A stretch of DNA of 64,000 nucleotides from Sphingomonas sp. CL5.1. GTDB taxonomy: Bacteria; Pseudomonadota; Alphaproteobacteria; Sphingomonadales; Sphingomonadaceae. The first letter of the stretch is position 1. Each line of letters begins with the position of its first letter. The notes beneath the pieces are model-generated. The model was not told where the DNA came from. It ran no database searches and saw nothing but the letters and a program-made list of their open reading frames with translations. Shown here piece after piece: positions 1 to 64,000 of this stretch. Where the stretch lies: NCBI RefSeq assembly GCF_013344685.1, contig NZ_CP050137.1, positions 1,492,001 through 1,556,000 on the forward strand. Reading direction: 5' to 3'. The position numbers were made by a program, and so were the translations under genes.

Positions 1-1
1 G

Positions 2-484
2 TCGCTGCCGGTGTTCATCGGGCTGCTGATGCTGCTCGGCATCGTCGCCAAGAACTCGATCCTGCTGATCGACTTCGCGCTGGAGGAGATGGCCAAGGGC
101 GTGCCGACGCACGAGGCGATCATCGACGCCGGGCACAAGCGCGCCCAGCCGATCGTGATGACCACCGTGGCGATGGTCGCCGGCATGGTGCCGACCGCGC
201 TGTCGCTGGCCGGCGACGCCTCGTGGCGCGCGCCGATGGGCGTGGTGGTGATCGGCGGCCTCACGCTCTCCACGTTGCTGACGCTGCTGATCGTGCCGGC
301 GTCGTTCAGCCTGGCGATCGGCATCGAGCGGCGGATCGGCCCGTGGCTCGGCCACCGGCTGCTCACCTATCGCCCCGGCGACGAGGGAATTCCGGCGATC
401 GACCACGTCCCCGGCGGCGGGCCGCTGCCGGCCCCGCGCGGGCGGATCGGCTATGGGGACGGCGGCTCGCAACCGGCGGAATGA
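2..484 (+). CDS. RND efflux transporter permease, C-terminal fragment
   Basis: About 160 codons of the end of an inner-membrane RND (HAE1-type) drug/proton antiporter; the start lies before the window. The visible part opens in a membrane helix containing the family's GIVAKNSILLIDFA stretch, then an amphipathic loop (EEMAKG), a helix with IVMTTVAMVAGMVP, the conserved GDASWRAPMGVVVIGG turn and a last helix ending LLIVPASF. The cytoplasmic tail after the last helix is long and Gly/Pro rich. Such pumps work with a periplasmic adaptor and an outer-membrane channel, neither of which is visible here. The substrate cannot be told from this piece. Confidence 0.9.
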   Translation, partial: SLPVFIGLLMLLGIVAKNSILLIDFALEEMAKGVPTHEAIIDAGHKRAQPIVMTTVAMVAGMVPTALSLAGDASWRAPMGVVVIGGLTLSTLLTLLIVPASFSLAIGIERRIGPWLGHRLLTYRPGDEGIPAIDHVPGGGPLPAPRGRIGYGDGGSQPAE

Positions 485-562
485 CCCCGGCGCGGAAACG
501 CGGCGGCACGCTTTCCGCGACGCGGACTTGAACAAAGCGGGCAGTTGGGGATTGTTTCGGCA

Positions 563-1828
563 ATGAACCTGATCGTCCGCCGGCGCCCGCCCCACGAACG
601 ACCGCCCGCGGGGCTGGTGCGGATGCGGGTGATCGCGACGGCGATGCTGGTCGCGATGGCGGCGGCCTTCGCGCTGGCGCGGGCGCTGGAGCCGGCGCAT
701 GCCGCCTGGGGCTTCGTCCGCGCCTTCGCAGAAGCGGCGATGGTCGGCGGGCTGGCCGACTGGTTCGCGGTCACGGCGCTGTTCCGCCACCCGCTCGGCC
801 TGCCGATCCCGCACACCGCGATCATCCCGCGCAACAAGGACCGGATCGGCGACCAGCTCGCGCTGTTCCTGCGCGACAATTTCCTGATCCCCGGCGTGGT
901 CGCGCGGCGGATGCGGCGGATGGACCTCGCCAGCGCCGCCGGCCGCTGGCTGACCAACCCCGCCGCCGGCGGATCGCGGCTGACGCGCGGCGTCTCGCGC
1001 CTCGCGGTGGAGGTGCTCCAGGCGCTCGATCAGGAGCGGCTGGGCGGCATGGTGCGCGGTGCGATGGTGCAGCAGGTGCGTGTGCTGGAACTGTCGCCGA
1101 TGCTGGGCCGCGCGCTCGCCGCCGCGATCAGCGAGGATCGCCACCTGCCGGTGCTCGACGGCATCGTGCGCTGGGCGGGGCGCGTACTGGAGGCGAACGA
1201 GCCGCTGGTCCGCGCGATGGTCCATGAGCGCGCCGGCTCGATCCTGCGCTGGACCGGGCTGGACGAGACGCTCGCCAACAAGATCATCGACGGCCTTCAC
1301 AAGATGCTGACCGACATGGCCGAGGACCGCGACCACCCTCTGCGCGGCAAGGCGGAGGAGGGGCTGGTGCAGCTTGCCCATGATCTTCAGCACGATCCGG
1401 CGATGATCGCCCGTGTCGAGCAGGTGAAGCTGGAATTGCTGGAGAATCCGGCGATGCAGGGCTGGATCAACGGCCTGTGGGAACAGGCACGCGCCGCGAT
1501 GCTGCGTGTCGCGCGCGATCCCGAGGCGCTGCTCGCCGGGCGGCTGCGCGAGGCGTTCAACCAGTTGGGCGAGACGCTGCAACAGGACGTGCGCCTGCAA
1601 CGCACGCTCAACCGCTTCGCGCGCCGCGCGGCGGTGGGGACGGCGGCCGACTATGGCGATTCGATCGTCCGGCTGGTGTCGGAGACGGTGCGTGGCTGGG
1701 ATGCGCGCACGATCACGCGGCGGCTGGAGAACGCGGTGGGCAAGGATCTCCAGTTCATCCGCATCAACGGCACGCTGGTCGGCGGGATGGTCGGGCTGGT
1801 GATCCACGCGGTGGATGTCGCGCTATGA
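563..1828 (+). CDS. DUF445 family membrane protein
   Basis: A 421-residue protein of the DUF445 (YjiN-like) family of unknown function. An N-terminal hydrophobic helix (roughly residues 20-40) is followed by the family's best conserved stretch, ADWFAVTALFRHPLGLPIPH then IIPRNKDRIG. The middle is a long helical, charged region and the end returns to a hydrophobic segment (GTLVGGMVGLVIHAV). This suggests an inner-membrane anchor at both ends. An upstream TTG at 545 is in frame, but the ATG at 563 fits the family start better; neither has a clear ribosome site. It slightly overlaps the upstream reading frame of the next operon, so the two may be co-transcribed. Function is unknown. Confidence 0.85.
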   Translation: MNLIVRRRPPHERPPAGLVRMRVIATAMLVAMAAAFALARALEPAHAAWGFVRAFAEAAMVGGLADWFAVTALFRHPLGLPIPHTAIIPRNKDRIGDQLALFLRDNFLIPGVVARRMRRMDLASAAGRWLTNPAAGGSRLTRGVSRLAVEVLQALDQERLGGMVRGAMVQQVRVLELSPMLGRALAAAISEDRHLPVLDGIVRWAGRVLEANEPLVRAMVHERAGSILRWTGLDETLANKIIDGLHKMLTDMAEDRDHPLRGKAEEGLVQLAHDLQHDPAMIARVEQVKLELLENPAMQGWINGLWEQARAAMLRVARDPEALLAGRLREAFNQLGETLQQDVRLQRTLNRFARRAAVGTAADYGDSIVRLVSETVRGWDARTITRRLENAVGKDLQFIRINGTLVGGMVGLVIHAVDVAL

Positions 1829-1880
1829 GGAACCGGCGCGAACTGCTTGCCGTTATGGGAAGTTTCCCGCAAGGAAGCGG

Positions 1881-2981
1881 ATGATGGGCGCGGCGGCGGA
1901 TTTCAGCGAGGACGGCGACACCCTGCGCTTCACCGGCGACCTGTCGCTGGCGAAGCTCGGCGACCTGCCGCAGCGGCTGCGCGAGCGCGACGGCGAGGTG
2001 CGGCGGCTCGACCTTTCCGGGATTGACCGCATCGACACGATCGGCGCCTGGGTGGTCCATCGCTTCGCGCGCGAGCATGACGCGACGATCGAGGGGCTGG
2101 ACGACGAGCGCGCCCGGCTGCTCCAGCATGTCGAGGGCGCGGACCAGCCAGTCGCGATGCGGCCGCAATATCTCAGTCCCTTCACCCGCGTGCTCGGCGA
2201 GATCGGCACCGCGACCGTCACCGCCGGCAACACGCTGCTCGGCCTGCTCGGCTTCCTCGGCGCGACGGTGATCGCGCTGGGCAGCGTCATCCGCCATCCG
2301 CGCCGCTTCCGCTTCAACGCCACGGTGCAGCATTTCGAGGTGGTCGGTGTCTCGGCGCTCGGCATCATCGGGTTGATGAGTTTCCTGATCGGCATCGTCA
2401 TCGCGCAGCAGGGGGCGGTGCAGCTCCGCCAGTTCGGCGCGGAGGTGCTGACGGTCAACCTGATCGGTCGCATCACCCTGCGCGAGCTGGGCGTGCTGAT
2501 GACGGCGATCATGGTCGCGGGTCGCTCCGGCTCGGCCTTCGCCGCGCAGATCGGCACGATGAGGCTGACCGAGGAGATCGACGCGATGCGCACGATCGGC
2601 GTTTCCCCGATGGAGGCGCTCGTCCTGCCGCGCACCACCGCGGCGATCGTGCTGATGCCGCTGCTGGGCTTCTATTCCTCGCTGGTGGCGATCATCGGCG
2701 GCGGGCTGCTCTGCTGGATCAATCTCGGTATCCCGCCAGTCACCTATGTCGGGCGCATCAGGGAAGTGGTGCCGATCACCGATCTGTATGTCGGGCTGGT
2801 CAAGGCGCCGGTGTTCGGCGCGATCATCGCCATGGCCGGCTGCTTCCAAGGGATGCAGGTGGAGGGCGACGCCGAGCAAGTCGGCAAGCGCACCACGGCG
2901 GCGGTGGTGCAGGCGATCTTCCTGGTGATCGTGCTCGACGCGTTCTTCGCGGTGTTCTTCACCTCTGTGGGGTGGAACTGA
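1881..2981 (+). CDS. MlaE-family ABC transporter permease with N-terminal STAS-like domain
   Basis: Permease of an Mla-type ABC system that moves phospholipids between the outer and inner membranes. The first ~100 residues look like a STAS/MlaB-type domain (LDLSGIDRIDTIGAW), fused to a MlaE permease body of about 250 residues. The permease carries the family's GRSGSAFAAQIGTM and EEIDAMRTIGVSP motifs and several hydrophobic helices. The start at 1881 is chosen because AAGGAAG lies just upstream; an earlier in-frame ATG (1815) overlaps the preceding gene and adds unconserved sequence. Its stop overlaps the ATPase start by one base, so the four genes downstream form one operon. Fusion of the STAS domain to the permease explains the absence of a separate mlaB. 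Confidence 0.92.
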   Translation: MMGAAADFSEDGDTLRFTGDLSLAKLGDLPQRLRERDGEVRRLDLSGIDRIDTIGAWVVHRFAREHDATIEGLDDERARLLQHVEGADQPVAMRPQYLSPFTRVLGEIGTATVTAGNTLLGLLGFLGATVIALGSVIRHPRRFRFNATVQHFEVVGVSALGIIGLMSFLIGIVIAQQGAVQLRQFGAEVLTVNLIGRITLRELGVLMTAIMVAGRSGSAFAAQIGTMRLTEEIDAMRTIGVSPMEALVLPRTTAAIVLMPLLGFYSSLVAIIGGGLLCWINLGIPPVTYVGRIREVVPITDLYVGLVKAPVFGAIIAMAGCFQGMQVEGDAEQVGKRTTAAVVQAIFLVIVLDAFFAVFFTSVGWN

Positions 2982-3799
2982 TGGCGGGGGGCGAGGACGA
3001 CGATGTCATCATCCGCGTGCGCAACCTGCGCACCAGCTTCGGCGATCAGGTGATCCACGACGGGCTGAATCTCGACGTGCGGCGCGGCGAGATCCTCGGC
3101 GTGGTCGGCGGCTCCGGTACCGGCAAGTCGGTGCTGATGCGCGCGATCATCGGCCTCCAGCCCGCGGACGAGGGCGAGATCACCGTGTTCGGCGAGCCGA
3201 CCAGCGGCCGCGAGGAAACCGAGGCGATCGAGATCCGCAAGCGCTGGGGCGTCCTGTTCCAGGGCGGCGCGCTGTTCTCCACCCTGACGGTGGCGGAGAA
3301 CGTGCAGGTGCCGATCCGCGAATTCTATCCCGACCTCGACATGGCGCTGCTCGACGAGATCGCCTCTTACAAGGTGGTGATGAGCGGGCTGCCGGCGGAG
3401 GCCGGGCCGAAATATCCGTCGGAGCTGTCCGGCGGGATGAGGAAGCGTGCCGGCCTCGCCCGCGCGCTGGCGCTCGATCCCGAACTGTTGTTCCTCGACG
3501 AGCCGACCGCCGGGCTGGACCCGATCGGCGCGGCCGGGTTCGACGAGCTGACCCAGTCGCTCCAGCAGACGATGGGGCTCACCGTGTTCCTCATCACCCA
3601 CGATCTCGACACGCTCTACGCGATCTGTGACCGGGTGGCGGTGCTGGCGGACAAGAAGGTGATCGCGGTCGGCACCATTCCCGAGCTGCTGGCGTTGGAT
3701 CATCCGTGGATACAGGAATATTTCAACGGCCCGCGCGGCCGGGCGGCGGTGGCGACGCGCGAGGCGGACGTCGCGCGCGAAAAGGCAGGGGCTGACTGA
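2981..3799 (+). CDS. Mla-type ABC transporter ATP-binding protein
   Basis: Cytoplasmic ATPase (272 residues) that energises the adjacent MlaE permease. All nucleotide-binding elements are visible: Walker A GGSGTGKS, Q-loop in the VLFQGGALF stretch, ABC signature LSGGMRKR, Walker B LLFLDEPTAGLDP and the switch histidine in LITHDLD. The LSGGMRKRAGLARALALDPE signature is characteristic of the MlaF/Mkl branch. The ATG overlaps the permease stop (TGATG), and its own stop overlaps the next gene in the same way, which points to translational coupling. An alternative GTG nine bases upstream is possible but adds only three residues. Confidence 0.95.
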   Translation: MAGGEDDDVIIRVRNLRTSFGDQVIHDGLNLDVRRGEILGVVGGSGTGKSVLMRAIIGLQPADEGEITVFGEPTSGREETEAIEIRKRWGVLFQGGALFSTLTVAENVQVPIREFYPDLDMALLDEIASYKVVMSGLPAEAGPKYPSELSGGMRKRAGLARALALDPELLFLDEPTAGLDPIGAAGFDELTQSLQQTMGLTVFLITHDLDTLYAICDRVAVLADKKVIAVGTIPELLALDHPWIQEYFNGPRGRAAVATREADVAREKAGAD

Positions 3800-4764
3800 T
3801 GGAAACTCGCTCCAACCACGTCCTGGTGGGATCGGTCGTGCTGATCCTGCTCGCGGTGCTGGCGCTGTTCACGGTGTGGATCGCGCGGCTGGGCGGCGCG
3901 ACCGAAAAGGAATATGATATCTTCTTCAAGCAATCGGTCGACGGCCTCGCGAAGGGATCGACCGTCACCTATTCCGGCGTCCCTTCCGGGCAGGTGAAGC
4001 TGATCCAGCTCTGGAAGAACGATCCGCAATTCGTCCGCGTCCGCGTCAGCCTCAACGAGGACACGCCGATCCTCCAGGGCACCACCGCGACGATCCAGGG
4101 CAGCTTCACCGGCACCAGCACGGTGAGCCTCGACGGCGCGGTGAAGGGCGCGCCGCCGATCACCTGCCCGGCGAACGACGCCGCCAACGAATGCCCCTAT
4201 GGCGTGCCGGTGATCCCGACGCGCACGGGCGGGCTGGGCGCGATCCTCAATTCCGCGCCGCAATTGCTCGAGCGGCTCTCGACGCTCACCGAGAAGCTGA
4301 CCGGCCTCGTCTCCGACAAGAACCAGGCGTCGATCGCCGGCATCCTCGACAACACCAACCGGCTGACCCACGCGCTCGCCGATCGCGGGCCGGAGATCGC
4401 GGCCACGCTGGCGCAGACGCGGGTCGCGGTGCAGCAGGCGGGCGACGCGGCGCAGAAGATCGGCGATCTCGCCGCGACCACCAACGGCCTGATCTCGGAG
4501 GACGTGAAGCCGGCGATGACCAACCTCAACGCCGCGATCAAATCGGCGCAGGCGAGCGCGGACACGCTCAACGCCGCGATCGGCGACGCGCGGCCGGGGT
4601 TGCAGACCTTCTCGAAGGAAACCCTGCCGGAGGTCAGCCAGCTCGTCCACGACCTGCGCAACATGGCCGCCGCGCTTTCCTCGGTGGCGGAGAAGGTCGA
4701 TCGCAACGGTGCCGGCTCGCTGATCGGCCGGCAGCGGCTCCCAGACTATAAGCCCGGCAAATGA
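3799..4764 (+). CDS. MlaD-family (MCE domain) lipid transport protein
   Basis: Periplasmic, membrane-anchored MCE protein (321 residues), the substrate-binding partner of the MlaE permease. One N-terminal transmembrane helix (about residues 9-29, VLVGSVVLILLAVLALFTVWI) is followed by an MCE/MlaD domain that includes YSGVPSGQVKLI and the family's IQGSFTGTSTVSL stretch. The remaining ~170 residues are a long helical, Ala/Asn/Gln-rich tail, as in the longer MCE proteins of Alphaproteobacteria, which may form an elongated tunnel or coiled coil. Start and stop both overlap neighbouring genes. No lipid specificity can be read from sequence. Confidence 0.92.
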   Translation: METRSNHVLVGSVVLILLAVLALFTVWIARLGGATEKEYDIFFKQSVDGLAKGSTVTYSGVPSGQVKLIQLWKNDPQFVRVRVSLNEDTPILQGTTATIQGSFTGTSTVSLDGAVKGAPPITCPANDAANECPYGVPVIPTRTGGLGAILNSAPQLLERLSTLTEKLTGLVSDKNQASIAGILDNTNRLTHALADRGPEIAATLAQTRVAVQQAGDAAQKIGDLAATTNGLISEDVKPAMTNLNAAIKSAQASADTLNAAIGDARPGLQTFSKETLPEVSQLVHDLRNMAAALSSVAEKVDRNGAGSLIGRQRLPDYKPGK

Positions 4765-5354
4765 GGCGGACGATGAAGCGACTTGCGATTTTCCTGGCGG
4801 CGCTGCCGCTTGCCGGCTGCGTCAGCTTCGCGGCGAAGCCGCCGCCCTCGCTGCTCGATCTCACCGCCGCCGAGCAGGTGAAGCCGGGGCAGGAGCAGGA
4901 TGCTTCCAGCGCGAAGACGGTGACGATCAGCGTGCCGGTCGTGCCGCAGGCGCTCGCCACCGCGCGCGTGCCGGTACAGGCGACGCCGACCTCGGTCGCC
5001 TATGTCAAGGACGCCTTGTGGGTGGAGGCGCCGCAGCGGCTGTTCGCGCGGCTGCTGTCTGACACGATCGCGGCGCGCACCGGGCGGGTCGTGCTCGGCG
5101 CGGCGCAGTCGTTCGGCGATCCCGGCGCGCGGATCGGCGGCGAGCTGCGCAATTTCGGCGTCGACGCCGCCTCGTCGAGCGCGGTCGTCACCTTCGACGC
5201 GGCGCTGGTGCGCGACAATGGCGGCAAGGTGGAGAAGCGGCGTTTCGAGGCGCGCGTGCCGATCGCGCGGATCGACGCCGCCTCGGCCGGCCGCGCGCTC
5301 AACACCGGCGCGAACCAGGTCGCGGCGGAAGTGGCGGACTGGATCGGCAAGTAG
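4761..5354 (+). CDS. ABC-type transport auxiliary lipoprotein
   Basis: A 197-residue predicted lipoprotein with a signal peptide ending in the lipobox LAGC, about residues 17-20. It is the fourth gene of the Mla-type operon and matches in position, size and layout the auxiliary lipoproteins (PqiC/YmbA-like, ABC_trans_aux) that accompany MCE systems and probably sit at the outer membrane. The coding region starts with an ATGA overlap of the MCE gene stop; an internal ATG four codons in (MKRLAIF) is an equally good signal-peptide start. It ends four bases from the convergent cyclophilin gene, so the operon terminates here. The family assignment leans partly on gene context. Confidence 0.85.
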   Translation: MRRTMKRLAIFLAALPLAGCVSFAAKPPPSLLDLTAAEQVKPGQEQDASSAKTVTISVPVVPQALATARVPVQATPTSVAYVKDALWVEAPQRLFARLLSDTIAARTGRVVLGAAQSFGDPGARIGGELRNFGVDAASSSAVVTFDAALVRDNGGKVEKRRFEARVPIARIDAASAGRALNTGANQVAAEVADWIGK

Positions 5355-5358
5355 CGCG

Positions 5359-6315
5359 CTATCGCGCGGCGCGGCGCACCGGCGTGGGCACGTTGCAGAT
5401 GTCCGCGCCGCCCGCCGGCCGGATGAAGAAGCCGTCGCGGCGATTGGCCCGCGCATCGGCGTAGCGCGCGAAACTGTCGCTTTCCGTCGCGAGATATTCG
5501 TAGCGCGGGCGCTCCGCCGCCGGCAGCTCGCTCGCCATGCGGATTGCGACGATCGGCACCCGCTCCGCCGCGCTGGCGTACATGCCGAGCGCCTCCGTGC
5601 CGCGCGGCAGCGCCGAGAGCAGCTCGATCCCCTCGATCACCCGGCCGATCAGCGCGATATTGCGGTCGAGATGGCGCGGCGCATGGCCGATCACCGCATA
5701 TAGCTCCGCGCCGCTCCCCGCATCCGGCGGCATGTCGCGCCCGACCCCGACCATGCCGTAGCAATGCACCGGCCACGCGGTCGTCGCGCCGCTGGCGGCC
5801 GATCGCCCGGCGGCGACGGGCCAGCCGCGCCAGGTGAAGGTCAGCGGCGCATAGGCATCGCGCCCCGCCGTCGCCACGCGCCCCACGATGCGCCGCCTCG
5901 CCGCCTCGCGCAACAGCCCGCCGTCGATCGCGGTGCGGCCGAGATCGGTGGCATAGTCCGCCTGCGTGGTGGCGGCGAGGCCGGGCGGGACCGGATGCTT
6001 CGCGGTGTCGCCGCCCCATTGCGCGACATAATCGTCCTGTACGCGATTGATCGCTGCCCCGTCCCACCAATGCGCGGCGGCGAGGCGGCGGATATTGCCG
6101 ATCCATGCCTGCGAGAAAGGCGCGGGCATGAGCTGGATCACCACGCGGCGCGGGCGGCCGGCGCGATCGGGCGCGAGGTCCATCACCAGCAGATCGCTCT
6201 CCGCGATCGCGCGCCAGTCCCGCGCGGGCGCGGCGGCGGCGATTTCGGAAGGCGCGGGAGCGGCGGTGGCCGGCGCCAGCGCCATGCCAAGCAGCGTGAG
6301 GATGGTCGCGATCAT
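5359..6315 (-). CDS. Cyclophilin-type peptidyl-prolyl cis-trans isomerase, exported
   Basis: A 318-residue secreted protein with a signal peptide (MIATILTLLGMALAPATAAPA). It has a cyclophilin-like core: an early strand with VVIQLMPAPFSQAWIGNI, the WWDGAAINRVQDDYVAQWG stretch matching the family's fYdGtxFhRV..FMIQgG region, and a C-terminal YAVIGHAPRHLDRNIALIGRV that corresponds to the F.VIG....LD..YTVFGRV motif. It probably speeds proline isomerisation of envelope proteins. Several canonical active-site aromatic residues are replaced, as in divergent sphingomonad cyclophilins, so catalytic strength is uncertain. The start at 6315 places the signal peptide first; an upstream start adds twelve residues. 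It converges on the Mla operon. Confidence 0.85.
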   Translation of the reverse strand: MIATILTLLGMALAPATAAPAPSEIAAAAPARDWRAIAESDLLVMDLAPDRAGRPRRVVIQLMPAPFSQAWIGNIRRLAAAHWWDGAAINRVQDDYVAQWGGDTAKHPVPPGLAATTQADYATDLGRTAIDGGLLREAARRRIVGRVATAGRDAYAPLTFTWRGWPVAAGRSAASGATTAWPVHCYGMVGVGRDMPPDAGSGAELYAVIGHAPRHLDRNIALIGRVIEGIELLSALPRGTEALGMYASAAERVPIVAIRMASELPAAERPRYEYLATESDSFARYADARANRRDGFFIRPAGGADICNVPTPVRRAAR

Positions 6316-6416
6316 GCGGCCGATGCTGCCGTCTCTTGATACGGCGCGCAATCGCGAACGGCAAGAGCTTGCGTCCCGCGCCGCCCCGGCCTAGTGCGTC
6401 GCCCTCCAGAGCATGC

Positions 6417-6507
6417 GGAGCGGTGGCCGAGTGGTCGAAGGCGCTCGCCTGGAAAGTGAGTATACGGCAAAACCGTATCGAGGGTTCGAATCCCTCCCGC
6501 TCCGCCA
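6417..6507 (+). tRNA. tRNA-Ser (anticodon GGA)
   Basis: The 91-base sequence folds as a class II tRNA. The acceptor arm pairs GGAGCGG with CCGCTCC, followed by discriminator G and an encoded CCA. The anticodon stem pairs CTCGC with GTGAG around loop CTGGAAA, giving anticodon GGA (reads UCC/UCU). The long variable arm (TACGG with CCGTA) and the T arm with GGTTCGAATCC are complete. The DNA after the gene holds a transposase relic and AT-rich sequence, consistent with the 3' end of a tRNA serving as an integration site, although no att repeat was identified. Confidence 0.97.
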
Positions 6508-6654
6508 CTTCAGTCAACCGGGCTGTCCGAGCAACGAAGCATCGGTGGAACTCGGCTGATGCCGTGCGGGAATGAGCCGGAAATCGGGAAGCGTCCGTCT
6601 CAGTCCGTTTTGTCATTTCAACTCGTCGGCTGAGGTGATCTGCTTGGTGGTGTG

Positions 6655-6735
6655 ATGTGGCTTCGGTTCCCGCCGATGCTGCGTGCTGTCGAGGATTTGC
6701 TGTTCGAGCGTGGTGTGCGCGAGGCGATGCGGTTT
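6655..6735 (+). mobile_element. Relic of an IS6-family transposase (N-terminal segment)
   Basis: A short reading frame encodes MWLRFPPMLRAVEDLLFERG. This resembles the conserved N-terminal region of IS6-family transposases (pattern V-W-L-x-x-R-F-P-L-x-L-R-x-V-E-D-L-L-x-E-R-G), with a few residues deleted between WL and RFP. After the ERG motif the similarity fades, and neither the DDE catalytic core nor terminal inverted repeats are seen. It is best read as a decayed fragment, not a working element. The assignment is from remembered family patterns and would need a protein search. Confidence 0.5.
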
Positions 6736-6769
6736 AACTGGCGAGTCGTTGGAAGGTGGAGGAGATCGA

Positions 6770-6963
6770 TATTTCAACGGCCACGAAATTTAACACGAAA
6801 CCTATATTATCTTATTGATTATAAAAGGATTTTTATATATTTTGTGTGTAAGCAATTTTCTGATTGCATTAACCATGCATTTAGGATTTGTTAATCATCC
6901 CTTTGGTTTGGGGAAAATCAGGGGATTGATCTGAGACAATAGTCCTCATTCGAGTCGCGAAAA
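6770..6963. other. AT-rich intergenic tract upstream of LuxR-type regulator
   Basis: Between the transposase relic and the regulator gene the base composition collapses: by count, positions 6781-6900 hold 32 G or C in 120 bases (about 27%), against a strongly GC-rich background. The tract contains runs such as TATATTATC and TTTTTATATAT. No convincing gene is present. It may be a residue of foreign DNA next to the tRNA, or a promoter region silenced by nucleoid proteins. Confidence 0.7.
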
Positions 6964-6989
6964 GTTCACTTCATATTTGTGAGGTGAAC
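6964..6989. promoter_or_regulatory. Inverted repeat upstream of the LuxR-type regulator
   Basis: GTTCACTTCA and TGAGGTGAAC form a ten-base dyad with one G-T mismatch around a six-base AT-rich centre. It lies about 95 bases before the chosen start of the regulator gene. Its size is typical of binding sites for dimeric helix-turn-helix proteins, so autoregulation is possible, but a transcript hairpin cannot be excluded. Confidence 0.4.
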
Positions 6990-7082
6990 GCTTGGTCGTC
7001 CTGCATCAGCTAGATGATCAGGTTTGTTTGCTGCCGGTTTATGTTTCGTATGAACCGGCTTTTCGCTTCTTGGAGGGCAATC

Positions 7083-8210
7083 GTGTTCAATCGCAGCTTT
7101 CGCGAAGATGTCGTCCAGATCAGCGATGTCGTCGTCGGCCCCTTCGGTTTTGATACTTCCAGTTTGCTGGATCAGGTGCTCCGGCGTTTTGCCGAGTCCA
7201 TCGGAGCCGCGGCGGCGTTTCTGCTCGCGTCACCGGCGCAGGCGGAGGACAGGATCGTGACGGCCTATGTGCGCCGGGCGGATTCGCGCACGATTGATGC
7301 CAACCAATTGGCCGGCGACCTCAAGGATGAGTTATCGGCCCACCTCGATTCCTTCGATTGTGACGAGCCGCTTTTCTGGGCGGGGGAAGCGCACGCCCCT
7401 ATCCTGGTTTCACGCTGGGATGAATCGTCCCGGCTGTCCTATTATTTCGTCCTGTCCTTCGATCGTCAGAAGGATGCAGCCGACCGGCGGGCCATAGAGC
7501 ATTGCGTGGGTCTTTTCTTTCCGCTGCTCCAGCTTCACCTGAAGACCCTCGCGGAACTCGAGACGATGACGCGCAGCTTCGACGGAATGCGCGGCGTGCT
7601 CGACAACAGCGAGGTGGCGATCATCCTGTTCAGCCGCGAGGGCCGGATGATCCTGTCGAACAAGGCGGCGACCGATATCGTCGAAGCGCAGGACGGCTTG
7701 CGCATGGGCGGGCGCGGGCCGACGCCAACCTCGCTGCGCGCCGCCGCGCGCTTCCAGATCGCGCTGGAACATGCGATCGCGGAGAACGGCCGGCCGGGCC
7801 GGATGGGCAACGGGCGCGGCAGTGCGGTGATGAAGATCCCGCGCGAGGAGGGTCGCCGGCCGCTCATCGCCGCGCTGGTCCCGGCGAAGGAGACGGCGGA
7901 GATGCCGGGCGATCCGGCCGTCATACTCTATCTGTTCGATCCGACGCTGGAGCATCCCGAGTTCCTGGAGCCGATCTGCCAGCTTTACGAACTGTCGAAG
8001 GTGGAAGCGCGTCTCGCCTGCCATCTCGCAACTGGCATGACGCTGAGCGAGGCGGCGAGGACGATGCGCATCAAGGACCCGACCGCGCGCACCTATCTCA
8101 AGCAGATATTCGCCAAGACCGCCACGCACCGGCAGACCGATCTCGTCCGGCTGCTCCTGTGCAGCAGTGGCCGGATCGTCACGCAGACATCACCCGAAGC
8201 ATTCGTCTGA
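7083..8210 (+). CDS. LuxR-type helix-turn-helix transcriptional regulator
   Basis: A 375-residue protein with a C-terminal LuxR-like HTH (about residues 302-360: YELSKVEARLACHLATG, then LSEAARTM, and TARTYLKQIFAKTATHRQTDLVRLL). The region in front (about 170-290) looks like a PAS-type sensor (DNSEVAIILFSREGRMILSN), and the N-terminal 160 residues are an unassigned, possibly GAF-like region. GTG at 7083 is taken as start because GGAGGG lies five bases upstream; longer in-frame starts lack this. It is directly followed by a terminator and then the amyloid-like operon, so it is the obvious candidate regulator of that locus, which is an inference from position. The signal it senses is unknown. 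Confidence 0.85.
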   Translation: MFNRSFREDVVQISDVVVGPFGFDTSSLLDQVLRRFAESIGAAAAFLLASPAQAEDRIVTAYVRRADSRTIDANQLAGDLKDELSAHLDSFDCDEPLFWAGEAHAPILVSRWDESSRLSYYFVLSFDRQKDAADRRAIEHCVGLFFPLLQLHLKTLAELETMTRSFDGMRGVLDNSEVAIILFSREGRMILSNKAATDIVEAQDGLRMGGRGPTPTSLRAAARFQIALEHAIAENGRPGRMGNGRGSAVMKIPREEGRRPLIAALVPAKETAEMPGDPAVILYLFDPTLEHPEFLEPICQLYELSKVEARLACHLATGMTLSEAARTMRIKDPTARTYLKQIFAKTATHRQTDLVRLLLCSSGRIVTQTSPEAFV

Positions 8211-8268
8211 GATGCCCGCGGCGGCGGTCCGGAGGGCCGCCTTGCCGCCCCGCGAAAGCCTTCCAAGG

Positions 8269-8306
8269 CCCGATTCCGATATGGAGTCGGGGCTTTTCGC
8301 GTTTTT
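8269..8306 (+). terminator. Rho-independent terminator after the regulator gene
   Basis: CCCGATTCC and GGAGTCGGG pair over nine positions (one G-T) around a five-base loop, followed by CTTTTCGCGTTTTTC. The stem and T-rich tail sit about 60 bases after the regulator stop, so the operon downstream needs its own promoter. Confidence 0.8.
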
Positions 8307-8349
8307 CGAAAAATCGCTTCACTTTCGTGACATAGCGGCGGCCGCGCAT

Positions 8350-8368
8350 CTGTCCCTTTTCAGGACAG
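8350..8368. promoter_or_regulatory. TGTCC-N7-GGACA inverted repeat in the amyloid-operon leader
   Basis: CTGTCC and GGACAG form a perfect six-base dyad with a seven-base spacer. The same half-sites recur at 8464-8478, and a lone TGTCC lies at 8384. Repeated half-sites before the first structural gene suggest an operator or a structured transcript leader. Confidence 0.4.
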
Positions 8369-8412
8369 CCCCCATTTGAGGGGTGTCCATATCCCCATTT
8401 GAAGGTGCGCAT

Positions 8413-8451
8413 TTCCCCGACTTCGAGGGAGGCTCCGGCGGGGTCGGGGAA
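8413..8451. promoter_or_regulatory. Nine-base inverted repeat in the amyloid-operon leader
   Basis: TTCCCCGAC and GTCGGGGAA are exact reverse complements separated by 21 bases. The segment sits between the two TGTCC/GGACA dyads and 115 bases before the first gene. It could form a leader hairpin that controls translation or transcript stability; no ligand-sensing family is recognised. Confidence 0.4.
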
Positions 8452-8463
8452 TTACCAAAAGCA

Positions 8464-8478
8464 TGTCCGTTGAGGACA
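8464..8478. promoter_or_regulatory. TGTCC-N5-GGACA inverted repeat in the amyloid-operon leader
   Basis: TGTCC and GGACA repeat the half-sites of the dyad at 8350-8368 with a five-base spacer. The 8307-8565 stretch holds no gene; these dyads and the larger inverted repeat are its visible content. Confidence 0.4.
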
Positions 8479-8565
8479 GGCGACTCGGGGGCACCTCGGC
8501 ATAGGTCGACAGGCGTCAATGAACCCTTTCGCTGAAGCGACGAAGCATCATTGGGAGTGATAGCA

Positions 8566-9894
8566 ATGAAAACCAAGCTCTTGATCTCGACTTCTGCGGC
8601 AGCCCTGTTGCTGATTGGCGCGCCGGCATTCGCCGACGGAACCGCAGGCGCCGGCACATCGGCCGCCAATCAAGGCAGCCTCGCCACCGGCGACATTTCC
8701 GATAGTGGCAACACCTCGGGCAGCAATGTCGGCAACTCCAGCACGACCAACAACTCGACGACCAACGCGAACCTGAACACCAATCTCGCGAGCGGCAACA
8801 GCGCGAGCGACAGCTCGACGAACACCAGGACCGACACGATCGCCAGCGGCAACACGGCGACCGACAATTCGACCAACACCAAGACCACGAACCTCGCCAG
8901 CGGCAACACCACGGCGAGCGGCAACTCGGTCGGCAGCGGCAACACCGCCACCAACACCGACAATTCGACCAACACCAAGACCGCCACCATCGACAGCGGC
9001 AACACGGACAATTCGACCAACACCAAGACCACGAACCTCGCCAGCGGCAACACCACGGCAAGCGGTAATTCGGTCGGCAGCGGCAACACCGCCACCGACA
9101 ATTCGACCAACACCAAAACGAACACGATCGCGAGCGGCAACACCGCCACCGACAGTTCGACCAACACCAAGACCACGAACCTTGCGAGCGGCAACACCAC
9201 CGCCAGCGGCAATTCGGTCGGCAGCGGCAACACCAACACCGACAATTCGACCAACACCAAGACCGCGACGGTCGCCAGCGGCAATACGACCGCCAGCGGG
9301 AACACGGTGGCGAGCAACAACACCGACAATTCGACAAACACCAAGACCAACAATCTCGCCAGCAACAACACCACGGCGAGCGGGAACACGGTGGCCAGCG
9401 GCAACACGGTGGCCAGTGGCAACACCAGCAACACCACGACAAACCTGACGAAGAACGAGAACGATCAGCGCACGTTCAACAACAACGAGACCACCAACAC
9501 GTCGTTGACCAAGAACGAGAACGACCAGCGCACGTTCAACAACAACGAGACCACCAACACCGATAATTCGGTGAGCGTGGCCGACAGCGGCAACAACAGC
9601 GGCAACACGTCCGTCAGCTATGCGGCGACGAACAGCGTCGCGCCGACGTTCGCTTTCGGTGACGGCGCGCTGGTGGCGAGCGCCAACCTGTCCAACTCGG
9701 TGTCCGGCGTGAAGGTCTCCTTCTCCGGCATGGGCGGGCAGGCGGCGTCGGCCGACAACCACCTGTCGATCGAGGGCAGTTCGTTCCAGAACTTCGCCGG
9801 TATCCAGTCGATCAACCAGAACACCGGCGTGGGCGCCTCGCAGGCTTCCTCCGTCAGTGTCGCGGTTTCGACCCGCGATATCGCGATCCACTGA
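8566..9894 (+). CDS. Exported Asn/Thr/Ser/Gly repeat protein, candidate functional amyloid subunit
   Basis: A 442-residue protein with a clear signal peptide (MKTKLLISTSAAALLLIGAPAFA). Residues ~82-293 carry eight copies of the motif D(N/S)STNT(K/R)T joined by short and long SGNT-rich linkers in alternation. Then come two near-identical 20-residue units containing LTKNENDQRTFNNNETTN. The non-repetitive C-terminal ~110 residues include FQNFAGIQSINQNTGVGASQ, which resembles the end of FapB/FapC amyloid subunits of Pseudomonas. There are no cysteines and few aromatic residues. ATG at 8566 is preferred (GGGAGTGATAGC upstream) over TTG at 8551. With a C39 peptidase and a FapF-like pore downstream, the likely role is the main fibre subunit of an extracellular amyloid. 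That role is inferred from composition and context. Confidence 0.75.
   Translation: MKTKLLISTSAAALLLIGAPAFADGTAGAGTSAANQGSLATGDISDSGNTSGSNVGNSSTTNNSTTNANLNTNLASGNSASDSSTNTRTDTIASGNTATDNSTNTKTTNLASGNTTASGNSVGSGNTATNTDNSTNTKTATIDSGNTDNSTNTKTTNLASGNTTASGNSVGSGNTATDNSTNTKTNTIASGNTATDSSTNTKTTNLASGNTTASGNSVGSGNTNTDNSTNTKTATVASGNTTASGNTVASNNTDNSTNTKTNNLASNNTTASGNTVASGNTVASGNTSNTTTNLTKNENDQRTFNNNETTNTSLTKNENDQRTFNNNETTNTDNSVSVADSGNNSGNTSVSYAATNSVAPTFAFGDGALVASANLSNSVSGVKVSFSGMGGQAASADNHLSIEGSSFQNFAGIQSINQNTGVGASQASSVSVAVSTRDIAIH
8809..9444 (+). repeat. In-frame tandem repeats within the amyloid-like gene
   Basis: The DNA repeats units built on GACAATTCGACCAACACCAA. Units alternate between a short form (about 16-18 codons, ending IASGNT or similar) and a long form (about 30 codons, with LASGNTTASGNSVGSGNT), so the true period is a short+long pair of about 46-48 codons present nearly four times. 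Such repeats change copy number easily by slippage or recombination. Confidence 0.85.
9445..9564 (+). repeat. Direct duplication of a 60-base unit in the amyloid-like gene
   Basis: Two successive 60-base units encode nearly the same 20 residues (key residues KNENDQRTFNNNETTN). They are richer in charged residues than the preceding repeats and contain the only phenylalanine in the repetitive half, so they may form a linker or a separate fibre-core segment. Confidence 0.85.
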
Positions 9895-9954
9895 GGTGCC
9901 AGGGGCCGGCGGCGACCGTCGCCGGCCCATTCTTTCGATCGAGCGGAGGATAGC

Positions 9955-10287
9955 ATGTCCAGACTTGCTTTCGCCCTTGCGGTCATCGTGTCGGTGGCTC
10001 CGGCTTCCGCGCTTGCCCAGACCGCCTTCGACGCGGCGCCGATGAACGACGACACGTTGAAAGCCGTCGCGGGCCGCGAGGATATCGGCCAGGCCGCCTT
10101 CGCCAACCAGACCAACAATGTCAGCAACAACAGCGTGACGGGCAATTCCGTCACGGGCGCCGTGCGGATCGGCGACAACGCCTTCCAGAACATTTCCGGG
10201 CTGGCGGTGATCAACGTCAACAGCGGCAACAATGTCGCGATCAACAGCGCGATGAACGTCACCATCTCGCTCGCCCCCCGGAACTGA
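9955..10287 (+). CDS. Small exported protein of the amyloid-like locus (possible nucleator or minor subunit)
   Basis: A 110-residue protein with a signal peptide ending near ALAQ. After it comes NDDTLKAVAGRED, then an Asn/Ser/Val-rich stretch and a C-terminal FQNISGLAVINVNSGNNVAINSA. That tail matches the FQNFAGIQSINQNTGVG tail of the preceding repeat protein, so the two belong to one family. By analogy to fap operons it could be a nucleator like FapB or a minor subunit like FapE; sequence alone does not decide. The start has a strong GGAGGATAGC ribosome site. The gene is 60 bases after the repeat protein and probably in the same transcript. Confidence 0.7.
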   Translation: MSRLAFALAVIVSVAPASALAQTAFDAAPMNDDTLKAVAGREDIGQAAFANQTNNVSNNSVTGNSVTGAVRIGDNAFQNISGLAVINVNSGNNVAINSAMNVTISLAPRN

Positions 10288-10298
10288 CGGGGGCGGGG

Positions 10299-11018
10299 GT
10301 GACCGGGGGCCTGCGCCTCGCAGCATCGTCAGCCGGCCTCGCGGCCGGCTTGCTGTTGTCCGGCTGCTCCGCGCGGCTTTCCGGCGATCCCCATTTCATC
10401 AGCAGCGCCGTGCCCGGCGGCGAGTTCGTCGTGCCGGTCGCCTCGATGCAGGCGCGCCGTTTCAACACGGTGGTGCGCCAGCAATATGATTTCAGCTGCG
10501 GCTCCGCCGCGCTCGCCACCTTGCTGCGCTACCATTACGGCGACCCCCGGACCGAGGAGGACGTGTTCCGCGGCATGTGGCAGGATGGCGACCAGGCGCA
10601 GATCCGTCGGGTCGGCTTCTCCCTGCTCGACATGAAGCGCTATCTCGCCGCGCGGGGGCTGCGCGCCGACGGCTACAAGGTCGGCATCCAGGATATCGCG
10701 AAGCGCGGCATTCCGGGCATCGCGCTTATCACGGTGAAGAAATATCGCCATTTCGTCGTGCTCAAGGGCATCTCGAAGAACGAGGTGCTGCTCGGCGACC
10801 CCTCGCTCGGGTTGCGCACCATGCCGATCGCGGAGTTCGTCGCGGCGTGGAACGGCATCTATTTCGTGCTCAATTCGCGGCTCGATCTCGCGACGCACGC
10901 CTTCAACGTCCATACGCAATGGGCGAGCCTCGCCCGCGCGCCGACCGACGGCGCCTTCCTGCAACCGCTCAGCCAGCAGGCGCTCGCGCTTGCCGCGCCC
11001 TTCTACAGTGATTTCTGA
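10299..11018 (+). CDS. C39-family peptidase (FapD-like), exported
   Basis: A 239-residue peptidase-like protein. The papain-like C39 motif is intact: catalytic Cys in QYDFSCGSAALATLL, His in YRHFVVLKG and Asp in LLGDPSLG. The N-terminus is a signal sequence with a possible lipobox (LLSGC), so the enzyme would face the periplasm, unlike C39 domains fused to bacteriocin exporters. Fap operons encode the same kind of stand-alone C39 protein (FapD), required for fibre export. The GTG start at 10299 lies 11 bases after the previous stop. The following gene begins two bases after its stop, which indicates a tight operon. Confidence 0.88.
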   Translation: MTGGLRLAASSAGLAAGLLLSGCSARLSGDPHFISSAVPGGEFVVPVASMQARRFNTVVRQQYDFSCGSAALATLLRYHYGDPRTEEDVFRGMWQDGDQAQIRRVGFSLLDMKRYLAARGLRADGYKVGIQDIAKRGIPGIALITVKKYRHFVVLKGISKNEVLLGDPSLGLRTMPIAEFVAAWNGIYFVLNSRLDLATHAFNVHTQWASLARAPTDGAFLQPLSQQALALAAPFYSDF

Positions 11019-11020
11019 CG

Positions 11021-11788
11021 ATGTGCGTGCGGCGCATCCTGACCGGGCTGGCGATCGCCACCGCGATGCTCGTCGGCAGGCCGGCCTCGGCGGAGGCGGC
11101 GTTCGACAATCCGGTCGACGACGCGACGCTCGCGAGCAGCTACGGCAAGTTCCTCGCGCCGGGCGGCATCGATCTGGCGATGAGCGTCCAGTCGAGCACC
11201 ACGGTCAACGGCAACCTCGTGCTGCGCTCGGTGTTCAGCGTCGATCGCGGGCCGGGGACGCTCCAGGTGTTCGCGCCGCCCAGCGGCAGCAGCGGGCCGG
11301 AGGTTTCGCTTTCCGCCGCCGCGGGGACCGGCAACGTCCAGTCGAACATGAGCGGCAGCCAGGGCGTTTCCGTCTCGGTCGATCGCGCCACCGGCACGAC
11401 CATCATCCAGCCGACCCATGGCTCCGCCGTCACGCCGGTCGTGTCGGTCAACAGCGCGCAGATCTCCGTCGCGGCACCCGCCGACAACAGCGGGCTGGTG
11501 CAGGTCACGCCCGCCGCCGCCGGGGTCGAGACGGGCGCGGGCGTGGTGTCGGTCACCGCGGTGGCGGCGGGCGCGCGCGTGACGCTCGACGGCGCCGGGT
11601 TCAGCATCAGCCATCTGGTCGGCGCGGCGACCGGCGCGGTGATCGCCAACACCGCCAACGATCGCGTCATCGACACGGTGACCAACGTGCAGATCGATCT
11701 CCACAATGCGCAGGCGATGGCGCTCGGCTCGGCGATGCTGCGCGTGGATTCGCTGGTGAGCGCGGCGACGCGCGCGATGTTCCATTGA
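11021..11788 (+). CDS. Exported protein of unknown function in the amyloid-like locus
   Basis: A 255-residue protein with a signal peptide (ending near RPASAEA). The mature N-terminus has DDATLASSYGKFLAPGGIDLAMS followed by VNGNLVLRS. The rest is Ala/Val/Gly/Ser rich, predicted beta-prone and almost devoid of cysteine. The DDATL motif right after the signal echoes NDDTL in the small protein two genes upstream. No known domain is recognised. Position between the C39 peptidase and the outer-membrane pore is where Pseudomonas has fapE, so a secreted minor component or export factor is a reasonable but unproven guess. Confidence 0.6.
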   Translation: MCVRRILTGLAIATAMLVGRPASAEAAFDNPVDDATLASSYGKFLAPGGIDLAMSVQSSTTVNGNLVLRSVFSVDRGPGTLQVFAPPSGSSGPEVSLSAAAGTGNVQSNMSGSQGVSVSVDRATGTTIIQPTHGSAVTPVVSVNSAQISVAAPADNSGLVQVTPAAAGVETGAGVVSVTAVAAGARVTLDGAGFSISHLVGAATGAVIANTANDRVIDTVTNVQIDLHNAQAMALGSAMLRVDSLVSAATRAMFH

Positions 11789-11804
11789 CGTCAGGGGAGT
11801 GGGC

Positions 11805-13136
11805 ATGAACTGGAAAGGCTGTGCGCTGGCCGCCGTGATGATCGTATCGGCCACCCCCGCCAGCGCCGCGCCGGTGAGCGCGCTCACCAGATTACGAGCG
11901 GAGCTGGCGGCGGCGAAGGCGCAGATCACCGCGCAGCAGCAGGAGCTGGAGGCGCAGGAGAAGCGTCTCCGCTCGATCGAGGAGCGCCTTTCCGTGCCTG
12001 GTGAAGTCGTCACCGCCGCCGCTCTCCCGGCCGGCGTCGCGCAAGCGCCGGTGGCGGCGGCGGCTCCCTCGCCCGCCGGGGGCGGTTCCCCCGCGTCGGG
12101 CGAGGTGGCCGCCGCGCAGCAGCCGCACGCGCCGATCGAGCGCGTCGGGCAGGCCGCGCCGAACAGCGACCGGCCGCCCGAGGTGGCGGTGCTGGGGACC
12201 GAGGGGTCGGTCGTCACGCGCAAGGGCCAGCTCACCACCGAGTTCGGCCTCGAATATGCCCGCGCCGACCGCAACCAGGCGCTGTTCCGCGGCATCGAGC
12301 TGGTCGAATCCGTGCTGGTCGGCGTGTTCAACATCAGCCAGAGCCGGCAGGATATCGTCACCGCCTCGGGCGCGCTGCGCTATGGCATCACCGACAAGCT
12401 GGAGCTGGGCGTGCGCGTGCCCTTCGTTCACCGTTCGGACAATCTCGTCACCACGCCGATCGGCCAGAACAACGATACCGAATCGGTGGTCGCCGCGCAG
12501 GGCAACAGCCTTGGTGATATCGAGATGACCGCGCGCTACCAGTTCCTCGGTGCGCATGGCGGCTGGCCGTATCTGATCGGCAACCTGCAAGTCGTCGCGC
12601 CCACCGGCACCAATCCCTTCACCCTGCCGCGCACCGCGACCGGCGAGGAGAAGGAGGCCGCGACCGGCGCCGGCTTCTGGGGCGTGACGCCGAGCATCAC
12701 CGCGATCCTGCCGACCGATCCGGCGGTGCTGTTCGGCACCCTGGGCTATACCAAGAACTTCGGCCGCAGTTTCAACACCCAGATCGGCTCGGTCGTGATC
12801 GACCGGGTCAATCCGGGCGACGGCATCTCGTTCAGCGGCGGCATCGGCATCTCGCTCAACCAGCGCACCTCGATCAACCTTGGCTATGCGCATACCTGGG
12901 CGTTTGGCACGCGGACGTTCAGCCATCTGCTCAACCCGTCGAACAATCCCGACCTGAACGGCGAGCTTCAGCAGGTTTCGCGCGATCTCCAGATCGGCCG
13001 CTTCCTGTTCGGCATGACCTATCGCGTGAGCGACCGGGCGAGCCTCAACTGGTCGGTCGAGGTGGGAGCGACGCAGGACGCGCCCGATCTCCGTACCTCG
13101 ATACGCATACCCCTCGTCCTCTTCACCGGCGGCTAG
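11805..13136 (+). CDS. FapF-like outer-membrane transporter with N-terminal coiled coil
   Basis: A 443-residue protein with three parts: a signal peptide (ending ATPASAA), a coiled coil at about residues 28-62 (LRAELAAAKAQITAQQQELE and on), and, after a Pro/Ala-rich linker, a beta-barrel of about 310 residues starting at VAVLGTEGSVVTRKGQL. The barrel contains FRGIELVESVLVG and LRYGITDKLELGVRVPF, typical of the FapF / phenol-degradation MetA-like transporter family. FapF is the trimeric pore that exports amyloid subunits, with the coiled coil acting as a plug. ATG at 11805 follows AGGGGAGTGGGC. It closes the operon. Confidence 0.82.
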   Translation: MNWKGCALAAVMIVSATPASAAPVSALTRLRAELAAAKAQITAQQQELEAQEKRLRSIEERLSVPGEVVTAAALPAGVAQAPVAAAAPSPAGGGSPASGEVAAAQQPHAPIERVGQAAPNSDRPPEVAVLGTEGSVVTRKGQLTTEFGLEYARADRNQALFRGIELVESVLVGVFNISQSRQDIVTASGALRYGITDKLELGVRVPFVHRSDNLVTTPIGQNNDTESVVAAQGNSLGDIEMTARYQFLGAHGGWPYLIGNLQVVAPTGTNPFTLPRTATGEEKEAATGAGFWGVTPSITAILPTDPAVLFGTLGYTKNFGRSFNTQIGSVVIDRVNPGDGISFSGGIGISLNQRTSINLGYAHTWAFGTRTFSHLLNPSNNPDLNGELQQVSRDLQIGRFLFGMTYRVSDRASLNWSVEVGATQDAPDLRTSIRIPLVLFTGG

Positions 13137-13328
13137 CTAGAGCGCGCGGAGACGAGCCGGGCGCGTCACCATCGGCGACTGCTGGGCGCCGCCGGGTTGC
13201 TCCGCGATGTTCCCGGTATGGAGAAGTTCGTAGGGCCAGCGGGCATCCTCAGCAATAAAAAGCGCGGCCGCGCGACGGAAATATGAACCGCTTGCGTTGA
13301 AGTGGCATTCGTAAGCCGGAGGCCAGCG

Positions 13329-13721
13329 ATGACGCCATCGTCCCTGTTTGTCGTGTCCCTCGCTCTGGCTACGCCCGCGCTGGCGCAGTCCGCCCCGCCG
13401 ATCGCCGGCGGGATGACGCTCGATCGCTTCGTCGCGCGGCAGACCGAACGCATCATGGCCGCCGACACCGATGGCGACGGACGCGTCAGCAAGGCGGAGA
13501 TGCAGTCGCTGGCCGGTCGCGGCGGCCGTGACCCGGCGCGAATGTTCGATCGGATGGACACCAATCATGACGGCTATCTCGATCGTGACGAGATCCGCGC
13601 GGCGCTCACCGCGCGGTTCCATCGCATGGACCGCAACGGCGACGGTGTGCTGGGCGCTGACGAGAGGATGGCGCGGCGCGGCGCGAAAGCCGCCGGTAAT
13701 CCCGCGACGCCACAACCCTGA
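13329..13721 (+). CDS. Exported EF-hand calcium-binding protein
   Basis: A 130-residue protein with a signal peptide (MTPSSLFVVSLALATPALAQ) and three EF-hand loops: DTDGDGRVSKAE, DTNHDGYLDRDE and DRNGDGVLGADE. All have the acidic positions 1, 3, 5 and 12 needed for calcium. It is a likely periplasmic calcium binder. The ATG is chosen because CGGAGG precedes it; a GTG nine codons upstream is in frame. It stands just before an ECF sigma factor, with 40 bases between them, so it may belong to the same stress-response unit. Confidence 0.85.
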   Translation: MTPSSLFVVSLALATPALAQSAPPIAGGMTLDRFVARQTERIMAADTDGDGRVSKAEMQSLAGRGGRDPARMFDRMDTNHDGYLDRDEIRAALTARFHRMDRNGDGVLGADERMARRGAKAAGNPATPQP

Positions 13722-13761
13722 ATCGGATATGCGGGTGCGGTGACGGCGGAGCCGAAATCGA

Positions 13762-14316
13762 TTGGGCGAGACGGATCCCGATGCAGAGCTGGTGCGGCGT
13801 GTCGGCCAGGGCGACGAGGCGGCGGCGCGCCTGCTCGTTTCGGCCAAGCTGCCGCGCGTGCTGGCGCTGGCGCGGCGCATGACCGGCGAACGCGGAGAAG
13901 CGGAGGACATCGCGCAGGAGGTGTTCCTGCGGGTATGGCGGCACGCGCGGCGCTGGCGGCCCGGCGCGGCGCGTTTCGATACCTGGCTGCATGTGGTGAC
14001 GCTCAACCTTTGCCGCGACCGGCTGCGCCGCCGCCGCGAGACGACCATGCCGACGCTGCCGGAGGTGGCCGATCCCGCGCCGGACGCCGCGCGCGCGCTG
14101 GACGAGTCGGCGCGCGGCCGCGCGGTCGCCGCCGCGATCGCCGCCTTGCCGGAACGCCAGCGCGAGGCGATCCTGCTCGTCCATTATCAGGATATGACCA
14201 ACATCGCCGCCGCTGAGGCTCTGTCGGTGAGCGTGGAGGCGCTCGAAAGCCTGCTGGCGCGGGGCCGGCGGGCGTTGCGGGAGCATTTCAGGAACCAGGA
14301 GGCGCGTGATGACTGA
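13762..14316 (+). CDS. ECF-type RNA polymerase sigma factor
   Basis: A 184-residue sigma-70 family protein with the two ECF domains. Region 2 shows EDIAQEVFLRVWRHA and RFDTWLHVVTLNLCRDRLRR; region 4 shows LPERQREAILLVHYQDMTNIAAAEALSVSVEALESLLARGR. Start is a TTG, giving MGETDPDAELVRRVGQGDEAAAR, the usual ECF N-terminus. Its stop overlaps the next gene, which has the look of an anti-sigma factor. It probably directs its own operon and envelope or metal stress genes; no matching promoter motif was searched for. Confidence 0.9.
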   Translation: MGETDPDAELVRRVGQGDEAAARLLVSAKLPRVLALARRMTGERGEAEDIAQEVFLRVWRHARRWRPGAARFDTWLHVVTLNLCRDRLRRRRETTMPTLPEVADPAPDAARALDESARGRAVAAAIAALPERQREAILLVHYQDMTNIAAAEALSVSVEALESLLARGRRALREHFRNQEARDD

Positions 14317-14698
14317 TCCCTTGTCCGTGGCGTGTTTCCGGGCGCTGGCCGAGGCGTACGGCGCGATCGACCGCTGGCCGGCGGCGCTGCGCGAGGAGGG
14401 GCTTCGCATGGCTGGCCGGCCCGAGCTGGCGGCGATCGTCGCCGAGGCGGCTTCGCTCGACGCCCGGCTCGATTCGTGGAGCAGCCCGGCGCCCTCCGCC
14501 GCGTTGCGCGCGGCGATCCTCGGGCAGCGCCGGCGACGCCTCCGCCGGCGGCTGCGACTATGGTGGTCGGCGATCGGGGTGGCGACCGCGCTGGCCGGCG
14601 CGGCGACCGGATCGCTCGCCATCGCCGCGATGCCGGCCGATCATCATCCGTTCGGGGACGATACCGCCTTCGGCAATGTTTCCATGCGGGAGGAATGA
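14309..14698 (+). CDS. Probable membrane anti-sigma factor
   Basis: A 129-residue protein with one hydrophobic segment near residues 87-107 (SAIGVATALAGAATGSLAIA), a mostly helical cytoplasmic N-terminus and a short exported tail. It overlaps the ECF sigma gene by eight bases and follows AGGAGG. Size, topology and position fit an anti-sigma factor, but no zinc-binding anti-sigma motif (HxxxCxxC) is visible, so this is inferred from context. Confidence 0.55.
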   Translation: MTDPLSVACFRALAEAYGAIDRWPAALREEGLRMAGRPELAAIVAEAASLDARLDSWSSPAPSAALRAAILGQRRRRLRRRLRLWWSAIGVATALAGAATGSLAIAAMPADHHPFGDDTAFGNVSMREE

Positions 14699-15142
14699 AT
14701 GTCGCTCCGCACGCTCAAGGCGATCTGCGCCGTTTCGATCCTCCTCAATATCTTCCTGATCGCCGGGGTGGCGGCCAGCTTGTTGTGGGTCCGCGCGCAG
14801 CGGCCGATGATCGGCGCGGGGGCGATGCGTATCGCCGGGGCGGAGCTGCCCAAGGCGGAGCGGCGCGCCTTCCGCCAGGCGCTGCGTGCCGCCCGGCGCG
14901 AGGCCGCGCCGCTGGCAGCGACCGACCGGCAGGCGCGGCGGGAAGCGGCCGCGCTGCTGCGCGCGCCGACCGTCGATCCGGCGGCGCTGGCGGCGGCGCT
15001 CGGCCGCGTGCGGGATGCCGACCTCGCGGTGCGTGCGCAGATCGAGAACGGCGTTGCCGGCTTCGTCGCCAACCTGCCGCAGGCTGACCGGGCGCGTCTC
15101 GCCGACAGTCTCGAACGACGCGGCGCGCGGCGGCAACGATAG
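14699..15142 (+). CDS. Periplasmic heavy-metal sensor-like protein
   Basis: A 147-residue protein anchored by one N-terminal helix (AVSILLNIFLIAGVAASLLW) with a helical periplasmic domain rich in Arg and Ala. The pattern LPKAERRAFRQALRAARREA and RQARREAAALLRAPTVDP fits the periplasmic heavy-metal sensor (Metal_resist, CnrX/CpxP-like) family. It starts one base after the preceding stop and ends the sigma/anti-sigma operon. It may control release of the sigma factor in response to metals, by analogy with CnrYXH, although metal ligands are not obvious. Confidence 0.65.
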   Translation: MSLRTLKAICAVSILLNIFLIAGVAASLLWVRAQRPMIGAGAMRIAGAELPKAERRAFRQALRAARREAAPLAATDRQARREAAALLRAPTVDPAALAAALGRVRDADLAVRAQIENGVAGFVANLPQADRARLADSLERRGARRQR

Positions 15143-15202
15143 CGCGACGGAATCCGCCGCCGCGCGCGTTCAACCGGATGAGTCGGCCGCAAAGGTAACG
15201 CC

Positions 15203-16639
15203 ATGCCTCCTTCCGCCAGCCTGTCGCCAGCCGCGATCGCGATGAACCGTTTTGGGCTCGGCGCCCGGCCCGACGATACGCTGCCCGCCGACCCGAAGGG
15301 GTGGCTCAAGGAGCAGTTCGTCCGCTTCCAGCCCGCCACCGCCGCCTTCGCCGCGCTGCCCGATGCGGGAGAGCTGGTGCGGACCTACCTCGACGAGCAG
15401 CGGCAATTGCGGCGGCAGGCCAGTCGCGAACAGATGGCGTCGCCTGTCGCCGCCGGTACGAAATCGATCGAGCAGAAGGCCGCGCGGCGGGATTATGCGC
15501 AGGACGTGCAGGCGCTCTACCGTCAGGCGGTGCAGGCGCGCGCGCAGGCGGCGCTCGACACGCCGGCACCCTTTGTGGAGCGTCTGGTCCACTTCTGGTC
15601 CAATCATTTCTGCGTCTCGGCGGACAATCCGCAGGTGACCGCCTTCGCCGGTGCGTTCGAGCGCGATGCGATCCGCCCGCATGTGCTGGGCCGGTTCGAG
15701 GACATGCTGCTGGCGGTCGAGCATCATCCGGCGATGCTGATCTACCTCAACCAGATCCAGTCGATCGGCCCGGACAGCCTCGCCGCGCAGCGCGCGGCGC
15801 GCCGCAATCCCGAGCAGCGCCGCGGGCTCAACGAGAATCTCGGGCGCGAGATCATGGAATTGCACACGCTCGGCGTGCGTTCCGGATACGGTCAGGGCGA
15901 CGTCACCGAATTCGCGCGCGCGCTGACCGGCTGGTCGGTCGCCGGCATCGGGCCGGGCGGGGCAACGGATGGCCGCCCGGGCGATTTCCTGTTTCGTCCG
16001 CAACTCCATGAACCGGGTGCGCGGACCATCCTCGGCAAGCGCTACGGGGAGGATGGCGAGGCGCAGGCGCGCGCCGCGCTGATCGATTTCGCCCGCGCGC
16101 CGGCCACCGTGACCCATGTCGCCACCAAGCTCGCGCGGCACTTCGCCGGAGACGCGCCGCCGCCCGCGCTGGTCGAGCGGCTGGCCGCTTCGTTCCAGCG
16201 CAGCGGCGGCGCTCTCCCGGCGCTCTATCGCGCGCTGATCGACAGCCCGGAACCGTGGCAGCCCCGGCCGCTCAAGTTCAAGACGCCGTGGGAATGGACG
16301 ATATCCGCGCTGCGCGGGCTGGGCCGGAGCGAGATTGGCGCGATGCAGGTCGCCGCGATCCAGAATCAGCTCGGCCAGCCGGTATGGAAGCCCGGCTCGC
16401 CCGCCGGCTGGGACGATATCGCGGCGAGCTGGGCGGGGCCGGACGCGCTGCTCCGCCGGGTCGATTTCGCGCAGCGGCTGGTCGCACCGGTGGGCGACCG
16501 GCTCGACGCACGGCAACTCGGCCCGCGCCTGCTGCCCGCCTCGTTCAGCCGCGCGACCGCCGAAGAGGTGGGACGCGCCGAAAGCCCCGGCGACGCGCTG
16601 GCGCTGCTGCTCGTCTCGCCCGATTTCCTGCGGAGGTGA
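15203..16639 (+). CDS. DUF1800 family protein
   Basis: A 478-residue member of DUF1800, a widespread family of unknown function that is nearly always encoded next to DUF1501. Typical family stretches are present: AMNRFGLGARPDD at the start, FVERLVHFWSNHFCVS, NLGREIMELHTLGVRSGY, TEFARALTGW and HVATKLARHFAGD. It has no obvious signal peptide in the visible N-terminus. The DUF1501 partner begins five bases after its stop, so they are an operon. Confidence 0.9.
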   Translation: MPPSASLSPAAIAMNRFGLGARPDDTLPADPKGWLKEQFVRFQPATAAFAALPDAGELVRTYLDEQRQLRRQASREQMASPVAAGTKSIEQKAARRDYAQDVQALYRQAVQARAQAALDTPAPFVERLVHFWSNHFCVSADNPQVTAFAGAFERDAIRPHVLGRFEDMLLAVEHHPAMLIYLNQIQSIGPDSLAAQRAARRNPEQRRGLNENLGREIMELHTLGVRSGYGQGDVTEFARALTGWSVAGIGPGGATDGRPGDFLFRPQLHEPGARTILGKRYGEDGEAQARAALIDFARAPATVTHVATKLARHFAGDAPPPALVERLAASFQRSGGALPALYRALIDSPEPWQPRPLKFKTPWEWTISALRGLGRSEIGAMQVAAIQNQLGQPVWKPGSPAGWDDIAASWAGPDALLRRVDFAQRLVAPVGDRLDARQLGPRLLPASFSRATAEEVGRAESPGDALALLLVSPDFLRR

Positions 16640-16644
16640 AAGCC

Positions 16645-17793
16645 ATGATCGATCGCCGCCTGTTCCTCTCCTGTGCCGGCATCGGCGCGGGCGCCATGCT
16701 GATCGCGCCGCGCATGGCGCTCGCGGCGGTGGAAAGCGACCGCCGCTTCGTCTTCATCATCCAGCGCGGCGCGGCGGACGGCCTCAATATCGTCATGCCC
16801 TATGCCGATCCGGCCTATGCCCGGCTGCGCGGGGCGCTGGCGGGCGACATGGCGGCCGCGACCAAATTGGACGGAACGTTCGCGCTCCACCCCGCGCTCG
16901 CCGAAACCGCGAAGATGTTCGCGCAGCGGCAGGCGCTGTTCGTCCATGCGGTCGCCTCGCCCTATCGCGATCGATCGCATTTCGACGGCCAGAACGTGCT
17001 CGAGACCGGCGGCACCCAGCCCTATCAGGCGAAGGACGGCTGGTTGAACCGGCTCGTCGGCATGATGCCGGGGGCCGGAGATGACGCGATCGCGATCACC
17101 TCCACCGTGCCGATGGCGTTGCGCGGCGCGCGGCAAGTGACGTCTTATGCTCCGTCCGCGCTGCCGCAGCCCTCCGACGACCTGTTGTTGCGCGCCGGCA
17201 GGCTCTATGCGGAGGACCCGCAGCTCCATCCGCTGTGGACCGCCGCCCTGGAAGCACGCGGTCTCGCGGCGGGCAGCGGCGCGCGGCAGGACCCCGCCAG
17301 CCTCGGACGGCTGACCGCCAGTTTCCTGACCAAGCCGAACGGCCCGCGCATCGCGATGCTGGAAACCGGCGGGTGGGACACGCATAGCGGGCAGCAGGGG
17401 CGGCTGGCGGCGCAGCTCCGCGCGCTCGACACGTTGCTCGCGGCGCTGCGCGACGGCCTCGGGCCGGCATGGAAGGAGACGACCGTGCTGGTCGCGACCG
17501 AATTCGGGCGCACCGCCGCCGCCAACGGCACCGGCGGCACCGATCACGGCACCGGATCGGTGGCGTGGCTGGTCGGGGGCGCGGTGAAGGGCGGGCGCAT
17601 CGTCAGCGACTGGCCCGGCCTCGGCACCGGGCAGCTCTATCAGGATCGCGACCTGAAGCCGACGATGGCGCTTGACGCGCTGATCGCGGGCGTCGCTGCG
17701 GAAAGCATGGCGCTCGATCCGCAGCATGTGGCGCGGACGGTGTTTCCGCTCGCCGCGCCCGTCCGCCCGGTCACCGGGCTGATCGCCGCATAG
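16645..17793 (+). CDS. DUF1501 family exported protein
   Basis: A 382-residue protein with a Tat-like signal (IDRRLFLSCAGIGAGAML). DUF1501 proteins resemble alkaline-phosphatase/sulfatase-fold proteins; here the motifs VFIIQRGAADGLN, YRDRSHFDGQNVLETG, ETGGWDTHSGQ, TEFGRTAAANGTGGTDHGTGS fit the family. Start is taken at the ATG preceded by GGAGGTGAAAGCC; the open frame runs further upstream inside the DUF1800 gene. The substrate of this protein pair is not known. Confidence 0.9.
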   Translation: MIDRRLFLSCAGIGAGAMLIAPRMALAAVESDRRFVFIIQRGAADGLNIVMPYADPAYARLRGALAGDMAAATKLDGTFALHPALAETAKMFAQRQALFVHAVASPYRDRSHFDGQNVLETGGTQPYQAKDGWLNRLVGMMPGAGDDAIAITSTVPMALRGARQVTSYAPSALPQPSDDLLLRAGRLYAEDPQLHPLWTAALEARGLAAGSGARQDPASLGRLTASFLTKPNGPRIAMLETGGWDTHSGQQGRLAAQLRALDTLLAALRDGLGPAWKETTVLVATEFGRTAAANGTGGTDHGTGSVAWLVGGAVKGGRIVSDWPGLGTGQLYQDRDLKPTMALDALIAGVAAESMALDPQHVARTVFPLAAPVRPVTGLIAA

Positions 17794-17891
17794 CCGCGAC
17801 GGAAAATATCCTGTCGCGCGTTCAACCTTTCGGCCGGCGCGAGTGTGGAAGCGGCGGCCATGATCAGGTGTAACGGATCATGAGGAGTGCA

Positions 17892-18149
17892 ATGATGAAG
17901 AAGCTGGTTTGGGGCCTCGTCGCCACCGGAATGCTGATCGGTGCCGCCACCGCGGCGGATGCTGCGCAGGGCTGCGGCCCCGGCTGGCATCGCGGCCCTT
18001 ATGGCCGTTGCCACCCGGATCGCCGCCCGGTCTATATCGCGCCCGGCCCGGTGGCGATCGGCGTCTTCTATCCCGGACGCGGCTGGTGGGATGGCCATCG
18101 CTACTGGGGTCACCGTTATCGCTGGCACGGCGGGTGGCGCTATCGCTGA
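17892..18149 (+). CDS. Small exported Gly/His/Trp-rich protein (GCG-type)
   Basis: An 85-residue protein: signal peptide (MMKKLVWGLVATGMLIGAAT), then GCGPGWHRGPYGRCHPDRRP and a tail rich in Trp, Gly, Tyr, His and Arg (GYW/HRYW runs). The GCGxGxHRGPxGxC pattern is a recurring exported-protein motif of Alphaproteobacteria with unknown function. GAGGAGTGCA precedes the chosen ATG; an ATG four codons upstream is alternative. The histidines and two cysteines could bind metal. Confidence 0.75.
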   Translation: MMKKLVWGLVATGMLIGAATAADAAQGCGPGWHRGPYGRCHPDRRPVYIAPGPVAIGVFYPGRGWWDGHRYWGHRYRWHGGWRYR

Positions 18150-18185
18150 CGAGCTGACCGATACGAACAGACCGCTCCGCGAACA

Positions 18186-18221
18186 CTGGAAGACGCGACA
18201 TCCCGACGTCGCGCCTTCCAG
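18186..18221. terminator. Hairpin after the GCG-type gene
   Basis: CTGGAAG pairs with CTTCCAG, and an inner CGCGAC pairs with GTCGCG, giving a stable two-part stem 36 bases after the stop codon. There is no T-run, so it may be a factor-assisted terminator or a 3'-end stabiliser. Confidence 0.5.
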
Positions 18222-18328
18222 ACGCGAACGGCTTCAACCGCGCTGCTCAAGGAATTCGGTCACCCCGGAAAAGCGCCGCTATCCCGAAGAGTTGCCACAG
18301 GCCCACTCGCTGAGTGATGAGATATTGA

Positions 18329-18349
18329 AACCGCCTCGATCAGGCGGTT
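18329..18349 (-). terminator. Hairpin at the end of the LysR gene
   Basis: On the minus strand AACCGCC and GGCGGTT pair around a seven-base loop that contains the LysR stop codon, followed by TCAATAT. It plausibly ends the four-gene minus-strand operon. Confidence 0.5.
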
Positions 18350-19269
18350 GGGACGATCTTGGAAAGCTCGGCCTGCGCTTCCTCCAGAAAGGCGGATACC
18401 AATCGCGATTCGCGGAGGTTGATCGAGGTCACGAAGGCATATTGATGCGTGATCGGCGGCGCAAAACCGCGCATCGCCAGATCGTCGCGAAGGTAGCCAC
18501 GGGCGAGCAGCCGGTTGACGATCGCGATCCCCACGCCGCGCGCGGCCAGCGCGCAGGCGGAGCCATGGGTATGCGTCTCGATCGCGACCATCGGGCGCAG
18601 GCGATAATCGGCGAACGCCTGATCGACCTGGATGCGCCACTGTCGCCCGGAACCGAGCAGGATCAACGGCTCGTCGCGCAGCAGGTCGGGAGTGAGCACC
18701 TCATGCGCGGCGAGCGGATGGTGCGCCGGCAGCACGCAGGCCGATCCGCTCGCCACCAGGGGTTCGCAATGGAGATTGTCGCCCGCGACCGGCATCTTCA
18801 TGAAGCCGCAATCGACCACGCGGGTCGCGATCATCATGCGGCTGGTTTCCTGGCTGCGTGAATCGAGGTTGAAACGCACGCCGGGATGCTTTCGCAGGAA
18901 GCGGGCGACGATCGCGGGCAGCACGCCTTCGGAGAAGCTCGGCGGGGCGACGACGCTCAGTTCGCCGGCCGCCGAATTGGCGATATCCTCGGCCAGATTC
19001 GAGACGCGCTGCAATCCGGCGAGCGCGAACTCCACTTCCTCAGCGAGCAGCCTGCCGTCCTTGGTGGGCACGAGCTTGCCGCGATCGCGGTAGAACAGCT
19101 CGAAGCCGATCGCGCGCTCGAGCTGCGCCAGCGTGCGGCTGACACCGGGCTGGGTCATGCCGAGATTGGCCGCCGCGGCGGTGGCCGAGCCGGTGCGCAT
19201 CACCTCGGACAAGGTTTCCAGCGCGCGCACCCCGAGCGTGGCGAGCGGGCGGCGCGGCCCGGCGCTCAT
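18340..19269 (-). CDS. LysR-family transcriptional regulator
   Basis: A 309-residue regulator. The winged HTH occupies about residues 12-72 (ALETLSEVMRTGSATAAAANLGMTQPGVSRTLAQLERAIG split across the helices), and the remainder is the two-lobed effector-binding domain (LSVVAPPSFSEGVLPAIVARF, then GVGIAIVNRLLARGYL). It is the last gene of the minus-strand operon, three bases after the hydrolase gene, an unusual place for a LysR gene, which is more often divergent. It probably controls this operon in response to the imported substrate or its product. Confidence 0.93.
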   Translation of the reverse strand: MSAGPRRPLATLGVRALETLSEVMRTGSATAAAANLGMTQPGVSRTLAQLERAIGFELFYRDRGKLVPTKDGRLLAEEVEFALAGLQRVSNLAEDIANSAAGELSVVAPPSFSEGVLPAIVARFLRKHPGVRFNLDSRSQETSRMMIATRVVDCGFMKMPVAGDNLHCEPLVASGSACVLPAHHPLAAHEVLTPDLLRDEPLILLGSGRQWRIQVDQAFADYRLRPMVAIETHTHGSACALAARGVGIAIVNRLLARGYLRDDLAMRGFAPPITHQYAFVTSINLRESRLVSAFLEEAQAELSKIVPTA

Positions 19270-19272
19270 CGC

Positions 19273-21105
19273 TCAGCCTTCCGCGTCGGCGACGATCGGC
19301 AGGATGATGCGCGAGGGATGATCGCGATCGACGAAGACACTGTTGCGCGCGACCGCCGGCGGCGCGTCCGGCACGCGCCAGTCGCTGTTCGGATTGACGT
19401 CGAAATGCGGGAAATTGCTGCTCGACACCTCGATGCGGATGCGGTGCCCGGCGCGGAACAGGTTGCTCGTCGGGAACGCGCGGACAGTGAGGGCATGGAC
19501 CTTTCCCGGCTCCAGCGGCTGCGGATGCTCGAACGAATTGCGGAAGCGCGCGCGCAGGATGCCATGCGCGAGGTTCAGCGCATAGCCCCGCGGATAGTCG
19601 GGGTTCGGCGGATAGACATCGACCAGCTTGATCGTGAAATCGGTGTCGACCGCCGAGGAAGCGACGTGCAGATGCGCGACGACATTGCCCGTCACCTCGA
19701 CATCGCGTGCGAGCGGCCCGGTCTCGAACACCAGCACGTCGGCGCGATCGGCGAGCGCGCGGCCGGGATGGCGCGCGCCGAACAGCGTTTCCGTCTCGCG
19801 CTGGTCATAGCCGCCCGCGAACATCACCGGCGCGCCGGACGCGATCGCGCCGCCGATCGTCGGCACCGGATCGGCAGGGTCGAAATCATAGGATAGCGGC
19901 CGGGCGTCCGCTTCCGGCGGCGTCTCGCGCAGGATACCGTCATCGTGCAGGAACATCGCCACGTCGCGCGCGCGGGTGGGTGGCCATGCCAGCTCGTCAC
20001 GCCAGCGGCCGCCGTGATCGAGCCGCCCCGCCGCCGTCCGCCGCCCGCTGCCGCCGCCCATCACGAAGATGCGCACCGGCGCGGGGAGGTGCGCGGGCGC
20101 GTCCTCGCGGCCCAGCATGTGCCGGTCGAACCAGTCGCGGCGCAGCGTGAAATAGTCCGGCCCGACATGGCCGTCGAGCACCGCTTCCGCGCCGAAATCC
20201 GCGTCGCCGGCATAGGTCACCGATCGCTGCCCATGCGTCCACGGGCCGAGCACCAGCTTGATCGGACCGCGCTTGATCGGGGCGAGCGCGGTGAAATTGT
20301 CGATCGCGGTCTGCGAATAGGGATCGTACCAGCTCGCCATATGCACCGCCGGCACATCGGCATAATCACGATAGGCATCGAACGCGTAGATGCCGCGCTG
20401 CTTCCAGAAATCGGTCAACCGGTCATTGTCCCATTGCTCGACGACATAGGCTTCATATTCCGGCGCGGCGGCGAGCGGCGAACGGCCGATGCGCCAGCGG
20501 CGGCCGATCCATTGCTCGATCGATTCGCGCTCCAGCGCGGCGCGGCGCGCTGGATCGGCGGCGGTCTCCGGCGATTGCAGCGCGTGCTTGCGCGCCCAGG
20601 TGAGCTGCTTCAGCTCGAACGCGCCGCCCTGCCGCGCGCCGCCGTGATAGGCGCTGGAGAAGCCGCCGGAATCGAGGAACATCGCCTTGAGGCCCGGCGG
20701 GTCCAGACAGGCCAGCGCGTTCTGCACATGCGCGCCATAGGACAGGCCGAGCGTGCCGATCCGCCCGTCGCACCACGGCTGTTCGAGCAGCCAGGCGAGC
20801 GTGTCCGCCCCGTCCTCCGCTTCGCTGAGATATTTGGTGAATATGCCCTCCGATCCGAAGCGGCCGCGGCAATCCTGCAGGACATAGGCATAGCCGGCTT
20901 CGGCGAACCACCGCGCGATCTCCGGCTTGGGGCGTGGCACGGGATCGGCGGCGGTGAGGTCACCGTGATTGGTGCCGCGCTTGTCATAGGGTGTCCGCTC
21001 CAGCAGCACCGGGAACGGCCCCGGCCCGGCGGGGAGGTAGATGTCGGTCGCCAGATGCACGCCGTCGCGCATCGGCACCATGCGGTCGCTCAGGATGGAG
21101 GTCAT
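19273..21105 (-). CDS. CocE/NonD family serine hydrolase
   Basis: A 610-residue alpha/beta hydrolase of the CocE/NonD family, which includes cocaine esterase, alpha-amino-acid ester hydrolases, glutaryl acylase and X-Pro dipeptidyl peptidases. The nucleophile elbow GLSYGA puts the catalytic serine at residue 122, and the family's MRDGVHLATDIYLP start and VLQDCRGRFGSEG strand are present. The C-terminal ~220 residues form the jelly-roll domain (RFRNSFEHPQPLEPGKVHAL, then FPHFDVNPNSD). No export signal is visible. The gene lies two bases after the carrier gene, so it probably cleaves an imported ester, amide or peptide. Confidence 0.9.
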   Translation of the reverse strand: MTSILSDRMVPMRDGVHLATDIYLPAGPGPFPVLLERTPYDKRGTNHGDLTAADPVPRPKPEIARWFAEAGYAYVLQDCRGRFGSEGIFTKYLSEAEDGADTLAWLLEQPWCDGRIGTLGLSYGAHVQNALACLDPPGLKAMFLDSGGFSSAYHGGARQGGAFELKQLTWARKHALQSPETAADPARRAALERESIEQWIGRRWRIGRSPLAAAPEYEAYVVEQWDNDRLTDFWKQRGIYAFDAYRDYADVPAVHMASWYDPYSQTAIDNFTALAPIKRGPIKLVLGPWTHGQRSVTYAGDADFGAEAVLDGHVGPDYFTLRRDWFDRHMLGREDAPAHLPAPVRIFVMGGGSGRRTAAGRLDHGGRWRDELAWPPTRARDVAMFLHDDGILRETPPEADARPLSYDFDPADPVPTIGGAIASGAPVMFAGGYDQRETETLFGARHPGRALADRADVLVFETGPLARDVEVTGNVVAHLHVASSAVDTDFTIKLVDVYPPNPDYPRGYALNLAHGILRARFRNSFEHPQPLEPGKVHALTVRAFPTSNLFRAGHRIRIEVSSSNFPHFDVNPNSDWRVPDAPPAVARNSVFVDRDHPSRIILPIVADAEG

Positions 21106-21107
21106 GG

Positions 21108-22493
21108 TCAGTAACCGACCAGCACGGCGATCATCAGCGCCGCCGCCGACAACAGGGTCAGCAGCGCGAACAGCGGCGCGGCGAAGCGGAACCAGCGGTT
21201 GTACGGGATGCCCGCCGCCGCGAGATAGGCGAGCAGCATCCCCGAGGTCGGCGCGAGCATGTTGACGAGGCCGTTGCCGAGCAGGAACGCGAGCACCGTC
21301 GTCTGCCCCGACACGCCCGCCGAAGCCGCGATCGGGCCGAGCACCGGGATGCTCAGCGCCGCCTTGGCCGAGGTAGAGGGGATCAGCAGCGTCAGGATCA
21401 TCTCCACGCCCATCACGATCGGCGCGACGATCACCGGCGACATGCCGTGGATGCCGGAGGAGACCGCCTCGATGATCGTGTCGAGGATCTGCCCGTCGCG
21501 CAGGATCACCTCCACCGCGCGACCCATGCCGACCAACAGGGCGGCGAGCATCATCGATTTCATCCCGTCGACGAACAGCGCCACGCCCGTCCGCGCCGGC
21601 ATCCGCGCGGCGAGCGCCATCACCGCGGCGGCGGAGATGAACAGGGCGGTGAACTCGCCGTCGCCCCAGCCGAATTCGAGCGACCCCACCACCAGCAGCA
21701 CCAGCGTCGCGCCAGCGATCAGCAGGATCGCGAGATGGCGCGGGGAGAGGCGCTCGTCCTCGATTGGCGCTGGCGTCGAGACGATCCGCGCCTCGCGCAG
21801 CACGTAGAGCATCGCGATGGCGAGGAACGTCACCCAGATCGCCAGCCGAAAGCCTAGTCCGCTGAACACCGGCACGTTGACGATCGGCTGCGCGATCAGG
21901 AGCGCAACCGGGCTGGTGACGGAGGCAAGGTAACCGACCTTCGCGGCGAGGGTGACGATCGCGAAGCCGAACATCCGGCTCCGCCCCAATCGCTCGGCCA
22001 GTGCGATCATCACCGGGATCAGCAGCAGATATTCGGAGATCATGCCGAGGAACGTGCTGCCCGCCGAGAAGGCGAGCATCAGCACCGGCACGAGGATCGC
22101 CATCCGCCCCCGACTGATACCGATCAGCCGCTGGATGCCGGCGTCCAGCGCCCCCGTCGAGCGCATCACGCCGAACATCCCGCCCAGCGACAGGATCATG
22201 AAGATCAGCGGCGCGGATTTCTTCAGCCCCACCGGGATCGAGGTGGCCAGCGCGACCGGGCTGACCGGCCGCGCCTCGCCCGCCGCCGCCTTCCCCGGCA
22301 GCAGCGCCGCCGGCCCGAGCGGCTTGGGGAGCGATCGATAGGTGCCGGCGATCACCGGCGCATTCTCCTTGTCGGAGACGCGCTGGTGCTCGCCGGAGGG
22401 AATGACCCAGGTCAGCGCGATCGCGAGGATCATCGCCGCCAGCATCATCAGCACCGGATCGAGCGATCCGTGGTGCCTGCCTTGCCCCGTCAT
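21108..22493 (-). CDS. YfcC-family inner-membrane carrier
   Basis: A 461-residue membrane protein with about 12 hydrophobic helices. It fits the YfcC / C4-dicarboxylate anaerobic carrier (ArcD-like) family: early ALTWVIPSGEHQR, the re-entrant SAGSTFLGMISEYLLLIPVM stretch, and near the end STSAKAALSIPVLGPIA and LAPTSGMLLAYLAAAGIPYNRW. The family is thought to move amino acids, peptides or dicarboxylates. It lies between a TonB receptor and a hydrolase, so it is the likely inner-membrane step for the same substrate. Confidence 0.88.
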   Translation of the reverse strand: MTGQGRHHGSLDPVLMMLAAMILAIALTWVIPSGEHQRVSDKENAPVIAGTYRSLPKPLGPAALLPGKAAAGEARPVSPVALATSIPVGLKKSAPLIFMILSLGGMFGVMRSTGALDAGIQRLIGISRGRMAILVPVLMLAFSAGSTFLGMISEYLLLIPVMIALAERLGRSRMFGFAIVTLAAKVGYLASVTSPVALLIAQPIVNVPVFSGLGFRLAIWVTFLAIAMLYVLREARIVSTPAPIEDERLSPRHLAILLIAGATLVLLVVGSLEFGWGDGEFTALFISAAAVMALAARMPARTGVALFVDGMKSMMLAALLVGMGRAVEVILRDGQILDTIIEAVSSGIHGMSPVIVAPIVMGVEMILTLLIPSTSAKAALSIPVLGPIAASAGVSGQTTVLAFLLGNGLVNMLAPTSGMLLAYLAAAGIPYNRWFRFAAPLFALLTLLSAAALMIAVLVGY

Positions 22494-22518
22494 CGTATCG
22501 CGCCCGCCGTCGCCAAGC

Positions 22519-25395
22519 CTACAGCTTCACCGAAAAGCGGGCGTAGAGGAAGCGCCCGCGCGCGTCATAGGTGTAGATATCGTAGTTGATCGGCGCGTTG
22601 GCATAGGATGCCGGCGGCTGCGTATCGAACAGGTTGTTGACGCCGATGCCGAAGCGCGTGCGCCCATCCGCGACGTCGAAGCCGACCTCGGCGTCGATAT
22701 AGGTCACCGCGCTGGTGCGGGCGTCCTTCACCGGGTTCACCACGTCGGTGGTGCTGCCGATGTAGCGCGCGCGCAGCGTGGCGTTGGCGCCGTCACCGTC
22801 CCAGTTGAGCGAGGCCTGCCCCTTCCAGCGCGGATAGGTCGCGCGCGGCTGGTCGCCCTTGCCGGCGCGGTTGTCGACGATCGTGCCGCCGGTCGCCGGA
22901 TCGGGCGAGACGGTGCGGAACGAGCCGAGATAGGAAGCGTCGACGATCGCGCCGATCCGCCCGATGCCGGTGGTGAAATCGTAGCGCACCGTCGCGTCCA
23001 CGCCGTCGGTAGTGATCGAATTGAGGTTCTGCGCGCCTTGCAGCAGGTTGAGGATCGCCCCCGTGTTCGCGTCGCGCTGGACGAGATCGCAGAACACGCC
23101 GGCCCGCTGCGCGCATAGCTGCATGATCTGCGTCGCCGATTGCGAGGCGATCGCGTTCTTGATCCTGATGTTGTAATAATCGACCGTGATCGACAGGCCG
23201 TGAACCGGCGTCAGCGCGATGCCGGCGCTGATGCTGTCGGACGTCTCCGGCTTGAGGCTGGCGTTGCCGCTTATCACGCCCGGGATCAGGCCGTTCAGAT
23301 TGTAGTTGATCTGGTTATAGCCGGTCGGCACGCCGACGCAGCCCGGCCTGTTCGGGTTGGCCGAGGCGCCGCCGTTGCACGGATCGGTGCCCTGGAAGCT
23401 CGTCTGCCGCGCGCCCTGATACAGTTCGAGGATCGATGGCGCGCGGAAGCCCTGCGCATAGGTGCCGCGCAGCAGCACCCCCTCGATCGGGCGATAGCCG
23501 AGGCCGCCCTTGAACGTCGCCTTGCCGCCCACCGTCGAATAGCGCGAGTAGCGCCCGGCGAGGCTGAGATCGAGGCTCTTGCCGAACGGCGAATCCTTCA
23601 GCACCGGCACCGACAATTCGCCATAGACCTCGTGCAGGTCGTAAGCGCCGCTCGTCGGGGTGCGGGTCTGCGCGGTGGTCTTGGCATAGAGCGCGCCGTT
23701 CAGATAGGTCGGCGCGGCGTTGGCGACCGGATCGGGATTGTCCACCCCGCGATTGCGGCGATATTCGTAGCCCACCGCCAGCGCGACCTCGCCCGCCGGC
23801 AGGTTGAACAACGTGCCGGTGGCGTTGACGGTGCCGTTCCACAGCTCGGTGTAATTGGTCTCGTGCGTGGTGAAGCGGATATAGTCCGCCTGCGCCTGCG
23901 TCATCGGGCCGAACAGGTTGACCGGCACGCAGCCCGCCGCCGCCGCGCAGGTCGCGGGGTTGCCGAGCGCGAGATAGAGATTGTCGTAGTTGATGCCGTT
24001 CAGCGCGGTCGACTTGATATAATCCTTCGAATAGCTGCCGAAGGCGTCCCAGTGCCAGTTGTTGCCGAACAGGCCGAACGAGCCGTCCAGCCCGGCGGCG
24101 ATGCGCCAGGTCTGCACGTCCTGGATATTGTCGCGGTTGCCGACGTCGCTCATCACCTTGCGGACGCGGAAGGCGGAATTGGCGGCGAAGGCGAGCGCGT
24201 TGCCGGCGGGCACGCCGTTCGCGGTGCCGAACGGATTGAACGGCTGGTTGTTGGGGATGTAGAAGCCGCGCACGGTGCCCGCCGTGCCGCCGATATCGAG
24301 CAGCACCGGCGAGAAGAGCTGGTCCGACTTGCGCTCGTTATAAAGCCCCTCCAGCTTGAAGTTGAGGTTGTCCGCCAGCTCGTAGTCGAACCGGCCGTAG
24401 AAGCCGTAGCGCTGCGATGGGCCGGCGGAATAGATGCCCTGCGCCTGCGTATTGTAATAATCGCCCGGCAATGCGGCGGTGTGGAAGGCGTTGTCCGCGC
24501 CCGCGCCCGGCCCGTAGAGCGTGCCCGGCGAGTTGAGCGCGATCGGGGCGCTCGATGCGCCGAAGCCGGCTGGTGTGCCGAAATAGCCGTTCGAGGCGAG
24601 GCCTGGCAGGATATAAAGTCCGTTCGGGCTGGTTCCCGGCGATGTCACCGGCACCAGCGAGGTGGTGGTCAGCGGCCGTGCGTCGGTGCGGATCGGCTTC
24701 GATTCATAATAGCTGCCCGACAGGATGATCGAGGCGCGGCCGAAACGCTTGCCGACGTTGAGCGTCGCCGAATATTCCGCGCCGTCGCCCTTGTCGGTAA
24801 CGCCCATGCGGGTCGATCCGCGAATGCCGTCGAACGGGCGGATCGTCTTGATGTTGACCACGCCGGCGATCGCATCCGCGCCGTAGATCGCGGAAGCGCC
24901 GTCCTTCAGCACCTCCATACCCTCGATCATCCCCATCGGGATGGTGTTGAGGTCCACGAAGTCGCGGAAGCCGCGCTGCCCCACCGCGTCGACCCAGCGG
25001 TGCCCGTCGACCAGCACCAAAACGCGATTTCCGCTGCCCTCGCCGCCGCCGAGATAGCGCAGGTTGATCGACGACGCGCCATAGGAGGTGCCCTGCGTGC
25101 CGTTCGAATTGAGGCTGACGCCGGCCGAGGGCAGTTTCTGGAGCAGGTCGCCGGGCGAGACGCTGCCGGACTTGGCGATGTCGTCGGCGGTGATGGTCAG
25201 CAGCGGGCCGACCGCCGCCGCGTCACGGCGCTGGATGCGCGATCCGGTGACGACGATCTCGCCCGATTCCGGCGCGTCCGCCGCCGGGGATGCCGGCAGT
25301 TCCTGCGCCCCCGCCGCCGCGCTCAGCGCGATCGTCATCAGGCTCGCGCCCAGCATCATGGCGCCCGCGCGCCTACGAAAATCCCGTTCGATCAT
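22519..25395 (-). CDS. TonB-dependent outer-membrane receptor
   Basis: A 958-residue receptor. After the signal peptide (about residues 1-31) comes the plug domain: GEIVVTGSRIQRRDA, GDLLQKLPSAGVSLNSNG, then NRVLVLVDGHRWVDAVG and MEVLKDGASAIYGADAIAGV, all plug hallmarks. The rest is the 22-strand barrel ending in FLYARFSVKL. The plug type (short N-terminus, no STN domain) is that of non-siderophore, nutrient-type receptors common in sphingomonads. Start at 25395 is supported by GGGGGG upstream; longer starts exist. It is the first gene of an operon with the carrier, hydrolase and LysR genes. Confidence 0.93.
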   Translation of the reverse strand: MIERDFRRRAGAMMLGASLMTIALSAAAGAQELPASPAADAPESGEIVVTGSRIQRRDAAAVGPLLTITADDIAKSGSVSPGDLLQKLPSAGVSLNSNGTQGTSYGASSINLRYLGGGEGSGNRVLVLVDGHRWVDAVGQRGFRDFVDLNTIPMGMIEGMEVLKDGASAIYGADAIAGVVNIKTIRPFDGIRGSTRMGVTDKGDGAEYSATLNVGKRFGRASIILSGSYYESKPIRTDARPLTTTSLVPVTSPGTSPNGLYILPGLASNGYFGTPAGFGASSAPIALNSPGTLYGPGAGADNAFHTAALPGDYYNTQAQGIYSAGPSQRYGFYGRFDYELADNLNFKLEGLYNERKSDQLFSPVLLDIGGTAGTVRGFYIPNNQPFNPFGTANGVPAGNALAFAANSAFRVRKVMSDVGNRDNIQDVQTWRIAAGLDGSFGLFGNNWHWDAFGSYSKDYIKSTALNGINYDNLYLALGNPATCAAAAGCVPVNLFGPMTQAQADYIRFTTHETNYTELWNGTVNATGTLFNLPAGEVALAVGYEYRRNRGVDNPDPVANAAPTYLNGALYAKTTAQTRTPTSGAYDLHEVYGELSVPVLKDSPFGKSLDLSLAGRYSRYSTVGGKATFKGGLGYRPIEGVLLRGTYAQGFRAPSILELYQGARQTSFQGTDPCNGGASANPNRPGCVGVPTGYNQINYNLNGLIPGVISGNASLKPETSDSISAGIALTPVHGLSITVDYYNIRIKNAIASQSATQIMQLCAQRAGVFCDLVQRDANTGAILNLLQGAQNLNSITTDGVDATVRYDFTTGIGRIGAIVDASYLGSFRTVSPDPATGGTIVDNRAGKGDQPRATYPRWKGQASLNWDGDGANATLRARYIGSTTDVVNPVKDARTSAVTYIDAEVGFDVADGRTRFGIGVNNLFDTQPPASYANAPINYDIYTYDARGRFLYARFSVKL

Positions 25396-25561
25396 GGCAA
25401 AGCCCCCCATCTTCTTATCGATTCGCCGCACAGGTATCGGATCGCGCGCCGGGCGATAGCTGATGGCGGAACTTCATCGGGCCATACCATGATCGGTATA
25501 TGGTTGCGGGTGCGATGCAATGCCGGATTATGGCTATGCAACAAAAGTGAAAAAGCAGGCG

Positions 25562-26572
25562 ATGTGGCGCAATCCTGATCGGCGCGGAATGCTGGGGGCG
25601 ATCGGCGCGGCGGCGGTGTTCGCGTCGTCCGCCCACGCGCGGGAACGCCGGCCGATGCGCGTCATGCTGCTCGGCCAGTCGCTGATCCAGCGCGATGTCT
25701 GCCGCGAGGGCTGGCCGGGAATGAAGGCGATCGCCGCGTTGCTGCGGCGGGCGGATGTGGTGTTCACCGATCTCGAAACGCCGATCGACGGGCCGGAAGC
25801 GGGCGATCCGACCCGCGCCGACGCGACGCTCCACCGCGCGCCGCCCGAGGCGCTGGATTGCCTCAGAGCGCTGGGCGTGACGCTGGTGACGACCGCCAAC
25901 AACCACGCCTGGGATCTCGGCACCGGCGGCATCCTCTCCACGATCGACGCGCTGGACCGTCGCGGCATCGTCCACGCGGGATCGGGGCGCGATCTCGCCG
26001 CCGCCGCCGCGCCCGCGATCCAGCACACGCCCGCCGGCGGCTTCGCGCTGGTCGCGGCGGCGGCGGGCGCGATCCGGCCCGGCGCGGCGGCGGCGCCGGG
26101 GCACGCCGGGGTCAACGAGCTTCGCAGGCGGGGGGACGGCACGCTGGAGCCGGCCGACGTGGAGCGCGTGCTGGCCGCGATCTGCGCCGCGCGCGCCGCT
26201 GGGGCGACGGTGCTGATGTGCCTCCACAATCATTATTGGGAACCGGTGCAAAGCGACACGCCCGCGTGGCAGAAATCCTTCGCGCGCGCCTGCGTCGACG
26301 CGGGCGCGGCGGCGTTCGTGGGTCACGGCACGCCGGTGATGCAGGCGCGCGAATCCTGGCGCGGCGCCCCGCTGTTCCACGGCCTAGGCAATTTCATCTT
26401 CCAGACGCGCAAGGCGGACGGCGCTTATGGCGCCGAGGCGTGGCGATCGACGATCGTCGAGGCGCGATTCGCCGACGGTCGTTTCATCGACGCCCGCTTT
26501 CATCCGATCCGGCTGGAGGCAGCGAAGCGCGGGGAGCTTTCATGGGGCGTGCCAACCCTCGCCCGCCATTGA
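25562..26572 (+). CDS. CapA-family (PGA_cap) metallophosphatase-like protein
   Basis: A 336-residue protein of the CapA/PGA_cap family, related to calcineurin-like phosphoesterases and first linked to poly-gamma-glutamate capsule. Visible motifs: VVFTDLETPI, TTANNHAWDLGTGG, CLHNHYWEP and FVGHGTPVMQ, with the Asp, Asn and His residues expected at a metal site. The N-terminus has a double-arginine, Tat-like signal (RRGMLGAIGAAAVF). It is transcribed away from the TonB-receptor operon. In this setting it may act on a polyglutamate-like or other peptide polymer, which is speculative. Starts at 25520 or 25562 are possible; the second puts the signal peptide first. Confidence 0.82.
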   Translation: MWRNPDRRGMLGAIGAAAVFASSAHARERRPMRVMLLGQSLIQRDVCREGWPGMKAIAALLRRADVVFTDLETPIDGPEAGDPTRADATLHRAPPEALDCLRALGVTLVTTANNHAWDLGTGGILSTIDALDRRGIVHAGSGRDLAAAAAPAIQHTPAGGFALVAAAAGAIRPGAAAAPGHAGVNELRRRGDGTLEPADVERVLAAICAARAAGATVLMCLHNHYWEPVQSDTPAWQKSFARACVDAGAAAFVGHGTPVMQARESWRGAPLFHGLGNFIFQTRKADGAYGAEAWRSTIVEARFADGRFIDARFHPIRLEAAKRGELSWGVPTLARH

Positions 26573-26618
26573 AGCCAAGGCGGAGGGGGCGTGCGAGGAT
26601 TCGCGGAAGCCGCCGATC

Positions 26619-27275
26619 TCAACAGGCAATCGGGCGGGGAGGCGCTTTGGCGCTCAACCGTTCGAGATAGGCGCAAAGCATATCGGCCAGCGCCTCCGAC
26701 CAGGCGGCGATCTCCGGCGCCGTCCTCGATGTTTCCGAGAAGCTGCTGCCGACCTCGCTCAGCGTCATTTTGATCAGGTCCCCCGCGATCATGAGCGCGT
26801 CCGCTGGGGCGCCCGGCAGCGCCTCGGCCAGGAACGTCCGGAAAATCTGCGTATTCTCCCGCTTCGCCTCGATCGCCTCCGGCGCGTCGCGGTAAAGCGG
26901 CGCGGCGTCGCTGAGCGCGGTGCGGATCGCGGCCTCCTCGCATTCCGACAGGATGAACGCATGGACCAGCCGGCGAAGCCGGGCGGTCGGCGGGGTGGCG
27001 CGATCCTCCAATATGCCCTTCAACAGCGCCGAGGTGCGCCGCCACTCGTCGCTTTGCAGGCGGAACAGGATCGCGGCCTTGTTCGGGAAATATTGATAGA
27101 GCGATCCGACGCTGACGCCGGCGCGCTCGGCCACCCGCGCGGTGGTGAATCGCTGCGCGCCCTCCTTCGCCAAAACCTGAACGGCAGCGTCGAGCACCGC
27201 CTCGACCAGCAGGTTGGATCGCGCCTGTATTGGCTCCTTCCGCGTGGAGACGCGGGTGTTCCGGTCGGCCGTCAT
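26619..27275 (-). CDS. TetR-family transcriptional regulator
   Basis: A 218-residue repressor-like protein. The N-terminal HTH is clear: RSNLLVEAVLDAAVQVLAKEG, then FTTARVAERAGVSVGSLYQYFPNKAAIL. The C-terminal helical domain resembles the AcrR-type C domain. Start at 27275 follows GGAAG; an upstream start adds 21 residues. It is transcribed in the same direction as, and 120 bases after, the YdeP-type oxidoreductase gene. The ligand is unknown. Confidence 0.92.
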   Translation of the reverse strand: MTADRNTRVSTRKEPIQARSNLLVEAVLDAAVQVLAKEGAQRFTTARVAERAGVSVGSLYQYFPNKAAILFRLQSDEWRRTSALLKGILEDRATPPTARLRRLVHAFILSECEEAAIRTALSDAAPLYRDAPEAIEAKRENTQIFRTFLAEALPGAPADALMIAGDLIKMTLSEVGSSFSETSRTAPEIAAWSEALADMLCAYLERLSAKAPPRPIAC

Positions 27276-27396
27276 GCGGGCTTCCAGTGCGAATGGCGGA
27301 TCTGACGAACTGATCGCATTTTGCGTGGCGGCAAGCAAATCGTCTGCCGTGACGCCCTTCCCGCCCCGACGAACGATCCGCGCGACGGGAAAGGCG

Positions 27397-29664
27397 TCAG
27401 GCAGCCACCACGCGCACGGGCACCGACTTCGCGGCGGGCGTGCCGCTGATGCGATCGTAATAATCGAGCGGCAGCAGCGGGTTTAGCTCGGGATAGTAAC
27501 CCGCGACCGAGCCGCGCGGCATCGGATAGTCGATCACGGTGAGCGCCTCGACCCGTCGGCGCACACCATCGGTGCTGATCGTCTCCAGCGCGACCTGCGA
27601 CCGCGCCTCGATGCCGCGCGCGATCCGGTCCGCCTCGTTCATGAACAGGACCATGCGATCGTTGTAAACGCCGCGATAGCGATCGTTGTAGCTATAGATC
27701 GTCGTGTTGAACTGATCGTGCGAGCGCACGGTCGCCAGCCGCAACATGGCGGGGTCGGCGACCGGCTCGTCGACGTCCAGCCCCGGCAGCAGGAGGAAAT
27801 TCGCCTTGCCGTTGGGGGTTGGCCAGACCAGGCGGCGCGGCGGGATATCGAGGTGGAATCCCCTGGGGTCCTTGATCCGCTCGGAGAAGCCCTCGTAGAT
27901 TTCCGGGTACACCTCCGCGATCTTGTCGCGGATGAGATCATAGTCGTGGATATAGGATTCCCACGGAATCCTGCTTTCCGGCAGCGCGGCCATCGCCATG
28001 CGGCAGACGATCTCCACCTCGGGCTTGAGGTCGGGACTCGCGGGGGCGAGCACGCCGCGCGAGGGCGTGACGTTCGACATCGAATCCTCGATGGTCACGA
28101 ACTGCTCGCCCGCCGACGTCTCGATCCGTTCCGAGCGCGCGATCACGGGGAGGATCAGCGCGTCCCTGCCGTGGACAAGATGGCCGCGATTGAGCTTGGT
28201 CGCGATGCCGACGGTCAGCGCCAGCTTGCGCATCGCTTCATAGGACCGCTCGGTATCCGGCACGGCCCGCACGAAGTTGCCGCCCAGGCCGATGAACACC
28301 TTCGCGGTGCCCGCGATCATCGCCTCGACCGATTCGACCGTGTGATGCCCATGTTCGCGCGGTGGCTCGAAGCCGAACACGTCGCGCACGCGATCGAGAT
28401 ACTTCTGGCTCGGCTTCTCGTCGATCCCGACGGTGCGGTCGCCCTGGACGTTGGAATGGCCGCGGATCGGCGAGATGCCCGCGCCGGGCTTGCCGTAATT
28501 CCCCTTGAGCAGGAGCAGGCTGGCGACCTGCTGGAGCAATTGCGAACCGAACTGGTGCTGGGTGAGGCCCATGCCGTAGCAGATGATCGTCGCGCTGGAA
28601 CGGATGTAGATTTCCGCGCAGCGCCTGATCTGCGCTTCCTCCAGCCCCGAATGCTCGACGATGTCGCGCCAGTCGAGCGCCATCACCTCGTCGCGCACCG
28701 CCTCCATGCCCAATGTGTGCTCGGCGAGGAAGGCATGGTCGAGAACGGTCTCGCCCGCCGCCTCGCGCTCGAACATCACCTTCATGATGCCCTTGATGAA
28801 CGCGAGGTCGCCGCCGATCCTGATGTGCACGAATTCGCTGGCGATCGGCGTCGAGCCGAAGGTCGCCATCTGGATGACGTCCTGCGGCTCCGTGAACCTG
28901 ATAAGCGCGCGCTCGGGCATCGGATTGACCGCCACGATCGGGACGCCGCGTTTGCGCGCCTCGACGAGGTTGGTCATCATGCGCGGTGAGTTGGTGCCGG
29001 TGTTCTGGCCGATGACGAAGATCGCCTCGGCATGTTCGAAATCCTCCAGCACCACCGTGCCCTTGCCCACGCCGATCGCGGGTGGCAGGCCCCGGCTGGT
29101 CGGCTCGTGGCACATGTTCGAGCAATCGGGGAAGTTGTTGGTGCCGAACTGGCGCACCATGATCGAATAGAGGAACGCGGCCTCGTTGGGGGTGCGGCCC
29201 GAGGTGTAGAATTCGGCCTCGTGCGGGCTTTCCAGCGCGCGCAGATGCCTGCCGATCAGCGCGAACGCCTCGTCCCACGAACACGGCACATATCTGTCGG
29301 TGGCGCTGTCATAGCGCATCGGCTCGGTGAGGCGCCCCTGCATCTCCAGCCAGTAATCCGACTTCTCCATCAGCTCCGTGACGGTGTGCTGCGCGAAGAA
29401 ATCGCGCGTGACGCGGAACTTCGTCGCCTCGTGCGCCAGCGCCTTCGCGCCATTCTCGCAGAATTCCAGCGTCTTCTTGCAATCGGCATCGGGGAAGGCG
29501 CAGCTCGGGCATTTGAACCCGCCCGGCTGGTTCATCGACAGGAGCGCGCGCGATCCCTTGGTGACGACGCTCTGCTCGAGCAGCACCTTCGCCGTCGCGG
29601 CGGCGGCGCCCCAGCCTCCCGCCGGATGGTCATACGGTTTGAAGCGGGGGGCGTCCTCGGCCAT
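27397..29664 (-). CDS. YdeP/FdhF-family molybdopterin oxidoreductase
   Basis: A 755-residue enzyme of the formate-dehydrogenase-like YdeP family, which binds a molybdopterin guanine dinucleotide cofactor. Four cysteines near the N-terminus (residues 52, 55, 62, 69: CPSC, DCK, FCE) could ligate an iron-sulfur cluster. Cofactor-domain motifs include YTSGRTPNEAAFLYS, FPDCSNMCHEPTSRGLP, FVIGQNTGTNSPRMM and, near the C-terminus, TVRSHDQFNTTIYSYNDRYR. No signal peptide, so cytoplasmic. YdeP contributes to acid resistance in E. coli; the substrate is unproven. ATG at 29664 is chosen by family alignment; an in-frame extension upstream looks non-coding. Confidence 0.92.
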   Translation of the reverse strand: MAEDAPRFKPYDHPAGGWGAAAATAKVLLEQSVVTKGSRALLSMNQPGGFKCPSCAFPDADCKKTLEFCENGAKALAHEATKFRVTRDFFAQHTVTELMEKSDYWLEMQGRLTEPMRYDSATDRYVPCSWDEAFALIGRHLRALESPHEAEFYTSGRTPNEAAFLYSIMVRQFGTNNFPDCSNMCHEPTSRGLPPAIGVGKGTVVLEDFEHAEAIFVIGQNTGTNSPRMMTNLVEARKRGVPIVAVNPMPERALIRFTEPQDVIQMATFGSTPIASEFVHIRIGGDLAFIKGIMKVMFEREAAGETVLDHAFLAEHTLGMEAVRDEVMALDWRDIVEHSGLEEAQIRRCAEIYIRSSATIICYGMGLTQHQFGSQLLQQVASLLLLKGNYGKPGAGISPIRGHSNVQGDRTVGIDEKPSQKYLDRVRDVFGFEPPREHGHHTVESVEAMIAGTAKVFIGLGGNFVRAVPDTERSYEAMRKLALTVGIATKLNRGHLVHGRDALILPVIARSERIETSAGEQFVTIEDSMSNVTPSRGVLAPASPDLKPEVEIVCRMAMAALPESRIPWESYIHDYDLIRDKIAEVYPEIYEGFSERIKDPRGFHLDIPPRRLVWPTPNGKANFLLLPGLDVDEPVADPAMLRLATVRSHDQFNTTIYSYNDRYRGVYNDRMVLFMNEADRIARGIEARSQVALETISTDGVRRRVEALTVIDYPMPRGSVAGYYPELNPLLPLDYYDRISGTPAAKSVPVRVVAA

Positions 29665-29809
29665 AATGACGCATTCCAAGATACCTGTGGTCGCTTCATT
29701 ATAGGAGCGTTCCGCATCGACTTTCCATCGCCAATAATTTCCGCCGGCGCGGGGACAATGCCCGGTATCGGCTGGCCCGTTTCCCGCCCCGCCCAACCTC
29801 TGCGCCGGC

Positions 29810-30080
29810 CATTATTGAGGTTGCGCGCGAGGACCAGGAAACCCTACAGCGCCATAGGGCTTTGCAGGATATCATCGCCATTCTCGGGATGGATGAGCTA
29901 TCGGGAGACGACAAAGCGACGGTCGTCCGCGCGCGGAGGCTGGCGTTGCCTTTTCCAGCCGCCCTTCTCCGCCGGAGCCGGAATGTCGGACCCGGCGATA
30001 CGATCGGCGGCGTCGAGCGGCTGGCGAGCGGCGGGTTTGGGGCAGTTCCTCCGACCCGCCTGACATGTTCCATGTTCTAA
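29810..30080 (+). pseudogene. Decayed 3' fragment of an F-type ATP synthase beta subunit gene
   Basis: The frame reads [29 protein letters not shown], then [13 protein letters not shown] (shown in two parts), which is the unmistakable C-terminal region of an F1 beta subunit. A one-base insertion disrupts the HY-E junction at 29816. After RARRL the usual QRFLSQPFF is scrambled, as if shifted, and [14 protein letters not shown] near the end matches the family's DTIAGxERxLxGxFD. No start, P-loop or catalytic part remains. It lies alone in the gap between the molybdoenzyme and peroxidase genes, so it is a remnant, perhaps of a second (N-type) ATPase operon. Confidence 0.75.
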
Positions 30081-30092
30081 CGGAGCGATTTC

Positions 30093-31142
30093 GTGGCAAT
30101 TCCAGTAAGCCAGTCCGTCACAGCCAGGCTCTCCCGAACCGCCATCTTTCTGGTAGTGACGATCGCCCCGCAGAAAGAGAGCCTCGACGTCGTCCGGCGC
30201 TTCCTCGCCGACCTCTCGGGCATCGTCCGCGCGGTCGGGTTCCGCGATCTGGATGGCGGCCTGTCGTGTGTAACGGGCATCGGATCGGCGGCGTGGGATC
30301 GGCTGTTCGGCGCGCCGCGGCCGAAGGAGCTCCACCCGTTTCGCGAAATCAACGGCGTCCACCATGCCCCGTCCACGCCGGGCGACATGCTCTTCCACAT
30401 CCGCGCCACCGGCATGGATCAATGTTTCGAGCTCGCCGCGCAGATCATGGTGCGGATCGGATCGGTCGCCACGATCGTCGATGAAACGCATGGCTTCAAA
30501 TATTTCGACGACCGCGATCTGCTCGGCTTCGTCGACGGGACCGAGAATCCGGTCGGGCAGGAATGCACCGACGCCGCGATCGTCGGCGACGAGGACCCGG
30601 CCTTTGCCGGCGGCAGCTACGTGATCGTCCAGAAATACCTGCATGACCTGCCGAAATGGGAAGCGATCCCGGTCGAGCAGCAGGAAGGGATTATCGGCCG
30701 GAAGAAGCTGTCCGACATCGAGATAATGGATGATCTCAAACTGCCCTATGCGCACAATGTGCTGAACGTCATTCAGGACGAGGACGGCAACCAGCTCGAT
30801 ATCGTCCGCGACAACATGCCGTTCGGCGAGTTCGGGAAGGGCGAGTTCGGGACCTATTTCATCGGCTATGCGCGCTCGCCGAGCCGCACCGAGCGGATGC
30901 TTGACAATATGTTCGTCGGCAACCCGCCCGGAAATTACGATCGTATCCTGGATTTCAGCCGCGCCGTCACCGGCTCGCTCTTCTTCATCCCGACCTCGAC
31001 GTTTCTGGATGACGTGACGCCCGGCGAGCCGCCTTCCGCCGGATCGTCGGAAGCCCGACCGCAGGAGGGCGATGCGACCGGCGATGCGCCCGTGCCGCCG
31101 GCCCACGGATCGCTGGATATCGGATCGCTGAACGAGGACTGA
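30093..31142 (+). CDS. DyP-type haem peroxidase with encapsulin cargo-loading tail
   Basis: A 349-residue dye-decolourising peroxidase of the bacterial B type. The GFVDGTENP motif at residues 145-153 supplies the distal aspartate; the distal arginine is probably in IVRDNMPFG (residue 239), and the proximal haem ligand is probably His221 in LPYAHNVLN. The C-terminus after residue 310 is a Pro/Glu-rich linker ending in GSLDIGSLNED, which matches the cargo-loading peptide that docks DyP inside encapsulin shells. The shell gene starts one base after its stop. GTG start with CGGAGCG upstream. It probably consumes hydrogen peroxide or oxidises bulky phenols inside the compartment. Confidence 0.95.
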   Translation: MAIPVSQSVTARLSRTAIFLVVTIAPQKESLDVVRRFLADLSGIVRAVGFRDLDGGLSCVTGIGSAAWDRLFGAPRPKELHPFREINGVHHAPSTPGDMLFHIRATGMDQCFELAAQIMVRIGSVATIVDETHGFKYFDDRDLLGFVDGTENPVGQECTDAAIVGDEDPAFAGGSYVIVQKYLHDLPKWEAIPVEQQEGIIGRKKLSDIEIMDDLKLPYAHNVLNVIQDEDGNQLDIVRDNMPFGEFGKGEFGTYFIGYARSPSRTERMLDNMFVGNPPGNYDRILDFSRAVTGSLFFIPTSTFLDDVTPGEPPSAGSSEARPQEGDATGDAPVPPAHGSLDIGSLNED

Positions 31143-31143
31143 C

Positions 31144-31962
31144 ATGAACAACCTGCATCGGGAACTGGCTCCGATCTCGGCGGCCGCGTGGGAGCAGATC
31201 GAGGAAGAGGCGAAGCGGACGCTCAAACGCTATCTCGCCGCGCGCAAGGTCGTGGATGTGATCGGCCCCAGGGGTTTCGATCTCTCGGCGGTCGGCACGG
31301 GCCATACCAAGGCGGTCGCGCCGCTTTGCGACGGCTTGCAGGTCGTCCAGCGCGAGACGACCCCGGTGGTGGAATTGTGCGTGCCGTTCAAACTCACCCG
31401 CAAGGCGATCGACGATGTCGAGCGCGGTTCGAACGATTCCGACTGGCAGCCGCTCAAGGATGCCGCGCGCACCATCGCCTTCGCCGAGGATCATGTCGTG
31501 TTCGAGGGCTATGGGCAGGTCGGCATCAATGGCGTCCGCCAGGTCACCAGCAACGCCAAGCTCACCTTGCCGGGCGACGTGCGCGCCTATCCGGCGGTGA
31601 TCGAGCAGGCGGTCAACGCGCTGCGGCTCGCCGGGGTCAACGGCCCTTATGCGCTGGTGCTCGGCGCCGATTCCTATAGCGAGATCACCAGCGAGAGTGA
31701 TGACGGCTACCCCGTGCTCAAGCATATCGAGAAGCTGGTCGACAGGGAGGTGATCTGGTGTCCGGCGATCAAGGGCGGGGTGGTCGTCACGACGCGGGGC
31801 GGCGACTTCGACCTCACCATCGGGCTGGACCTGTCGATCGGCTATCGCGGCCACACCGCCGATGACGTCGAGCTATATATCCTGGAGACGCTGACCTATC
31901 AGACGCAGACCTCCGAGGCGTCGGTGATCCTCGACCTGCCGGCAAGCGGCCAGCCGAGGTGA
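31144..31962 (+). CDS. Encapsulin (family 1) nanocompartment shell protein
   Basis: A 272-residue HK97-fold shell protein of the linocin/encapsulin family. It begins with the family's NNLHRELAPISAAAWEQIEEEAKRTLK (in two parts), and continues with VVDVIGPRGFDLSAVGTG, an E-loop region around TTPVVELCVPFKLTRKAID, and the C-terminal A-domain signature DLTIGLDLSIGYRGH. Family 1 encapsulins usually assemble as 60-mer shells of about 24 nm, loaded with cargo bearing a short C-terminal tag. The peroxidase immediately upstream carries that tag, so the two genes make one module. Confidence 0.96.
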   Translation: MNNLHRELAPISAAAWEQIEEEAKRTLKRYLAARKVVDVIGPRGFDLSAVGTGHTKAVAPLCDGLQVVQRETTPVVELCVPFKLTRKAIDDVERGSNDSDWQPLKDAARTIAFAEDHVVFEGYGQVGINGVRQVTSNAKLTLPGDVRAYPAVIEQAVNALRLAGVNGPYALVLGADSYSEITSESDDGYPVLKHIEKLVDREVIWCPAIKGGVVVTTRGGDFDLTIGLDLSIGYRGHTADDVELYILETLTYQTQTSEASVILDLPASGQPR

Positions 31963-32035
31963 GCGCGACCGGATCCGCGGGATCGCGATCGGGAGTAACG
32001 CGACGGGATTGAACCCCGGAAGTCGATCCGTGGCC

Positions 32036-32088
32036 GCGCCCAAGCTGTGGCCGGGGAGCAGGGCCGCTCGGTGGCCAGCCTTGGGCGC
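32036..32088. repeat. Long imperfect hairpin after the encapsulin gene
   Basis: GCGCCCAAG and CTTGGGCGC are exact reverse complements, with further partial pairing inside (CTG...TGGCC with GGCCAG). It lies between convergent genes and could end transcription from both sides, though no T-run follows. Confidence 0.5.
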
Positions 32089-32141
32089 GCCGTGAACGGT
32101 AATCGTTGGCGGGAGGTGGGGCCGGCGAGGCCCCGAAGCAC

Positions 32142-32828
32142 CTAGCGCTTGCGTGCCAGCGTCATGCCATTCGAGAAATGCAGCAGCACCATGTCGATGC
32201 CGTCGCAGCCGTGGATGTGCATGTTTTCCGGATGGCCGTCGCGGGCCATGTCGACGATCGCCGGATGATCGCCTTCCTGCGGGCCGGTGGCCACCCGGCC
32301 GAAGGCCAGCGTGTCGTCAACGACGATCAGGCCGCCGGAACGCACCAGTTGCAGGCATTTGTTGAAATGATCGATGCCGTCGTTCTTGTCGGCGTCGATG
32401 AAGGCGAGGTCGAACGTGCCGGCCTTGCCCTGCGCGATCAGCGAGTCGAGGCTTGCGTTGGCGTCGCCGATCATCGTGTCGATCCGGTCTTCCACGCCGC
32501 CCGCCTTCCAGAATGTCCGCGCGGCGTTCACATAGTCCTCGGAGATGTCGAGGGTGGTGATCTTTCCGCCCTCCGGCAGCACCATGGCCATGGCCATGGT
32601 GGAATAGCCGGTGAAAGTGCCGATCTCGAGGATGTTTCGGGCGCCCATGATCTGCGCCAGGATCTGCAACAGCGCGGCCTGCTCGGGCGAAAGCTGCATC
32701 AGCGAACGCGCGATCGTGGAGGTATATTCCCGGCATTGCACCATCGCCGGCGTCTCTTTGTACCCCCACCGATCGATATAGGCGCCGAGTTCGTCGGTGA
32801 GAGGAATGCCGATGCGGCGAGTCTTCAT
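32142..32828 (-). CDS. SAM-dependent O-methyltransferase (CCoAOMT-like)
   Basis: A 228-residue class I methyltransferase. Motif I is ILEIGTFTGYSTMAMA; KITTLDISEDYV is the acidic SAM-ribose loop; DLAFIDADKNDGIDHF carries the metal-binding acidic residues; GGLIVVDDTLAFGRV follows. The layout is that of caffeoyl-CoA and catechol-type O-methyltransferases, which methylate a catechol hydroxyl using a divalent metal. Start at 32828 follows GGAG; a start 17 codons earlier is possible. No pathway partners are adjacent. It faces away from the TonB-receptor operon. Confidence 0.9.
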   Translation of the reverse strand: MKTRRIGIPLTDELGAYIDRWGYKETPAMVQCREYTSTIARSLMQLSPEQAALLQILAQIMGARNILEIGTFTGYSTMAMAMVLPEGGKITTLDISEDYVNAARTFWKAGGVEDRIDTMIGDANASLDSLIAQGKAGTFDLAFIDADKNDGIDHFNKCLQLVRSGGLIVVDDTLAFGRVATGPQEGDHPAIVDMARDGHPENMHIHGCDGIDMVLLHFSNGMTLARKR

Positions 32829-33348
32829 GGCCGGCTCCGCTATCGTGTAGGATGGAATATTTAGCATACTAAGCGTCATGCTCGCAGGCAGGTCAAGTCA
32901 ATTCCGGGGGCGGCGCAGCGTGCGGAGACGATTTTGGTACCGCCTTTTCCAGACACGAATGCGGGCCGGTTTACGCGCGCGCGCAGCGGGTGATCGGCAG
33001 GCCGCGCGCGTGACGGGCCGATCGCCGAATCTGCCGGAAAACGTAGCGTCGGGGCGAAGAGCAGGGTTATCGGGCCGATCCGGCCCCTCCGGGCGCGCCG
33101 TTTCGCGTCGCTATAATTAGTTATTATACTATTAGTTCGTCATATCGCAGGAAAACAGCCGAAAATTTCAATTTTGGTGCGGTATTTTAGAATTGCGTTC
33201 GAGGCCATTTCGGTTTCAAATTCGCGTAAGACGCGTGACAGGGATCTCGCTGATACGGGGGCGTGGCAAGCGGTTTCGGGAGGAGCTTCGCCCGGACATC
33301 AATCGGGGAAGGCGGCGGCGTGTCCGTCCGCACATAGGGGGGTTAGAC
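32829..33348. other. Intergenic region with AT-rich promoter-like tract
   Basis: Divergent promoter region between the O-methyltransferase and the TonB-receptor gene. The part near 33110-33200 is clearly AT-rich (for example TTATTATACTATTAGTT) and holds the repeated word TTAGT. A strong AGGGGGG ribosome site lies just before the receptor start. No gene or known riboswitch is seen. Confidence 0.6.
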
Positions 33349-35904
33349 ATGATCATTCGTGGGTCGCATCGTGCTTTGATGCTGGGAATCCTGGCCGGCG
33401 CCTCGTCGCTCGCCACCTCTACCGCGCTCCATGCCCAGACGGTGCCGGCGGCGCCGGAAGCGGCGCCAGCGCCGGCGGCCGGGAACGACACCGAGATCGT
33501 CGTCACCGCGCTCAAGCGCGCCACCAGCATCCAGCAGACACCGCTCGCCATCTCGGCGGTCAGCGCCGAGACGCTGACCAAGCAGAACATCACGGATTCG
33601 AGCGCGCTGACCCGCGTCTCGCCGGGCCTTCAGATCAACGAGAATTCCAACGGCGGCAGCCGCGTCATCATCCGTAACCTCTATGCCACGGGCGAGGCGC
33701 TGGTCGGCATCTATTACGACGACGTTCCGCTGAGCGGCACGGGCGGCGTCTCGAACGACGCGGGCGGCACGCAGCCGAACCTGCGGCTGTTCGACGTCGA
33801 GCGCGCGGAAGTGCTGCGCGGCCCGCAGGGCACGCTCTATGGCGCCAGCTCGATGGGCGGCACGCTGCGCATTATCTTCAACAAGCCCAAGCTGGACCGT
33901 TACGAGGGCGCGATTGACGGGCAGCTCAACACCTCGGCGGAGAGCAACGGCAGCCTGGGCCGGCAGGTCAACGGCATGGTCAACGTGCCGGTCATCAGCG
34001 ACGTGCTCGGCGTCCGCGCCGTCGGTTATTACGATCGCTCGGCTGGCTATATCGACAACAGCCTGCTCGGCATGCGCAACATCAATGCGAACAAGAGCTA
34101 CGGCGGCCGCGTCACCGCGCGGTTCAAGCCGGCCGACAACATCACGCTCGACCTGATGGCGGTCTATCAGAACCGCAAGGGCGTCGGGACGAGCTGGAAC
34201 TATACCGAATATCAGCTGACCGGGAAGAAATACGATCAGCCGCTGCTGATGCAGCAGCCGCAGGAAGACAGGATGAAGCTGTTTTCCGGCACCATGAACT
34301 GGGACATGGATTTCGCCACGCTGACGGTGGCGGCTTCCTATACCGACCGCCTTCTCCAGTATAAGTTCGACTACACGCCATATTTCTCGAAATGGCAGTC
34401 GGTCAACAATACCCGCGGGCTGGTCGCTCCTTATGCCGGCGCCGGCACGGCAATTCCGGGTTACAATGCTTTCCTGAACGACTGTAATACCGGGTATGTC
34501 GTGGGGACGACCTGCAACGGCGCCGGATATCAGCAACTGGTCAACGGCTACGGCAACAGCACCACTTATCAGCCGCAATCGAACAAGACTTCCACCGAGG
34601 AAGTTCGCCTTGCTGATGACCGTAATGCCTTCAAGTGGACGGTTGGCTTCTATCACAGCTATCGCAAGAACTTCACCGAATCCATCCTGAGCCCGGCCGA
34701 TCCGGTCACCGGTATCCAGCTCTATCCGGTCGGATATCCGTCCGGCAGCACCTATGTCGTCGGCGTGGACAATGTCGGCCTCGACCGCACCATCGACGAC
34801 CGGCTCGAGCAGATCGCGGGCTTCGCCGAAGGCACGTGGGACATCACCAGCAAGCTCAGCGTGACCGGCGGCATCCGCTATTTCAACTACAAGAAGCGCA
34901 CGACGTCCGCTGTCATCATCCCGAGCTATATCGCCGGCAACAGCCGTCAGGCGCCGCTGACCACCGGCGGCAACGAGCACGGCACGCTGCTGAAGTTCAG
35001 CGCCAACTACAAGTTCAACCGCGACGTGATGTTCTATGCGTCGGCGACGCAGGGATATCGTCCGGGCGGCGTGAACCAGACGCTGGGCCTGCCGAGCTAT
35101 GCCGCGATCTACAGCTCCGATTCGGTGTGGAATTACGAAGCCGGCCTGAAGACATCGTGGTTCGATCGCAAGGTCGTGCTGAACGTCGATGCGTTCCGCA
35201 TGGACTGGACCAACATGCAGGTCTCGGCGAGCTACAACAACGCCTTCGGATTCATCACCAACAGCTCCAGCCCCGCGCGGATCCAGGGCATCGAGTTCGA
35301 CACGGGCTTCTATCCGCTCGATCGCCTGTCGCTGAAGGTGTCGGGCAGCTATATCGATGCCAAGCTGAAGGGCGACCAGTCGCTGCCCAATGGCATCACG
35401 CCGTGCCCGGTTCCCTATGACGGCACGCTTGGCTGCGCGACGATCAGCGCGGGCAAGTCGGGCGATCCGATCCCTTATTCGCCGAAGTGGACGCTGCAGA
35501 CGAGCGTGGATTACAGCACGCCGATCAGCGACGATCTGGAGATCATCTACCACGGTGACCTCAGCTATCGCAGCAGCGCGCTGACCACCTACAACCTGCC
35601 GCGCTATGCCACCGCCTATCCGAACGGCCCGGCCGGGACCGCCGGGGGCGCGGCGCTCTATACGCTGCCGGGCTTCGCCACGGTCGGCCTGCGGTTCGGG
35701 CTGGAGAAGGATCAGGGCCTCTGGGGCGTCTATCTGTTCGCCAACAACCTGTTCAACACGATCGGCCTCACCAGCCTGACGAACGGGCAGGCCAGCGCCA
35801 CCCAGCTCGGCTGGCGGTACAACGGCACGATCATCCGTCCCAACTATGTCGTCTCCACCGCGCCGCGTGTCGTCGGGGTGCAGTTCATGGCCAAGTTCCG
35901 CTAA
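33349..35904 (+). CDS. TonB-dependent outer-membrane receptor
   Basis: An 851-residue receptor with signal peptide (ending STALHAQ). Plug motifs: EIVVTALKRATSIQQTPLAI, ALTRVSPGLQINEN, then RAEVLRGPQGTLYGASSMGG, which is the strongly conserved plug signature. The barrel ends with VVGVQFMAKFR, a terminal aromatic followed by Arg. The VTALKRxxxxQxxPxAI plug is the type found in the FecA/xenobiotic-like sphingomonad receptors. Start at 33349 is preceded by AGGGGGG. Two amidohydrolase genes follow within 22 bases, so the three probably make a scavenging operon. Confidence 0.94.
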   Translation: MIIRGSHRALMLGILAGASSLATSTALHAQTVPAAPEAAPAPAAGNDTEIVVTALKRATSIQQTPLAISAVSAETLTKQNITDSSALTRVSPGLQINENSNGGSRVIIRNLYATGEALVGIYYDDVPLSGTGGVSNDAGGTQPNLRLFDVERAEVLRGPQGTLYGASSMGGTLRIIFNKPKLDRYEGAIDGQLNTSAESNGSLGRQVNGMVNVPVISDVLGVRAVGYYDRSAGYIDNSLLGMRNINANKSYGGRVTARFKPADNITLDLMAVYQNRKGVGTSWNYTEYQLTGKKYDQPLLMQQPQEDRMKLFSGTMNWDMDFATLTVAASYTDRLLQYKFDYTPYFSKWQSVNNTRGLVAPYAGAGTAIPGYNAFLNDCNTGYVVGTTCNGAGYQQLVNGYGNSTTYQPQSNKTSTEEVRLADDRNAFKWTVGFYHSYRKNFTESILSPADPVTGIQLYPVGYPSGSTYVVGVDNVGLDRTIDDRLEQIAGFAEGTWDITSKLSVTGGIRYFNYKKRTTSAVIIPSYIAGNSRQAPLTTGGNEHGTLLKFSANYKFNRDVMFYASATQGYRPGGVNQTLGLPSYAAIYSSDSVWNYEAGLKTSWFDRKVVLNVDAFRMDWTNMQVSASYNNAFGFITNSSSPARIQGIEFDTGFYPLDRLSLKVSGSYIDAKLKGDQSLPNGITPCPVPYDGTLGCATISAGKSGDPIPYSPKWTLQTSVDYSTPISDDLEIIYHGDLSYRSSALTTYNLPRYATAYPNGPAGTAGGAALYTLPGFATVGLRFGLEKDQGLWGVYLFANNLFNTIGLTSLTNGQASATQLGWRYNGTIIRPNYVVSTAPRVVGVQFMAKFR

Positions 35905-35925
35905 TCGAACGGGGGTAAGTCCGAT

Positions 35926-37239
35926 ATGAAGACTGGTATCCTGCGCGGCTGCGCTGTCGCCGCGCTGGTCGCTGGCGTCCTCGGCGGGGGTTCTGCCTCC
36001 GCCAAGGATGTCGTCATCCACGCCGGCAAGCTGATCGACGGCGTCTCCGCGACGCCCCGGACGCAGGTGTCGATCTTGATCCGCGACGACCGCATCACCG
36101 GCGTCCAGAGCGGCTTCGTCACCCCCGCCGGCGCCGAGGTGATCGACCTCTCGTCCAAGACGGTGCTGCCCGGCTTCATCGAATGCCACGATCACATCTC
36201 GTCGAACGGCGATCGCCGCCCGCTCAACCGTTTCACCCAGACCACCGGTGACGCGACGATCGCCGCCGTCGCCAATGCGCGGCGCGAGATCGAGGAAGGG
36301 TTCACCACGGTTCGCGATCTCGGCTCGGACGGGATTTCCGCCCCGGCGGTGATCCGCGCGATCGCCGCCAGGCAGATCGTCGGCCCGCGCTACTGGACGG
36401 CATTGCAGGCGATGGGGCCGACCGGCGGCCATTCCGATCGCCAGAACGGCCTCAGCCCCGCGGTCTCGATCGCCGGGCGCGACGCGGCGATCATCGACGG
36501 GCCGGAAGACGCGGTGGTCAAGGTGCGCCAGCACCGCCGCGACGGCGCGACCGTCATCAAGATCATGCCGTCGGGCGGCGTCGGCTCGATCGGCGACGAT
36601 CCCAATCACATGACGATGACCGACGCCGAGATGAAGGCGGCGATCGACACCGCGCACGAGCTGGGGCTGAAGGTCGCCGCCCATGCGCACGGCAAGCAGG
36701 CGATCGACCACGCGATCCTCGCCGGTGTCGATTCGATCGAGCACGGCACCTATTCGGACGCAGAAAGCTACAAGCTGATGAAGGAGCACGGCACGTTCCT
36801 GGTGCCGACCCTGCTCGTCGCCGACGCGATCTACCAGAACGCCGTCAAGCATCCCGAGACGCTGCCGCCGACCGTGGCGGACAAGGCCATCGCGGTGACG
36901 CCGGTGATGATCGGCAATGCTGGCCGCGCCTACAAGGCCGGCGTCAAGATCGCGTTCGGCACCGATCAGGGCGCCACGTCGGATCGCAACAAGGCGGAGG
37001 AATTCGCGCTGCTGGTCAAGGCCGGGCTGACGCCGATGGATGCGATCTTCACCGCCACCCGCAACGCCGCCGAGCTGATCGGCACGCCGCAGGACATCGG
37101 CTCGGTCCAGACCGGGCGCTATGCCGATATCGTCGCGGTGGAGGGCGATCCGCTCGCCGACATCACCACGCTCCAGCGCGTCGAGTTCGTCATGAAGGGC
37201 GGCGAGGTACTCAAGAACGGCGGAAGGATGACGCGATGA
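35926..37239 (+). CDS. Exported amidohydrolase (metal-dependent), first of two tandem copies
   Basis: A 437-residue amidohydrolase-superfamily enzyme with a signal peptide (ending SASAK). Metal-binding residues are visible: His88 and His90 in FIECHDHIS, probable carboxylated Lys212 in VIKIMPSGG, His253 in AAHAHG, His273 in IEHGTY, and Asp in FGTDQG. The family contains exported prolidase-like and carboxypeptidase-like enzymes that cleave dipeptides. It shares long stretches with the gene that follows, a tandem duplication, and overlaps it by four bases. It probably digests the peptide-like substrate taken up by the upstream receptor, which is inference. Confidence 0.92.
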   Translation: MKTGILRGCAVAALVAGVLGGGSASAKDVVIHAGKLIDGVSATPRTQVSILIRDDRITGVQSGFVTPAGAEVIDLSSKTVLPGFIECHDHISSNGDRRPLNRFTQTTGDATIAAVANARREIEEGFTTVRDLGSDGISAPAVIRAIAARQIVGPRYWTALQAMGPTGGHSDRQNGLSPAVSIAGRDAAIIDGPEDAVVKVRQHRRDGATVIKIMPSGGVGSIGDDPNHMTMTDAEMKAAIDTAHELGLKVAAHAHGKQAIDHAILAGVDSIEHGTYSDAESYKLMKEHGTFLVPTLLVADAIYQNAVKHPETLPPTVADKAIAVTPVMIGNAGRAYKAGVKIAFGTDQGATSDRNKAEEFALLVKAGLTPMDAIFTATRNAAELIGTPQDIGSVQTGRYADIVAVEGDPLADITTLQRVEFVMKGGEVLKNGGRMTR

Positions 37240-38555
37240 GCATTGCGAGGAAGATGACCGGGGCGCTGCTCGGCGCCTGCGCGCTGCTGGCGATGACGTC
37301 GCCGGCGATGGCGAAGGACGTGGTCGTCCACGCCGGCACGCTGATCGACGGCGTTTCCGCGACGCCCCGGCGGCAGGTGTCGATCCTGATCCACGACGAT
37401 CGCATCACCGGCATCCAGAACGGCTTCGTCACCCCGGCCGGCGCCGAGGTGATCGACCTCTCGTCCAAGACGGTGCTGCCCGGCTTCATCGACGTGCACG
37501 ACCATATCTCGATGGATGCGGACTGGGGCGTGCTGGGCCGCTTCACGCGCAACGACGGCGATGCGGTGATTACCGGCATCCGCAATGCCGAGCGCGATAT
37601 CGACCAGGGCTTCACGGCGGTCCGCGATTGCGGTTCCGGCGGCATCGAGGCACCGGCGCTCAAGCGCGCGATCGCCGCGAAGCAGGTGATCGGGCCGCGC
37701 ATCTGGACGGCGATGCAACCGCTGTCGGCCACCGGTGGCCATTCCGATCCGCAGAACGGCATGCAGCCCGGCGTCCATTTCGACGGCCGGGAGCTGTCGA
37801 TCATCGACGGGCCCGAGGATGCCGTTTACAAGGTGCGCCAGCACCGCCGCGACGGCGCCGATCTCATCAAGATCATGCCGTCGGGCGGCGTGGCCTCGAT
37901 CGGCGACGATCCCAACCACATGACGATGACCGACGCGGAGATGAAGGCCGTCACCGATACGGCGCATTCGCTCGGCCTCAAGGTCGCCGCCCACGTCCAC
38001 GGCAACAAGGCGATCAACCACGCGATCGAGGCGGGGGTCGATTCGATCGAGCACGGCACCTATGCCGACGCCACCAGCTACAAGCTGATGAAGGAGCACG
38101 GCACGTTCCTGGTGCCCACGCTGCTCGTCGCCGACTGGATCTACCAGACCGCCGTCAAGACGCCGGAGAAGCTGCCGCCGACCGTGCCGGAAAAGGCCAT
38201 CGCGGTGACGCCGACGATGATCGGCAACGCCGGCCGCGCCTATAAGGCCGGCGTGAAGATCGCGCTCGGCACCGACCTGACCGGCCTGGGCAACCGCAAC
38301 AAGGCGGAGGAGTTCGCGCTGCTGGTGAAGGCCGGGCTGACGCCGATGGATGCGATCTTCGCGGGCACCCGCAACGCCGCCGAACTGATAGGCGCGTCGC
38401 AGGATATCGGCTCGGTGCAGACCGGACGCTTTGCCGATATCGTCGCGGTGGACGGCGATCCGCTCGCCGATATCACCAAGCTCCAGCATGTCGCCTTCGT
38501 GATGAAGGGCGGCGACGTGCTGAAGAAGGACGGCAAGGTCAATGTGCTGAACTAG
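37236..38555 (+). CDS. Exported amidohydrolase (metal-dependent), second tandem copy
   Basis: A 439-residue paralogue of the preceding enzyme with its own signal peptide (ending SPAMAK). The metal residues are conserved (VHDHIS, LIKIMPSGG, AAHVHG, IEHGTY, LGTDLTG). Differences cluster around the first metal loop (DVHDHISMDADWG) and the region after TATGGHS, so substrate range may differ. The shared start/stop ATGA suggests coupled translation. Between the two genes there are near-identical DNA stretches of about 60 bases, so the duplication is recent or kept uniform by gene conversion. Confidence 0.92.
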   Translation: MSIARKMTGALLGACALLAMTSPAMAKDVVVHAGTLIDGVSATPRRQVSILIHDDRITGIQNGFVTPAGAEVIDLSSKTVLPGFIDVHDHISMDADWGVLGRFTRNDGDAVITGIRNAERDIDQGFTAVRDCGSGGIEAPALKRAIAAKQVIGPRIWTAMQPLSATGGHSDPQNGMQPGVHFDGRELSIIDGPEDAVYKVRQHRRDGADLIKIMPSGGVASIGDDPNHMTMTDAEMKAVTDTAHSLGLKVAAHVHGNKAINHAIEAGVDSIEHGTYADATSYKLMKEHGTFLVPTLLVADWIYQTAVKTPEKLPPTVPEKAIAVTPTMIGNAGRAYKAGVKIALGTDLTGLGNRNKAEEFALLVKAGLTPMDAIFAGTRNAAELIGASQDIGSVQTGRFADIVAVDGDPLADITKLQHVAFVMKGGDVLKKDGKVNVLN

Positions 38556-38581
38556 GGCCTGGCCGTCCGGCTCGACCCTAC

Positions 38582-38640
38582 GAAGGAGGCGGGGAGCAAA
38601 TCGGCGCGTTGCGTCGCGCGGCTGCTCCCTGCCTCCTTTC
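38582..38640. terminator. Long hairpin after the tandem amidohydrolases
   Basis: GAAGGAGGCGGGGAGCA and TGCTCCCTGCCTCCTTTC pair over about 17 positions with one G-T, enclosing a 24-base GC-rich loop. It sits 26 bases after the second amidohydrolase stop. The stem is long for a simple terminator and there is no T-run after it, so a mobile repeat or transcript-stabilising hairpin is also possible. Confidence 0.6.
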
Positions 38641-38829
38641 CTATCGGGCCGACATGGTGCTTGGCGCATCCGCACCGAGGCGCGTCTTTCGCGGCTGAAA
38701 CGGCCGCGACAATTGGTCGCAAAGTCGCCTTGTTCCTGAAACTCCGCGCAATATCGCGGAGAAGCAACGGTGCTTTTCCTCGAACGCCGCCCGGCCCCTC
38801 GCCGGCGGCGATGTTCGAGGAGTAATAGC

Positions 38830-39393
38830 ATGTACCAGTATCTTTCCGCCCCGCTCGCGGGCTTCGCGCTGCTGGCCGCGCTTGCCGCCGCGACGCCGGC
38901 GGCCGCGCAGGATGCGGCGGCTTTCCAGGGGCCGCGCGTCGAGGCGACGGTCGGGCTGGACCAGCTTCGTTTCGACCTGTCGAATATCGGCAGCGCGGGC
39001 CGCGCCAAGGCGAGCGACGTCGGCTTCGGCTTCGCGCTCGGCTATGACAAGGCGGTGTCGCCCAACATGGTGATCGGCGCGGAGGCGGGGATGAATTTCT
39101 CCGACGTATCCTATGCCGACGATGCGCTGCGCAGCCGGCGCGAGTTCGACTTCTCCGGCCGGATCGGCACGCCGGTCACGCATAATGCACTGCTCTACGG
39201 CAAGGTCGGCTATTCGAACCTGCAAGTGCGCGAGGTGGATCAACTGCGCAATCTCGACGGGCTGCTGCTCGGCGCCGGCGCGGAGGTGAAGGTGTCGCCA
39301 GTCGCTTATCTCAAGAGCGAATATCGCTATGTCACTTATGGCGACGGCTATTCGACCAACGGCATCCTGACCGGCGTCGGCCTGCGCTTCTGA
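38830..39393 (+). CDS. Small outer-membrane beta-barrel protein
   Basis: A 187-residue protein with a signal peptide (ending AAAQ) and a beta-barrel of about eight strands in the OmpA-N/porin-like OMP_b-brl family. Typical features: VEATVGLDQLRFDL at the start, VGFGFALGYDKAV, FSGRIGTPV, YLKSEYRYVTYGDGYSTNG and a terminal GVGLRF, ending in the phenylalanine that the BAM machinery needs. GAGGAGTAATAGC precedes the ATG. Function not known. Confidence 0.85.
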   Translation: MYQYLSAPLAGFALLAALAAATPAAAQDAAAFQGPRVEATVGLDQLRFDLSNIGSAGRAKASDVGFGFALGYDKAVSPNMVIGAEAGMNFSDVSYADDALRSRREFDFSGRIGTPVTHNALLYGKVGYSNLQVREVDQLRNLDGLLLGAGAEVKVSPVAYLKSEYRYVTYGDGYSTNGILTGVGLRF

Positions 39394-39424
39394 CGCCGCC
39401 GCGTGGGGCGGTAGGGGATCGCCC

Positions 39425-41083
39425 CTACCGCTTCGCGATCGCCGAGAGCGTGGTGCCGGCGGTGATCTGCTCCAAGTCGGTCCTGACGTGGAGCAGGCGG
39501 ACGCCGCGCCCGGCGATCGCGCGGTCCAGCGCGGGGGCGAAGTCCTCCGTCCGCGTCACCGTCTCGCTCCACGCGCCGTAAGCGCGCGCCAGTGCCGCGA
39601 AATCGGGGTTGGCGAGCCGCGTGGCGGAGACGCGGCCGGGATATTCGCGCTCCTGATGCATGCGGATCGTGCCGTATGCGCCGTTGTCGACGAGGATCAC
39701 CAGCATGCCGCAGCCGTGCTGCACGGCGGTCGCCAGTTCCTGCCCGTTCATCAGGAAATCGCCGTCGCCCGCCAGCGCCACCACCGCGCGATCCGGATGG
39801 CGCAGCGACGCGGCCACCGCCGCCGGCACGCCATAGCCCATCGCCCCGGCGGTCGGCGCGAGCTGCGTTCCCGGCCCGGCGTAGCGCCAGTAGCGGTGCC
39901 ACCAGCCGGAGAAATTGCCCGCGCCGTTGCAGATGATCGTATCCGCCGGCAGCCGCTCACGCATCGCCCCCACGCACGGCCCGAGGTCCATCGCCACGCC
40001 GTCGCGCGGGCGCGGGGTCGACCAGTCGAGATAGTCGCCGTGCGCCGCCGCCGCATCGGGCCGCGCGGGCGCGTCGATCGCCGCCACCGCCGCCGCGAAC
40101 GCCGCCATCGAGGCGCAGATCGCGAGGTCGGTGGCATAGGTCATGCCCAGCTCGTCGGCATCCGGGTGGACGTGGACGAGCCGCTGGCCGGGATGATCCG
40201 GCGTGACGAGCGTATAGCCGTCGGTGGTCGCCTCCCCCAGCCGCGCGCCGACGACGAGGAGCAGGTCCGCCGCCTTCACCCGCGCGACCAGCTTCGGATT
40301 GGGGCCATAGCCGAGGTTGCCGGCATAAGCGGGGGTGTCGTTGGGCACCGCGTCCTGCCGGCGGAAGGCGGCGACCACCGGGATGCCGGAGCGATCGGCC
40401 CATGCCGCGAAGTCGCGCGCCGCGTCATGGTCCCAGCCAGCGCCGCCGATGATCGCGACCGGGCGCTCGGCGGCGGCGAGCAAATCCGCCAGCCGGTCGA
40501 TCGCCGCCGGATCGGCCGCCTGCGCGACGCGCTCGACGCGCGGCCGGTCGGCCGCCTCCACCATGTCGAGCAGCATGTCCTCAGGCAGCGCCAGCACCAC
40601 CGGGCCGGGCCTGCCGTTCATCGCCACCGCATAGGCGCGCGCGACATATTCCGGGATGCGCCGCGCGTCGTCGATCCGCGCCGCCCATTTGGCGAGGGGA
40701 GCGAACATCGCCTCGAAATTGATCTCCTGGAACGCCTCGCGGTCGCGCGTGCCGCGATCGACGTCGCCGACGAACAGGATCATCGGCTGGCTGTCCTGCA
40801 TCGCAACATGCACCCCGATCGAGGCGTTGGTCGCGCCCGGCCCGCGCGTGACGAAGGCGATGCCGGGCCGGTGCGTCAGCGCGCCGTCCGCGCAGGCCAT
40901 GAAGGCGACCCCACCCTCCTGCCGGCAGGTGACGACCTCGATCGCCGGCGTGTCGACCAGTGCGTCGAGCACCGCCAGGAAACTCTCCCCCGGCACGGTG
41001 AAGATACGCTCGCAGCCTTGCGCCACGAGCTGGTCGACGAGGATGCGTCCTCCGGTGCGGTTCCTGCTCTCCATCCGTGTCAT
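39425..41083 (-). CDS. Thiamine pyrophosphate-dependent enzyme (acetolactate synthase-like)
   Basis: A 552-residue ThDP enzyme with three domains: N-terminal pyrimidine-binding (RIFTVPGESFLAVLDAL, with catalytic Glu in CRQEGGVAFMA), central FAD/nucleotide-like (VAIIGGAGWDHDAARDF) and C-terminal pyrophosphate-binding (GDGDFLMNGQEL with NGAYG completing the GDG-N metal site). It resembles the IlvB/benzoylformate decarboxylase group. There is no small regulatory subunit next to it, so it need not make acetolactate; decarboxylase or carboligase activity is equally likely. A start at 41083 is used. Confidence 0.88.
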   Translation of the reverse strand: MTRMESRNRTGGRILVDQLVAQGCERIFTVPGESFLAVLDALVDTPAIEVVTCRQEGGVAFMACADGALTHRPGIAFVTRGPGATNASIGVHVAMQDSQPMILFVGDVDRGTRDREAFQEINFEAMFAPLAKWAARIDDARRIPEYVARAYAVAMNGRPGPVVLALPEDMLLDMVEAADRPRVERVAQAADPAAIDRLADLLAAAERPVAIIGGAGWDHDAARDFAAWADRSGIPVVAAFRRQDAVPNDTPAYAGNLGYGPNPKLVARVKAADLLLVVGARLGEATTDGYTLVTPDHPGQRLVHVHPDADELGMTYATDLAICASMAAFAAAVAAIDAPARPDAAAAHGDYLDWSTPRPRDGVAMDLGPCVGAMRERLPADTIICNGAGNFSGWWHRYWRYAGPGTQLAPTAGAMGYGVPAAVAASLRHPDRAVVALAGDGDFLMNGQELATAVQHGCGMLVILVDNGAYGTIRMHQEREYPGRVSATRLANPDFAALARAYGAWSETVTRTEDFAPALDRAIAGRGVRLLHVRTDLEQITAGTTLSAIAKR

Positions 41084-41164
41084 CTAGAGGGGAAGGGCGG
41101 CTATTGCCAAGCCGCGCGCGCTGGATGATCGTGGCCGCGAAACATGCAAAAGGAGAGCGGCGGC

Positions 41165-42085
41165 GTGAGCGATTTCACCCTGGTAGCGGACGGCCTGCGT
41201 TTCCCCGAGGGGCCGGTGGTGATGCCCGACGGCAGCATCATCCTGGTCGAGATCGAGGCCGGACGCATCACCCGCGTCACGCCCGACGGCCGCAAGCACA
41301 CCGTCGCCGAGCCGGGCGGCGGCCCCAACGGCCTCGCGATGGGGCCGGACGGGATGCTCTATTGCTGCAACAACGGCGGGTTCGAATATCTCGAGGCGGG
41401 CGGCATCCTCGCGCCGCACGGCATCGCGAAGGATTATTCCGGCGGCCGGATCGAGCGGATCGACCCCGCCACCGGCAAGGTCGAGGTGCTCTACAAATCG
41501 GGCGATTTCGGCTGCGTGCTGCGCGGGCCGAACGACATCGTGTTCGATGCGCACGGCGGCTTCTGGTTCACCGACCACGGCAAGGTCGATTATGCGAAAC
41601 GCTGCCACGACATCGTCGGCATCTTCTACGCGAAGGCGGACGGCAGCCATCTGGAGGAGGTGATCTTCCCGTCGAACAACCCCAACGGTTGCGGCCTCTC
41701 GCCGGACGGCAGGACGCTCTATGCCGCCGAGACCTATACCTGCCGGCTGATGAGCTTCAACGTGACCGCGCCGGGCAAGGTCGCGCCGGATGCGGGGCCG
41801 GGCGGGCCGGGAATCCCGCTCTATCGCCCCGCCGGCTACAAATTCTTCGATTCGCTGGCGGTGGAAGCGTGCGGAAACGTCTGCGTCGCGACGATCGGCG
41901 AAAGCGGGATCAGCGTGATCTCGCCGGCCGGCGAGCTGGTGGAATTCGTCGCGACCGACGACATCTTCACCACCAACATCTGCTTCGGCGGCGCGGACAT
42001 GATGGATGCGTGGATCACGCTTTCCGGTACCGGCCGGCTGGTGAGGACGCGCTGGAAGCGTCCCGGCCTCAAGCTGGAATATTGA
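41165..42085 (+). CDS. SMP-30/gluconolactonase/LRE family lactonase
   Basis: A 306-residue six-bladed propeller lactonase. Motifs at the metal site: LRFPEGPVVMPDGS (Glu ligand), GPNDIVFDAHGGFWFTDHG (Asn and Asp ligands), NNPNGCGLSPDGRTLYAAET. These enzymes hydrolyse aldonolactones in sugar oxidation pathways. GTG at 41165 has AGGAGAG seven bases upstream; ATG at 41144 would add seven residues. It is divergent from the ThDP enzyme and followed three bases later by the VIT-family gene. Confidence 0.9.
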   Translation: MSDFTLVADGLRFPEGPVVMPDGSIILVEIEAGRITRVTPDGRKHTVAEPGGGPNGLAMGPDGMLYCCNNGGFEYLEAGGILAPHGIAKDYSGGRIERIDPATGKVEVLYKSGDFGCVLRGPNDIVFDAHGGFWFTDHGKVDYAKRCHDIVGIFYAKADGSHLEEVIFPSNNPNGCGLSPDGRTLYAAETYTCRLMSFNVTAPGKVAPDAGPGGPGIPLYRPAGYKFFDSLAVEACGNVCVATIGESGISVISPAGELVEFVATDDIFTTNICFGGADMMDAWITLSGTGRLVRTRWKRPGLKLEY

Positions 42086-42088
42086 TCG

Positions 42089-42784
42089 TTGCGCGCGCGG
42101 CATGGCGAGACGCACGCGGTCGACCGCATCGGCTGGCTGCGCGCGGCGGTGCTGGGGGCGAATGACGGCATCCTTTCCGTCTCCAGCATCATCGTCGGCG
42201 TCGCGGCGGCGCGGCCCGGCGTGGCGGCGATCCTGCTCGCCGGGCTGGCGGGGCTGGTCGCGGGGGCGATGTCGATGGCGGCGGGCGAGTTCGTTTCGGT
42301 CAGCAGCCAGGCCGATGCCGAGGATGCCGACCGCGCGAAGGAGGCCGCCGAGCTGGCGAACAACCCGGACGGCGAGCATCGCGAGCTGGTCGCGATCTAC
42401 CGCGCGCGCGGGCTGGACGAGGCGCTGGCGGAGCAGGTCGCGACCCAGCTTTCCGCGCATGACGCGCTCACCGCGCACCTGCGCGACGAACTGGGGCTGA
42501 CGGAGGCGGCCGCCGCGCGTCCGGTGCAGGCGGCGCTCGCCTCGGCCGGCAGCTTCTTCGCCGGCGGCGCCGCGCCGATGCTGACGGTGCTGCTGGCGCC
42601 GGCCGTGACGCTGGTGTGGTCGGTGCCGGCGGTGGCGCTGCTGCTGCTCGCGGTGCTGGGCGCGATCGGCGCGCGGGCTGGCAGCGCGAGCGCGGCGCGG
42701 GGCGCCCTGCGCGTCACCTTCTGGGGCGCGCTGGCGATGCTGGTGACCTATGTCATCGGCGACCTCGTGGGCACGACTTTGTAG
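42089..42784 (+). CDS. VIT1/CCC1-family metal transporter
   Basis: A 231-residue membrane protein of the vacuolar iron transporter-like family. The first transmembrane helix carries LRAAVLGANDGILSVSSIIVG and the next MSMAAGEFVSVSSQADAE, both family signatures with metal-site Asp and Glu. The soluble hairpin between (residues ~70-140) is rich in Glu and Asp, and the last three helices end in VIGDLVG. It probably exports iron or manganese from the cytoplasm. The TTG start lies three bases after the lactonase stop. Confidence 0.88.
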   Translation: MRARHGETHAVDRIGWLRAAVLGANDGILSVSSIIVGVAAARPGVAAILLAGLAGLVAGAMSMAAGEFVSVSSQADAEDADRAKEAAELANNPDGEHRELVAIYRARGLDEALAEQVATQLSAHDALTAHLRDELGLTEAAAARPVQAALASAGSFFAGGAAPMLTVLLAPAVTLVWSVPAVALLLLAVLGAIGARAGSASAARGALRVTFWGALAMLVTYVIGDLVGTTL

Positions 42785-42830
42785 CGACGGGGCTTGCGCG
42801 ACGGCGCGCGGCGCGGCACGGATTGTGGCG

Positions 42831-43484
42831 ATGAAGCGCGATACAGTGATCTTCGATTTCGGCGGGGTGGTCACGTCGTCCCCGTTCGAGGCGTTCAACC
42901 GGCTGGAGCGGGCGCGCGGCCTGCCGCGGGATTTCATCCGTAAGGTCAATCAGCTTTCGCCGGACGACAATGCCTGGGCGCGGTTCGAGCGCGCGGAGAT
43001 CGATTCCGCCGGCTTCGACGCGGCCTTCGCGGAGGAGGCCAAGGCGCTTGGCCATGAGCTGCGCGGCGAGGACGTGCTGGCGGTGCTGGCCGGAGACATT
43101 CGCCCGCGCATGGTGCACGCGCTCGACTGGCTGAAGCGGCAGGGCTACCACCTCGGCTGCATCACCAACAACGTGCCGTCGGGCGAAGGCGCCGGGATGG
43201 AGCGCAGCGGCGAGCGCGCACGGGCGGTGAGCGAGGTGCTCGTCCGCTTCGACTGCGTGATCGAATCGAGCAAGGTCGGCATCCGCAAGCCCGATCCGCG
43301 CATCTACCAGATGATGCTCGCGCATTTCTCCAAGCCGGCGGCGGCGTGCATCTATCTCGACGACCTCGGCATCAACTGCAAGCCGGCGGCCGAGCTGGGG
43401 ATGCACGCGATCAAGGTCAGCGACGAGGACCAGGCGCTGGGCGAGCTGGCCGATGTGCTGGGCGTGGAGCGCGGCCTGTTCTGA
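42831..43484 (+). CDS. HAD-superfamily (IA) hydrolase-like protein lacking the second catalytic Asp
   Basis: A 217-residue HAD protein: motif I FDFGGVVTSS, motif II in GCITNN, motif III Lys in KVGIRKPDPRIYQ, motif IV LDDLGINC. In motif I the usual DxD is DxG, so the second aspartate, the acid/base for phosphatases, is missing, as in some ACAD10- or epoxide-hydrolase-related HAD proteins. Phosphatase activity is therefore uncertain. Start at 42831 is by motif position. Confidence 0.85.
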   Translation: MKRDTVIFDFGGVVTSSPFEAFNRLERARGLPRDFIRKVNQLSPDDNAWARFERAEIDSAGFDAAFAEEAKALGHELRGEDVLAVLAGDIRPRMVHALDWLKRQGYHLGCITNNVPSGEGAGMERSGERARAVSEVLVRFDCVIESSKVGIRKPDPRIYQMMLAHFSKPAAACIYLDDLGINCKPAAELGMHAIKVSDEDQALGELADVLGVERGLF

Positions 43485-43594
43485 CTCCGCGTGTCGCGGT
43501 TCGCGGGGCAAAGCTGAACCGCTATTCGGCTTCGCTTGCGGCGGCGTTCGTCCGGGGCTAATCGCCGGGCCGGACGAAGGAGAGTCACCCGCCG

Positions 43595-44302
43595 ATGAAG
43601 AAGCTCTACCCCGACGCCGCGGCCGCGCTGGACGGCATATTGTTCGATGGCATGACGATCTGCGCGGGCGGCTTCGGCCTGTGCGGCATCCCCGAGCGGC
43701 TGATCGACGCGCTGCTCGCGGCGGGCACGAAGAACCTCACCATCGCCAGCAACAACGCCGGGATCGACGGCGAGGGGCTGGGCAAGCTGCTCCGCACGCG
43801 GCAGGTGAAGAAGATGATCTCGTCCTATGTCGGCGAGAACAAGGAGTTCGAGCGCCAGTATCTCGCGGGCGAGCTTGAGGTGGAATTCTGCCCGCAGGGC
43901 ACGCTCGCCGAGCGCTGCCGCGCGGGCGGCGCGGGCATCCCCGGCTTCTACACGAAGACCGGTGTCGGCACGCAGGTCGCTGAGGGCAAGGAAGTCAAGA
44001 CGTTCGACGGCGAGGACTATATCCTCGAGCGCGGCATCCGCGCCGACCTCTCGATCATCAAGGGCTGGAAGGCGGACGAGGCGGGCAACCTGATCTTCCG
44101 CAAGACGGCGCGCAATTTCAACCAGCCGATGGCGACCGCCGGCAAGATCTGCATCGCCGAGGTGGAGGAGATCGTGCCGGTCGGCAGCCTCGGCGCGGAT
44201 AATATCCACCTGCCCGGCATCTATGTGAACCGGCTGATCGTGGGGGCGCCCTACGACAAGAAGATCGAGTTCCGAACCACCCGCCAGCGGGAGAATGCGT
44301 GA
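43595..44302 (+). CDS. scoA: 3-oxoacid CoA-transferase subunit A
   Basis: A 235-residue class I CoA-transferase alpha subunit. The signature [16 protein letters not shown] is present, along with [18 protein letters not shown] and FYTKTGVGT. With subunit B it transfers CoA from succinyl-CoA to a 3-oxoacid (acetoacetate or similar) in ketone-body and aromatic-acid catabolism. The ATG start follows AAGGAGAG; its stop overlaps the B-subunit start. Confidence 0.94.
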
Positions 44303-44937
44303 TGGCGTGGAGCCGTGACGAAATGGCGGCGCGCGCCGCGAAGGAATTGCAGGACGGCTTCTACGTCAACCTCGGCATCGGCATCCCCACGCTGGTGGCG
44401 AACCATATCCCGGCGGGCGTCGAGGTGACGCTCCAGTCGGAGAACGGGATGCTCGGCATCGGGCCGTTCCCCTATGACGATGAGGTTGACCCGGACCTCA
44501 TCAACGCCGGCAAGCAGACGATCAGCGAATTGCCGCAATCGGTGTATTTCGGCTCGGACCAGAGCTTCGCGATGATCCGTGGCGGGCATATCGACCTCAC
44601 CGTGCTCGGCGCGATGGAAGTGGCCGAGACGGGGGACATCGCGAACTGGATGATTCCCGGCAAGATGATCAAGGGCATGGGCGGCGCGATGGATCTCGTC
44701 GCCGGCGTCAAGAAGATCATCGTCGTGATGGAGCATACCAGCAAGAACGGCGACCCGAAGTTCATTCCGGCCTGCACGCTGCCGCTGACGGGCAGGAACG
44801 TGGTCGACATGATCATCACCGATCTCGCGGTGTTCCAGCGCCCCGACCACAATTCGCCGTTCCGCCTGATCGAGACCGCCAACGGCGTCACGGCGGAGGA
44901 AGTCGCCGCCAAGACGACGGCCCATTACGTGGCCTGA
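44302..44937 (+). CDS. scoB: 3-oxoacid CoA-transferase subunit B
   Basis: A 211-residue class I CoA-transferase beta subunit. The catalytic glutamate lies in [11 protein letters not shown], the family's SENGxxG motif that forms the glutamyl-CoA intermediate. Other matches: [31 protein letters not shown]. It overlaps subunit A by one base (TGATG), and a terminator hairpin follows. Substrate could be acetoacetate or 3-oxoadipate; sequence alone does not decide. Confidence 0.94.
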
Positions 44938-44945
44938 CGCTATAG

Positions 44946-44974
44946 GCCCCTCCTCCTGAGGGGAGGGGCTATTT
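44946..44974 (+). terminator. Terminator after the CoA-transferase genes
   Basis: GCCCCTCCTC and GGGGAGGGGC pair over ten positions (one T-G) around loop CTGA, followed by TATTT. It lies nine bases after the subunit B stop and separates it from the leu genes. Confidence 0.7.
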
Positions 44975-45059
44975 GAGGCGCGGGCGCAATTTTCTTGCCG
45001 GAATGATGCGAAAACTAGGGTTTCGCGAAAGGGCGCTTTGGGTCTAATGCGCTCGCATC

Positions 45060-46490
45060 ATGGCAACTCGTCCCCTCACGCTCTACGAAAAGGTCTGGAA
45101 CGCGCATGTCGTCGAACGGCGCGACGACGGCACCTGCCTCATCTACATCGACCGCCACCTCGTTCATGAGGTGACCAGCCCGCAGGCGTTCGAGGGGCTT
45201 CGCGCCGCCGGGCGCAAGGTGCGCCGGCCGGACCTGACGCTGGCCGTGCCGGACCATAACCTGCCGACCACCGCGCGCGTAGACGCCGACGGCAACGAGC
45301 TGCCGATCGCCGACCCGGAAAGCGCGACCCAGCTTGCCGCGCTGCGCCGCAATGTCGCGGAGTTCGGCGTCCCCTATATCGACGCGCTCGCGCCCGCGCA
45401 GGGCATCGTCCATGTCGTCGGGCCGGAACAGGGCTTCACCCTGCCGGGGACGACGATGGTGTGCGGCGACAGCCACACCTCCGCGCACGGCGCGCTCGGC
45501 GCGCTGGCGTTCGGCATCGGCACCAGCGAGGTGGAGCATGTGCTCGCCACGCAGACCTTGCTGCTCGCCCAGTCGAAGACGATGGAGGTGCGGGTCGACG
45601 GCACGCTCGGCTTCGGCGTCAGCCCGAAGGACGTGATCCTCGCGATCATCGGCAAGATCGGCGCGGCGGGCGGCACCGGCCATGTCATCGAATATACCGG
45701 CGAGGTGATCCGCGCCATGTCGCTGGAGGGGCGGCTGACGGTCGCCAACATGTCGATCGAGGGCGGCGCGCGCGCCGGCATGATCGCGCCGGACGATATC
45801 ACCTTCGCCTATCTCAAGGGCCGCCCGATGGCCCCCGCCGGCGCGGACTGGGACAAAGCGGTGGAATGGTGGCGCTCGCTCGCCACCGATCCCGGCGCGA
45901 CCTATGACAAGCGCGTCGTGCTGGCGGCGAGCGACATCGCGCCGGGGCTGACATGGGGCACCAGCCCGGAGGATGTCGTGCCGATCACCGGCGTCGTGCC
46001 GGACCCGGAAAGCTTCGCCGATCCCTCGAAGCAGGCGGCGGCGGCCAGGTCGCTCGATTACATGGGCCTGACGCCGGGGATGCGGATGCAGGACGTGGCG
46101 ATCCAGCACGTCTTCATCGGATCGTGCACCAATAGCCGGATCGAGGACCTGCGCGCGGCCGCCGCCGTCGCCGACGGGCGGCGCGTGGCGGACGGGGTGC
46201 GGGCGCTGGTCGTCCCCGGCTCGGGGCTGGTGAAGCGGCAGGCCGAGGCCGAGGGGCTGGACCGTATCTTCGCCGCCGCCGGGTTCGAATGGCGCGAGCC
46301 GGGCTGCTCGATGTGCCTCGCGATGAACCCGGACAAGGTGCCGGCGGGCGAGCGCTGCGCCTCCACCAGCAACCGCAATTTCGTCGGGCGGCAGGGGCCG
46401 GGCGCGCGGACGCATCTGGTGTCGCCGGCGATGGCGGCGGCGGCGGCGGTGGAAGGGCGGCTCGCCGATGTGCGCGAATTGATGCGATAA
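45060..46490 (+). CDS. leuC: 3-isopropylmalate dehydratase large subunit
   Basis: A 476-residue aconitase-family enzyme for the second step of leucine synthesis, isomerising 2- to 3-isopropylmalate. The 4Fe-4S ligands are in [15 protein letters not shown] and [13 protein letters not shown]. Other family motifs: [19 protein letters not shown] and [10 protein letters not shown]. It is followed by a tiny exported-type gene and then the small subunit leuD, so the leu module is slightly interrupted. Confidence 0.97.
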
Positions 46491-46510
46491 ATAGAGCGGA
46501 TGAGAGGGGA

Positions 46511-46627
46511 ATGGCGATGAAGAAGGTGCTGCTGCTGCTGGTTGCCGGATCGCTGCTCAGTGGCGTCGCCGCTTATGCCGCGATCGCCAAGTCGGTCGTC
46601 GTGACGAAGGAACGGACGGCGCGCTGA
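46511..46627 (+). CDS. 38-residue membrane or exported peptide between leuC and leuD
   Basis: A small frame with a good ribosome site (AGAGGGGA, two bases before ATG). The peptide is [18 protein letters not shown] followed by VAAYAAIAK and a basic tail. This is a single hydrophobic helix with positive ends, either a signal peptide or a small membrane protein. No function is known. Its place between two subunits of one enzyme suggests co-expression with leucine synthesis. Confidence 0.5.
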
Positions 46628-46653
46628 TCTGCGCGCGCCAGAGGAGTATTGAG

Positions 46654-47247
46654 ATGGAAGCCGTGACGAGCGTTTCCGGCCGCGCCTATCCGTGGGGCCA
46701 GAAGAACGTCGATACCGATGTGATCATCCCGGCGCATTGGCTCAAGACGATCACCCGCGCCGGGCTGGGGCGCGGCGCGTTCGAGACGGTGCGCGCGGTG
46801 TCGGGCAATCTGTTCGACGATCCCGAATATGCCGGCAGTCCGATCCTGATCGCGGGCGACAATTTCGGCTGCGGCTCCAGCCGCGAGCATGCCGCCTGGG
46901 CGCTCGGCGATCTCGGCATCAAGGCGGTGATCGCGCCGAGCTTCTCCGACATCTTCTCCGGCAACGCCTTCAAGAACGGCATCGTCACGGTGGTGCTGCC
47001 GCAGGAGGCGGTCGACCGGCTGATCGAGGTGGCCAAGACTGACCCCATCTCGATCGACCTAGAGCATATGACGGTGACGACGCCGTTCCAGGATCGGTTC
47101 GAATTCTCGCTCGATCCGTTCCGCCGGCAGTGCCTGATGCACGGACTGGACGAAATCGGCCTGACGCTGGAGCGCGACACGGCGATTTCGCGCTACGAAG
47201 GCGAGATCGACGCGAGCCGCCCGTGGGTGAGCCGCCGGGCGGCGTAG
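46654..47247 (+). CDS. leuD: 3-isopropylmalate dehydratase small subunit
   Basis: A 197-residue swivel-domain subunit that completes the LeuCD isomerase. Motifs: [16 protein letters not shown], the substrate-specificity stretch [17 protein letters not shown], and [17 protein letters not shown]. Length and motifs are standard. Start has AGAGGAG upstream. Confidence 0.97.
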
Positions 47248-47363
47248 CCCGGCCGCTAAACCCTCTGGACGCGCCGCTTCCCGCGCTGCAAGGGGATACC
47301 GTCAATTCTAAAACCGCGCGCGCGTCGGCTTTGGCGCGCGCTGACGGGAGGGAAGGAGCGGAT

Positions 47364-48365
47364 ATGCGCGCATTGCTGTCGACCGCGATCGGCGGACCGG
47401 AAACTCTGACGGTGGGCGATCTGCCTGATCCGGTCGCCGGACCGGGCGAGGTGATCGTCGCGGTGAAGGCCTGCGCGGTCAACTTCCCCGACGTGCTGGT
47501 GATCGAGGACAAATATCAGTTCAAGCCGCCGCGCCCGTTCGCGCCGGGCGGCGAGATTTCCGGTGTCGTGGAAAGCGTCGGCGAGGGCGTCACCGCTTTC
47601 AAGCCGGGCGACCGGGTGATGGGCAACACCGGCATGGGCGGCATGTCCGAAAAGGCGGTGGTTCGCGAGGCGGCGCTTTATCCGCTGCCGGCGGCTCGCA
47701 GCTTCGAGGAAGGCGCGTCGATGCTGCTCACTTATGGCACGACGATCCATGCCCTGGTCGATCGCGGCCATATCAAGGAGGGCGACAACCTGCTCGTGCT
47801 CGGCGCGGCGGGCGGCGTCGGCCTCGCGGCGGTCGAGCTGGGCAAGGCGCTCGGCGCGCGGGTGGTCGGCGCCGTCTCGTCGGAGGAGAAGGCGCGGGCG
47901 GTGCGCGATGCCGGCGCGGACGATGTGCTGATCTACGGCCGCGCGCCGTTCTCGAAGGAGGAATCCAAGGCGCTGGCCGACGCCTTCAAGGCGAAGGCCG
48001 GGCCGAACGGCTTCGATCTCGTCTATGACGCGGTGGGCGGCGATTATGCCGAGCCGGCGGTGCGTTCGATGGCGTGGGAGGGGCGCTATCTGGTGATCGG
48101 CTTCCCGGCCGGCATCCCGAAGCTGCCGCTCAACCTGACGCTGCTGAAGAGCTGCGACATCTGCGGCGTGTTCTGGGGCGCGTTCGCCGCGCGCGAGCCG
48201 GCGCGCAACCGCGCCAACATCCAGCGGCTGTTCGACCTGTGGGCCGCCGGCAGGATCGCGCCGAAGGTGACCGGCGTCTATCCGCTGGAGAAGGGCGGCG
48301 AGGCGATCGCCAAGCTCGCCGCGCGCGGCGCGATCGGCAAGCTGGTGGTGCGCGTCGCGGCGTGA
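47364..48365 (+). CDS. NADPH:quinone oxidoreductase family protein
   Basis: A 333-residue zinc-independent medium-chain dehydrogenase/reductase. The nucleotide fold is GAAGGVGLAAVELGKALGARVV, the N-terminal part has PGEVIVAVKACAVNFPDVLV, and a quinone-reductase-like YDAVGGDYAEPAVRSM follows. It probably reduces quinones or enones with NADPH. The ATG follows GGAAGGAGCGG. The open frame upstream is not conserved. Confidence 0.9.
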   Translation: MRALLSTAIGGPETLTVGDLPDPVAGPGEVIVAVKACAVNFPDVLVIEDKYQFKPPRPFAPGGEISGVVESVGEGVTAFKPGDRVMGNTGMGGMSEKAVVREAALYPLPAARSFEEGASMLLTYGTTIHALVDRGHIKEGDNLLVLGAAGGVGLAAVELGKALGARVVGAVSSEEKARAVRDAGADDVLIYGRAPFSKEESKALADAFKAKAGPNGFDLVYDAVGGDYAEPAVRSMAWEGRYLVIGFPAGIPKLPLNLTLLKSCDICGVFWGAFAAREPARNRANIQRLFDLWAAGRIAPKVTGVYPLEKGGEAIAKLAARGAIGKLVVRVAA

Positions 48366-48432
48366 CGGCCGCGGCGTTGCGCGCGGGCTGCTCCCTCTCT
48401 ATCTGCATTGACGATTATTGCTGGGAGCAGAT

Positions 48433-48756
48433 ATGACGACCTTTGACGATCGCGAACGCGCTTTCGAATCCAAGTTCGCGCGCGACGAGGAAATGGCCTT
48501 TCGCATCGTCGCGCGTCGCAACCGGCTGCTTGGCCAATGGGCGGCGGAGCTGATGAAGCTCACCCCCGCCGAGGCCGATTCCTATGCCAAGACGGTGGTT
48601 CACGCCGATCTGGAGGAAGCCGGCGACGACGACGTGGTGCGCAAGCTGCTCGGCGACCTCACCGCCGCGGGCGTCGATATCGACGAGGGGGCGGTGCGGC
48701 GCGCGCTGGAGGAACAAACGATCGAGGCGCGTCGCCAGCTCATGGAAGCGCAGTGA
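48433..48756 (+). CDS. F1-ATPase zeta subunit (DUF1476 inhibitor)
   Basis: A 107-residue helical protein with the start TTFDDRERAFESKFARDEEM that identifies DUF1476, the alphaproteobacterial zeta subunit that binds the F1 alpha/beta/gamma interface and blocks ATP hydrolysis. The N-terminal part is the inhibitory segment and the rest a four-helix bundle. It stands one base before the BolA gene. Family knowledge gives the function; the in vivo strength of inhibition differs between species. Confidence 0.93.
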   Translation: MTTFDDRERAFESKFARDEEMAFRIVARRNRLLGQWAAELMKLTPAEADSYAKTVVHADLEEAGDDDVVRKLLGDLTAAGVDIDEGAVRRALEEQTIEARRQLMEAQ

Positions 48757-48757
48757 C

Positions 48758-48991
48758 ATGGCGATGGCGGCGGACGACATCGCGGCGCTGATCCGCGCCG
48801 GCATCCCCGATGCCGAGGTGGAGATCACCGACCTCGCCGGCGACGGCGACCATTATGCCGCGCGCGTCGTCAGCGCCACCTTCACGGGGATGCCGCGCGT
48901 GCGGCAGCATCAGGCGGTCTATGCCGCGCTCGGCGGCCGCATGGGCGGCGTGCTCCACGCCTTGCAGCTCACCACCGCCGTCCCGAAATAA
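48758..48991 (+). CDS. BolA family protein
   Basis: A 77-residue BolA-like protein. The core is IPDAEVEITDLAGDGDHYAARVVS followed by FTGMPRVRQHQAVYAALGG, in which the conserved His of the HQxVY motif contacts an iron-sulfur cluster when paired with a monothiol glutaredoxin. The glutaredoxin gene follows 27 bases later, so this is the classical BolA-Grx module for iron-sulfur traffic. Confidence 0.93.
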   Translation: MAMAADDIAALIRAGIPDAEVEITDLAGDGDHYAARVVSATFTGMPRVRQHQAVYAALGGRMGGVLHALQLTTAVPK

Positions 48992-49018
48992 CGGCCAGCG
49001 ATTTTTGAGGAACCGGCG

Positions 49019-49345
49019 ATGAGCGAAGACGTCCAGGCCCGCATCGATGCGGTGGTGAAGAACAATCCGGTGGTGCTGTTCATGAAGGGCAGCCCGCTGT
49101 TCCCGCAATGCGGCTTTTCCAGCCGCGCGGTGGCGATCCTCCAGCATCTCGGCGTCGAGTTCGAGAGCGTCGACGTGTTGCAGGATCAGGGCATCCGGCA
49201 GGGCATCAAGGCCTATTCCGACTGGCCGACCATCCCGCAGCTCTATGTCGGCGGCGAGTTCGTCGGCGGCTCCGACATCATGATGGAGATGTACGAGTCG
49301 GGCGAGCTGGCCGAATTGTTCGAGGGCACCGCCAGGGCCGGTTGA
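49019..49345 (+). CDS. grxD: Monothiol glutaredoxin (Grx4 type)
   Basis: A 108-residue glutaredoxin with the CGFS active site (FPQCGFSSRAV), WPTIPQLYVGGEFVGGSDI and GEL near the end. Monothiol CGFS proteins hold a 2Fe-2S cluster with glutathione and pass it on, often as a heterodimer with BolA. GAGGAACC precedes the start. The combination with BolA indicates a role in iron-sulfur assembly or iron sensing. Confidence 0.96.
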   Translation: MSEDVQARIDAVVKNNPVVLFMKGSPLFPQCGFSSRAVAILQHLGVEFESVDVLQDQGIRQGIKAYSDWPTIPQLYVGGEFVGGSDIMMEMYESGELAELFEGTARAG

Positions 49346-49579
49346 CCGGGTGAGGGCGGGACGCCGCGAGATCGGAAGCGACGCACCCGCCCTGCTGAAG
49401 CGTGATTACGCTCGGTGCGCGATACACCATGCAGCGCGCGTGCCAGAGCGGCAGGCGGGCGGAAATCCGGCCGGTCCCGTGGTTAACGCGGATTCATCCG
49501 GGTTGCCGGCTGTAAATTTTCTCGACAGATCAGCCCCGCGCCTTCCCCGTGCGTCCGCGCCAGAAGGCTCTTGACCACA

Positions 49580-49602
49580 GATGTAATCAATGCAATTACA
49601 TC
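49580..49602. promoter_or_regulatory. Operator-like dyad before the BlaI-type regulator
   Basis: GATGTAAT and ATTACATC form a perfect eight-base inverted repeat with a seven-base spacer. A TTGACC at 49571 could be the -35 element, so the dyad overlaps the promoter. The sequence, with its TACA/TGTA words, is of the kind bound by BlaI/MecI repressors. It lies 25 bases before the regulator start, which suggests autorepression. Confidence 0.6.
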
Positions 49603-49626
49603 CGTAGTCGATAGGAGAGCCGAATC

Positions 49627-49995
49627 GTGGCCGAGCGGATCAGCGATGCCGAACATGCCGTGATGGAGGTGCTGTGGGACGATTCCCCGCTCACCGCGCA
49701 GGAGGTGGCCGAACGTGTCGGCCCCGATCGCGGATGGAGCGTCAACACCGTCAAGACCCTGCTCGGCCGGCTGCTCGCCAAGAGCGCCGTCCATCATGAG
49801 GAGGACGGGCGGCGCTATCTCTATCGCCCGGCCGTGCAGCGCAGCGAATATGTCACCGGGGAATCGCGCCGGCTGATCGACCGGCTGTTCGGCGGCAAGC
49901 TCACCCCGCTGGTCGCCCATCTCGCCGAGCGCGACGAGCTTTCCGCGCAGGACATCGCCGAGATCGAGGCGCTGCTGAAGGCGCTCAAGCAATGA
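49627..49995 (+). CDS. BlaI/MecI/CopY-family transcriptional repressor
   Basis: A 122-residue winged-helix repressor. Characteristic stretches are ISDAEHAVMEVLWDDSPLTAQEV, WSVNTVKTLLGRLLAKSAVHHEEDGRRYLYRPAV and a C-terminal dimer region. BlaI proteins are inactivated by cleavage triggered by a membrane BlaR1 protein, which is encoded immediately downstream with a four-base overlap. GTG start with AGGAGAG. An AT-rich dyad lies just upstream. Confidence 0.92.
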   Translation: MAERISDAEHAVMEVLWDDSPLTAQEVAERVGPDRGWSVNTVKTLLGRLLAKSAVHHEEDGRRYLYRPAVQRSEYVTGESRRLIDRLFGGKLTPLVAHLAERDELSAQDIAEIEALLKALKQ

Positions 49996-51590
49996 TCGGC
50001 TGGGCGGTGGAGGCGCTGATCGCCTCGGCCGTGCTGATCGCGCTGGTGCTGGCGATCCGCATCCCCGTCCGCCGCGCGTTCGGCGCGCCGGTCGCTTATG
50101 CCTTGTGGCTGCTGCCGGTGCTGCGGCTGGCGCTTCCGCCGCTGCCGGCGACGCTGCGCGACAGGATGGTCCCGCCGATCGCCGCCCCGCTGGCGGATGT
50201 CGGGCAGCAGGTGTCGGTGATGATCCTGCCCGCCGCGACCGCCGATGCGCCCGCCGCCGCCGTCCCGGACCTCGCGGCGCTGCTCGGCGGCGCGCTGCTG
50301 CTGTTGTGGGGGCTGGGCGCGCTGGGTTTCATCGGCTGGCAACTCGCCGCCTATGTCCGTTTCCGCCGCCGGCTGCTCGCCGCCGCGACGCCGCTCGACA
50401 GCATCGGCGGCGTGACGATCGTCGCCAGCCCGGCGGCATCGGGGCCGCTGGCGTTCGGCATCGCCCGGCGCTTCGTCGCCTTCCCGCGCGATTTCGCCGG
50501 CCGCTATGACGAGCGCGAGCGCGCGCTGGCGCTGGAGCATGAGCTTGGCCATCATGCGCGCGGCGACCTGATCGCCAATTGGGTCGCGCTGGCGGTGCTC
50601 GCGCTGCACTGGTTCAACCCGATCGCCTGGTTCGCCTTCCGCGCCTATCGCGCCGATCAGGAGATGGCGAACGACGCGCGCGTCCTCGCCGGGCGCAGCG
50701 CGGCGGAGCGCCATGCCTATGCCTGCGCGATCGTCAAGGCGGCGCACGGCGGGGCGATCGCCGCCGCCTGCCATTTGTATACGGTCGACGATCTCAAGGG
50801 GCGGTTGCGGATGCTCTCGACGCCGGCCACCCGCGCGCGTGTCCTCGCCGGCACGGTGAGCATCGCCGCGCTGGGCGCCGCCGCGCTCGGCTTCACCGCC
50901 TCAGGCACGGCCGCCGCCGCGAAGATGCGCGCGGGGGTGGAGCGCGCCACCGGGGTCGATATCGGCGCGCTCCAGCCGACCGCGCTGCTTCGCCCGCCGC
51001 CGCCGGTCGCCGCGCCGCAGGCTCCCGAAGTGCCGGCCGCGCCCGCCGCCGGGGAAGGCAAGCGCCGCATTGTGATCCATCGCGACGGCGAGACGCATGT
51101 CTATGAGGGCGCGGACGCCGATGCCTATGTCGCCGCCAATCCGCTGCCGACACCGCCGGAGCCGCCCGTCCCGCCGTCGCCCGACATGGTCGCTGCCCCG
51201 CCGCTTCCGCCCGTGCCCCCCGCGCCGCCGTCGCGCTCGGATATCGATCGCCGCGTGGCGCGGGCGATGGCCTCGGTGCCGTCGGTGGTGTCGCGCGATT
51301 GCGGCGGCACTGGCGGCATGACGCTGAACCGCAACGAGAACGGCCGCCGCCTGATCGTCATCTGCAACGATCGCATCGCCCACGCCGCCGACGAGGGAGA
51401 GCGCCGCGCGGCCGCCGCCGAAGCCGATGCGGAGGCGATCCGCCGCCGCGCGATGGCGAGCGAGATCGCGGGGCTGCGCTCTGCCCGCGCCTCGATCGCG
51501 GCGAACCGCAACATGCCGGAGGACGCGCGGCGCGAGGCGCTCGCCGAACTGGATCGCAGCATGGCCGACATGGCGCGCGATCGCGACTAG
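49992..51590 (+). CDS. BlaR1/M56-family membrane metallopeptidase with novel C-terminal region
   Basis: A 532-residue protein with an M56 peptidase part: several membrane helices (first at residues 2-24) and the zinc motif in LEHELGHHARGD, followed by the helix ALHWFNPIAWFAFRAYRADQEMAND. Unlike BlaR1 sensors, the C-terminus lacks a penicillin-binding domain. It has a single helix near residues 285-305, then a Pro-rich segment (PLPTPPEPPVPPSPD) and a basic, helical end. It probably senses something other than beta-lactams. It overlaps the BlaI gene and would cleave that repressor when activated. Confidence 0.85.
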   Translation: MIGWAVEALIASAVLIALVLAIRIPVRRAFGAPVAYALWLLPVLRLALPPLPATLRDRMVPPIAAPLADVGQQVSVMILPAATADAPAAAVPDLAALLGGALLLLWGLGALGFIGWQLAAYVRFRRRLLAAATPLDSIGGVTIVASPAASGPLAFGIARRFVAFPRDFAGRYDERERALALEHELGHHARGDLIANWVALAVLALHWFNPIAWFAFRAYRADQEMANDARVLAGRSAAERHAYACAIVKAAHGGAIAAACHLYTVDDLKGRLRMLSTPATRARVLAGTVSIAALGAAALGFTASGTAAAAKMRAGVERATGVDIGALQPTALLRPPPPVAAPQAPEVPAAPAAGEGKRRIVIHRDGETHVYEGADADAYVAANPLPTPPEPPVPPSPDMVAAPPLPPVPPAPPSRSDIDRRVARAMASVPSVVSRDCGGTGGMTLNRNENGRRLIVICNDRIAHAADEGERRAAAAEADAEAIRRRAMASEIAGLRSARASIAANRNMPEDARREALAELDRSMADMARDRD

Positions 51591-51671
51591 CGGGACCGGG
51601 GGAGGAGCCGGTCGGCCGGCCACCGCCACGATAACGGCGGGGCCGGCCGTTTTGTGCCGCTTTCCCTTGCC

Positions 51672-52559
51672 ATGACGGTGCGCAGCCGCCATCTCCCGCG
51701 CATGGACGAGCCACCGACCGGCATCGCGATCGCGCTCGAACCGCTCGTCACGCGGGTTCTGGCGCCCAATCCGTCTCCCTATACCTTCACCGGCACGCAG
51801 ACGCATATCGTCGGCGCGCGCGATCTCGCGGTGATCGATCCCGGCCCGGCGGACGAGGCGCATCATGCCGCGCTGCTCGCCGCCATCGCCGGGCGGCCGG
51901 TGCGGGCGATCGTCATCACCCACCACCATCGCGATCATTCCCCCGCCGCGATCCGGCTGAAGTCGGAAACCGGCGCGCCGATTGTCGGCGCCGCGCCCTT
52001 CCACCTGTCGGACGACGGCCCGCGCGCCGATGCGGCGTTCGATGCGGATTACGCCCCCGATCAGGTGCTGGCGGAGGGCGACCGGGTGAGCGGCGAAGGC
52101 TGGACGCTGGAGGCGATCGCGACGCCCGGCCATACCTCCAACCATCTCGCTTACGCCTTGCCGGAGACGAAGGCGCTGTTCTCCGGCGATCACGTCATGG
52201 GCTGGTCGACCAGCGTGGTGTCGCCGCCGGACGGCGACATGAGCGCCTATATGGCCAGCCTCGAGAAGCTGCTCGCCCGCGACGACCGCATCTATTACCC
52301 CGGCCACGGCGAGGCGGTGGAGAAGCCGCAGCGGCTGGTGCGCGGCCTGCTCGGCCACCGCAAGCAGCGCGAGGGGCAGATTTTGCGGCTGATCGGCAAG
52401 GGCGTCGGCACGATCCCCGCAATGGTCGAGAGGATGTATGTCGGGATCGACCGCCGGCTGTTCGGCGCGGCGGAACATTCCGTGCTGGCGCATCTCGTCG
52501 ATCTCGAGCGGCGCGGGGTGGTGGAGGCGGAAGCGGGGACATGGCGGAACCGCGCGTAA
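51672..52559 (+). CDS. Metallo-beta-lactamase fold hydrolase
   Basis: A 295-residue MBL-fold protein with the metal motif THHHRDHS, then GHTSNHLAY, SGDHVMGW and YYPGHGEAV. It resembles the LACTB2/glyoxalase II-like group, which often acts on RNA or thioesters. The start is uncertain: three in-frame starts (51654, 51672, 51702) lack clear ribosome sites. It overlaps the next gene by 19 bases. Confidence 0.9.
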   Translation: MTVRSRHLPRMDEPPTGIAIALEPLVTRVLAPNPSPYTFTGTQTHIVGARDLAVIDPGPADEAHHAALLAAIAGRPVRAIVITHHHRDHSPAAIRLKSETGAPIVGAAPFHLSDDGPRADAAFDADYAPDQVLAEGDRVSGEGWTLEAIATPGHTSNHLAYALPETKALFSGDHVMGWSTSVVSPPDGDMSAYMASLEKLLARDDRIYYPGHGEAVEKPQRLVRGLLGHRKQREGQILRLIGKGVGTIPAMVERMYVGIDRRLFGAAEHSVLAHLVDLERRGVVEAEAGTWRNRA

Positions 52560-53239
52560 GGCCGTTCATCGTCGATTTCCTCGCCGCGCTGGCGATCCTG
52601 CTGCTGCTCGCGGGCGGCGGCTGGTGGCTGGCGCAGCGCTACGTCAATTCCCGGCTCGCGCCCGATCCGACGACGATCGCCAACGCCAGCCTTTCGGGCC
52701 TGCGCGAGCAGAACCGGCTTTCCGCCTTCGCCGCGCGCTTCGTCGCGGTCGTCACCTCGAAACAGTCGCAGTTCGGGCTGAGCGCGGAGCGGACGACGAT
52801 CATGCCCGGCATGGTGCGCTACGAGGTCGATCTCGGCCGCCTCTCGCAGCGCGACGTGGCGTGGGACGGGGCGACGCACACGTTGTCGGTGCGGCTGCCG
52901 GCGGTGGAGGTGACGCCGCCGGCGATCGATCTCGACGCGATCCGGAGCTACGGCTCGGGCGGGGTGCTGATGACGCTCACCGCCGCGCGCGAGACGCTCG
53001 ACGCCGCCAATCGCAGCGCGGGGCAGGCCGAGCTGCTCAAGCAGGCGCGCGCCGCGCCGATGATGAACATGGCGAAGGACGCCACCCGCCGCGCGGTCGA
53101 GCGCAGCTTCGCCATGCCGCTGAAGGCCGCCGGCATCGACGCCACCGTCAACGTGCGCTTCGCCGACGATCCGGTGCGGAACGCCGAGCATTGGGACGTG
53201 AGCCGCAGCCTGGAGGAAGTGCTCGGCAACCAGCGTTGA
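52541..53239 (+). CDS. DUF4230 family membrane-anchored protein
   Basis: A 232-residue protein with one N-terminal helix (IVDFLAALAILLLLAGGGWWL) and an extracytoplasmic alpha/beta domain of DUF4230: ASLSGLREQNRLSAFAAR, then MVRYEVDLGRL and LSVRLPAVEVTPP. Function of the family is unknown. The coding start overlaps the MBL gene, so they are translationally coupled. Confidence 0.75.
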   Translation: MAEPRVRPFIVDFLAALAILLLLAGGGWWLAQRYVNSRLAPDPTTIANASLSGLREQNRLSAFAARFVAVVTSKQSQFGLSAERTTIMPGMVRYEVDLGRLSQRDVAWDGATHTLSVRLPAVEVTPPAIDLDAIRSYGSGGVLMTLTAARETLDAANRSAGQAELLKQARAAPMMNMAKDATRRAVERSFAMPLKAAGIDATVNVRFADDPVRNAEHWDVSRSLEEVLGNQR

Positions 53240-53321
53240 GCGGCGGCGGAAAGCGCAGTATAGCAACGCCCGCATAATAACTGGTCGCGCGGTCAATCGG
53301 CTTCTTCGGGGGGCACCGATA

Positions 53322-54083
53322 ATGGCGAGCGTTTCGGCACGATTCGATATCGCCGGGGACCGGCGGTTCTTCTTCTTCCTCGCCGTCGCGATGACGGTGA
53401 CGATCGTTGCGGGATTCGCGTTCCAGTTCGCGATGGGGCGGTCGACCTTCGCCGCGCCGCTGCTCGTCCACGCCCATGCCGTCACCTTCATGGGCTGGAC
53501 CTTCTTCTATCTCTTGCAGAATACACTGGTGTTCACCGGGAATGTCGCGCTGCACCGGCGGATCGGCTGGATCGGCGTCGGCTGGGTATCGGCGATGGTG
53601 CTGCTGGGCATCGCGATCACCGCCAGGATAGTGCGCGATGGGCACGCGCCGCCGTTCTTCACGCCGCTCTATTTCCTGACGATGAACACGCTTTCGGTCA
53701 TCGCCTTCGCGGGCCTGTTCGCTGCCGCCATAGCGATGCGGCGGCGCAGCGACTGGCACCGCCGGCTGATGGCGTGCGCGATGGCCGGCCTGACCGGGCC
53801 GGCGTTCGGACGGCTGCTGCCGGGGCCGTTGCTGATCCCCTGGGCGGCATGGGCGATCTTCGCCGGAATGATGCTGTTCCCGCTCGCCGGGGTGATCCAC
53901 GACCAGCGCAGCGCCGGGCGCATCCATCCGGCATGGGCCTGGGGGATCGGCGTGCTCGTCGCCGATCAGTTGCTGATGGGGCTTGTCTCCGCCACCGGGA
54001 TGGCGCTGTCGCTATATGGCGCGCTGGTGGCGGGCGGGGCCGGGGCGAAGCTCGCGCCGCTGGTTTATCCGCCATTCCCTTGA
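53322..54083 (+). CDS. Polytopic membrane protein of unknown function
   Basis: A 253-residue protein with about seven hydrophobic helices: FFFFLAVAMTVTIVAG, LLVHAHAVTFMGWTFFYLLQ, GWVSAMVLLGIAIT and others. The HAH pattern in the second helix and WHRRLM in a loop recall the DUF2306-like haem or quinone-binding membrane proteins, but this is only a resemblance. No operon partner is obvious. Confidence 0.65.
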   Translation: MASVSARFDIAGDRRFFFFLAVAMTVTIVAGFAFQFAMGRSTFAAPLLVHAHAVTFMGWTFFYLLQNTLVFTGNVALHRRIGWIGVGWVSAMVLLGIAITARIVRDGHAPPFFTPLYFLTMNTLSVIAFAGLFAAAIAMRRRSDWHRRLMACAMAGLTGPAFGRLLPGPLLIPWAAWAIFAGMMLFPLAGVIHDQRSAGRIHPAWAWGIGVLVADQLLMGLVSATGMALSLYGALVAGGAGAKLAPLVYPPFP

Positions 54084-54114
54084 TTGCGCGGCGCGCGCGG
54101 TCCATCTGGCAGGC

Positions 54115-55107
54115 ATGGAGCAGCCCACCAACTTGCGCGGCCTTGACCTGCGCGCCGAGATCGATCGCCTCCGCAAGGAGCGCAACGCCGTCATCCTCGC
54201 GCATTATTACCAGAAGCCGGAGATCCAGGACCTCGCCGATTTCGTCGGCGACAGCCTCGACCTCAGCCGCAAGGCACAGGCGACCGACGCGGAAGTCATC
54301 GCCTTTTGCGGCGTGCGCTTCATGGCGGAGACGGCGAAGATCCTCTCCCCGCAGAAGATCGTGGTGCTGCCCGACATGGACGCCGGGTGCAGCCTCGAGG
54401 ATAGCTGCCCGCCGGAACAGTTCGCCGCTTTCCGCGCGCAGCACCCGGACGCGATCGCGCTGACCTATATCAACTGCTCGGCGGCGGTGAAGGCGCTGTC
54501 CGACGTGATCGTCACCTCCTCCTCGGCCGAGAAGATACTGGCGCAGATTCCGAAGGAGCGGAAGATCATCTTCGGCCCCGATCGCAACCTCGGCGGCTAT
54601 CTCGCACGCAAGAGCGGGCGCGAGCTGATCCTGTGGCCGGGCGTGTGCATCGTCCACGAGGCGTTCAGCGAGACCGAATTGCTCAAGCTGAAGGCCGAGC
54701 ATCCCGACGCGCCGATCGCCGCCCACCCGGAATGCCCGCCGGTGATCCTCGACCATGCCGATTATGTCGGATCGACCAGCGGCATCCTCGATTATGCCAA
54801 GTCCTTTCCCGGCGACACGCTGATCGTCGCGACCGAGCCGCACATCATCCACCAGATGGAAAAGGCGCTGCCGGAGAAGACCTTCATCGGCGCGCCCGGC
54901 GCGGACGGCAATTGCAACTGCAACATCTGCCCGTACATGGCGCTCAACACGATGGAGAAGCTCTACGTCGCGCTGCGCGATCTGGAGCCGCGCATCGAGA
55001 TGGACGAGGAATTGCGGCTCGGCGCGAAGAAGAGCCTCGACGCGATGCTGGCGATGGCGAGCGGCACGATCGGGCTGGGCGACCTGGGGCCGGCGAAGGC
55101 GGGCTGA
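54115..55107 (+). CDS. nadA: Quinolinate synthase
   Basis: A 330-residue NadA that joins iminoaspartate with dihydroxyacetone phosphate to make quinolinate in NAD synthesis. Motifs: NAVILAHYYQKPEIQDLADF, FCGVRFMAETAKIL, PDMDAGCSLEDSCP, HPECPPVILDHADYVGSTSG and the CNCNICPYMALN cluster ligands. Three conserved cysteines hold an essential 4Fe-4S cluster. Length is standard. nadB and nadC are not nearby. Confidence 0.97.
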   Translation: MEQPTNLRGLDLRAEIDRLRKERNAVILAHYYQKPEIQDLADFVGDSLDLSRKAQATDAEVIAFCGVRFMAETAKILSPQKIVVLPDMDAGCSLEDSCPPEQFAAFRAQHPDAIALTYINCSAAVKALSDVIVTSSSAEKILAQIPKERKIIFGPDRNLGGYLARKSGRELILWPGVCIVHEAFSETELLKLKAEHPDAPIAAHPECPPVILDHADYVGSTSGILDYAKSFPGDTLIVATEPHIIHQMEKALPEKTFIGAPGADGNCNCNICPYMALNTMEKLYVALRDLEPRIEMDEELRLGAKKSLDAMLAMASGTIGLGDLGPAKAG

Positions 55108-55151
55108 ACCGCCCCCTTCCGGCGTCGCGTCGTCTCGCGTTTTCGCCTGAA

Positions 55152-55171
55152 ATCCCGGTTTCCGCCGGGAT
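55152..55171. terminator. Hairpin between convergent nadA and purQ
   Basis: ATCCCGG and CCGGGAT pair around a six-base loop in the 71-base gap between the two convergent genes. No T-run follows on either strand, so it may be a factor-dependent stop for both. Confidence 0.4.
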
Positions 55172-55178
55172 GGCGGGG

Positions 55179-55844
55179 TTAGGCCACCAGCTCCAGCAGC
55201 CCCTCGAACAATCGCCGGCCTTCGTCGCCGCCGTGCGCCGGCTCGATCCGGCGCTCGGGGTGCGGCATCATGCCGAGCACGTTGCCGGCGTCGTTGAGCA
55301 CGCCGGCGATCGCGCGCGCGCTGCCGTTGACGTCCTCGGCATAGCGGAACGCGACGCGGCCCTCGCCCTCCAGCCGGTCGAGCGTGTCGCCGTCGGCGAA
55401 ATAATTGCCGTCGTGGTGCGCCACGGGGATCATGATGCGCTCGCCGGCGGCATAGCGGCTGGTGAAGGCCGACTGGGCGTTCTCCACCGTCAGCGCCACG
55501 TCGCGGCAGACGAAGTTCAGCCCGGCGTTGCGCATCAGCGCGCCGGGCAACAGCCCCGCCTCGGTCAGCACCTGGAAGCCGTTGCACACGCCGAGCACCG
55601 GCATCCCCTTCGCCGCCGCGTCGGACACCGCGCGCATGATCGGCGAGCGCGCCGCCATCGCGCCGGAGCGCAGATAGTCGCCATAGGAAAAGCCGCCCGG
55701 CAGCGCGACGAGGCCGGTGCCGTCGGGCAATTCGCTATCACGATGCCACACCATCGCCGGCTTGCGCCCGGTCACCGCCTCCAGCGCCACCGCGATGTCG
55801 CGGTCGCAGTTCGATCCCGGAAAGACGATGACCGCAGACTTCAC
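55179..55844 (-). CDS. purQ: Phosphoribosylformylglycinamidine synthase subunit PurQ
   Basis: A 221-residue class I glutamine amidotransferase that feeds ammonia to PurL in purine synthesis. The nucleophile cysteine is in GVCNGFQVL, the catalytic His/Glu in GMMPHPERR. The start [11 protein letters not shown] is typical. The GTG start overlaps the purS stop (GTGA), giving translational coupling. purL is outside the window. Confidence 0.97.
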
Positions 55845-56083
55845 TTCGCCGGCTCCGGATGCTCGATGCGGTAATTCTCGATCACGGTGTTGGCGAGGAG
55901 CTGGCGGCACATCGCGTCGATCGCCGAATCGTCGATCGAATCGGCGACGTCCAGCTCGATCAGCCGGCCGACCCGCGCGCCGTTGATCCCGGAGAAACCG
56001 AGGCCGGCGAGCGCGTGCTCGATCGCCTTGCCCTGCGGATCGAGCACGCCGGGCTTGAGCGTCACATGGATGCGGAGCTTCAT
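55841..56083 (-). CDS. purS: Phosphoribosylformylglycinamidine synthase subunit PurS
   Basis: An 80-residue PurS, the small dimeric partner needed to assemble PurL and PurQ. It begins [20 protein letters not shown] and has [16 protein letters not shown], both family features. The start at 56083 removes a 12-residue unconserved extension. It is coupled to purQ by overlap. Confidence 0.95.
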
Positions 56084-56179
56084 AGCCGCGCCTATGCCGG
56101 AGCGCGCGCCGCCCCGCAACCTTAACGAGATTTTTACGCTGTTCTGCGATCGTTGCCCGGCGGGAGCGAGGATCGAAGT

Positions 56180-56332
56180 ATGATCTCAGGCATCGCAACG
56201 GCGCTGTTCATTGCTATTTTCGCATTCGGCGGCGACTATTTCCATTGGGACGACCCGCACGGCCGGGTGAGCATGGCGCTGCTCGCGGCATTCGTGTGTG
56301 GCCTCGTCGTCGGCTACCGCTTCCGCGACTGA
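56180..56332 (+). CDS. 50-residue membrane protein
   Basis: A short frame with two hydrophobic helices: [16 protein letters not shown], and after a polar stretch ([11 protein letters not shown]) [17 protein letters not shown], ending RFRD. A GAGG precedes the ATG by seven bases. It is too short to classify. It is divergent from purS and separated from the porin by about 120 bases. Confidence 0.5.
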
Positions 56333-56454
56333 TCGTCACGGGCGGTTTGTCGACCGGGGGATTCGCCGTGCCGCCATGTGATTGACCGCGCGGCGCGGGA
56401 TCGCGAGACTCCGGCGGCGGAACCGGATCACCATGGACCGCACCGGGAGTCGAC

Positions 56455-57192
56455 ATGCGCCACGCCGAAATCCTCGCCACCGTCCTGCTGGCCGGCACCG
56501 CTTTGCCCGCCGCCGCGCAGCTTTCGGTCGGCGGCTCGGTCGATGTCGTTTCCGACGAGCGGCGGCGCGGGATAAGCTGGAGCGAGGGGAAGGTCGCGCC
56601 ATCGGCGTCGCTGTCGCTCCAGCTTCCCGCCGGGTTCGATGTCGGCGCGCGTCTCACCGGGCTGCGCGGGAGCGCGCGTTCGGGCGGGGCGGATGCGGTG
56701 GTCGACGCCTCGCTGGGCTATGGCGGCGATCTCGGGCTGGGCTTTCGCGGCGAGGGATATGTCATCGCCCATGCCTTCACCGGCGCGCGCGGGCATATGG
56801 ATTATGTCGAGGGCGGTGTGGGGCTGAGCTATCAGCTCGGCCCGGCGCAGATCGGCGCGGACGCGCGCTACGCCCCGTCGCAAGGCGCGATCGGCGGCGA
56901 CAATTTCTACGTCTCCGCGCGCGCGCAGTTCGGCCTGCCGGCGACGCCCTATACTTTCAGCGCCAGCATCGGCCATTCCTCCGGTTCGGTCGACGACCCG
57001 CTCCGCGCGGCGCGGCTGCGGCCGGGCGGCAGCTATAGCGACTGGCTGGTCGGCGTGCGGCGCGTCACCGGGCCGCTGACGCTGGGGCTGGATTATTCGG
57101 GCACCGACATCGATCGGACGGTGGTCTCGCCTTATGCGGATGCGCGCAACAGCGGGGACAGGCTGACGGCGCGGATCGGCATCTCCTTCTGA
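56455..57192 (+). CDS. TorF-family outer-membrane protein
   Basis: A 245-residue porin-like protein with a signal peptide (ending PAAAQ) and a barrel that opens LSVGGSVDVVSDERRRGISWS, the beginning typical of TorF-like putative porins. It ends in DRLTARIGISF with terminal phenylalanine. Function in nutrient or metabolite passage is assumed from family. CCGGGAG lies upstream of the ATG. Confidence 0.82.
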   Translation: MRHAEILATVLLAGTALPAAAQLSVGGSVDVVSDERRRGISWSEGKVAPSASLSLQLPAGFDVGARLTGLRGSARSGGADAVVDASLGYGGDLGLGFRGEGYVIAHAFTGARGHMDYVEGGVGLSYQLGPAQIGADARYAPSQGAIGGDNFYVSARAQFGLPATPYTFSASIGHSSGSVDDPLRAARLRPGGSYSDWLVGVRRVTGPLTLGLDYSGTDIDRTVVSPYADARNSGDRLTARIGISF

Positions 57193-57252
57193 AATCGGGA
57201 ACCGCCGCCCGTGCGGACGGTTGAATCGCCTCCCGATGCAAGGAGGCATCCG

Positions 57253-57717
57253 ATGCGTATTCTTCCGTTGCTGATCGCCGGGGCGATGCTCGGCGGCGCC
57301 ATACCGGCCACGGCGCAGGAAGCGCCGGCGCAGGACCCGAACGCCCCGCGCGCGCCGCTCCCCCATGATCGCGGCTATGACAAGGACAGCCCGCGCACCG
57401 AGGCGATCGACGCCGCCGGGCGGCCCGGCGTGGAGGCGGCCAATCGCGCGGCGCTCGATCAATCGAACATGCAGGCCGCCGTGCAGGCGGACGTGCAGCA
57501 GGCCGATACCGCGCAATATCAGGCCGACGTGGCGGCCTATCGCCGCGCGATGCGCGCGCACCATCGGCGCATCGCGCGCCAGGACGCGCGTTATGCGCGG
57601 CAGGAGCGCGCCTATGCCGATGCGATGGCGGACTGGCGGCTGCAGGTCGCGGCGTGCAAGCGCGGCAACAGCGCCGCATGCAATGCGCCGACGCCCGATC
57701 CGGCGAATTATCGCTAG
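57253..57717 (+). CDS. Exported Ala/Arg/Gln-rich protein of unknown function
   Basis: A 154-residue protein with a signal peptide (ending PATAQ). The mature part is helical, rich in Ala, Arg, Asp and Gln (VQADVQQADTAQYQADVAAY, RRAMRAHHRRIARQ) and looks like a coiled coil. Two cysteines near the end (ACKRGNSAACNAP) may form a disulfide. AAGGAGGC precedes the ATG by five bases. Confidence 0.65.
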   Translation: MRILPLLIAGAMLGGAIPATAQEAPAQDPNAPRAPLPHDRGYDKDSPRTEAIDAAGRPGVEAANRAALDQSNMQAAVQADVQQADTAQYQADVAAYRRAMRAHHRRIARQDARYARQERAYADAMADWRLQVAACKRGNSAACNAPTPDPANYR

Positions 57718-57730
57718 GGTGGAAACGCGA

Positions 57731-57754
57731 ACGGCGCGGCAAGGGCCGCGCCGT
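57731..57754. terminator. Hairpin between convergent hypothetical gene and glnA
   Basis: ACGGCGCGG and CCGCGCCGT pair perfectly around a six-base loop in the gap between the two convergent genes. There is no T-run, so it is a likely but unproven terminator. Confidence 0.45.
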
Positions 57755-57810
57755 CGGTCCTGATCAGGTCAAGGCCGGCCGACAGCGGTTGTGCCGCAGG
57801 CCCGCCGCGC

Positions 57811-59223
57811 TCAGCCGCTGTAATACATATCATACTCCACCGGGCTGGGCGTCATCTCCCAGCGGGCGACCTCCTCCCACTTCAGCTCGATGTACGATTC
57901 GATCTGCTCCTTGGAGAAGACGTCGCCCTTGAGCAGGAAGTCGTGATCCGCCGCCAGCGATTCCAGCGCCTCGCGCAGCGACGCGCACACCGTCGGCACC
58001 TGCGCCAGCTCGGCCGGCGGCAGGTCGTAGAGGTTCTTGTCCATCGCGTCGCCGGGATGGATCTTGTTCTGGATGCCGTCGAGGCCGGCCATCATCAACG
58101 CGGCATAGGCGAGATAGGGATTGGCCAGCGCGTCCGGGAAGCGCACCTCGACGCGCTTCGCCTTGGCGCCCGCGCCATAAGGGATGCGGCACGAGGCCGA
58201 GCGGTTGCGGCTGGAATAGGCCAGCAGCACCGGCGCCTCATAGCCCGGCACCAGCCGCTTGTAGCTGTTGGTCGACGGGTTGGTGAAGGCGTTGATCGCC
58301 TTCGCGTGCTTGATGACGCCGCCGATGAAATAGAGGCACATGTCGCTGAGGCCGGCGTAGCCGTTGCCGGCGAACAGCGGCGTCTTGCCTTCCCAGATCG
58401 AGAAATGGGTGTGCATGCCCGAGCCGTTATCCTCCTTGATCGGCTTGGGCATGAACGTCGCCGACTTGCCATAGGCATGCGCGACCTGGTGCACGACGTA
58501 TTTGTAGATCTGCATCCGGTCCGCCGTGGTGGTCAGCGTGCCGAAGGTGAGGCCAAGCTCGTGCTGCGCGGCGGCGACCTCATGGTGATGCTTGTCGCAC
58601 GGCAGGCCCATCTCGAGCATGGTGGAGACCATCTCGCCCCGGATGTCGACCGCGCTGTCGACCGGCGCGACGGGGAAATAGCCGCCCTTGGCGCGCGGAC
58701 GGTGGCCAAGATTGCCGCCCTCATATTCGCGGCCCGAATTGCCGGGCAGCTCGATATCGTCGATCTTGTAATAGCTCGACGAATAGGTGTTCTCGAACCG
58801 CACGTCGTCGAACATGAAGAACTCGGCCTCGGGGCCGACGTAGACGGTGTCGCCGATCCCGGTGGTCTTGAGATACGCCTCCGCGCGCTTCGCGGTGGAG
58901 CGCGGATCGCGGGCGTACAGCTCGCCGGTCGCCGGCTCCACGATGTCGCAGATCATGATGAGCATCGGCGTGGCCGAGAACGGATCGACATAGACCGCGT
59001 CGAGATCCGGCTTCAGCGTCATGTCGGATTCGTTGATCGCCTTCCACCCGGCGATCGAGGAGCCGTCGAACATCAGGCCGTCGGTCAGCTCGTCCTCGCC
59101 CAGCACGCCGGCGCACATGGTGAGGTGCTGCCACTTGCCCTTGGGATCGGTGAAGCGGAGATCGACCCACTCGATCGCCTCGTCCTTGATGCGCTTCAGA
59201 ACGTCGCTGGCCGTCGTCGCCAT
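57811..59223 (-). CDS. glnA: Glutamine synthetase, type I
   Basis: A 470-residue GSI that makes glutamine from glutamate, ammonia and ATP. Landmarks: [51 protein letters not shown] and [20 protein letters not shown]. The adenylylation tyrosine sits in [10 protein letters not shown] near residue 398, so adenylylation control is expected. glnB is 73 bases upstream on the same strand, the usual glnBA operon. Confidence 0.98.
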
Positions 59224-59296
59224 GATGAAAATGCCCTTCGTGTTCGAGATGCCGCGCGCCCGATGGAGCGGCGGGGTTCACAGATGATGTGGTGGA

Positions 59297-59845
<549 letters not shown>

Positions 59846-62020
59846 TCACCGGGCCGGCGTGGCCGCGGCCGCGCCGCCGGTGGTCAGGTTCTTCTGCGCC
59901 CAGTGCGCCTCGTCGATCACGTAATAACGGACGAGTTGCGCCTGATCGGGGGTGAGCACCCTGGCGAAGCTGACCATGCCCTGATCCTTGAGCGCGCCGT
60001 CGATCAGGATCGACTTCCACGCATCCGCGCTGCCCAGCGCGCCGGAGCGTTGCAGGTCGGGCAGCACCCCGCCGCCGCCGGCCGCCGAGGCGCCGTGGCA
60101 CACCTGGCAATAGCGGCCGAACAATGCGCGGCCCTGCGCGATCTGTTCCGGCGTGCCGCTCGCGGCGGGCAGCGGCACCGGCGCGCTGTCCGGCGCGGTG
60201 GTGGCGGGCAGCTTCTCCTGCCCGCCAAGCTTGAACACGACGAGGCGCGGGTGGTTCGGCACCTCGGCGCCCTTGCCCATGGCATAGCCCAGCGACAGCG
60301 GTAGCGCCCCGCCGCGCCCGGCGAGCACCGCGACATATTGCGTGCCGCCCACCATATAGGTCGCCGCGCCCGCCATCACCCCGGTGCCGACCGGATAGCT
60401 GAACAACTGCTTGCCCGAATCGGCGGCATAGGCGCGGAACTCGCCCAGCGACGTGCCCTGGAAGACGAGGTTGCCGGCGGTGGTCATCGTGCCGCCGTTC
60501 CACGGCGTCGGATATTTCACTGTCCAGCGCGGCTTGTTCGCCACCGGGTCCCACGCCACCAGAAGCCCGGTCGCGCCCGCCGTCGCCGCCTTCACCGCCG
60601 CCGCGTCGCGTGGATACATCAGCGCGCCGAGGTTCTCGCCTACGTTGAACCCGATCGGCTTGGCCTGATCGAGCGGATCGCTGCTCGCCATATAGCCCGC
60701 CGCGACGATCTGCGCCGGGATATAGGCGAGGCCCGTCGTGGGGTTGAAGCTCATCGGCTGCCAGTTGTGCGCCGCGATCGCCGAGGGCAAGGCGAGGAAC
60801 GGTTTGCCCGTCTTGTAATAGCGCGCCGCCGGGTTCTCGATCGGCCGCCCGGTCTTCATGTCGTATCCGGTCGCCCAGTTGACGCCGGGGATATACTGGC
60901 CGGCGTTGATGAGCTTCCCGTCGGTCCGGTCGATGACGTAGAAGAAGCCGTTCTTCGGCGCCTGCATCAGCACCTTGCGGTCCCTGCCGTCGATCTTGAG
61001 CGTGGCGAGGTTGATCGGCTGCGTCGCGGTGAAGTCCCAGCTTTCCGCCGGCGTCTCCTGATAATGCCAGAGATATTCGCCCGTCTCCGGCTTCAACGCG
61101 ACGATCGAGGAGAGGAACAGATTGTCGCCCTGTCCCTCAGAGCGCAGCCCGTGGTTCCACGGGCTGCCGTTGCCGACGCCGAGATAGAGCTGGTCCAGCT
61201 CCGCGTCATAGACGATCGAATCCCATACGGTGCCGCCGCCGCCCGATTGCTTCCACTGGCCGTTGGCGGACCAGGTCGGCGCGGCCTTCGCCATCGCCGC
61301 GTCGGATGCCTCGTTGTCCTTCGCGCCCGTCGGGTTGGGGACGGTGTAGAAGCGCCACTTCTTCGCCCCCGTCGCCGCGTCATAAGCGGTGACATAGCCG
61401 CGCACGCCGAACTCCGCGCCGCCGTTGCCGATCAGCACCATGTCCTTCACCACGCGCGGCGCGCCGGTGATCGTATAGGGCTTGCTCTTGTCCGTGGTCT
61501 GGACCGACCAGTCCTCCTTGCCCGTCGCCGCGTCGAGCGCGATCAGCCGCCCATCGAGCGTGCCGAGATAGAGCCGTCCCTTCCACGCCGCGACGCCGCG
61601 ATTCACCACGTCGCAGCACGCCTGCACGCCCTTCTGCGGATCGACCTTGGGATCGTAGGTCCAGAGCTGCTTGCCGGTCGCCGCGTCGAAGGCGAACACC
61701 TTGGACCACGGGCCGGTGACGAACAATTTGCCGTCAATCACGATCGGTGTGGCTTCCTGCCCGCGCGCGTCGGGCATGTCGGCATACCAGGCGACGCCGA
61801 GCTGCCCGACATTGCCGGCGTTGACCTGGGTGAGCGGGGAGAAGCGCTGCTCGGAATAATTGAACCCGGTCATCGCCCAGTCGCTGCCGTCGCCGCCGGT
61901 GGTCAGCAGCGCGCCGTCGACCTTGCCCACCCCGGACGCGCCGCCCGCCGCCTGCTGGTGGCCACCGCCGCACGATGCGAGCAGCACGGCCGTCAGCGCC
62001 AGCGCGAATCCCTTCCGCAT
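59846..62020 (-). CDS. PQQ-dependent alcohol dehydrogenase lipoprotein with C-terminal cytochrome c
   Basis: A 724-residue quinohemoprotein. The signal peptide ends in a lipobox (LLASC), so it is anchored to a membrane and faces the periplasm. The eight-bladed propeller holds PQQ with the adjacent-cysteine pair in QACCDVVNRG and tryptophan-docking repeats (GKQLWTYDP, GKEDWSVQT). The last ~100 residues carry cytochrome c with haem motif CQVCH. It oxidises primary alcohols or similar and passes electrons to the haem. GGGGAGAGGGAT precedes the start. No PQQ biosynthesis genes are nearby. Confidence 0.93.
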   Translation of the reverse strand: MRKGFALALTAVLLASCGGGHQQAAGGASGVGKVDGALLTTGGDGSDWAMTGFNYSEQRFSPLTQVNAGNVGQLGVAWYADMPDARGQEATPIVIDGKLFVTGPWSKVFAFDAATGKQLWTYDPKVDPQKGVQACCDVVNRGVAAWKGRLYLGTLDGRLIALDAATGKEDWSVQTTDKSKPYTITGAPRVVKDMVLIGNGGAEFGVRGYVTAYDAATGAKKWRFYTVPNPTGAKDNEASDAAMAKAAPTWSANGQWKQSGGGGTVWDSIVYDAELDQLYLGVGNGSPWNHGLRSEGQGDNLFLSSIVALKPETGEYLWHYQETPAESWDFTATQPINLATLKIDGRDRKVLMQAPKNGFFYVIDRTDGKLINAGQYIPGVNWATGYDMKTGRPIENPAARYYKTGKPFLALPSAIAAHNWQPMSFNPTTGLAYIPAQIVAAGYMASSDPLDQAKPIGFNVGENLGALMYPRDAAAVKAATAGATGLLVAWDPVANKPRWTVKYPTPWNGGTMTTAGNLVFQGTSLGEFRAYAADSGKQLFSYPVGTGVMAGAATYMVGGTQYVAVLAGRGGALPLSLGYAMGKGAEVPNHPRLVVFKLGGQEKLPATTAPDSAPVPLPAASGTPEQIAQGRALFGRYCQVCHGASAAGGGGVLPDLQRSGALGSADAWKSILIDGALKDQGMVSFARVLTPDQAQLVRYYVIDEAHWAQKNLTTGGAAAATPAR

Positions 62021-62178
62021 ATCCCTCTCCCCGCTTCGTTGCTGAAGTCGTCGGCGGTGATGGTGGCGCAGGATTGAAAGGAAGGGAAGGGGGAAGTGCA
62101 CCCTTGCTTGAGCGACTTTGGAAAAATCGGTATGGCTCCGGGCGTTTCCCGTCGCTGGAGGGGCGGCCGAATCCTTCG

Positions 62179-62919
62179 ATGCACGATGTCACGATATCCG
62201 CTTCCATTCCTCCCGCTCGCGCGCGGCGGCGCAGGCGTTGGCGCTGGGGCACGCTCGTCGCGCTCGCGCTGCTCGGCGTGCCGGCATTGTGGTTCGCGCT
62301 GGCCTATGGCGGCCTGCCGCGCCTGTGGAGCCGGCATGAGCACAAGCTGATCGGCCGGCGCGACGCGATCACCTCCTATACCGCCCAGGATATCCCCGGC
62401 GATCCGATCAACCTCGAACTGTTCGGGGAGCGCGGCGCGATCGACTGCGCCTTCCGCCGCGCGGGATGGTCGCCGGCCGATCCGGTCGATCTGCGCTCGG
62501 CGCTGGGCATCGCGGCGAGCGTGCTGTTCGCGCGCCCCTATCCGCAGGCGCCGGTCAGCCCGCTCTATTTCGCCGACCGGCAGCAGGATTTCGCCTTCCA
62601 GCGCGATGCGGGAAAGAGCGCCGACAAGCGCCATCACATCCGCTTCTGGCGAATCGGGCCGCGGCGCTGGGTGGCGGCGGCGACCTTCGATCGTGGCGTG
62701 GGCGTCAGCCTGTTCACGCTCCAGGTGACGCATCATATCGGCCGCGAGGTGGATGCGGAGCGCGACGCCGCCGGCGCGCTGCTGCGGGCGAGCGGCGCGC
62801 GGCTGATCGACGCGCTTTCCTCGCGCCTCGCGCCGGGCTGGCACCGCAACGGCGGCGGCGACAGATATTTCACCGACGGGATGATCCACGTCTATCGGCT
62901 GGGCAGGGCCGGCTGCTGA
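62179..62919 (+). CDS. LssY C-terminal domain protein
   Basis: A 246-residue protein with one N-terminal helix (TLVALALLGVPALWFALA) and an LssY_C-type domain: GDPINLELFGE, AFRRAGWSPADPVDL, PQAPVSPLYFADRQQDFAFQ, KRHHIRFWR. In other bacteria the domain is fused to phosphatase or DedA-like parts (LssY near a type I secretion locus). Here it stands alone. Function unknown. It is divergent from the PQQ enzyme. Confidence 0.8.
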   Translation: MHDVTISASIPPARARRRRRWRWGTLVALALLGVPALWFALAYGGLPRLWSRHEHKLIGRRDAITSYTAQDIPGDPINLELFGERGAIDCAFRRAGWSPADPVDLRSALGIAASVLFARPYPQAPVSPLYFADRQQDFAFQRDAGKSADKRHHIRFWRIGPRRWVAAATFDRGVGVSLFTLQVTHHIGREVDAERDAAGALLRASGARLIDALSSRLAPGWHRNGGGDRYFTDGMIHVYRLGRAGC

Positions 62920-62926
62920 CGCCGCC

Positions 62927-63754
62927 TCAATCGTAAGGCGGACGATCCAGACCCGCCGGGGAAAGCGTGAAGACCTCGCAGCCGTCCTCGGTGATGCCGA
63001 TCGAATGCTCGAACTGCGCGGAGAGCGAGCGGTCCCGCGTCACCGCCGTCCAGCCGTCGTCGAGCAGTTTCACGTCCGGGCGGCCGATGTTGATCATCGG
63101 CTCGATCGTGAAGATCATGCCGGGGCGCAGTTCCGGCCCGGTGCCGGGGCGGCCGACATGGACCACTTCCGGCGCGTCGTGGAACAGGCGGCCGAGGCCG
63201 TGCCCGCAGAAATCGCGCACCACGCCATAGCGATGCGCCTCCGCGTGGCGCTGGATCGCGTGCGCCACGTCGCCGAGGTGGTTGCCCGGCTTCGCCTGCT
63301 CGATGCCGAGCATCAGGCATTCATAGGTCACGTCGACCAGTCGCCGCGCCTTCAGCGGCACCTCGCCGATCAGGTACATGCGGCTCGAATCGCCGTGCCA
63401 GCCGTCGAGGATCGGCGTGACGTCGACATTGACGATATCGCCGGACTTCAGCGCCTTGTCGCCGGGGATGCCGTGACACACGACATGGTTGATCGAGATG
63501 CACGAGCTATGCGTATAGCCGCGATAGCCGAGCGTCGCGGGCACGCCGCCGCGCGAGACGATGAAATCGTGGATCAGCCGGTCGATCTCCGCCGTGGAGA
63601 CGCCGGGCGCCATGTGCGGCACGATCATGTCGAGTGTTTCGGCGGCGAGGCGGCCGGCCTTGTGCATCCCCTCGAACGCATCGCGTCCGTGGAGCTTGAT
63701 CGCGCCGTCGCGCCCGAGCGGCGCGTCGCTGGTGACGGTGACATATTCGGTCAT
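62927..63754 (-). CDS. map: Type I methionine aminopeptidase
   Basis: A 275-residue peptidase that removes N-terminal methionine from new proteins. Metal ligands are in NVDVTPILDGWHGDSSR (two Asp), GHGLGRLFHDAP (His), TIEPMI (Glu) and near the end AQFEHSIGIT (Glu). Substrate-pocket stretch: YTHSSCISINHVVCHGIPG. The start at 63754 (MTEYVTV) fits the sphingomonad family; no strong ribosome site. It is divergent from the next gene with 52 bases between starts. Confidence 0.96.
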   Translation of the reverse strand: MTEYVTVTSDAPLGRDGAIKLHGRDAFEGMHKAGRLAAETLDMIVPHMAPGVSTAEIDRLIHDFIVSRGGVPATLGYRGYTHSSCISINHVVCHGIPGDKALKSGDIVNVDVTPILDGWHGDSSRMYLIGEVPLKARRLVDVTYECLMLGIEQAKPGNHLGDVAHAIQRHAEAHRYGVVRDFCGHGLGRLFHDAPEVVHVGRPGTGPELRPGMIFTIEPMINIGRPDVKLLDDGWTAVTRDRSLSAQFEHSIGITEDGCEVFTLSPAGLDRPPYD

Positions 63755-63806
63755 CGCGCCGATATAGCGTGGCGAAGCGCGATTGGCGAGGTTATGGCGG
63801 AACTTC

Positions 63807-64000
63807 ATGGTTGAGGAACGCATCTGGACCGCCGCGCTCGTCGTCATCGGCGACGAGATTCTCTCCGGCCGCACGCAGGACAGGAACGTCGCGCAGATCG
63901 CGCTGTGGCTCAACGTGCAGGGCATCCGGCTGACCGAGGTGCGTGTCGTCGCCGATCGCGAGGAGGCGATCGTCGAGGCGGTCAACACGTTGCGCGCGCG
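63807..64000 (+). CDS. CinA-like/molybdopterin-binding protein, N-terminal fragment
   Basis: The first 64 codons of a gene cut by the window end: MVEERIWTAALVVIGDEILSG then RTQDRNVAQIALWLNVQGI and TEVRVVADREEAI. This is the N-terminal MoaB/MogA-like fold of CinA and related competence/damage-inducible proteins (GDEILSGRTQDxN). Whether the C-terminal nicotinamide-nucleotide amidohydrolase domain is present cannot be seen. Confidence 0.88.
   Translation, partial: MVEERIWTAALVVIGDEILSGRTQDRNVAQIALWLNVQGIRLTEVRVVADREEAIVEAVNTLRA

Follow-up and report, generated by a model that had tools for sequence, protein, structure and literature searches.

A Fap-like gene set of Sphingomonas sp. CL5.1 as a probable sister class to Fap secretion

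Introduction

The closest described system is the fapABCDEF operon of Pseudomonas. In the strict sense, Fap systems are characterized by FapB and FapC with imperfect repeats of the minimal pattern G-x4-N-x3-G-x6-N, nearly always three in number (PMC3792158, PMC12822426). Both FapB and FapE form part of the fibre and are required for the secretion of FapC; the active-site cysteine of FapD is likewise required for secretion (PMC5557850). The target of this peptidase was called unclear in 2017, FapE being the favoured guess (PMC5557850), and a review of 2025 states that FapD is "thought to process" FapE and FapF (PMC12822426). A FapF-like barrel (NapF) and a C39 peptidase (NapP) are also present in the nap island of Neisseria, where they export small cationic double-glycine (GG) peptides of less than 10 kDa, with a reported role in autolysis (PMC11798529). 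The same two protein types, C39 peptidase and FapF-like barrel, occur in the putative pilus system Fil (NCBIfam FilB/FilC).

Gene organization of the locus

The window, i.e. the whole stretch of 64,000 nucleotides that was analysed, contains within positions 7083-13136 six genes that are all on the + strand: a LuxR-type regulator, REP, SML, a C39 peptidase, EXP and a barrel protein (Table 1). The presence of these six genes, named in an earlier sequence-only reading, is confirmed. From REP to the barrel gene, the intergenic gaps are of 60, 11, 2 and 16 nt. The set REP-SML-C39-EXP-barrel was found again in many other genomes, so that it is not a chance assembly. Scans of Pfam and NCBIfam gave no family for REP, SML and EXP, and no informative match was obtained when SML, EXP and the regulator were searched by sequence against the PDB. 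Weak matches under the cut-off (LRR_5, TIG and, in the barrel, DUF2490) were not retained. Two further genes were excluded from the locus: a downstream EF-hand gene, with no homologue among the called genes of the other loci, and an ECF sigma gene, whose homologue is confined to three loci of Phenylobacterium (L147, L150, L155).

Table 1. Features of the locus (positions in the window).
Feature	Position	Strand	Basis or remark
LuxR-type transcription regulator, very weak PAS-like middle, C-terminal HTH	7083-8210	+	PF00196, weak
REP, predicted major exported subunit, 442 aa	8566-9894	+	signal peptide by inspection; gene precedes hairpin
REP hydrophilic repeat region, TDNSTNTKT / ASGNT units	8786-9560	+	tandem repeats, composition
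REP C-terminal single Fap-repeat-like stretch, G-x4-N-x3-G core	9757-9873	+	core count, SML profile match
GC-rich hairpin in the REP-SML gap, 11 bp stem, 4-nt loop	9903-9928	+	predicted mRNA stabiliser or partial terminator
SML, small exported protein, FapB-like, one degenerate repeat	9955-10287	+	hhalign with FapB
SML leader motif LKAVAGR, residues 35-41, candidate C39 recognition site	10057-10077	+	pattern
C39 peptidase, FapD homologue, predicted lipoprotein	10299-11018	+	PF03412 8.5e-19; NF058616 (FapD) 3.5e-46
C39 lipobox LSGC, Cys23, Ser at +2	10356-10367	+	sequence, regex
EXP, exported FapE homologue	11021-11788	+	hhalign with FapE; signal peptide by inspection
EXP leader motif LASSYGK, residues 37-43; most clade relatives end RGG	11129-11149	+	pattern
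Barrel protein, FapF homologue	11805-13136	+	PDB 5o67, NF058560, alignment

Phylogeny and distribution

The barrel and C39 trees have the same two-branch structure, in which the peptidase and the barrel of the window lie apart from canonical Fap; the new branch proposed in the sequence-only reading is thus recovered in both trees. The host of sphingomonad type proposed in that reading is also supported. This second branch occurs in both Alpha- and Gammaproteobacteria, in some cases alongside a canonical fap operon. Other sphingomonads hold canonical-like fap operons, and one genome (G121) contains such an operon (L052) plus a locus of the window's clade (L041). The two fap screens of 2025, as far as the portions of their descriptions at hand go, require the FapB/FapC repeat and would therefore skip the second branch.

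The search gave 89 + 26 C39 loci, which became 90 (second branch) and 21 (canonical) after hand edits: L110, L111 and L112 (taken for Fil-like) and L046 were dropped, and L145 and L164 were placed in the second branch by hand. Four clade-type loci (L126, L127, L133, L140) are missing from the clade list and counted in the "other" sets below. Redundancy was reduced only by discarding identical proteins or gaps, so that close relatives are counted several times. Genes were called by our own script, with some starts too short, and the contig scan, based on one short peptide pattern with 80 of 110 relatives kept, is no census.

Homology of the peptidase, the barrel, SML and EXP

In the peptidase, a FapD homologue, the residues Cys67, His151 and Asp167 lie within the motifs expected for them, as read from the sequence, in agreement with the stand-alone C39 protein with intact Cys-His-Asp of the sequence-only reading. 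A lipobox (regex) is present in 7/59 C39 proteins elsewhere in the second branch, in 2/21 canonical ones and in 16/29 of the clade, the last count being affected in part by gene starts called too short and the feature not being universal.

The barrel protein is composed of an N-terminal coiled coil (residues ~28-63) and a beta-barrel (~114-443) with an APTG motif. It matches the solved FapF structure (PDB 5o67) with 1.2e-33 over residues 122-437, and with 1.5e-55 when a profile is used. The FapF model NF058560 is matched with 2.1e-47 over residues 8-437, the coiled-coil region included. By homology, the protein would be of the type of FapF, a trimeric 12-strand barrel with a plug and a coiled coil; a FapF-like fold had been suggested as a check, and the match to the solved protein points to it. 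The scores are far under the equivalog cut-offs (barrel, 161.9 versus 700 bits for FapF; peptidase, 157.3 versus 330 bits for FapD), but canonical-type loci of other families, at ~340-402 bits, are likewise under the FapF cut-off, so that missing these cut-offs excludes little.

With hhalign, SML is similar to FapB (probability 90.7, E 1.2e-6; reversed control 0.6) and EXP to FapE (probability 96.0, E 3.8e-9, 199 columns; reversed control 0.2). Both comparisons were silent against 30 column-shuffled profiles per pair, the reversed and 30 shuffled controls of EXP-FapE all being at most 0.4. Together these controlled comparisons support the homology of EXP and SML with Fap proteins. Outside the clade, EXP reaches 94.7 against FapE, but over 40 columns only. 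SML also matches FapE (76.6) and EXP (86.9) across the leader region, so the leader accounts for some of the resemblance that these proteins share. AlphaFold2 gave SML a pLDDT of 59.3 and no confident fold.

The repeat protein and the Fap repeat

The strict Fap repeat pattern (regex) was found in 19/19 FapB and 17/18 FapC proteins and in 0/28 REP and 0/29 SML proteins of the clade. A Fap repeat HMM gave no match in the sets of 28, 29, 53 and 54 proteins, window included, and matched 20/20 and 17/19 proteins at the canonical positions, which were themselves the source of the HMM.

The long repeat of REP has another composition: 77% of its residues are N/S/T/D/G and 8% are hydrophobic, compared with 17-27% hydrophobic residues in the eight FapC-position proteins shown. 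At the DNA level, its periods are of 18-144 bp. The top periods vary between species from 3 to 52 residues, and no periodicity common to the species was found. AlphaFold2 predicted REP with a mean pLDDT of 38.8, no strand and no confident fold. The long repeat, being hydrophilic, variable in period and devoid of predicted strand, is not of the FapC kind, and the idea that the locus is a Fap amyloid one whose subunit repeat is its own finds no support in this form.

The G-x4-N-x3-G core of the C-terminus is detected in 27/28 REP proteins of the clade (4.6 expected by shuffling) and, outside the clade, in 21/48 (14.5 expected), little above chance. The FQN...G-I motif that the sequence-only reading had seen at the C-termini of REP and SML proved real, with a profile-profile probability of 96.0 (E 4.3e-9) and 0.1 for the reversed SML profile. 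The same C-terminus reaches 25.5 (weak) with the canonical repeat profile, 7.1 with FapB and 0.9 with FapC; consequently, the link between REP and Fap passes through SML-FapB and REP-SML.

Leader motif and candidate peptidase substrates

Double-glycine leaders of C39 peptidases have hydrophobic residues at -12, -7 and -4, Gly at -2 and Gly or Ala at -1. A putative leader of this type sits behind the signal peptide in nearly every FapE-like protein and in most SML proteins. The pattern [LM]x4G[GKR] occurs in 82/83 EXP, 67/83 SML and 19/21 canonical FapE proteins, the EXP and SML sets being genes recognised by profiles that contain the leader, which favours finding it. It occurs in 5/76 REP proteins, 3/38 FapB/FapC proteins, 5/79 barrels and 29/90 C39 proteins; a separate count gave 25/90 for the second-branch C39 proteins, above chance (11.7 expected). 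The two canonical misses are L084, with the motif upstream, and L052, with the motif at the called start. Among the second-branch loci (n=88), seven are without a recognised EXP and five without a recognised SML beside the C39 gene.

Only sites with L or M at -7 and with Gly at -2 were admitted, and the choice among them followed a score favouring residues at -1, -3, -4, -8 and -9. At position -12, unused in this selection, V/L/I/M is found in EXP (28/29 clade, 51/53 other), FapE (20/20) and SML (26/28 clade, 46/53 other). Gly at -1, a scored position, is found in EXP (21/29 clade, 53/53 other), SML (0/28 clade, 23/53 other) and FapE (0/20); canonical FapE and the window's own EXP and SML have R/K there. 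No candidate was found in 0/29 clade and 1/54 other EXP, 1/29 clade and 1/54 other SML and 1/21 FapE proteins. Some loci, among them several of Brevundimonas, have a degenerate SML leader.

The C39 peptidases of ABC exporters cut usually after GG and sometimes after GA (PMC5557850). FapE, earlier suggested as FapD substrate, was alone in being without N-terminal peptides, and published MS missed approximately its first 70 residues (PMC5557850); the predicted FapE leader, with ~40 residues, is shorter, and this difference, like the R/K at -1, speaks against a cut at the leader. The near-textbook double-glycine leaders of the relatives occupy the position of ELxxMRG[KR] in canonical FapE, so that the question of the FapD target becomes testable with one mutant. 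The leader of the FapE-like and SML proteins is a candidate FapD site, not described in the parts of the Fap literature at hand.

RNA hairpin and regulator

A stem of at least 9 bp follows REP in 19/28 gaps of the clade (1.5 expected) and in 41/46 other gaps (4.2 expected), and follows fapC in 14/16 (1.9 expected), compared with 8/59 control gaps (3.1 expected). A hairpin after the predicted major-subunit gene is present in both branches; the portions of the Fap literature at hand do not describe it. It flags the main cargo without need of sequence similarity.

The regulator has a GTG start with GGAGGG upstream, and scores 17.1 bits with PF00196, under the cut-off of 23.5. A homologue is located at most two genes upstream of REP in 20/27 countable loci of the clade, compared with 0/471 other genes of the same loci, and the window's protein is the only full-length match in the genome. 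This linkage agrees with the dedicated regulator proposed earlier. Another hairpin, at 7033-7059 upstream of the regulator, is by eye not evidently conserved in relatives.

Comparison with Pseudomonas Fap and alternative readings

The locus shares with fapABCDEF the FapD-, FapE- and FapF-like genes in the order D-E-F, a FapB-like small subunit, signal peptides, the hairpin 3' of the predicted major-subunit gene and the leader-like motif on the FapE-like protein. It differs by a major-minor order (REP before the FapB-like SML, versus FapB-FapC), by one degenerate repeat instead of three imperfect ones, by a hydrophilic repeat protein at the place of FapC, by a C39 protein that is often a predicted lipoprotein and by the linked LuxR-type regulator. 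No FapA-like gene was recognised at the locus, hence no known chaperone holding the subunits unfolded. Judged by its sequence, the locus falls outside the strict definition of a Fap operon: the repeat is absent, the order of subunits differs and the branch is separate.

We consider, with a probability of roughly two in three, that the locus represents a class sister to the Fap secretion system and builds a fibre or coat on the cell surface. A diverged canonical amyloid operon, in which REP would be FapC and its repeat the amyloid core, would explain the homologous FapB-, FapD-, FapE- and FapF-like genes and a hairpin after REP as after fapC. This is improbable given the absence of the imperfect repeat by regex and HMM, the hydrophilic repeats differing between species, the separate branch in both trees and the coexistence of L052 and L041 in G121. 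Slightly less probable still is the export by the peptidase and barrel of small double-glycine signal or killing/autolysis peptides, with REP as accessory: the leader motif of SML and EXP and the nap island, with its FapF homologue, C39 peptidase and GG peptides, speak for it, but SML is FapB-like, EXP is FapE-like, REP lies before SML in clade loci with usable gene calls and has the hairpin directly behind it, and the post-leader SML of the window, with 2 K/R and 3 D/E, is not cationic, unlike the nap peptides. The nap island is likened here by description only (PMC11798529), and the portion of that description at hand names no FapE/FapB-like or repeat protein.

The FilB (1.8e-32) and FilC (3.3e-18) matches would be explained by a Fil-type pilus system, which is very unlikely since the Fap models score higher (FapD 157 versus FilB 113 bits, FapF 162 versus FilC 66 bits), the barrels of L111 and L112, Fil-like by our own label, lie on a long separate branch, and these two loci have other neighbouring genes. 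Just as unlikely is an uptake channel of the phenol-degradation-porin type with unrelated neighbours: the structure of FapF is related to that of such channels (PMC5557850) and PF13557 gives a sub-threshold match (0.0045), but the operon with C39 and FapE/FapB-like genes recurs across Alpha- and Gammaproteobacteria, and the FapF model also covers the coiled coil.

For the sister class, the most likely scheme is a locus exporting a surface fibre in which each subunit combines one Fap-like hairpin with a hydrophilic repeat tail; the peptidase substrate, export direction, stacking, stoichiometry and function that follow are what we infer beyond the computed homologies, gene order, leader motif, RNA hairpin, regulator linkage and separate branch. 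REP, SML, EXP, the peptidase and the barrel would leave the cytoplasm by Sec, given signal peptides recognised by inspection. The lipid-anchored C39 peptidase, in the periplasm and probably on the outer membrane next to the pore, would clip the second, double-glycine-type leader off EXP and SML; REP, without such a leader, would not be clipped, like FapB/FapC. The subunits would cross the coiled-coil-bearing FapF-like barrel and, outside, REP and SML would stack via the single Fap-repeat-like hairpin that both possess. SML would be the minor or nucleating subunit and REP the major one, which would display its long species-specific N/S/T/D/G-rich repeat. The RNA hairpin would put the level of REP above that of the other products, and the LuxR-type protein would switch the operon.

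Biological significance

Tentatively, and at slightly less than even odds, we propose for the whole a widespread second Fap-type class outside the recent screens, with a single cross-beta layer per subunit, a hypervariable hydrophilic brush, and a C39 peptidase removing the leader of the FapE-like protein in both classes and of the FapB-like protein too in the second. If this is true, the substrates of FapD would be readable from sequence, and the comparison of relatives points to what this puzzling protease may cut. In the second branch, the FapD/E/F-type export module goes with a cargo without Fap repeats, and the branch supplies a natural collection of candidate fibres whose hydrophilic displays differ.

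Gene organization of the locus

The gene calls uphold the extent (7083-13136) and the gene description of the sequence-only reading. After a spacing of 355 nt behind the regulator, five tightly packed genes run from the repeat protein (REP) to the coiled-coil/barrel protein (barrel). Homology matches give the gene order REP, FapB-like (small protein, SML), FapD-like (C39 peptidase, C39), FapE-like (exported protein, EXP) and FapF-like (barrel).

Features of the Fap-like locus
Feature	Position	Strand	Source	Remark
LuxR-type regulator	7083-8210	+	gene call	
REP	8566-9894	+	gene call	
RNA hairpin	9903-9928	+	stem search	REP-SML gap
SML	9955-10287	+	gene call	FapB-like
C39 peptidase	10299-11018	+	gene call	FapD-like
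EXP	11021-11788	+	gene call	FapE-like
Barrel	11805-13136	+	gene call	FapF-like

Upstream of REP (8370-8402), CCCCATTTGA is present in two copies, possible regulator sites without clear conservation among relatives. A tRNA-Ser(GGA) lies upstream of the locus (6417-6507). The downstream genes (13329-15142) encode an EF-hand protein, an ECF sigma factor, a small product that may be an anti-sigma factor, and a Metal_resist protein; they are likely a metal-response group without relation to the Fap-like locus.

Homology to the Fap proteins

The locus was compared with canonical loci (Fap-type, with FapB/FapC imperfect repeats) and with non-canonical C39/barrel loci, the second branch, which includes the window's own subgroup (the clade). 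Searches against the Fap families gave FapB-, FapD-, FapE- and FapF-like matches for SML, C39, EXP and the barrel, bearing out the relation to Fap proposed from the sequence alone. The barrel is matched by the solved FapF barrel 5o67 (1.2e-33; 1.5e-55 when a 14-sequence profile is used) and, over residues 8-437, by the NCBIfam FapF model (2.1e-47, 162 bits against a cut-off of 700 bits). C39 is matched by the NCBIfam FapD model (3.5e-46, 157 bits against a cut-off of 330 bits).

The family-model search detected no relevant family for EXP and SML. The FapE profile (21 sequences) aligned with the clade EXP alignment (n=29) with a probability of 96.0 (E 3.8e-9, 199 columns), and the FapB profile (19 sequences) with the clade SML alignment (n=29) with a probability of 90.7 (E 1.2e-6, 91 columns). 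Controls gave 0.2 (EXP-FapE) and 0.6 (SML-FapB) with reversed profiles, and at most 0.4 and 0.6, respectively, with 30 column-shuffled profiles per pair. In the other second-branch loci, the values were 94.7 for EXP against FapE, over 40 columns only, and 76.0 for SML against FapB. The leader region also aligns SML with FapE (76.6) and with EXP (86.9). The REP C-terminus matches SML (96.0) and has a weak or no match with the canonical repeat (25.5), FapB (7.1) and FapC (0.9). SML has at least 605 relatives; among the 120 listed, none carries a Pfam domain and the named ones are hypothetical or uncharacterised.

Phylogeny and distribution

In the barrel tree (n=79), the canonical group (18 rows, SH-aLRT 92) is separate from the second branch (57 rows, SH-aLRT 99), and the clade (21 rows, SH-aLRT 100) contains only sequences named or placed in Sphingomonadales. 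The peptidase tree is concordant (canonical 20 rows, 97; second branch 48 rows, 94; clade 19 rows, 99). Both are quick trees without bootstrap, with some long branches and a midpoint root for drawing only. The second branch is hosted by Sphingomonas, Erythrobacter, Polymorphobacter, Sphingobium, Caulobacteraceae, Rhodospirillales, Halomonadaceae and others. Canonical fap and second-branch operons adjoin in four Halomonadaceae contigs (L158, L160, L172 and L176), three of them confirmed by the peptidase tree. In L147, L150 and L155 (Phenylobacterium, second branch), an ECF sigma gene related to that of the window (13762-14316) lies directly 5' of the barrel gene.

A barrel match was obtained in 25/149 genomes of the family, canonical-like barrels and the window's own genome counted, and in 23/121 genomes of the genus, the own genome again included; the FapF model matched in 42 of the 398 genomes of the phylum, 7 above the cut-off. 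The window's genome carries a second FapF-like locus of another subtype (L028, G000:C1:2753000-2771000), laid out REP-SML-C39-EXP with a convergent barrel gene and with Crp/cNMP-type and short LuxR-type regulators. A third C39 domain (G000:C1:1436579-1436932), within a 765-codon frame, probably belongs to an ABC exporter.

A 2013 survey detected Fap only in Beta-, Gamma- and Deltaproteobacteria. Canonical-like fap operons were seen in Sphingomonadaceae (L045, L047, L048, L050, L051, L052); in several of them fapE and fapF are separated by an additional gene of about 200 aa, whose product in L047 carries a peptidoglycan-binding domain. Among the papers listed for FapF/FapC and alphaproteobacteria or sphingomonads, none was seen to describe a locus such as that of the window; the searches covered few subscription journals.

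Hairpin and the predicted major subunit

Perfect stems of at least 9 bp (G-T allowed) were searched, with expectations from dinucleotide shuffles. They are present in the REP-SML gap of 19/28 clade loci (1.5 expected) and of 41/46 other second-branch loci (4.2 expected), five further loci being left out for gap length. The canonical fapC-fapD gaps within range contain them in 14 of 16 cases (1.9 expected; e.g. L085, L088, L158), the other same-strand gaps of the compared loci in 8/59 (3.1 expected). The fapB-fapC gaps contain none (0/14, 0.0 expected), a weak contrast as these gaps measure 26-68 nt. Since the stem follows REP as it follows fapC, the hairpin points to REP as the counterpart of FapC independently of any sequence similarity. 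In other operons, such hairpins set subunit ratios (PMC4423207, PMC9045158). A literature search for a stem-loop, terminator or intergenic element of fapC or the fap operon had no fap paper among the matches listed.

The middle of the window's REP consists of 77% N/S/T/D/G and 8% hydrophobic residues (63-91% and 2-13% in 14 other clade members); for the 8 proteins shown from the FapC position, these values are 43-61% and 17-27%. Two parts come closer in composition to the canonical repeats: the C-terminal 92-95 residues of REP and the last 70 residues of SML. Between species, the period that best fits the REP repeat varies from 3 to 52 residues. The AlphaFold2 model of REP has no strands (pLDDT 38.8); that of SML, at low confidence (59.3), places the leader in a helix and has two strands at the C-terminus. 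The polymerising part would be the protein hairpin domain, not the long repeat.

Leader motif and peptidase

Behind the signal peptide, EXP and SML carry a motif of the double-glycine leader kind, a candidate peptidase site. The pattern [LM]x4G[GKR] within residues 13-110 is found in 82/83 EXP, 67/83 SML and 19/21 canonical FapE, and elsewhere in 5/76 REP, 3/38 canonical FapB/FapC, 5/79 barrels, 29/90 second-branch C39 and 3/21 canonical C39. With a stricter pattern (L only, residues 16-110) and expectations from shuffled sequence, we observe 73 EXP (13.0 expected), 63 SML (6.2) and 18 FapE (2.8), against 2 REP (3.6), 3 FapB/FapC (2.6), 5 barrels (6.4) and 3/21 canonical C39 (2.4); second-branch C39 proteins themselves also show an excess (25/90, 11.7 expected). 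EXP and SML were selected with profiles containing the leader, which biases their counts towards it. Position -12, which played no part in choosing the sites, is V/L/I/M in EXP (clade 28/29, other 51/53), FapE (20/20) and SML (clade 26/28, other 46/53). The EXP leader outside the clade is mostly [ED]LxxLRGG-F and that of canonical FapE mostly ELxxMRG[KR]-[FY]. In L112, taken for Fil-like, a putative cargo gene 5' of C39 begins with a similar leader-like stretch, GLEQATGQAGLT.

A 2017 study (PMC5557850) describes the Fap proteins as without canonical C39 sequence, calls the FapD target unclear, and notes GG and GA motifs in FapE that suggest possible processing; FapE as FapD substrate is thus its authors' idea. 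It also reports that FapD C38A blocks FapC secretion and that N-terminal peptides are missing from FapE alone. The second-branch relatives suggest the leader described above as the FapD cleavage site in FapE. Two points speak against this: FapE and the window's EXP and SML all have K/R at position -1, and the part of FapE without peptides, about 70 residues, is longer than the leader.

The window's C39 contains a lipobox, LSGC, with Ser at +2, detected by regex as in 16/29 clade (window included), 7/59 other second-branch and 2/21 canonical peptidases; it suggests that C39 may be anchored at the outer membrane. The LuxR-type regulator is linked in 20/27 clade loci. A homologue lies at most 5 genes from C39 in 2/59 other loci (L126 and L133, both clade-type) and in 0/26 loci of the canonical set. 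The window's genome contains one full-length match of the regulator.

Imperfect repeat and status of the locus

A minimal form of the Fap imperfect repeat (PMC3792158) is present in 19/19 FapB and 17/18 FapC among the canonical proteins examined, in 0/28 REP and 0/29 SML of the clade, and in 2/48 REP and 2/54 SML of the other second-branch loci. A repeat HMM built from 103 canonical repeats recovers 20/20 and 17/19 canonical genes, themselves the source of the repeats; in the second-branch sets of 28, 29, 53 and 54 genes it has no match at E < 0.1. All that remains of the repeat is the core G-x4-N-x3-G, present at the C-terminus of 27/28 clade REP (4.6 expected) and in some clade SML (14/29, 2.3 expected); outside the clade, the counts are 21/48 REP (14.5 expected) and 21/54 SML (6.9 expected).

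Because the repeat HMM was compulsory in both 2025 screens (PMC12392863, PMC12822426), these would miss the second branch. The 2018 screen, which required homologues of four or more fap genes, additionally found fapD next to fapF in five further phyla, its section 6 giving no cargo (PMC6173800). That FapD- and FapF-like genes go together was therefore known before.

Confidence is slightly reduced because the profile matches are partly leader-driven and the fapB hairpin contrast is weaker. The locus noticed in the sequence-only reading is real and informative; it most likely works like Fap, and by the repeat criterion it is not a Fap operon.
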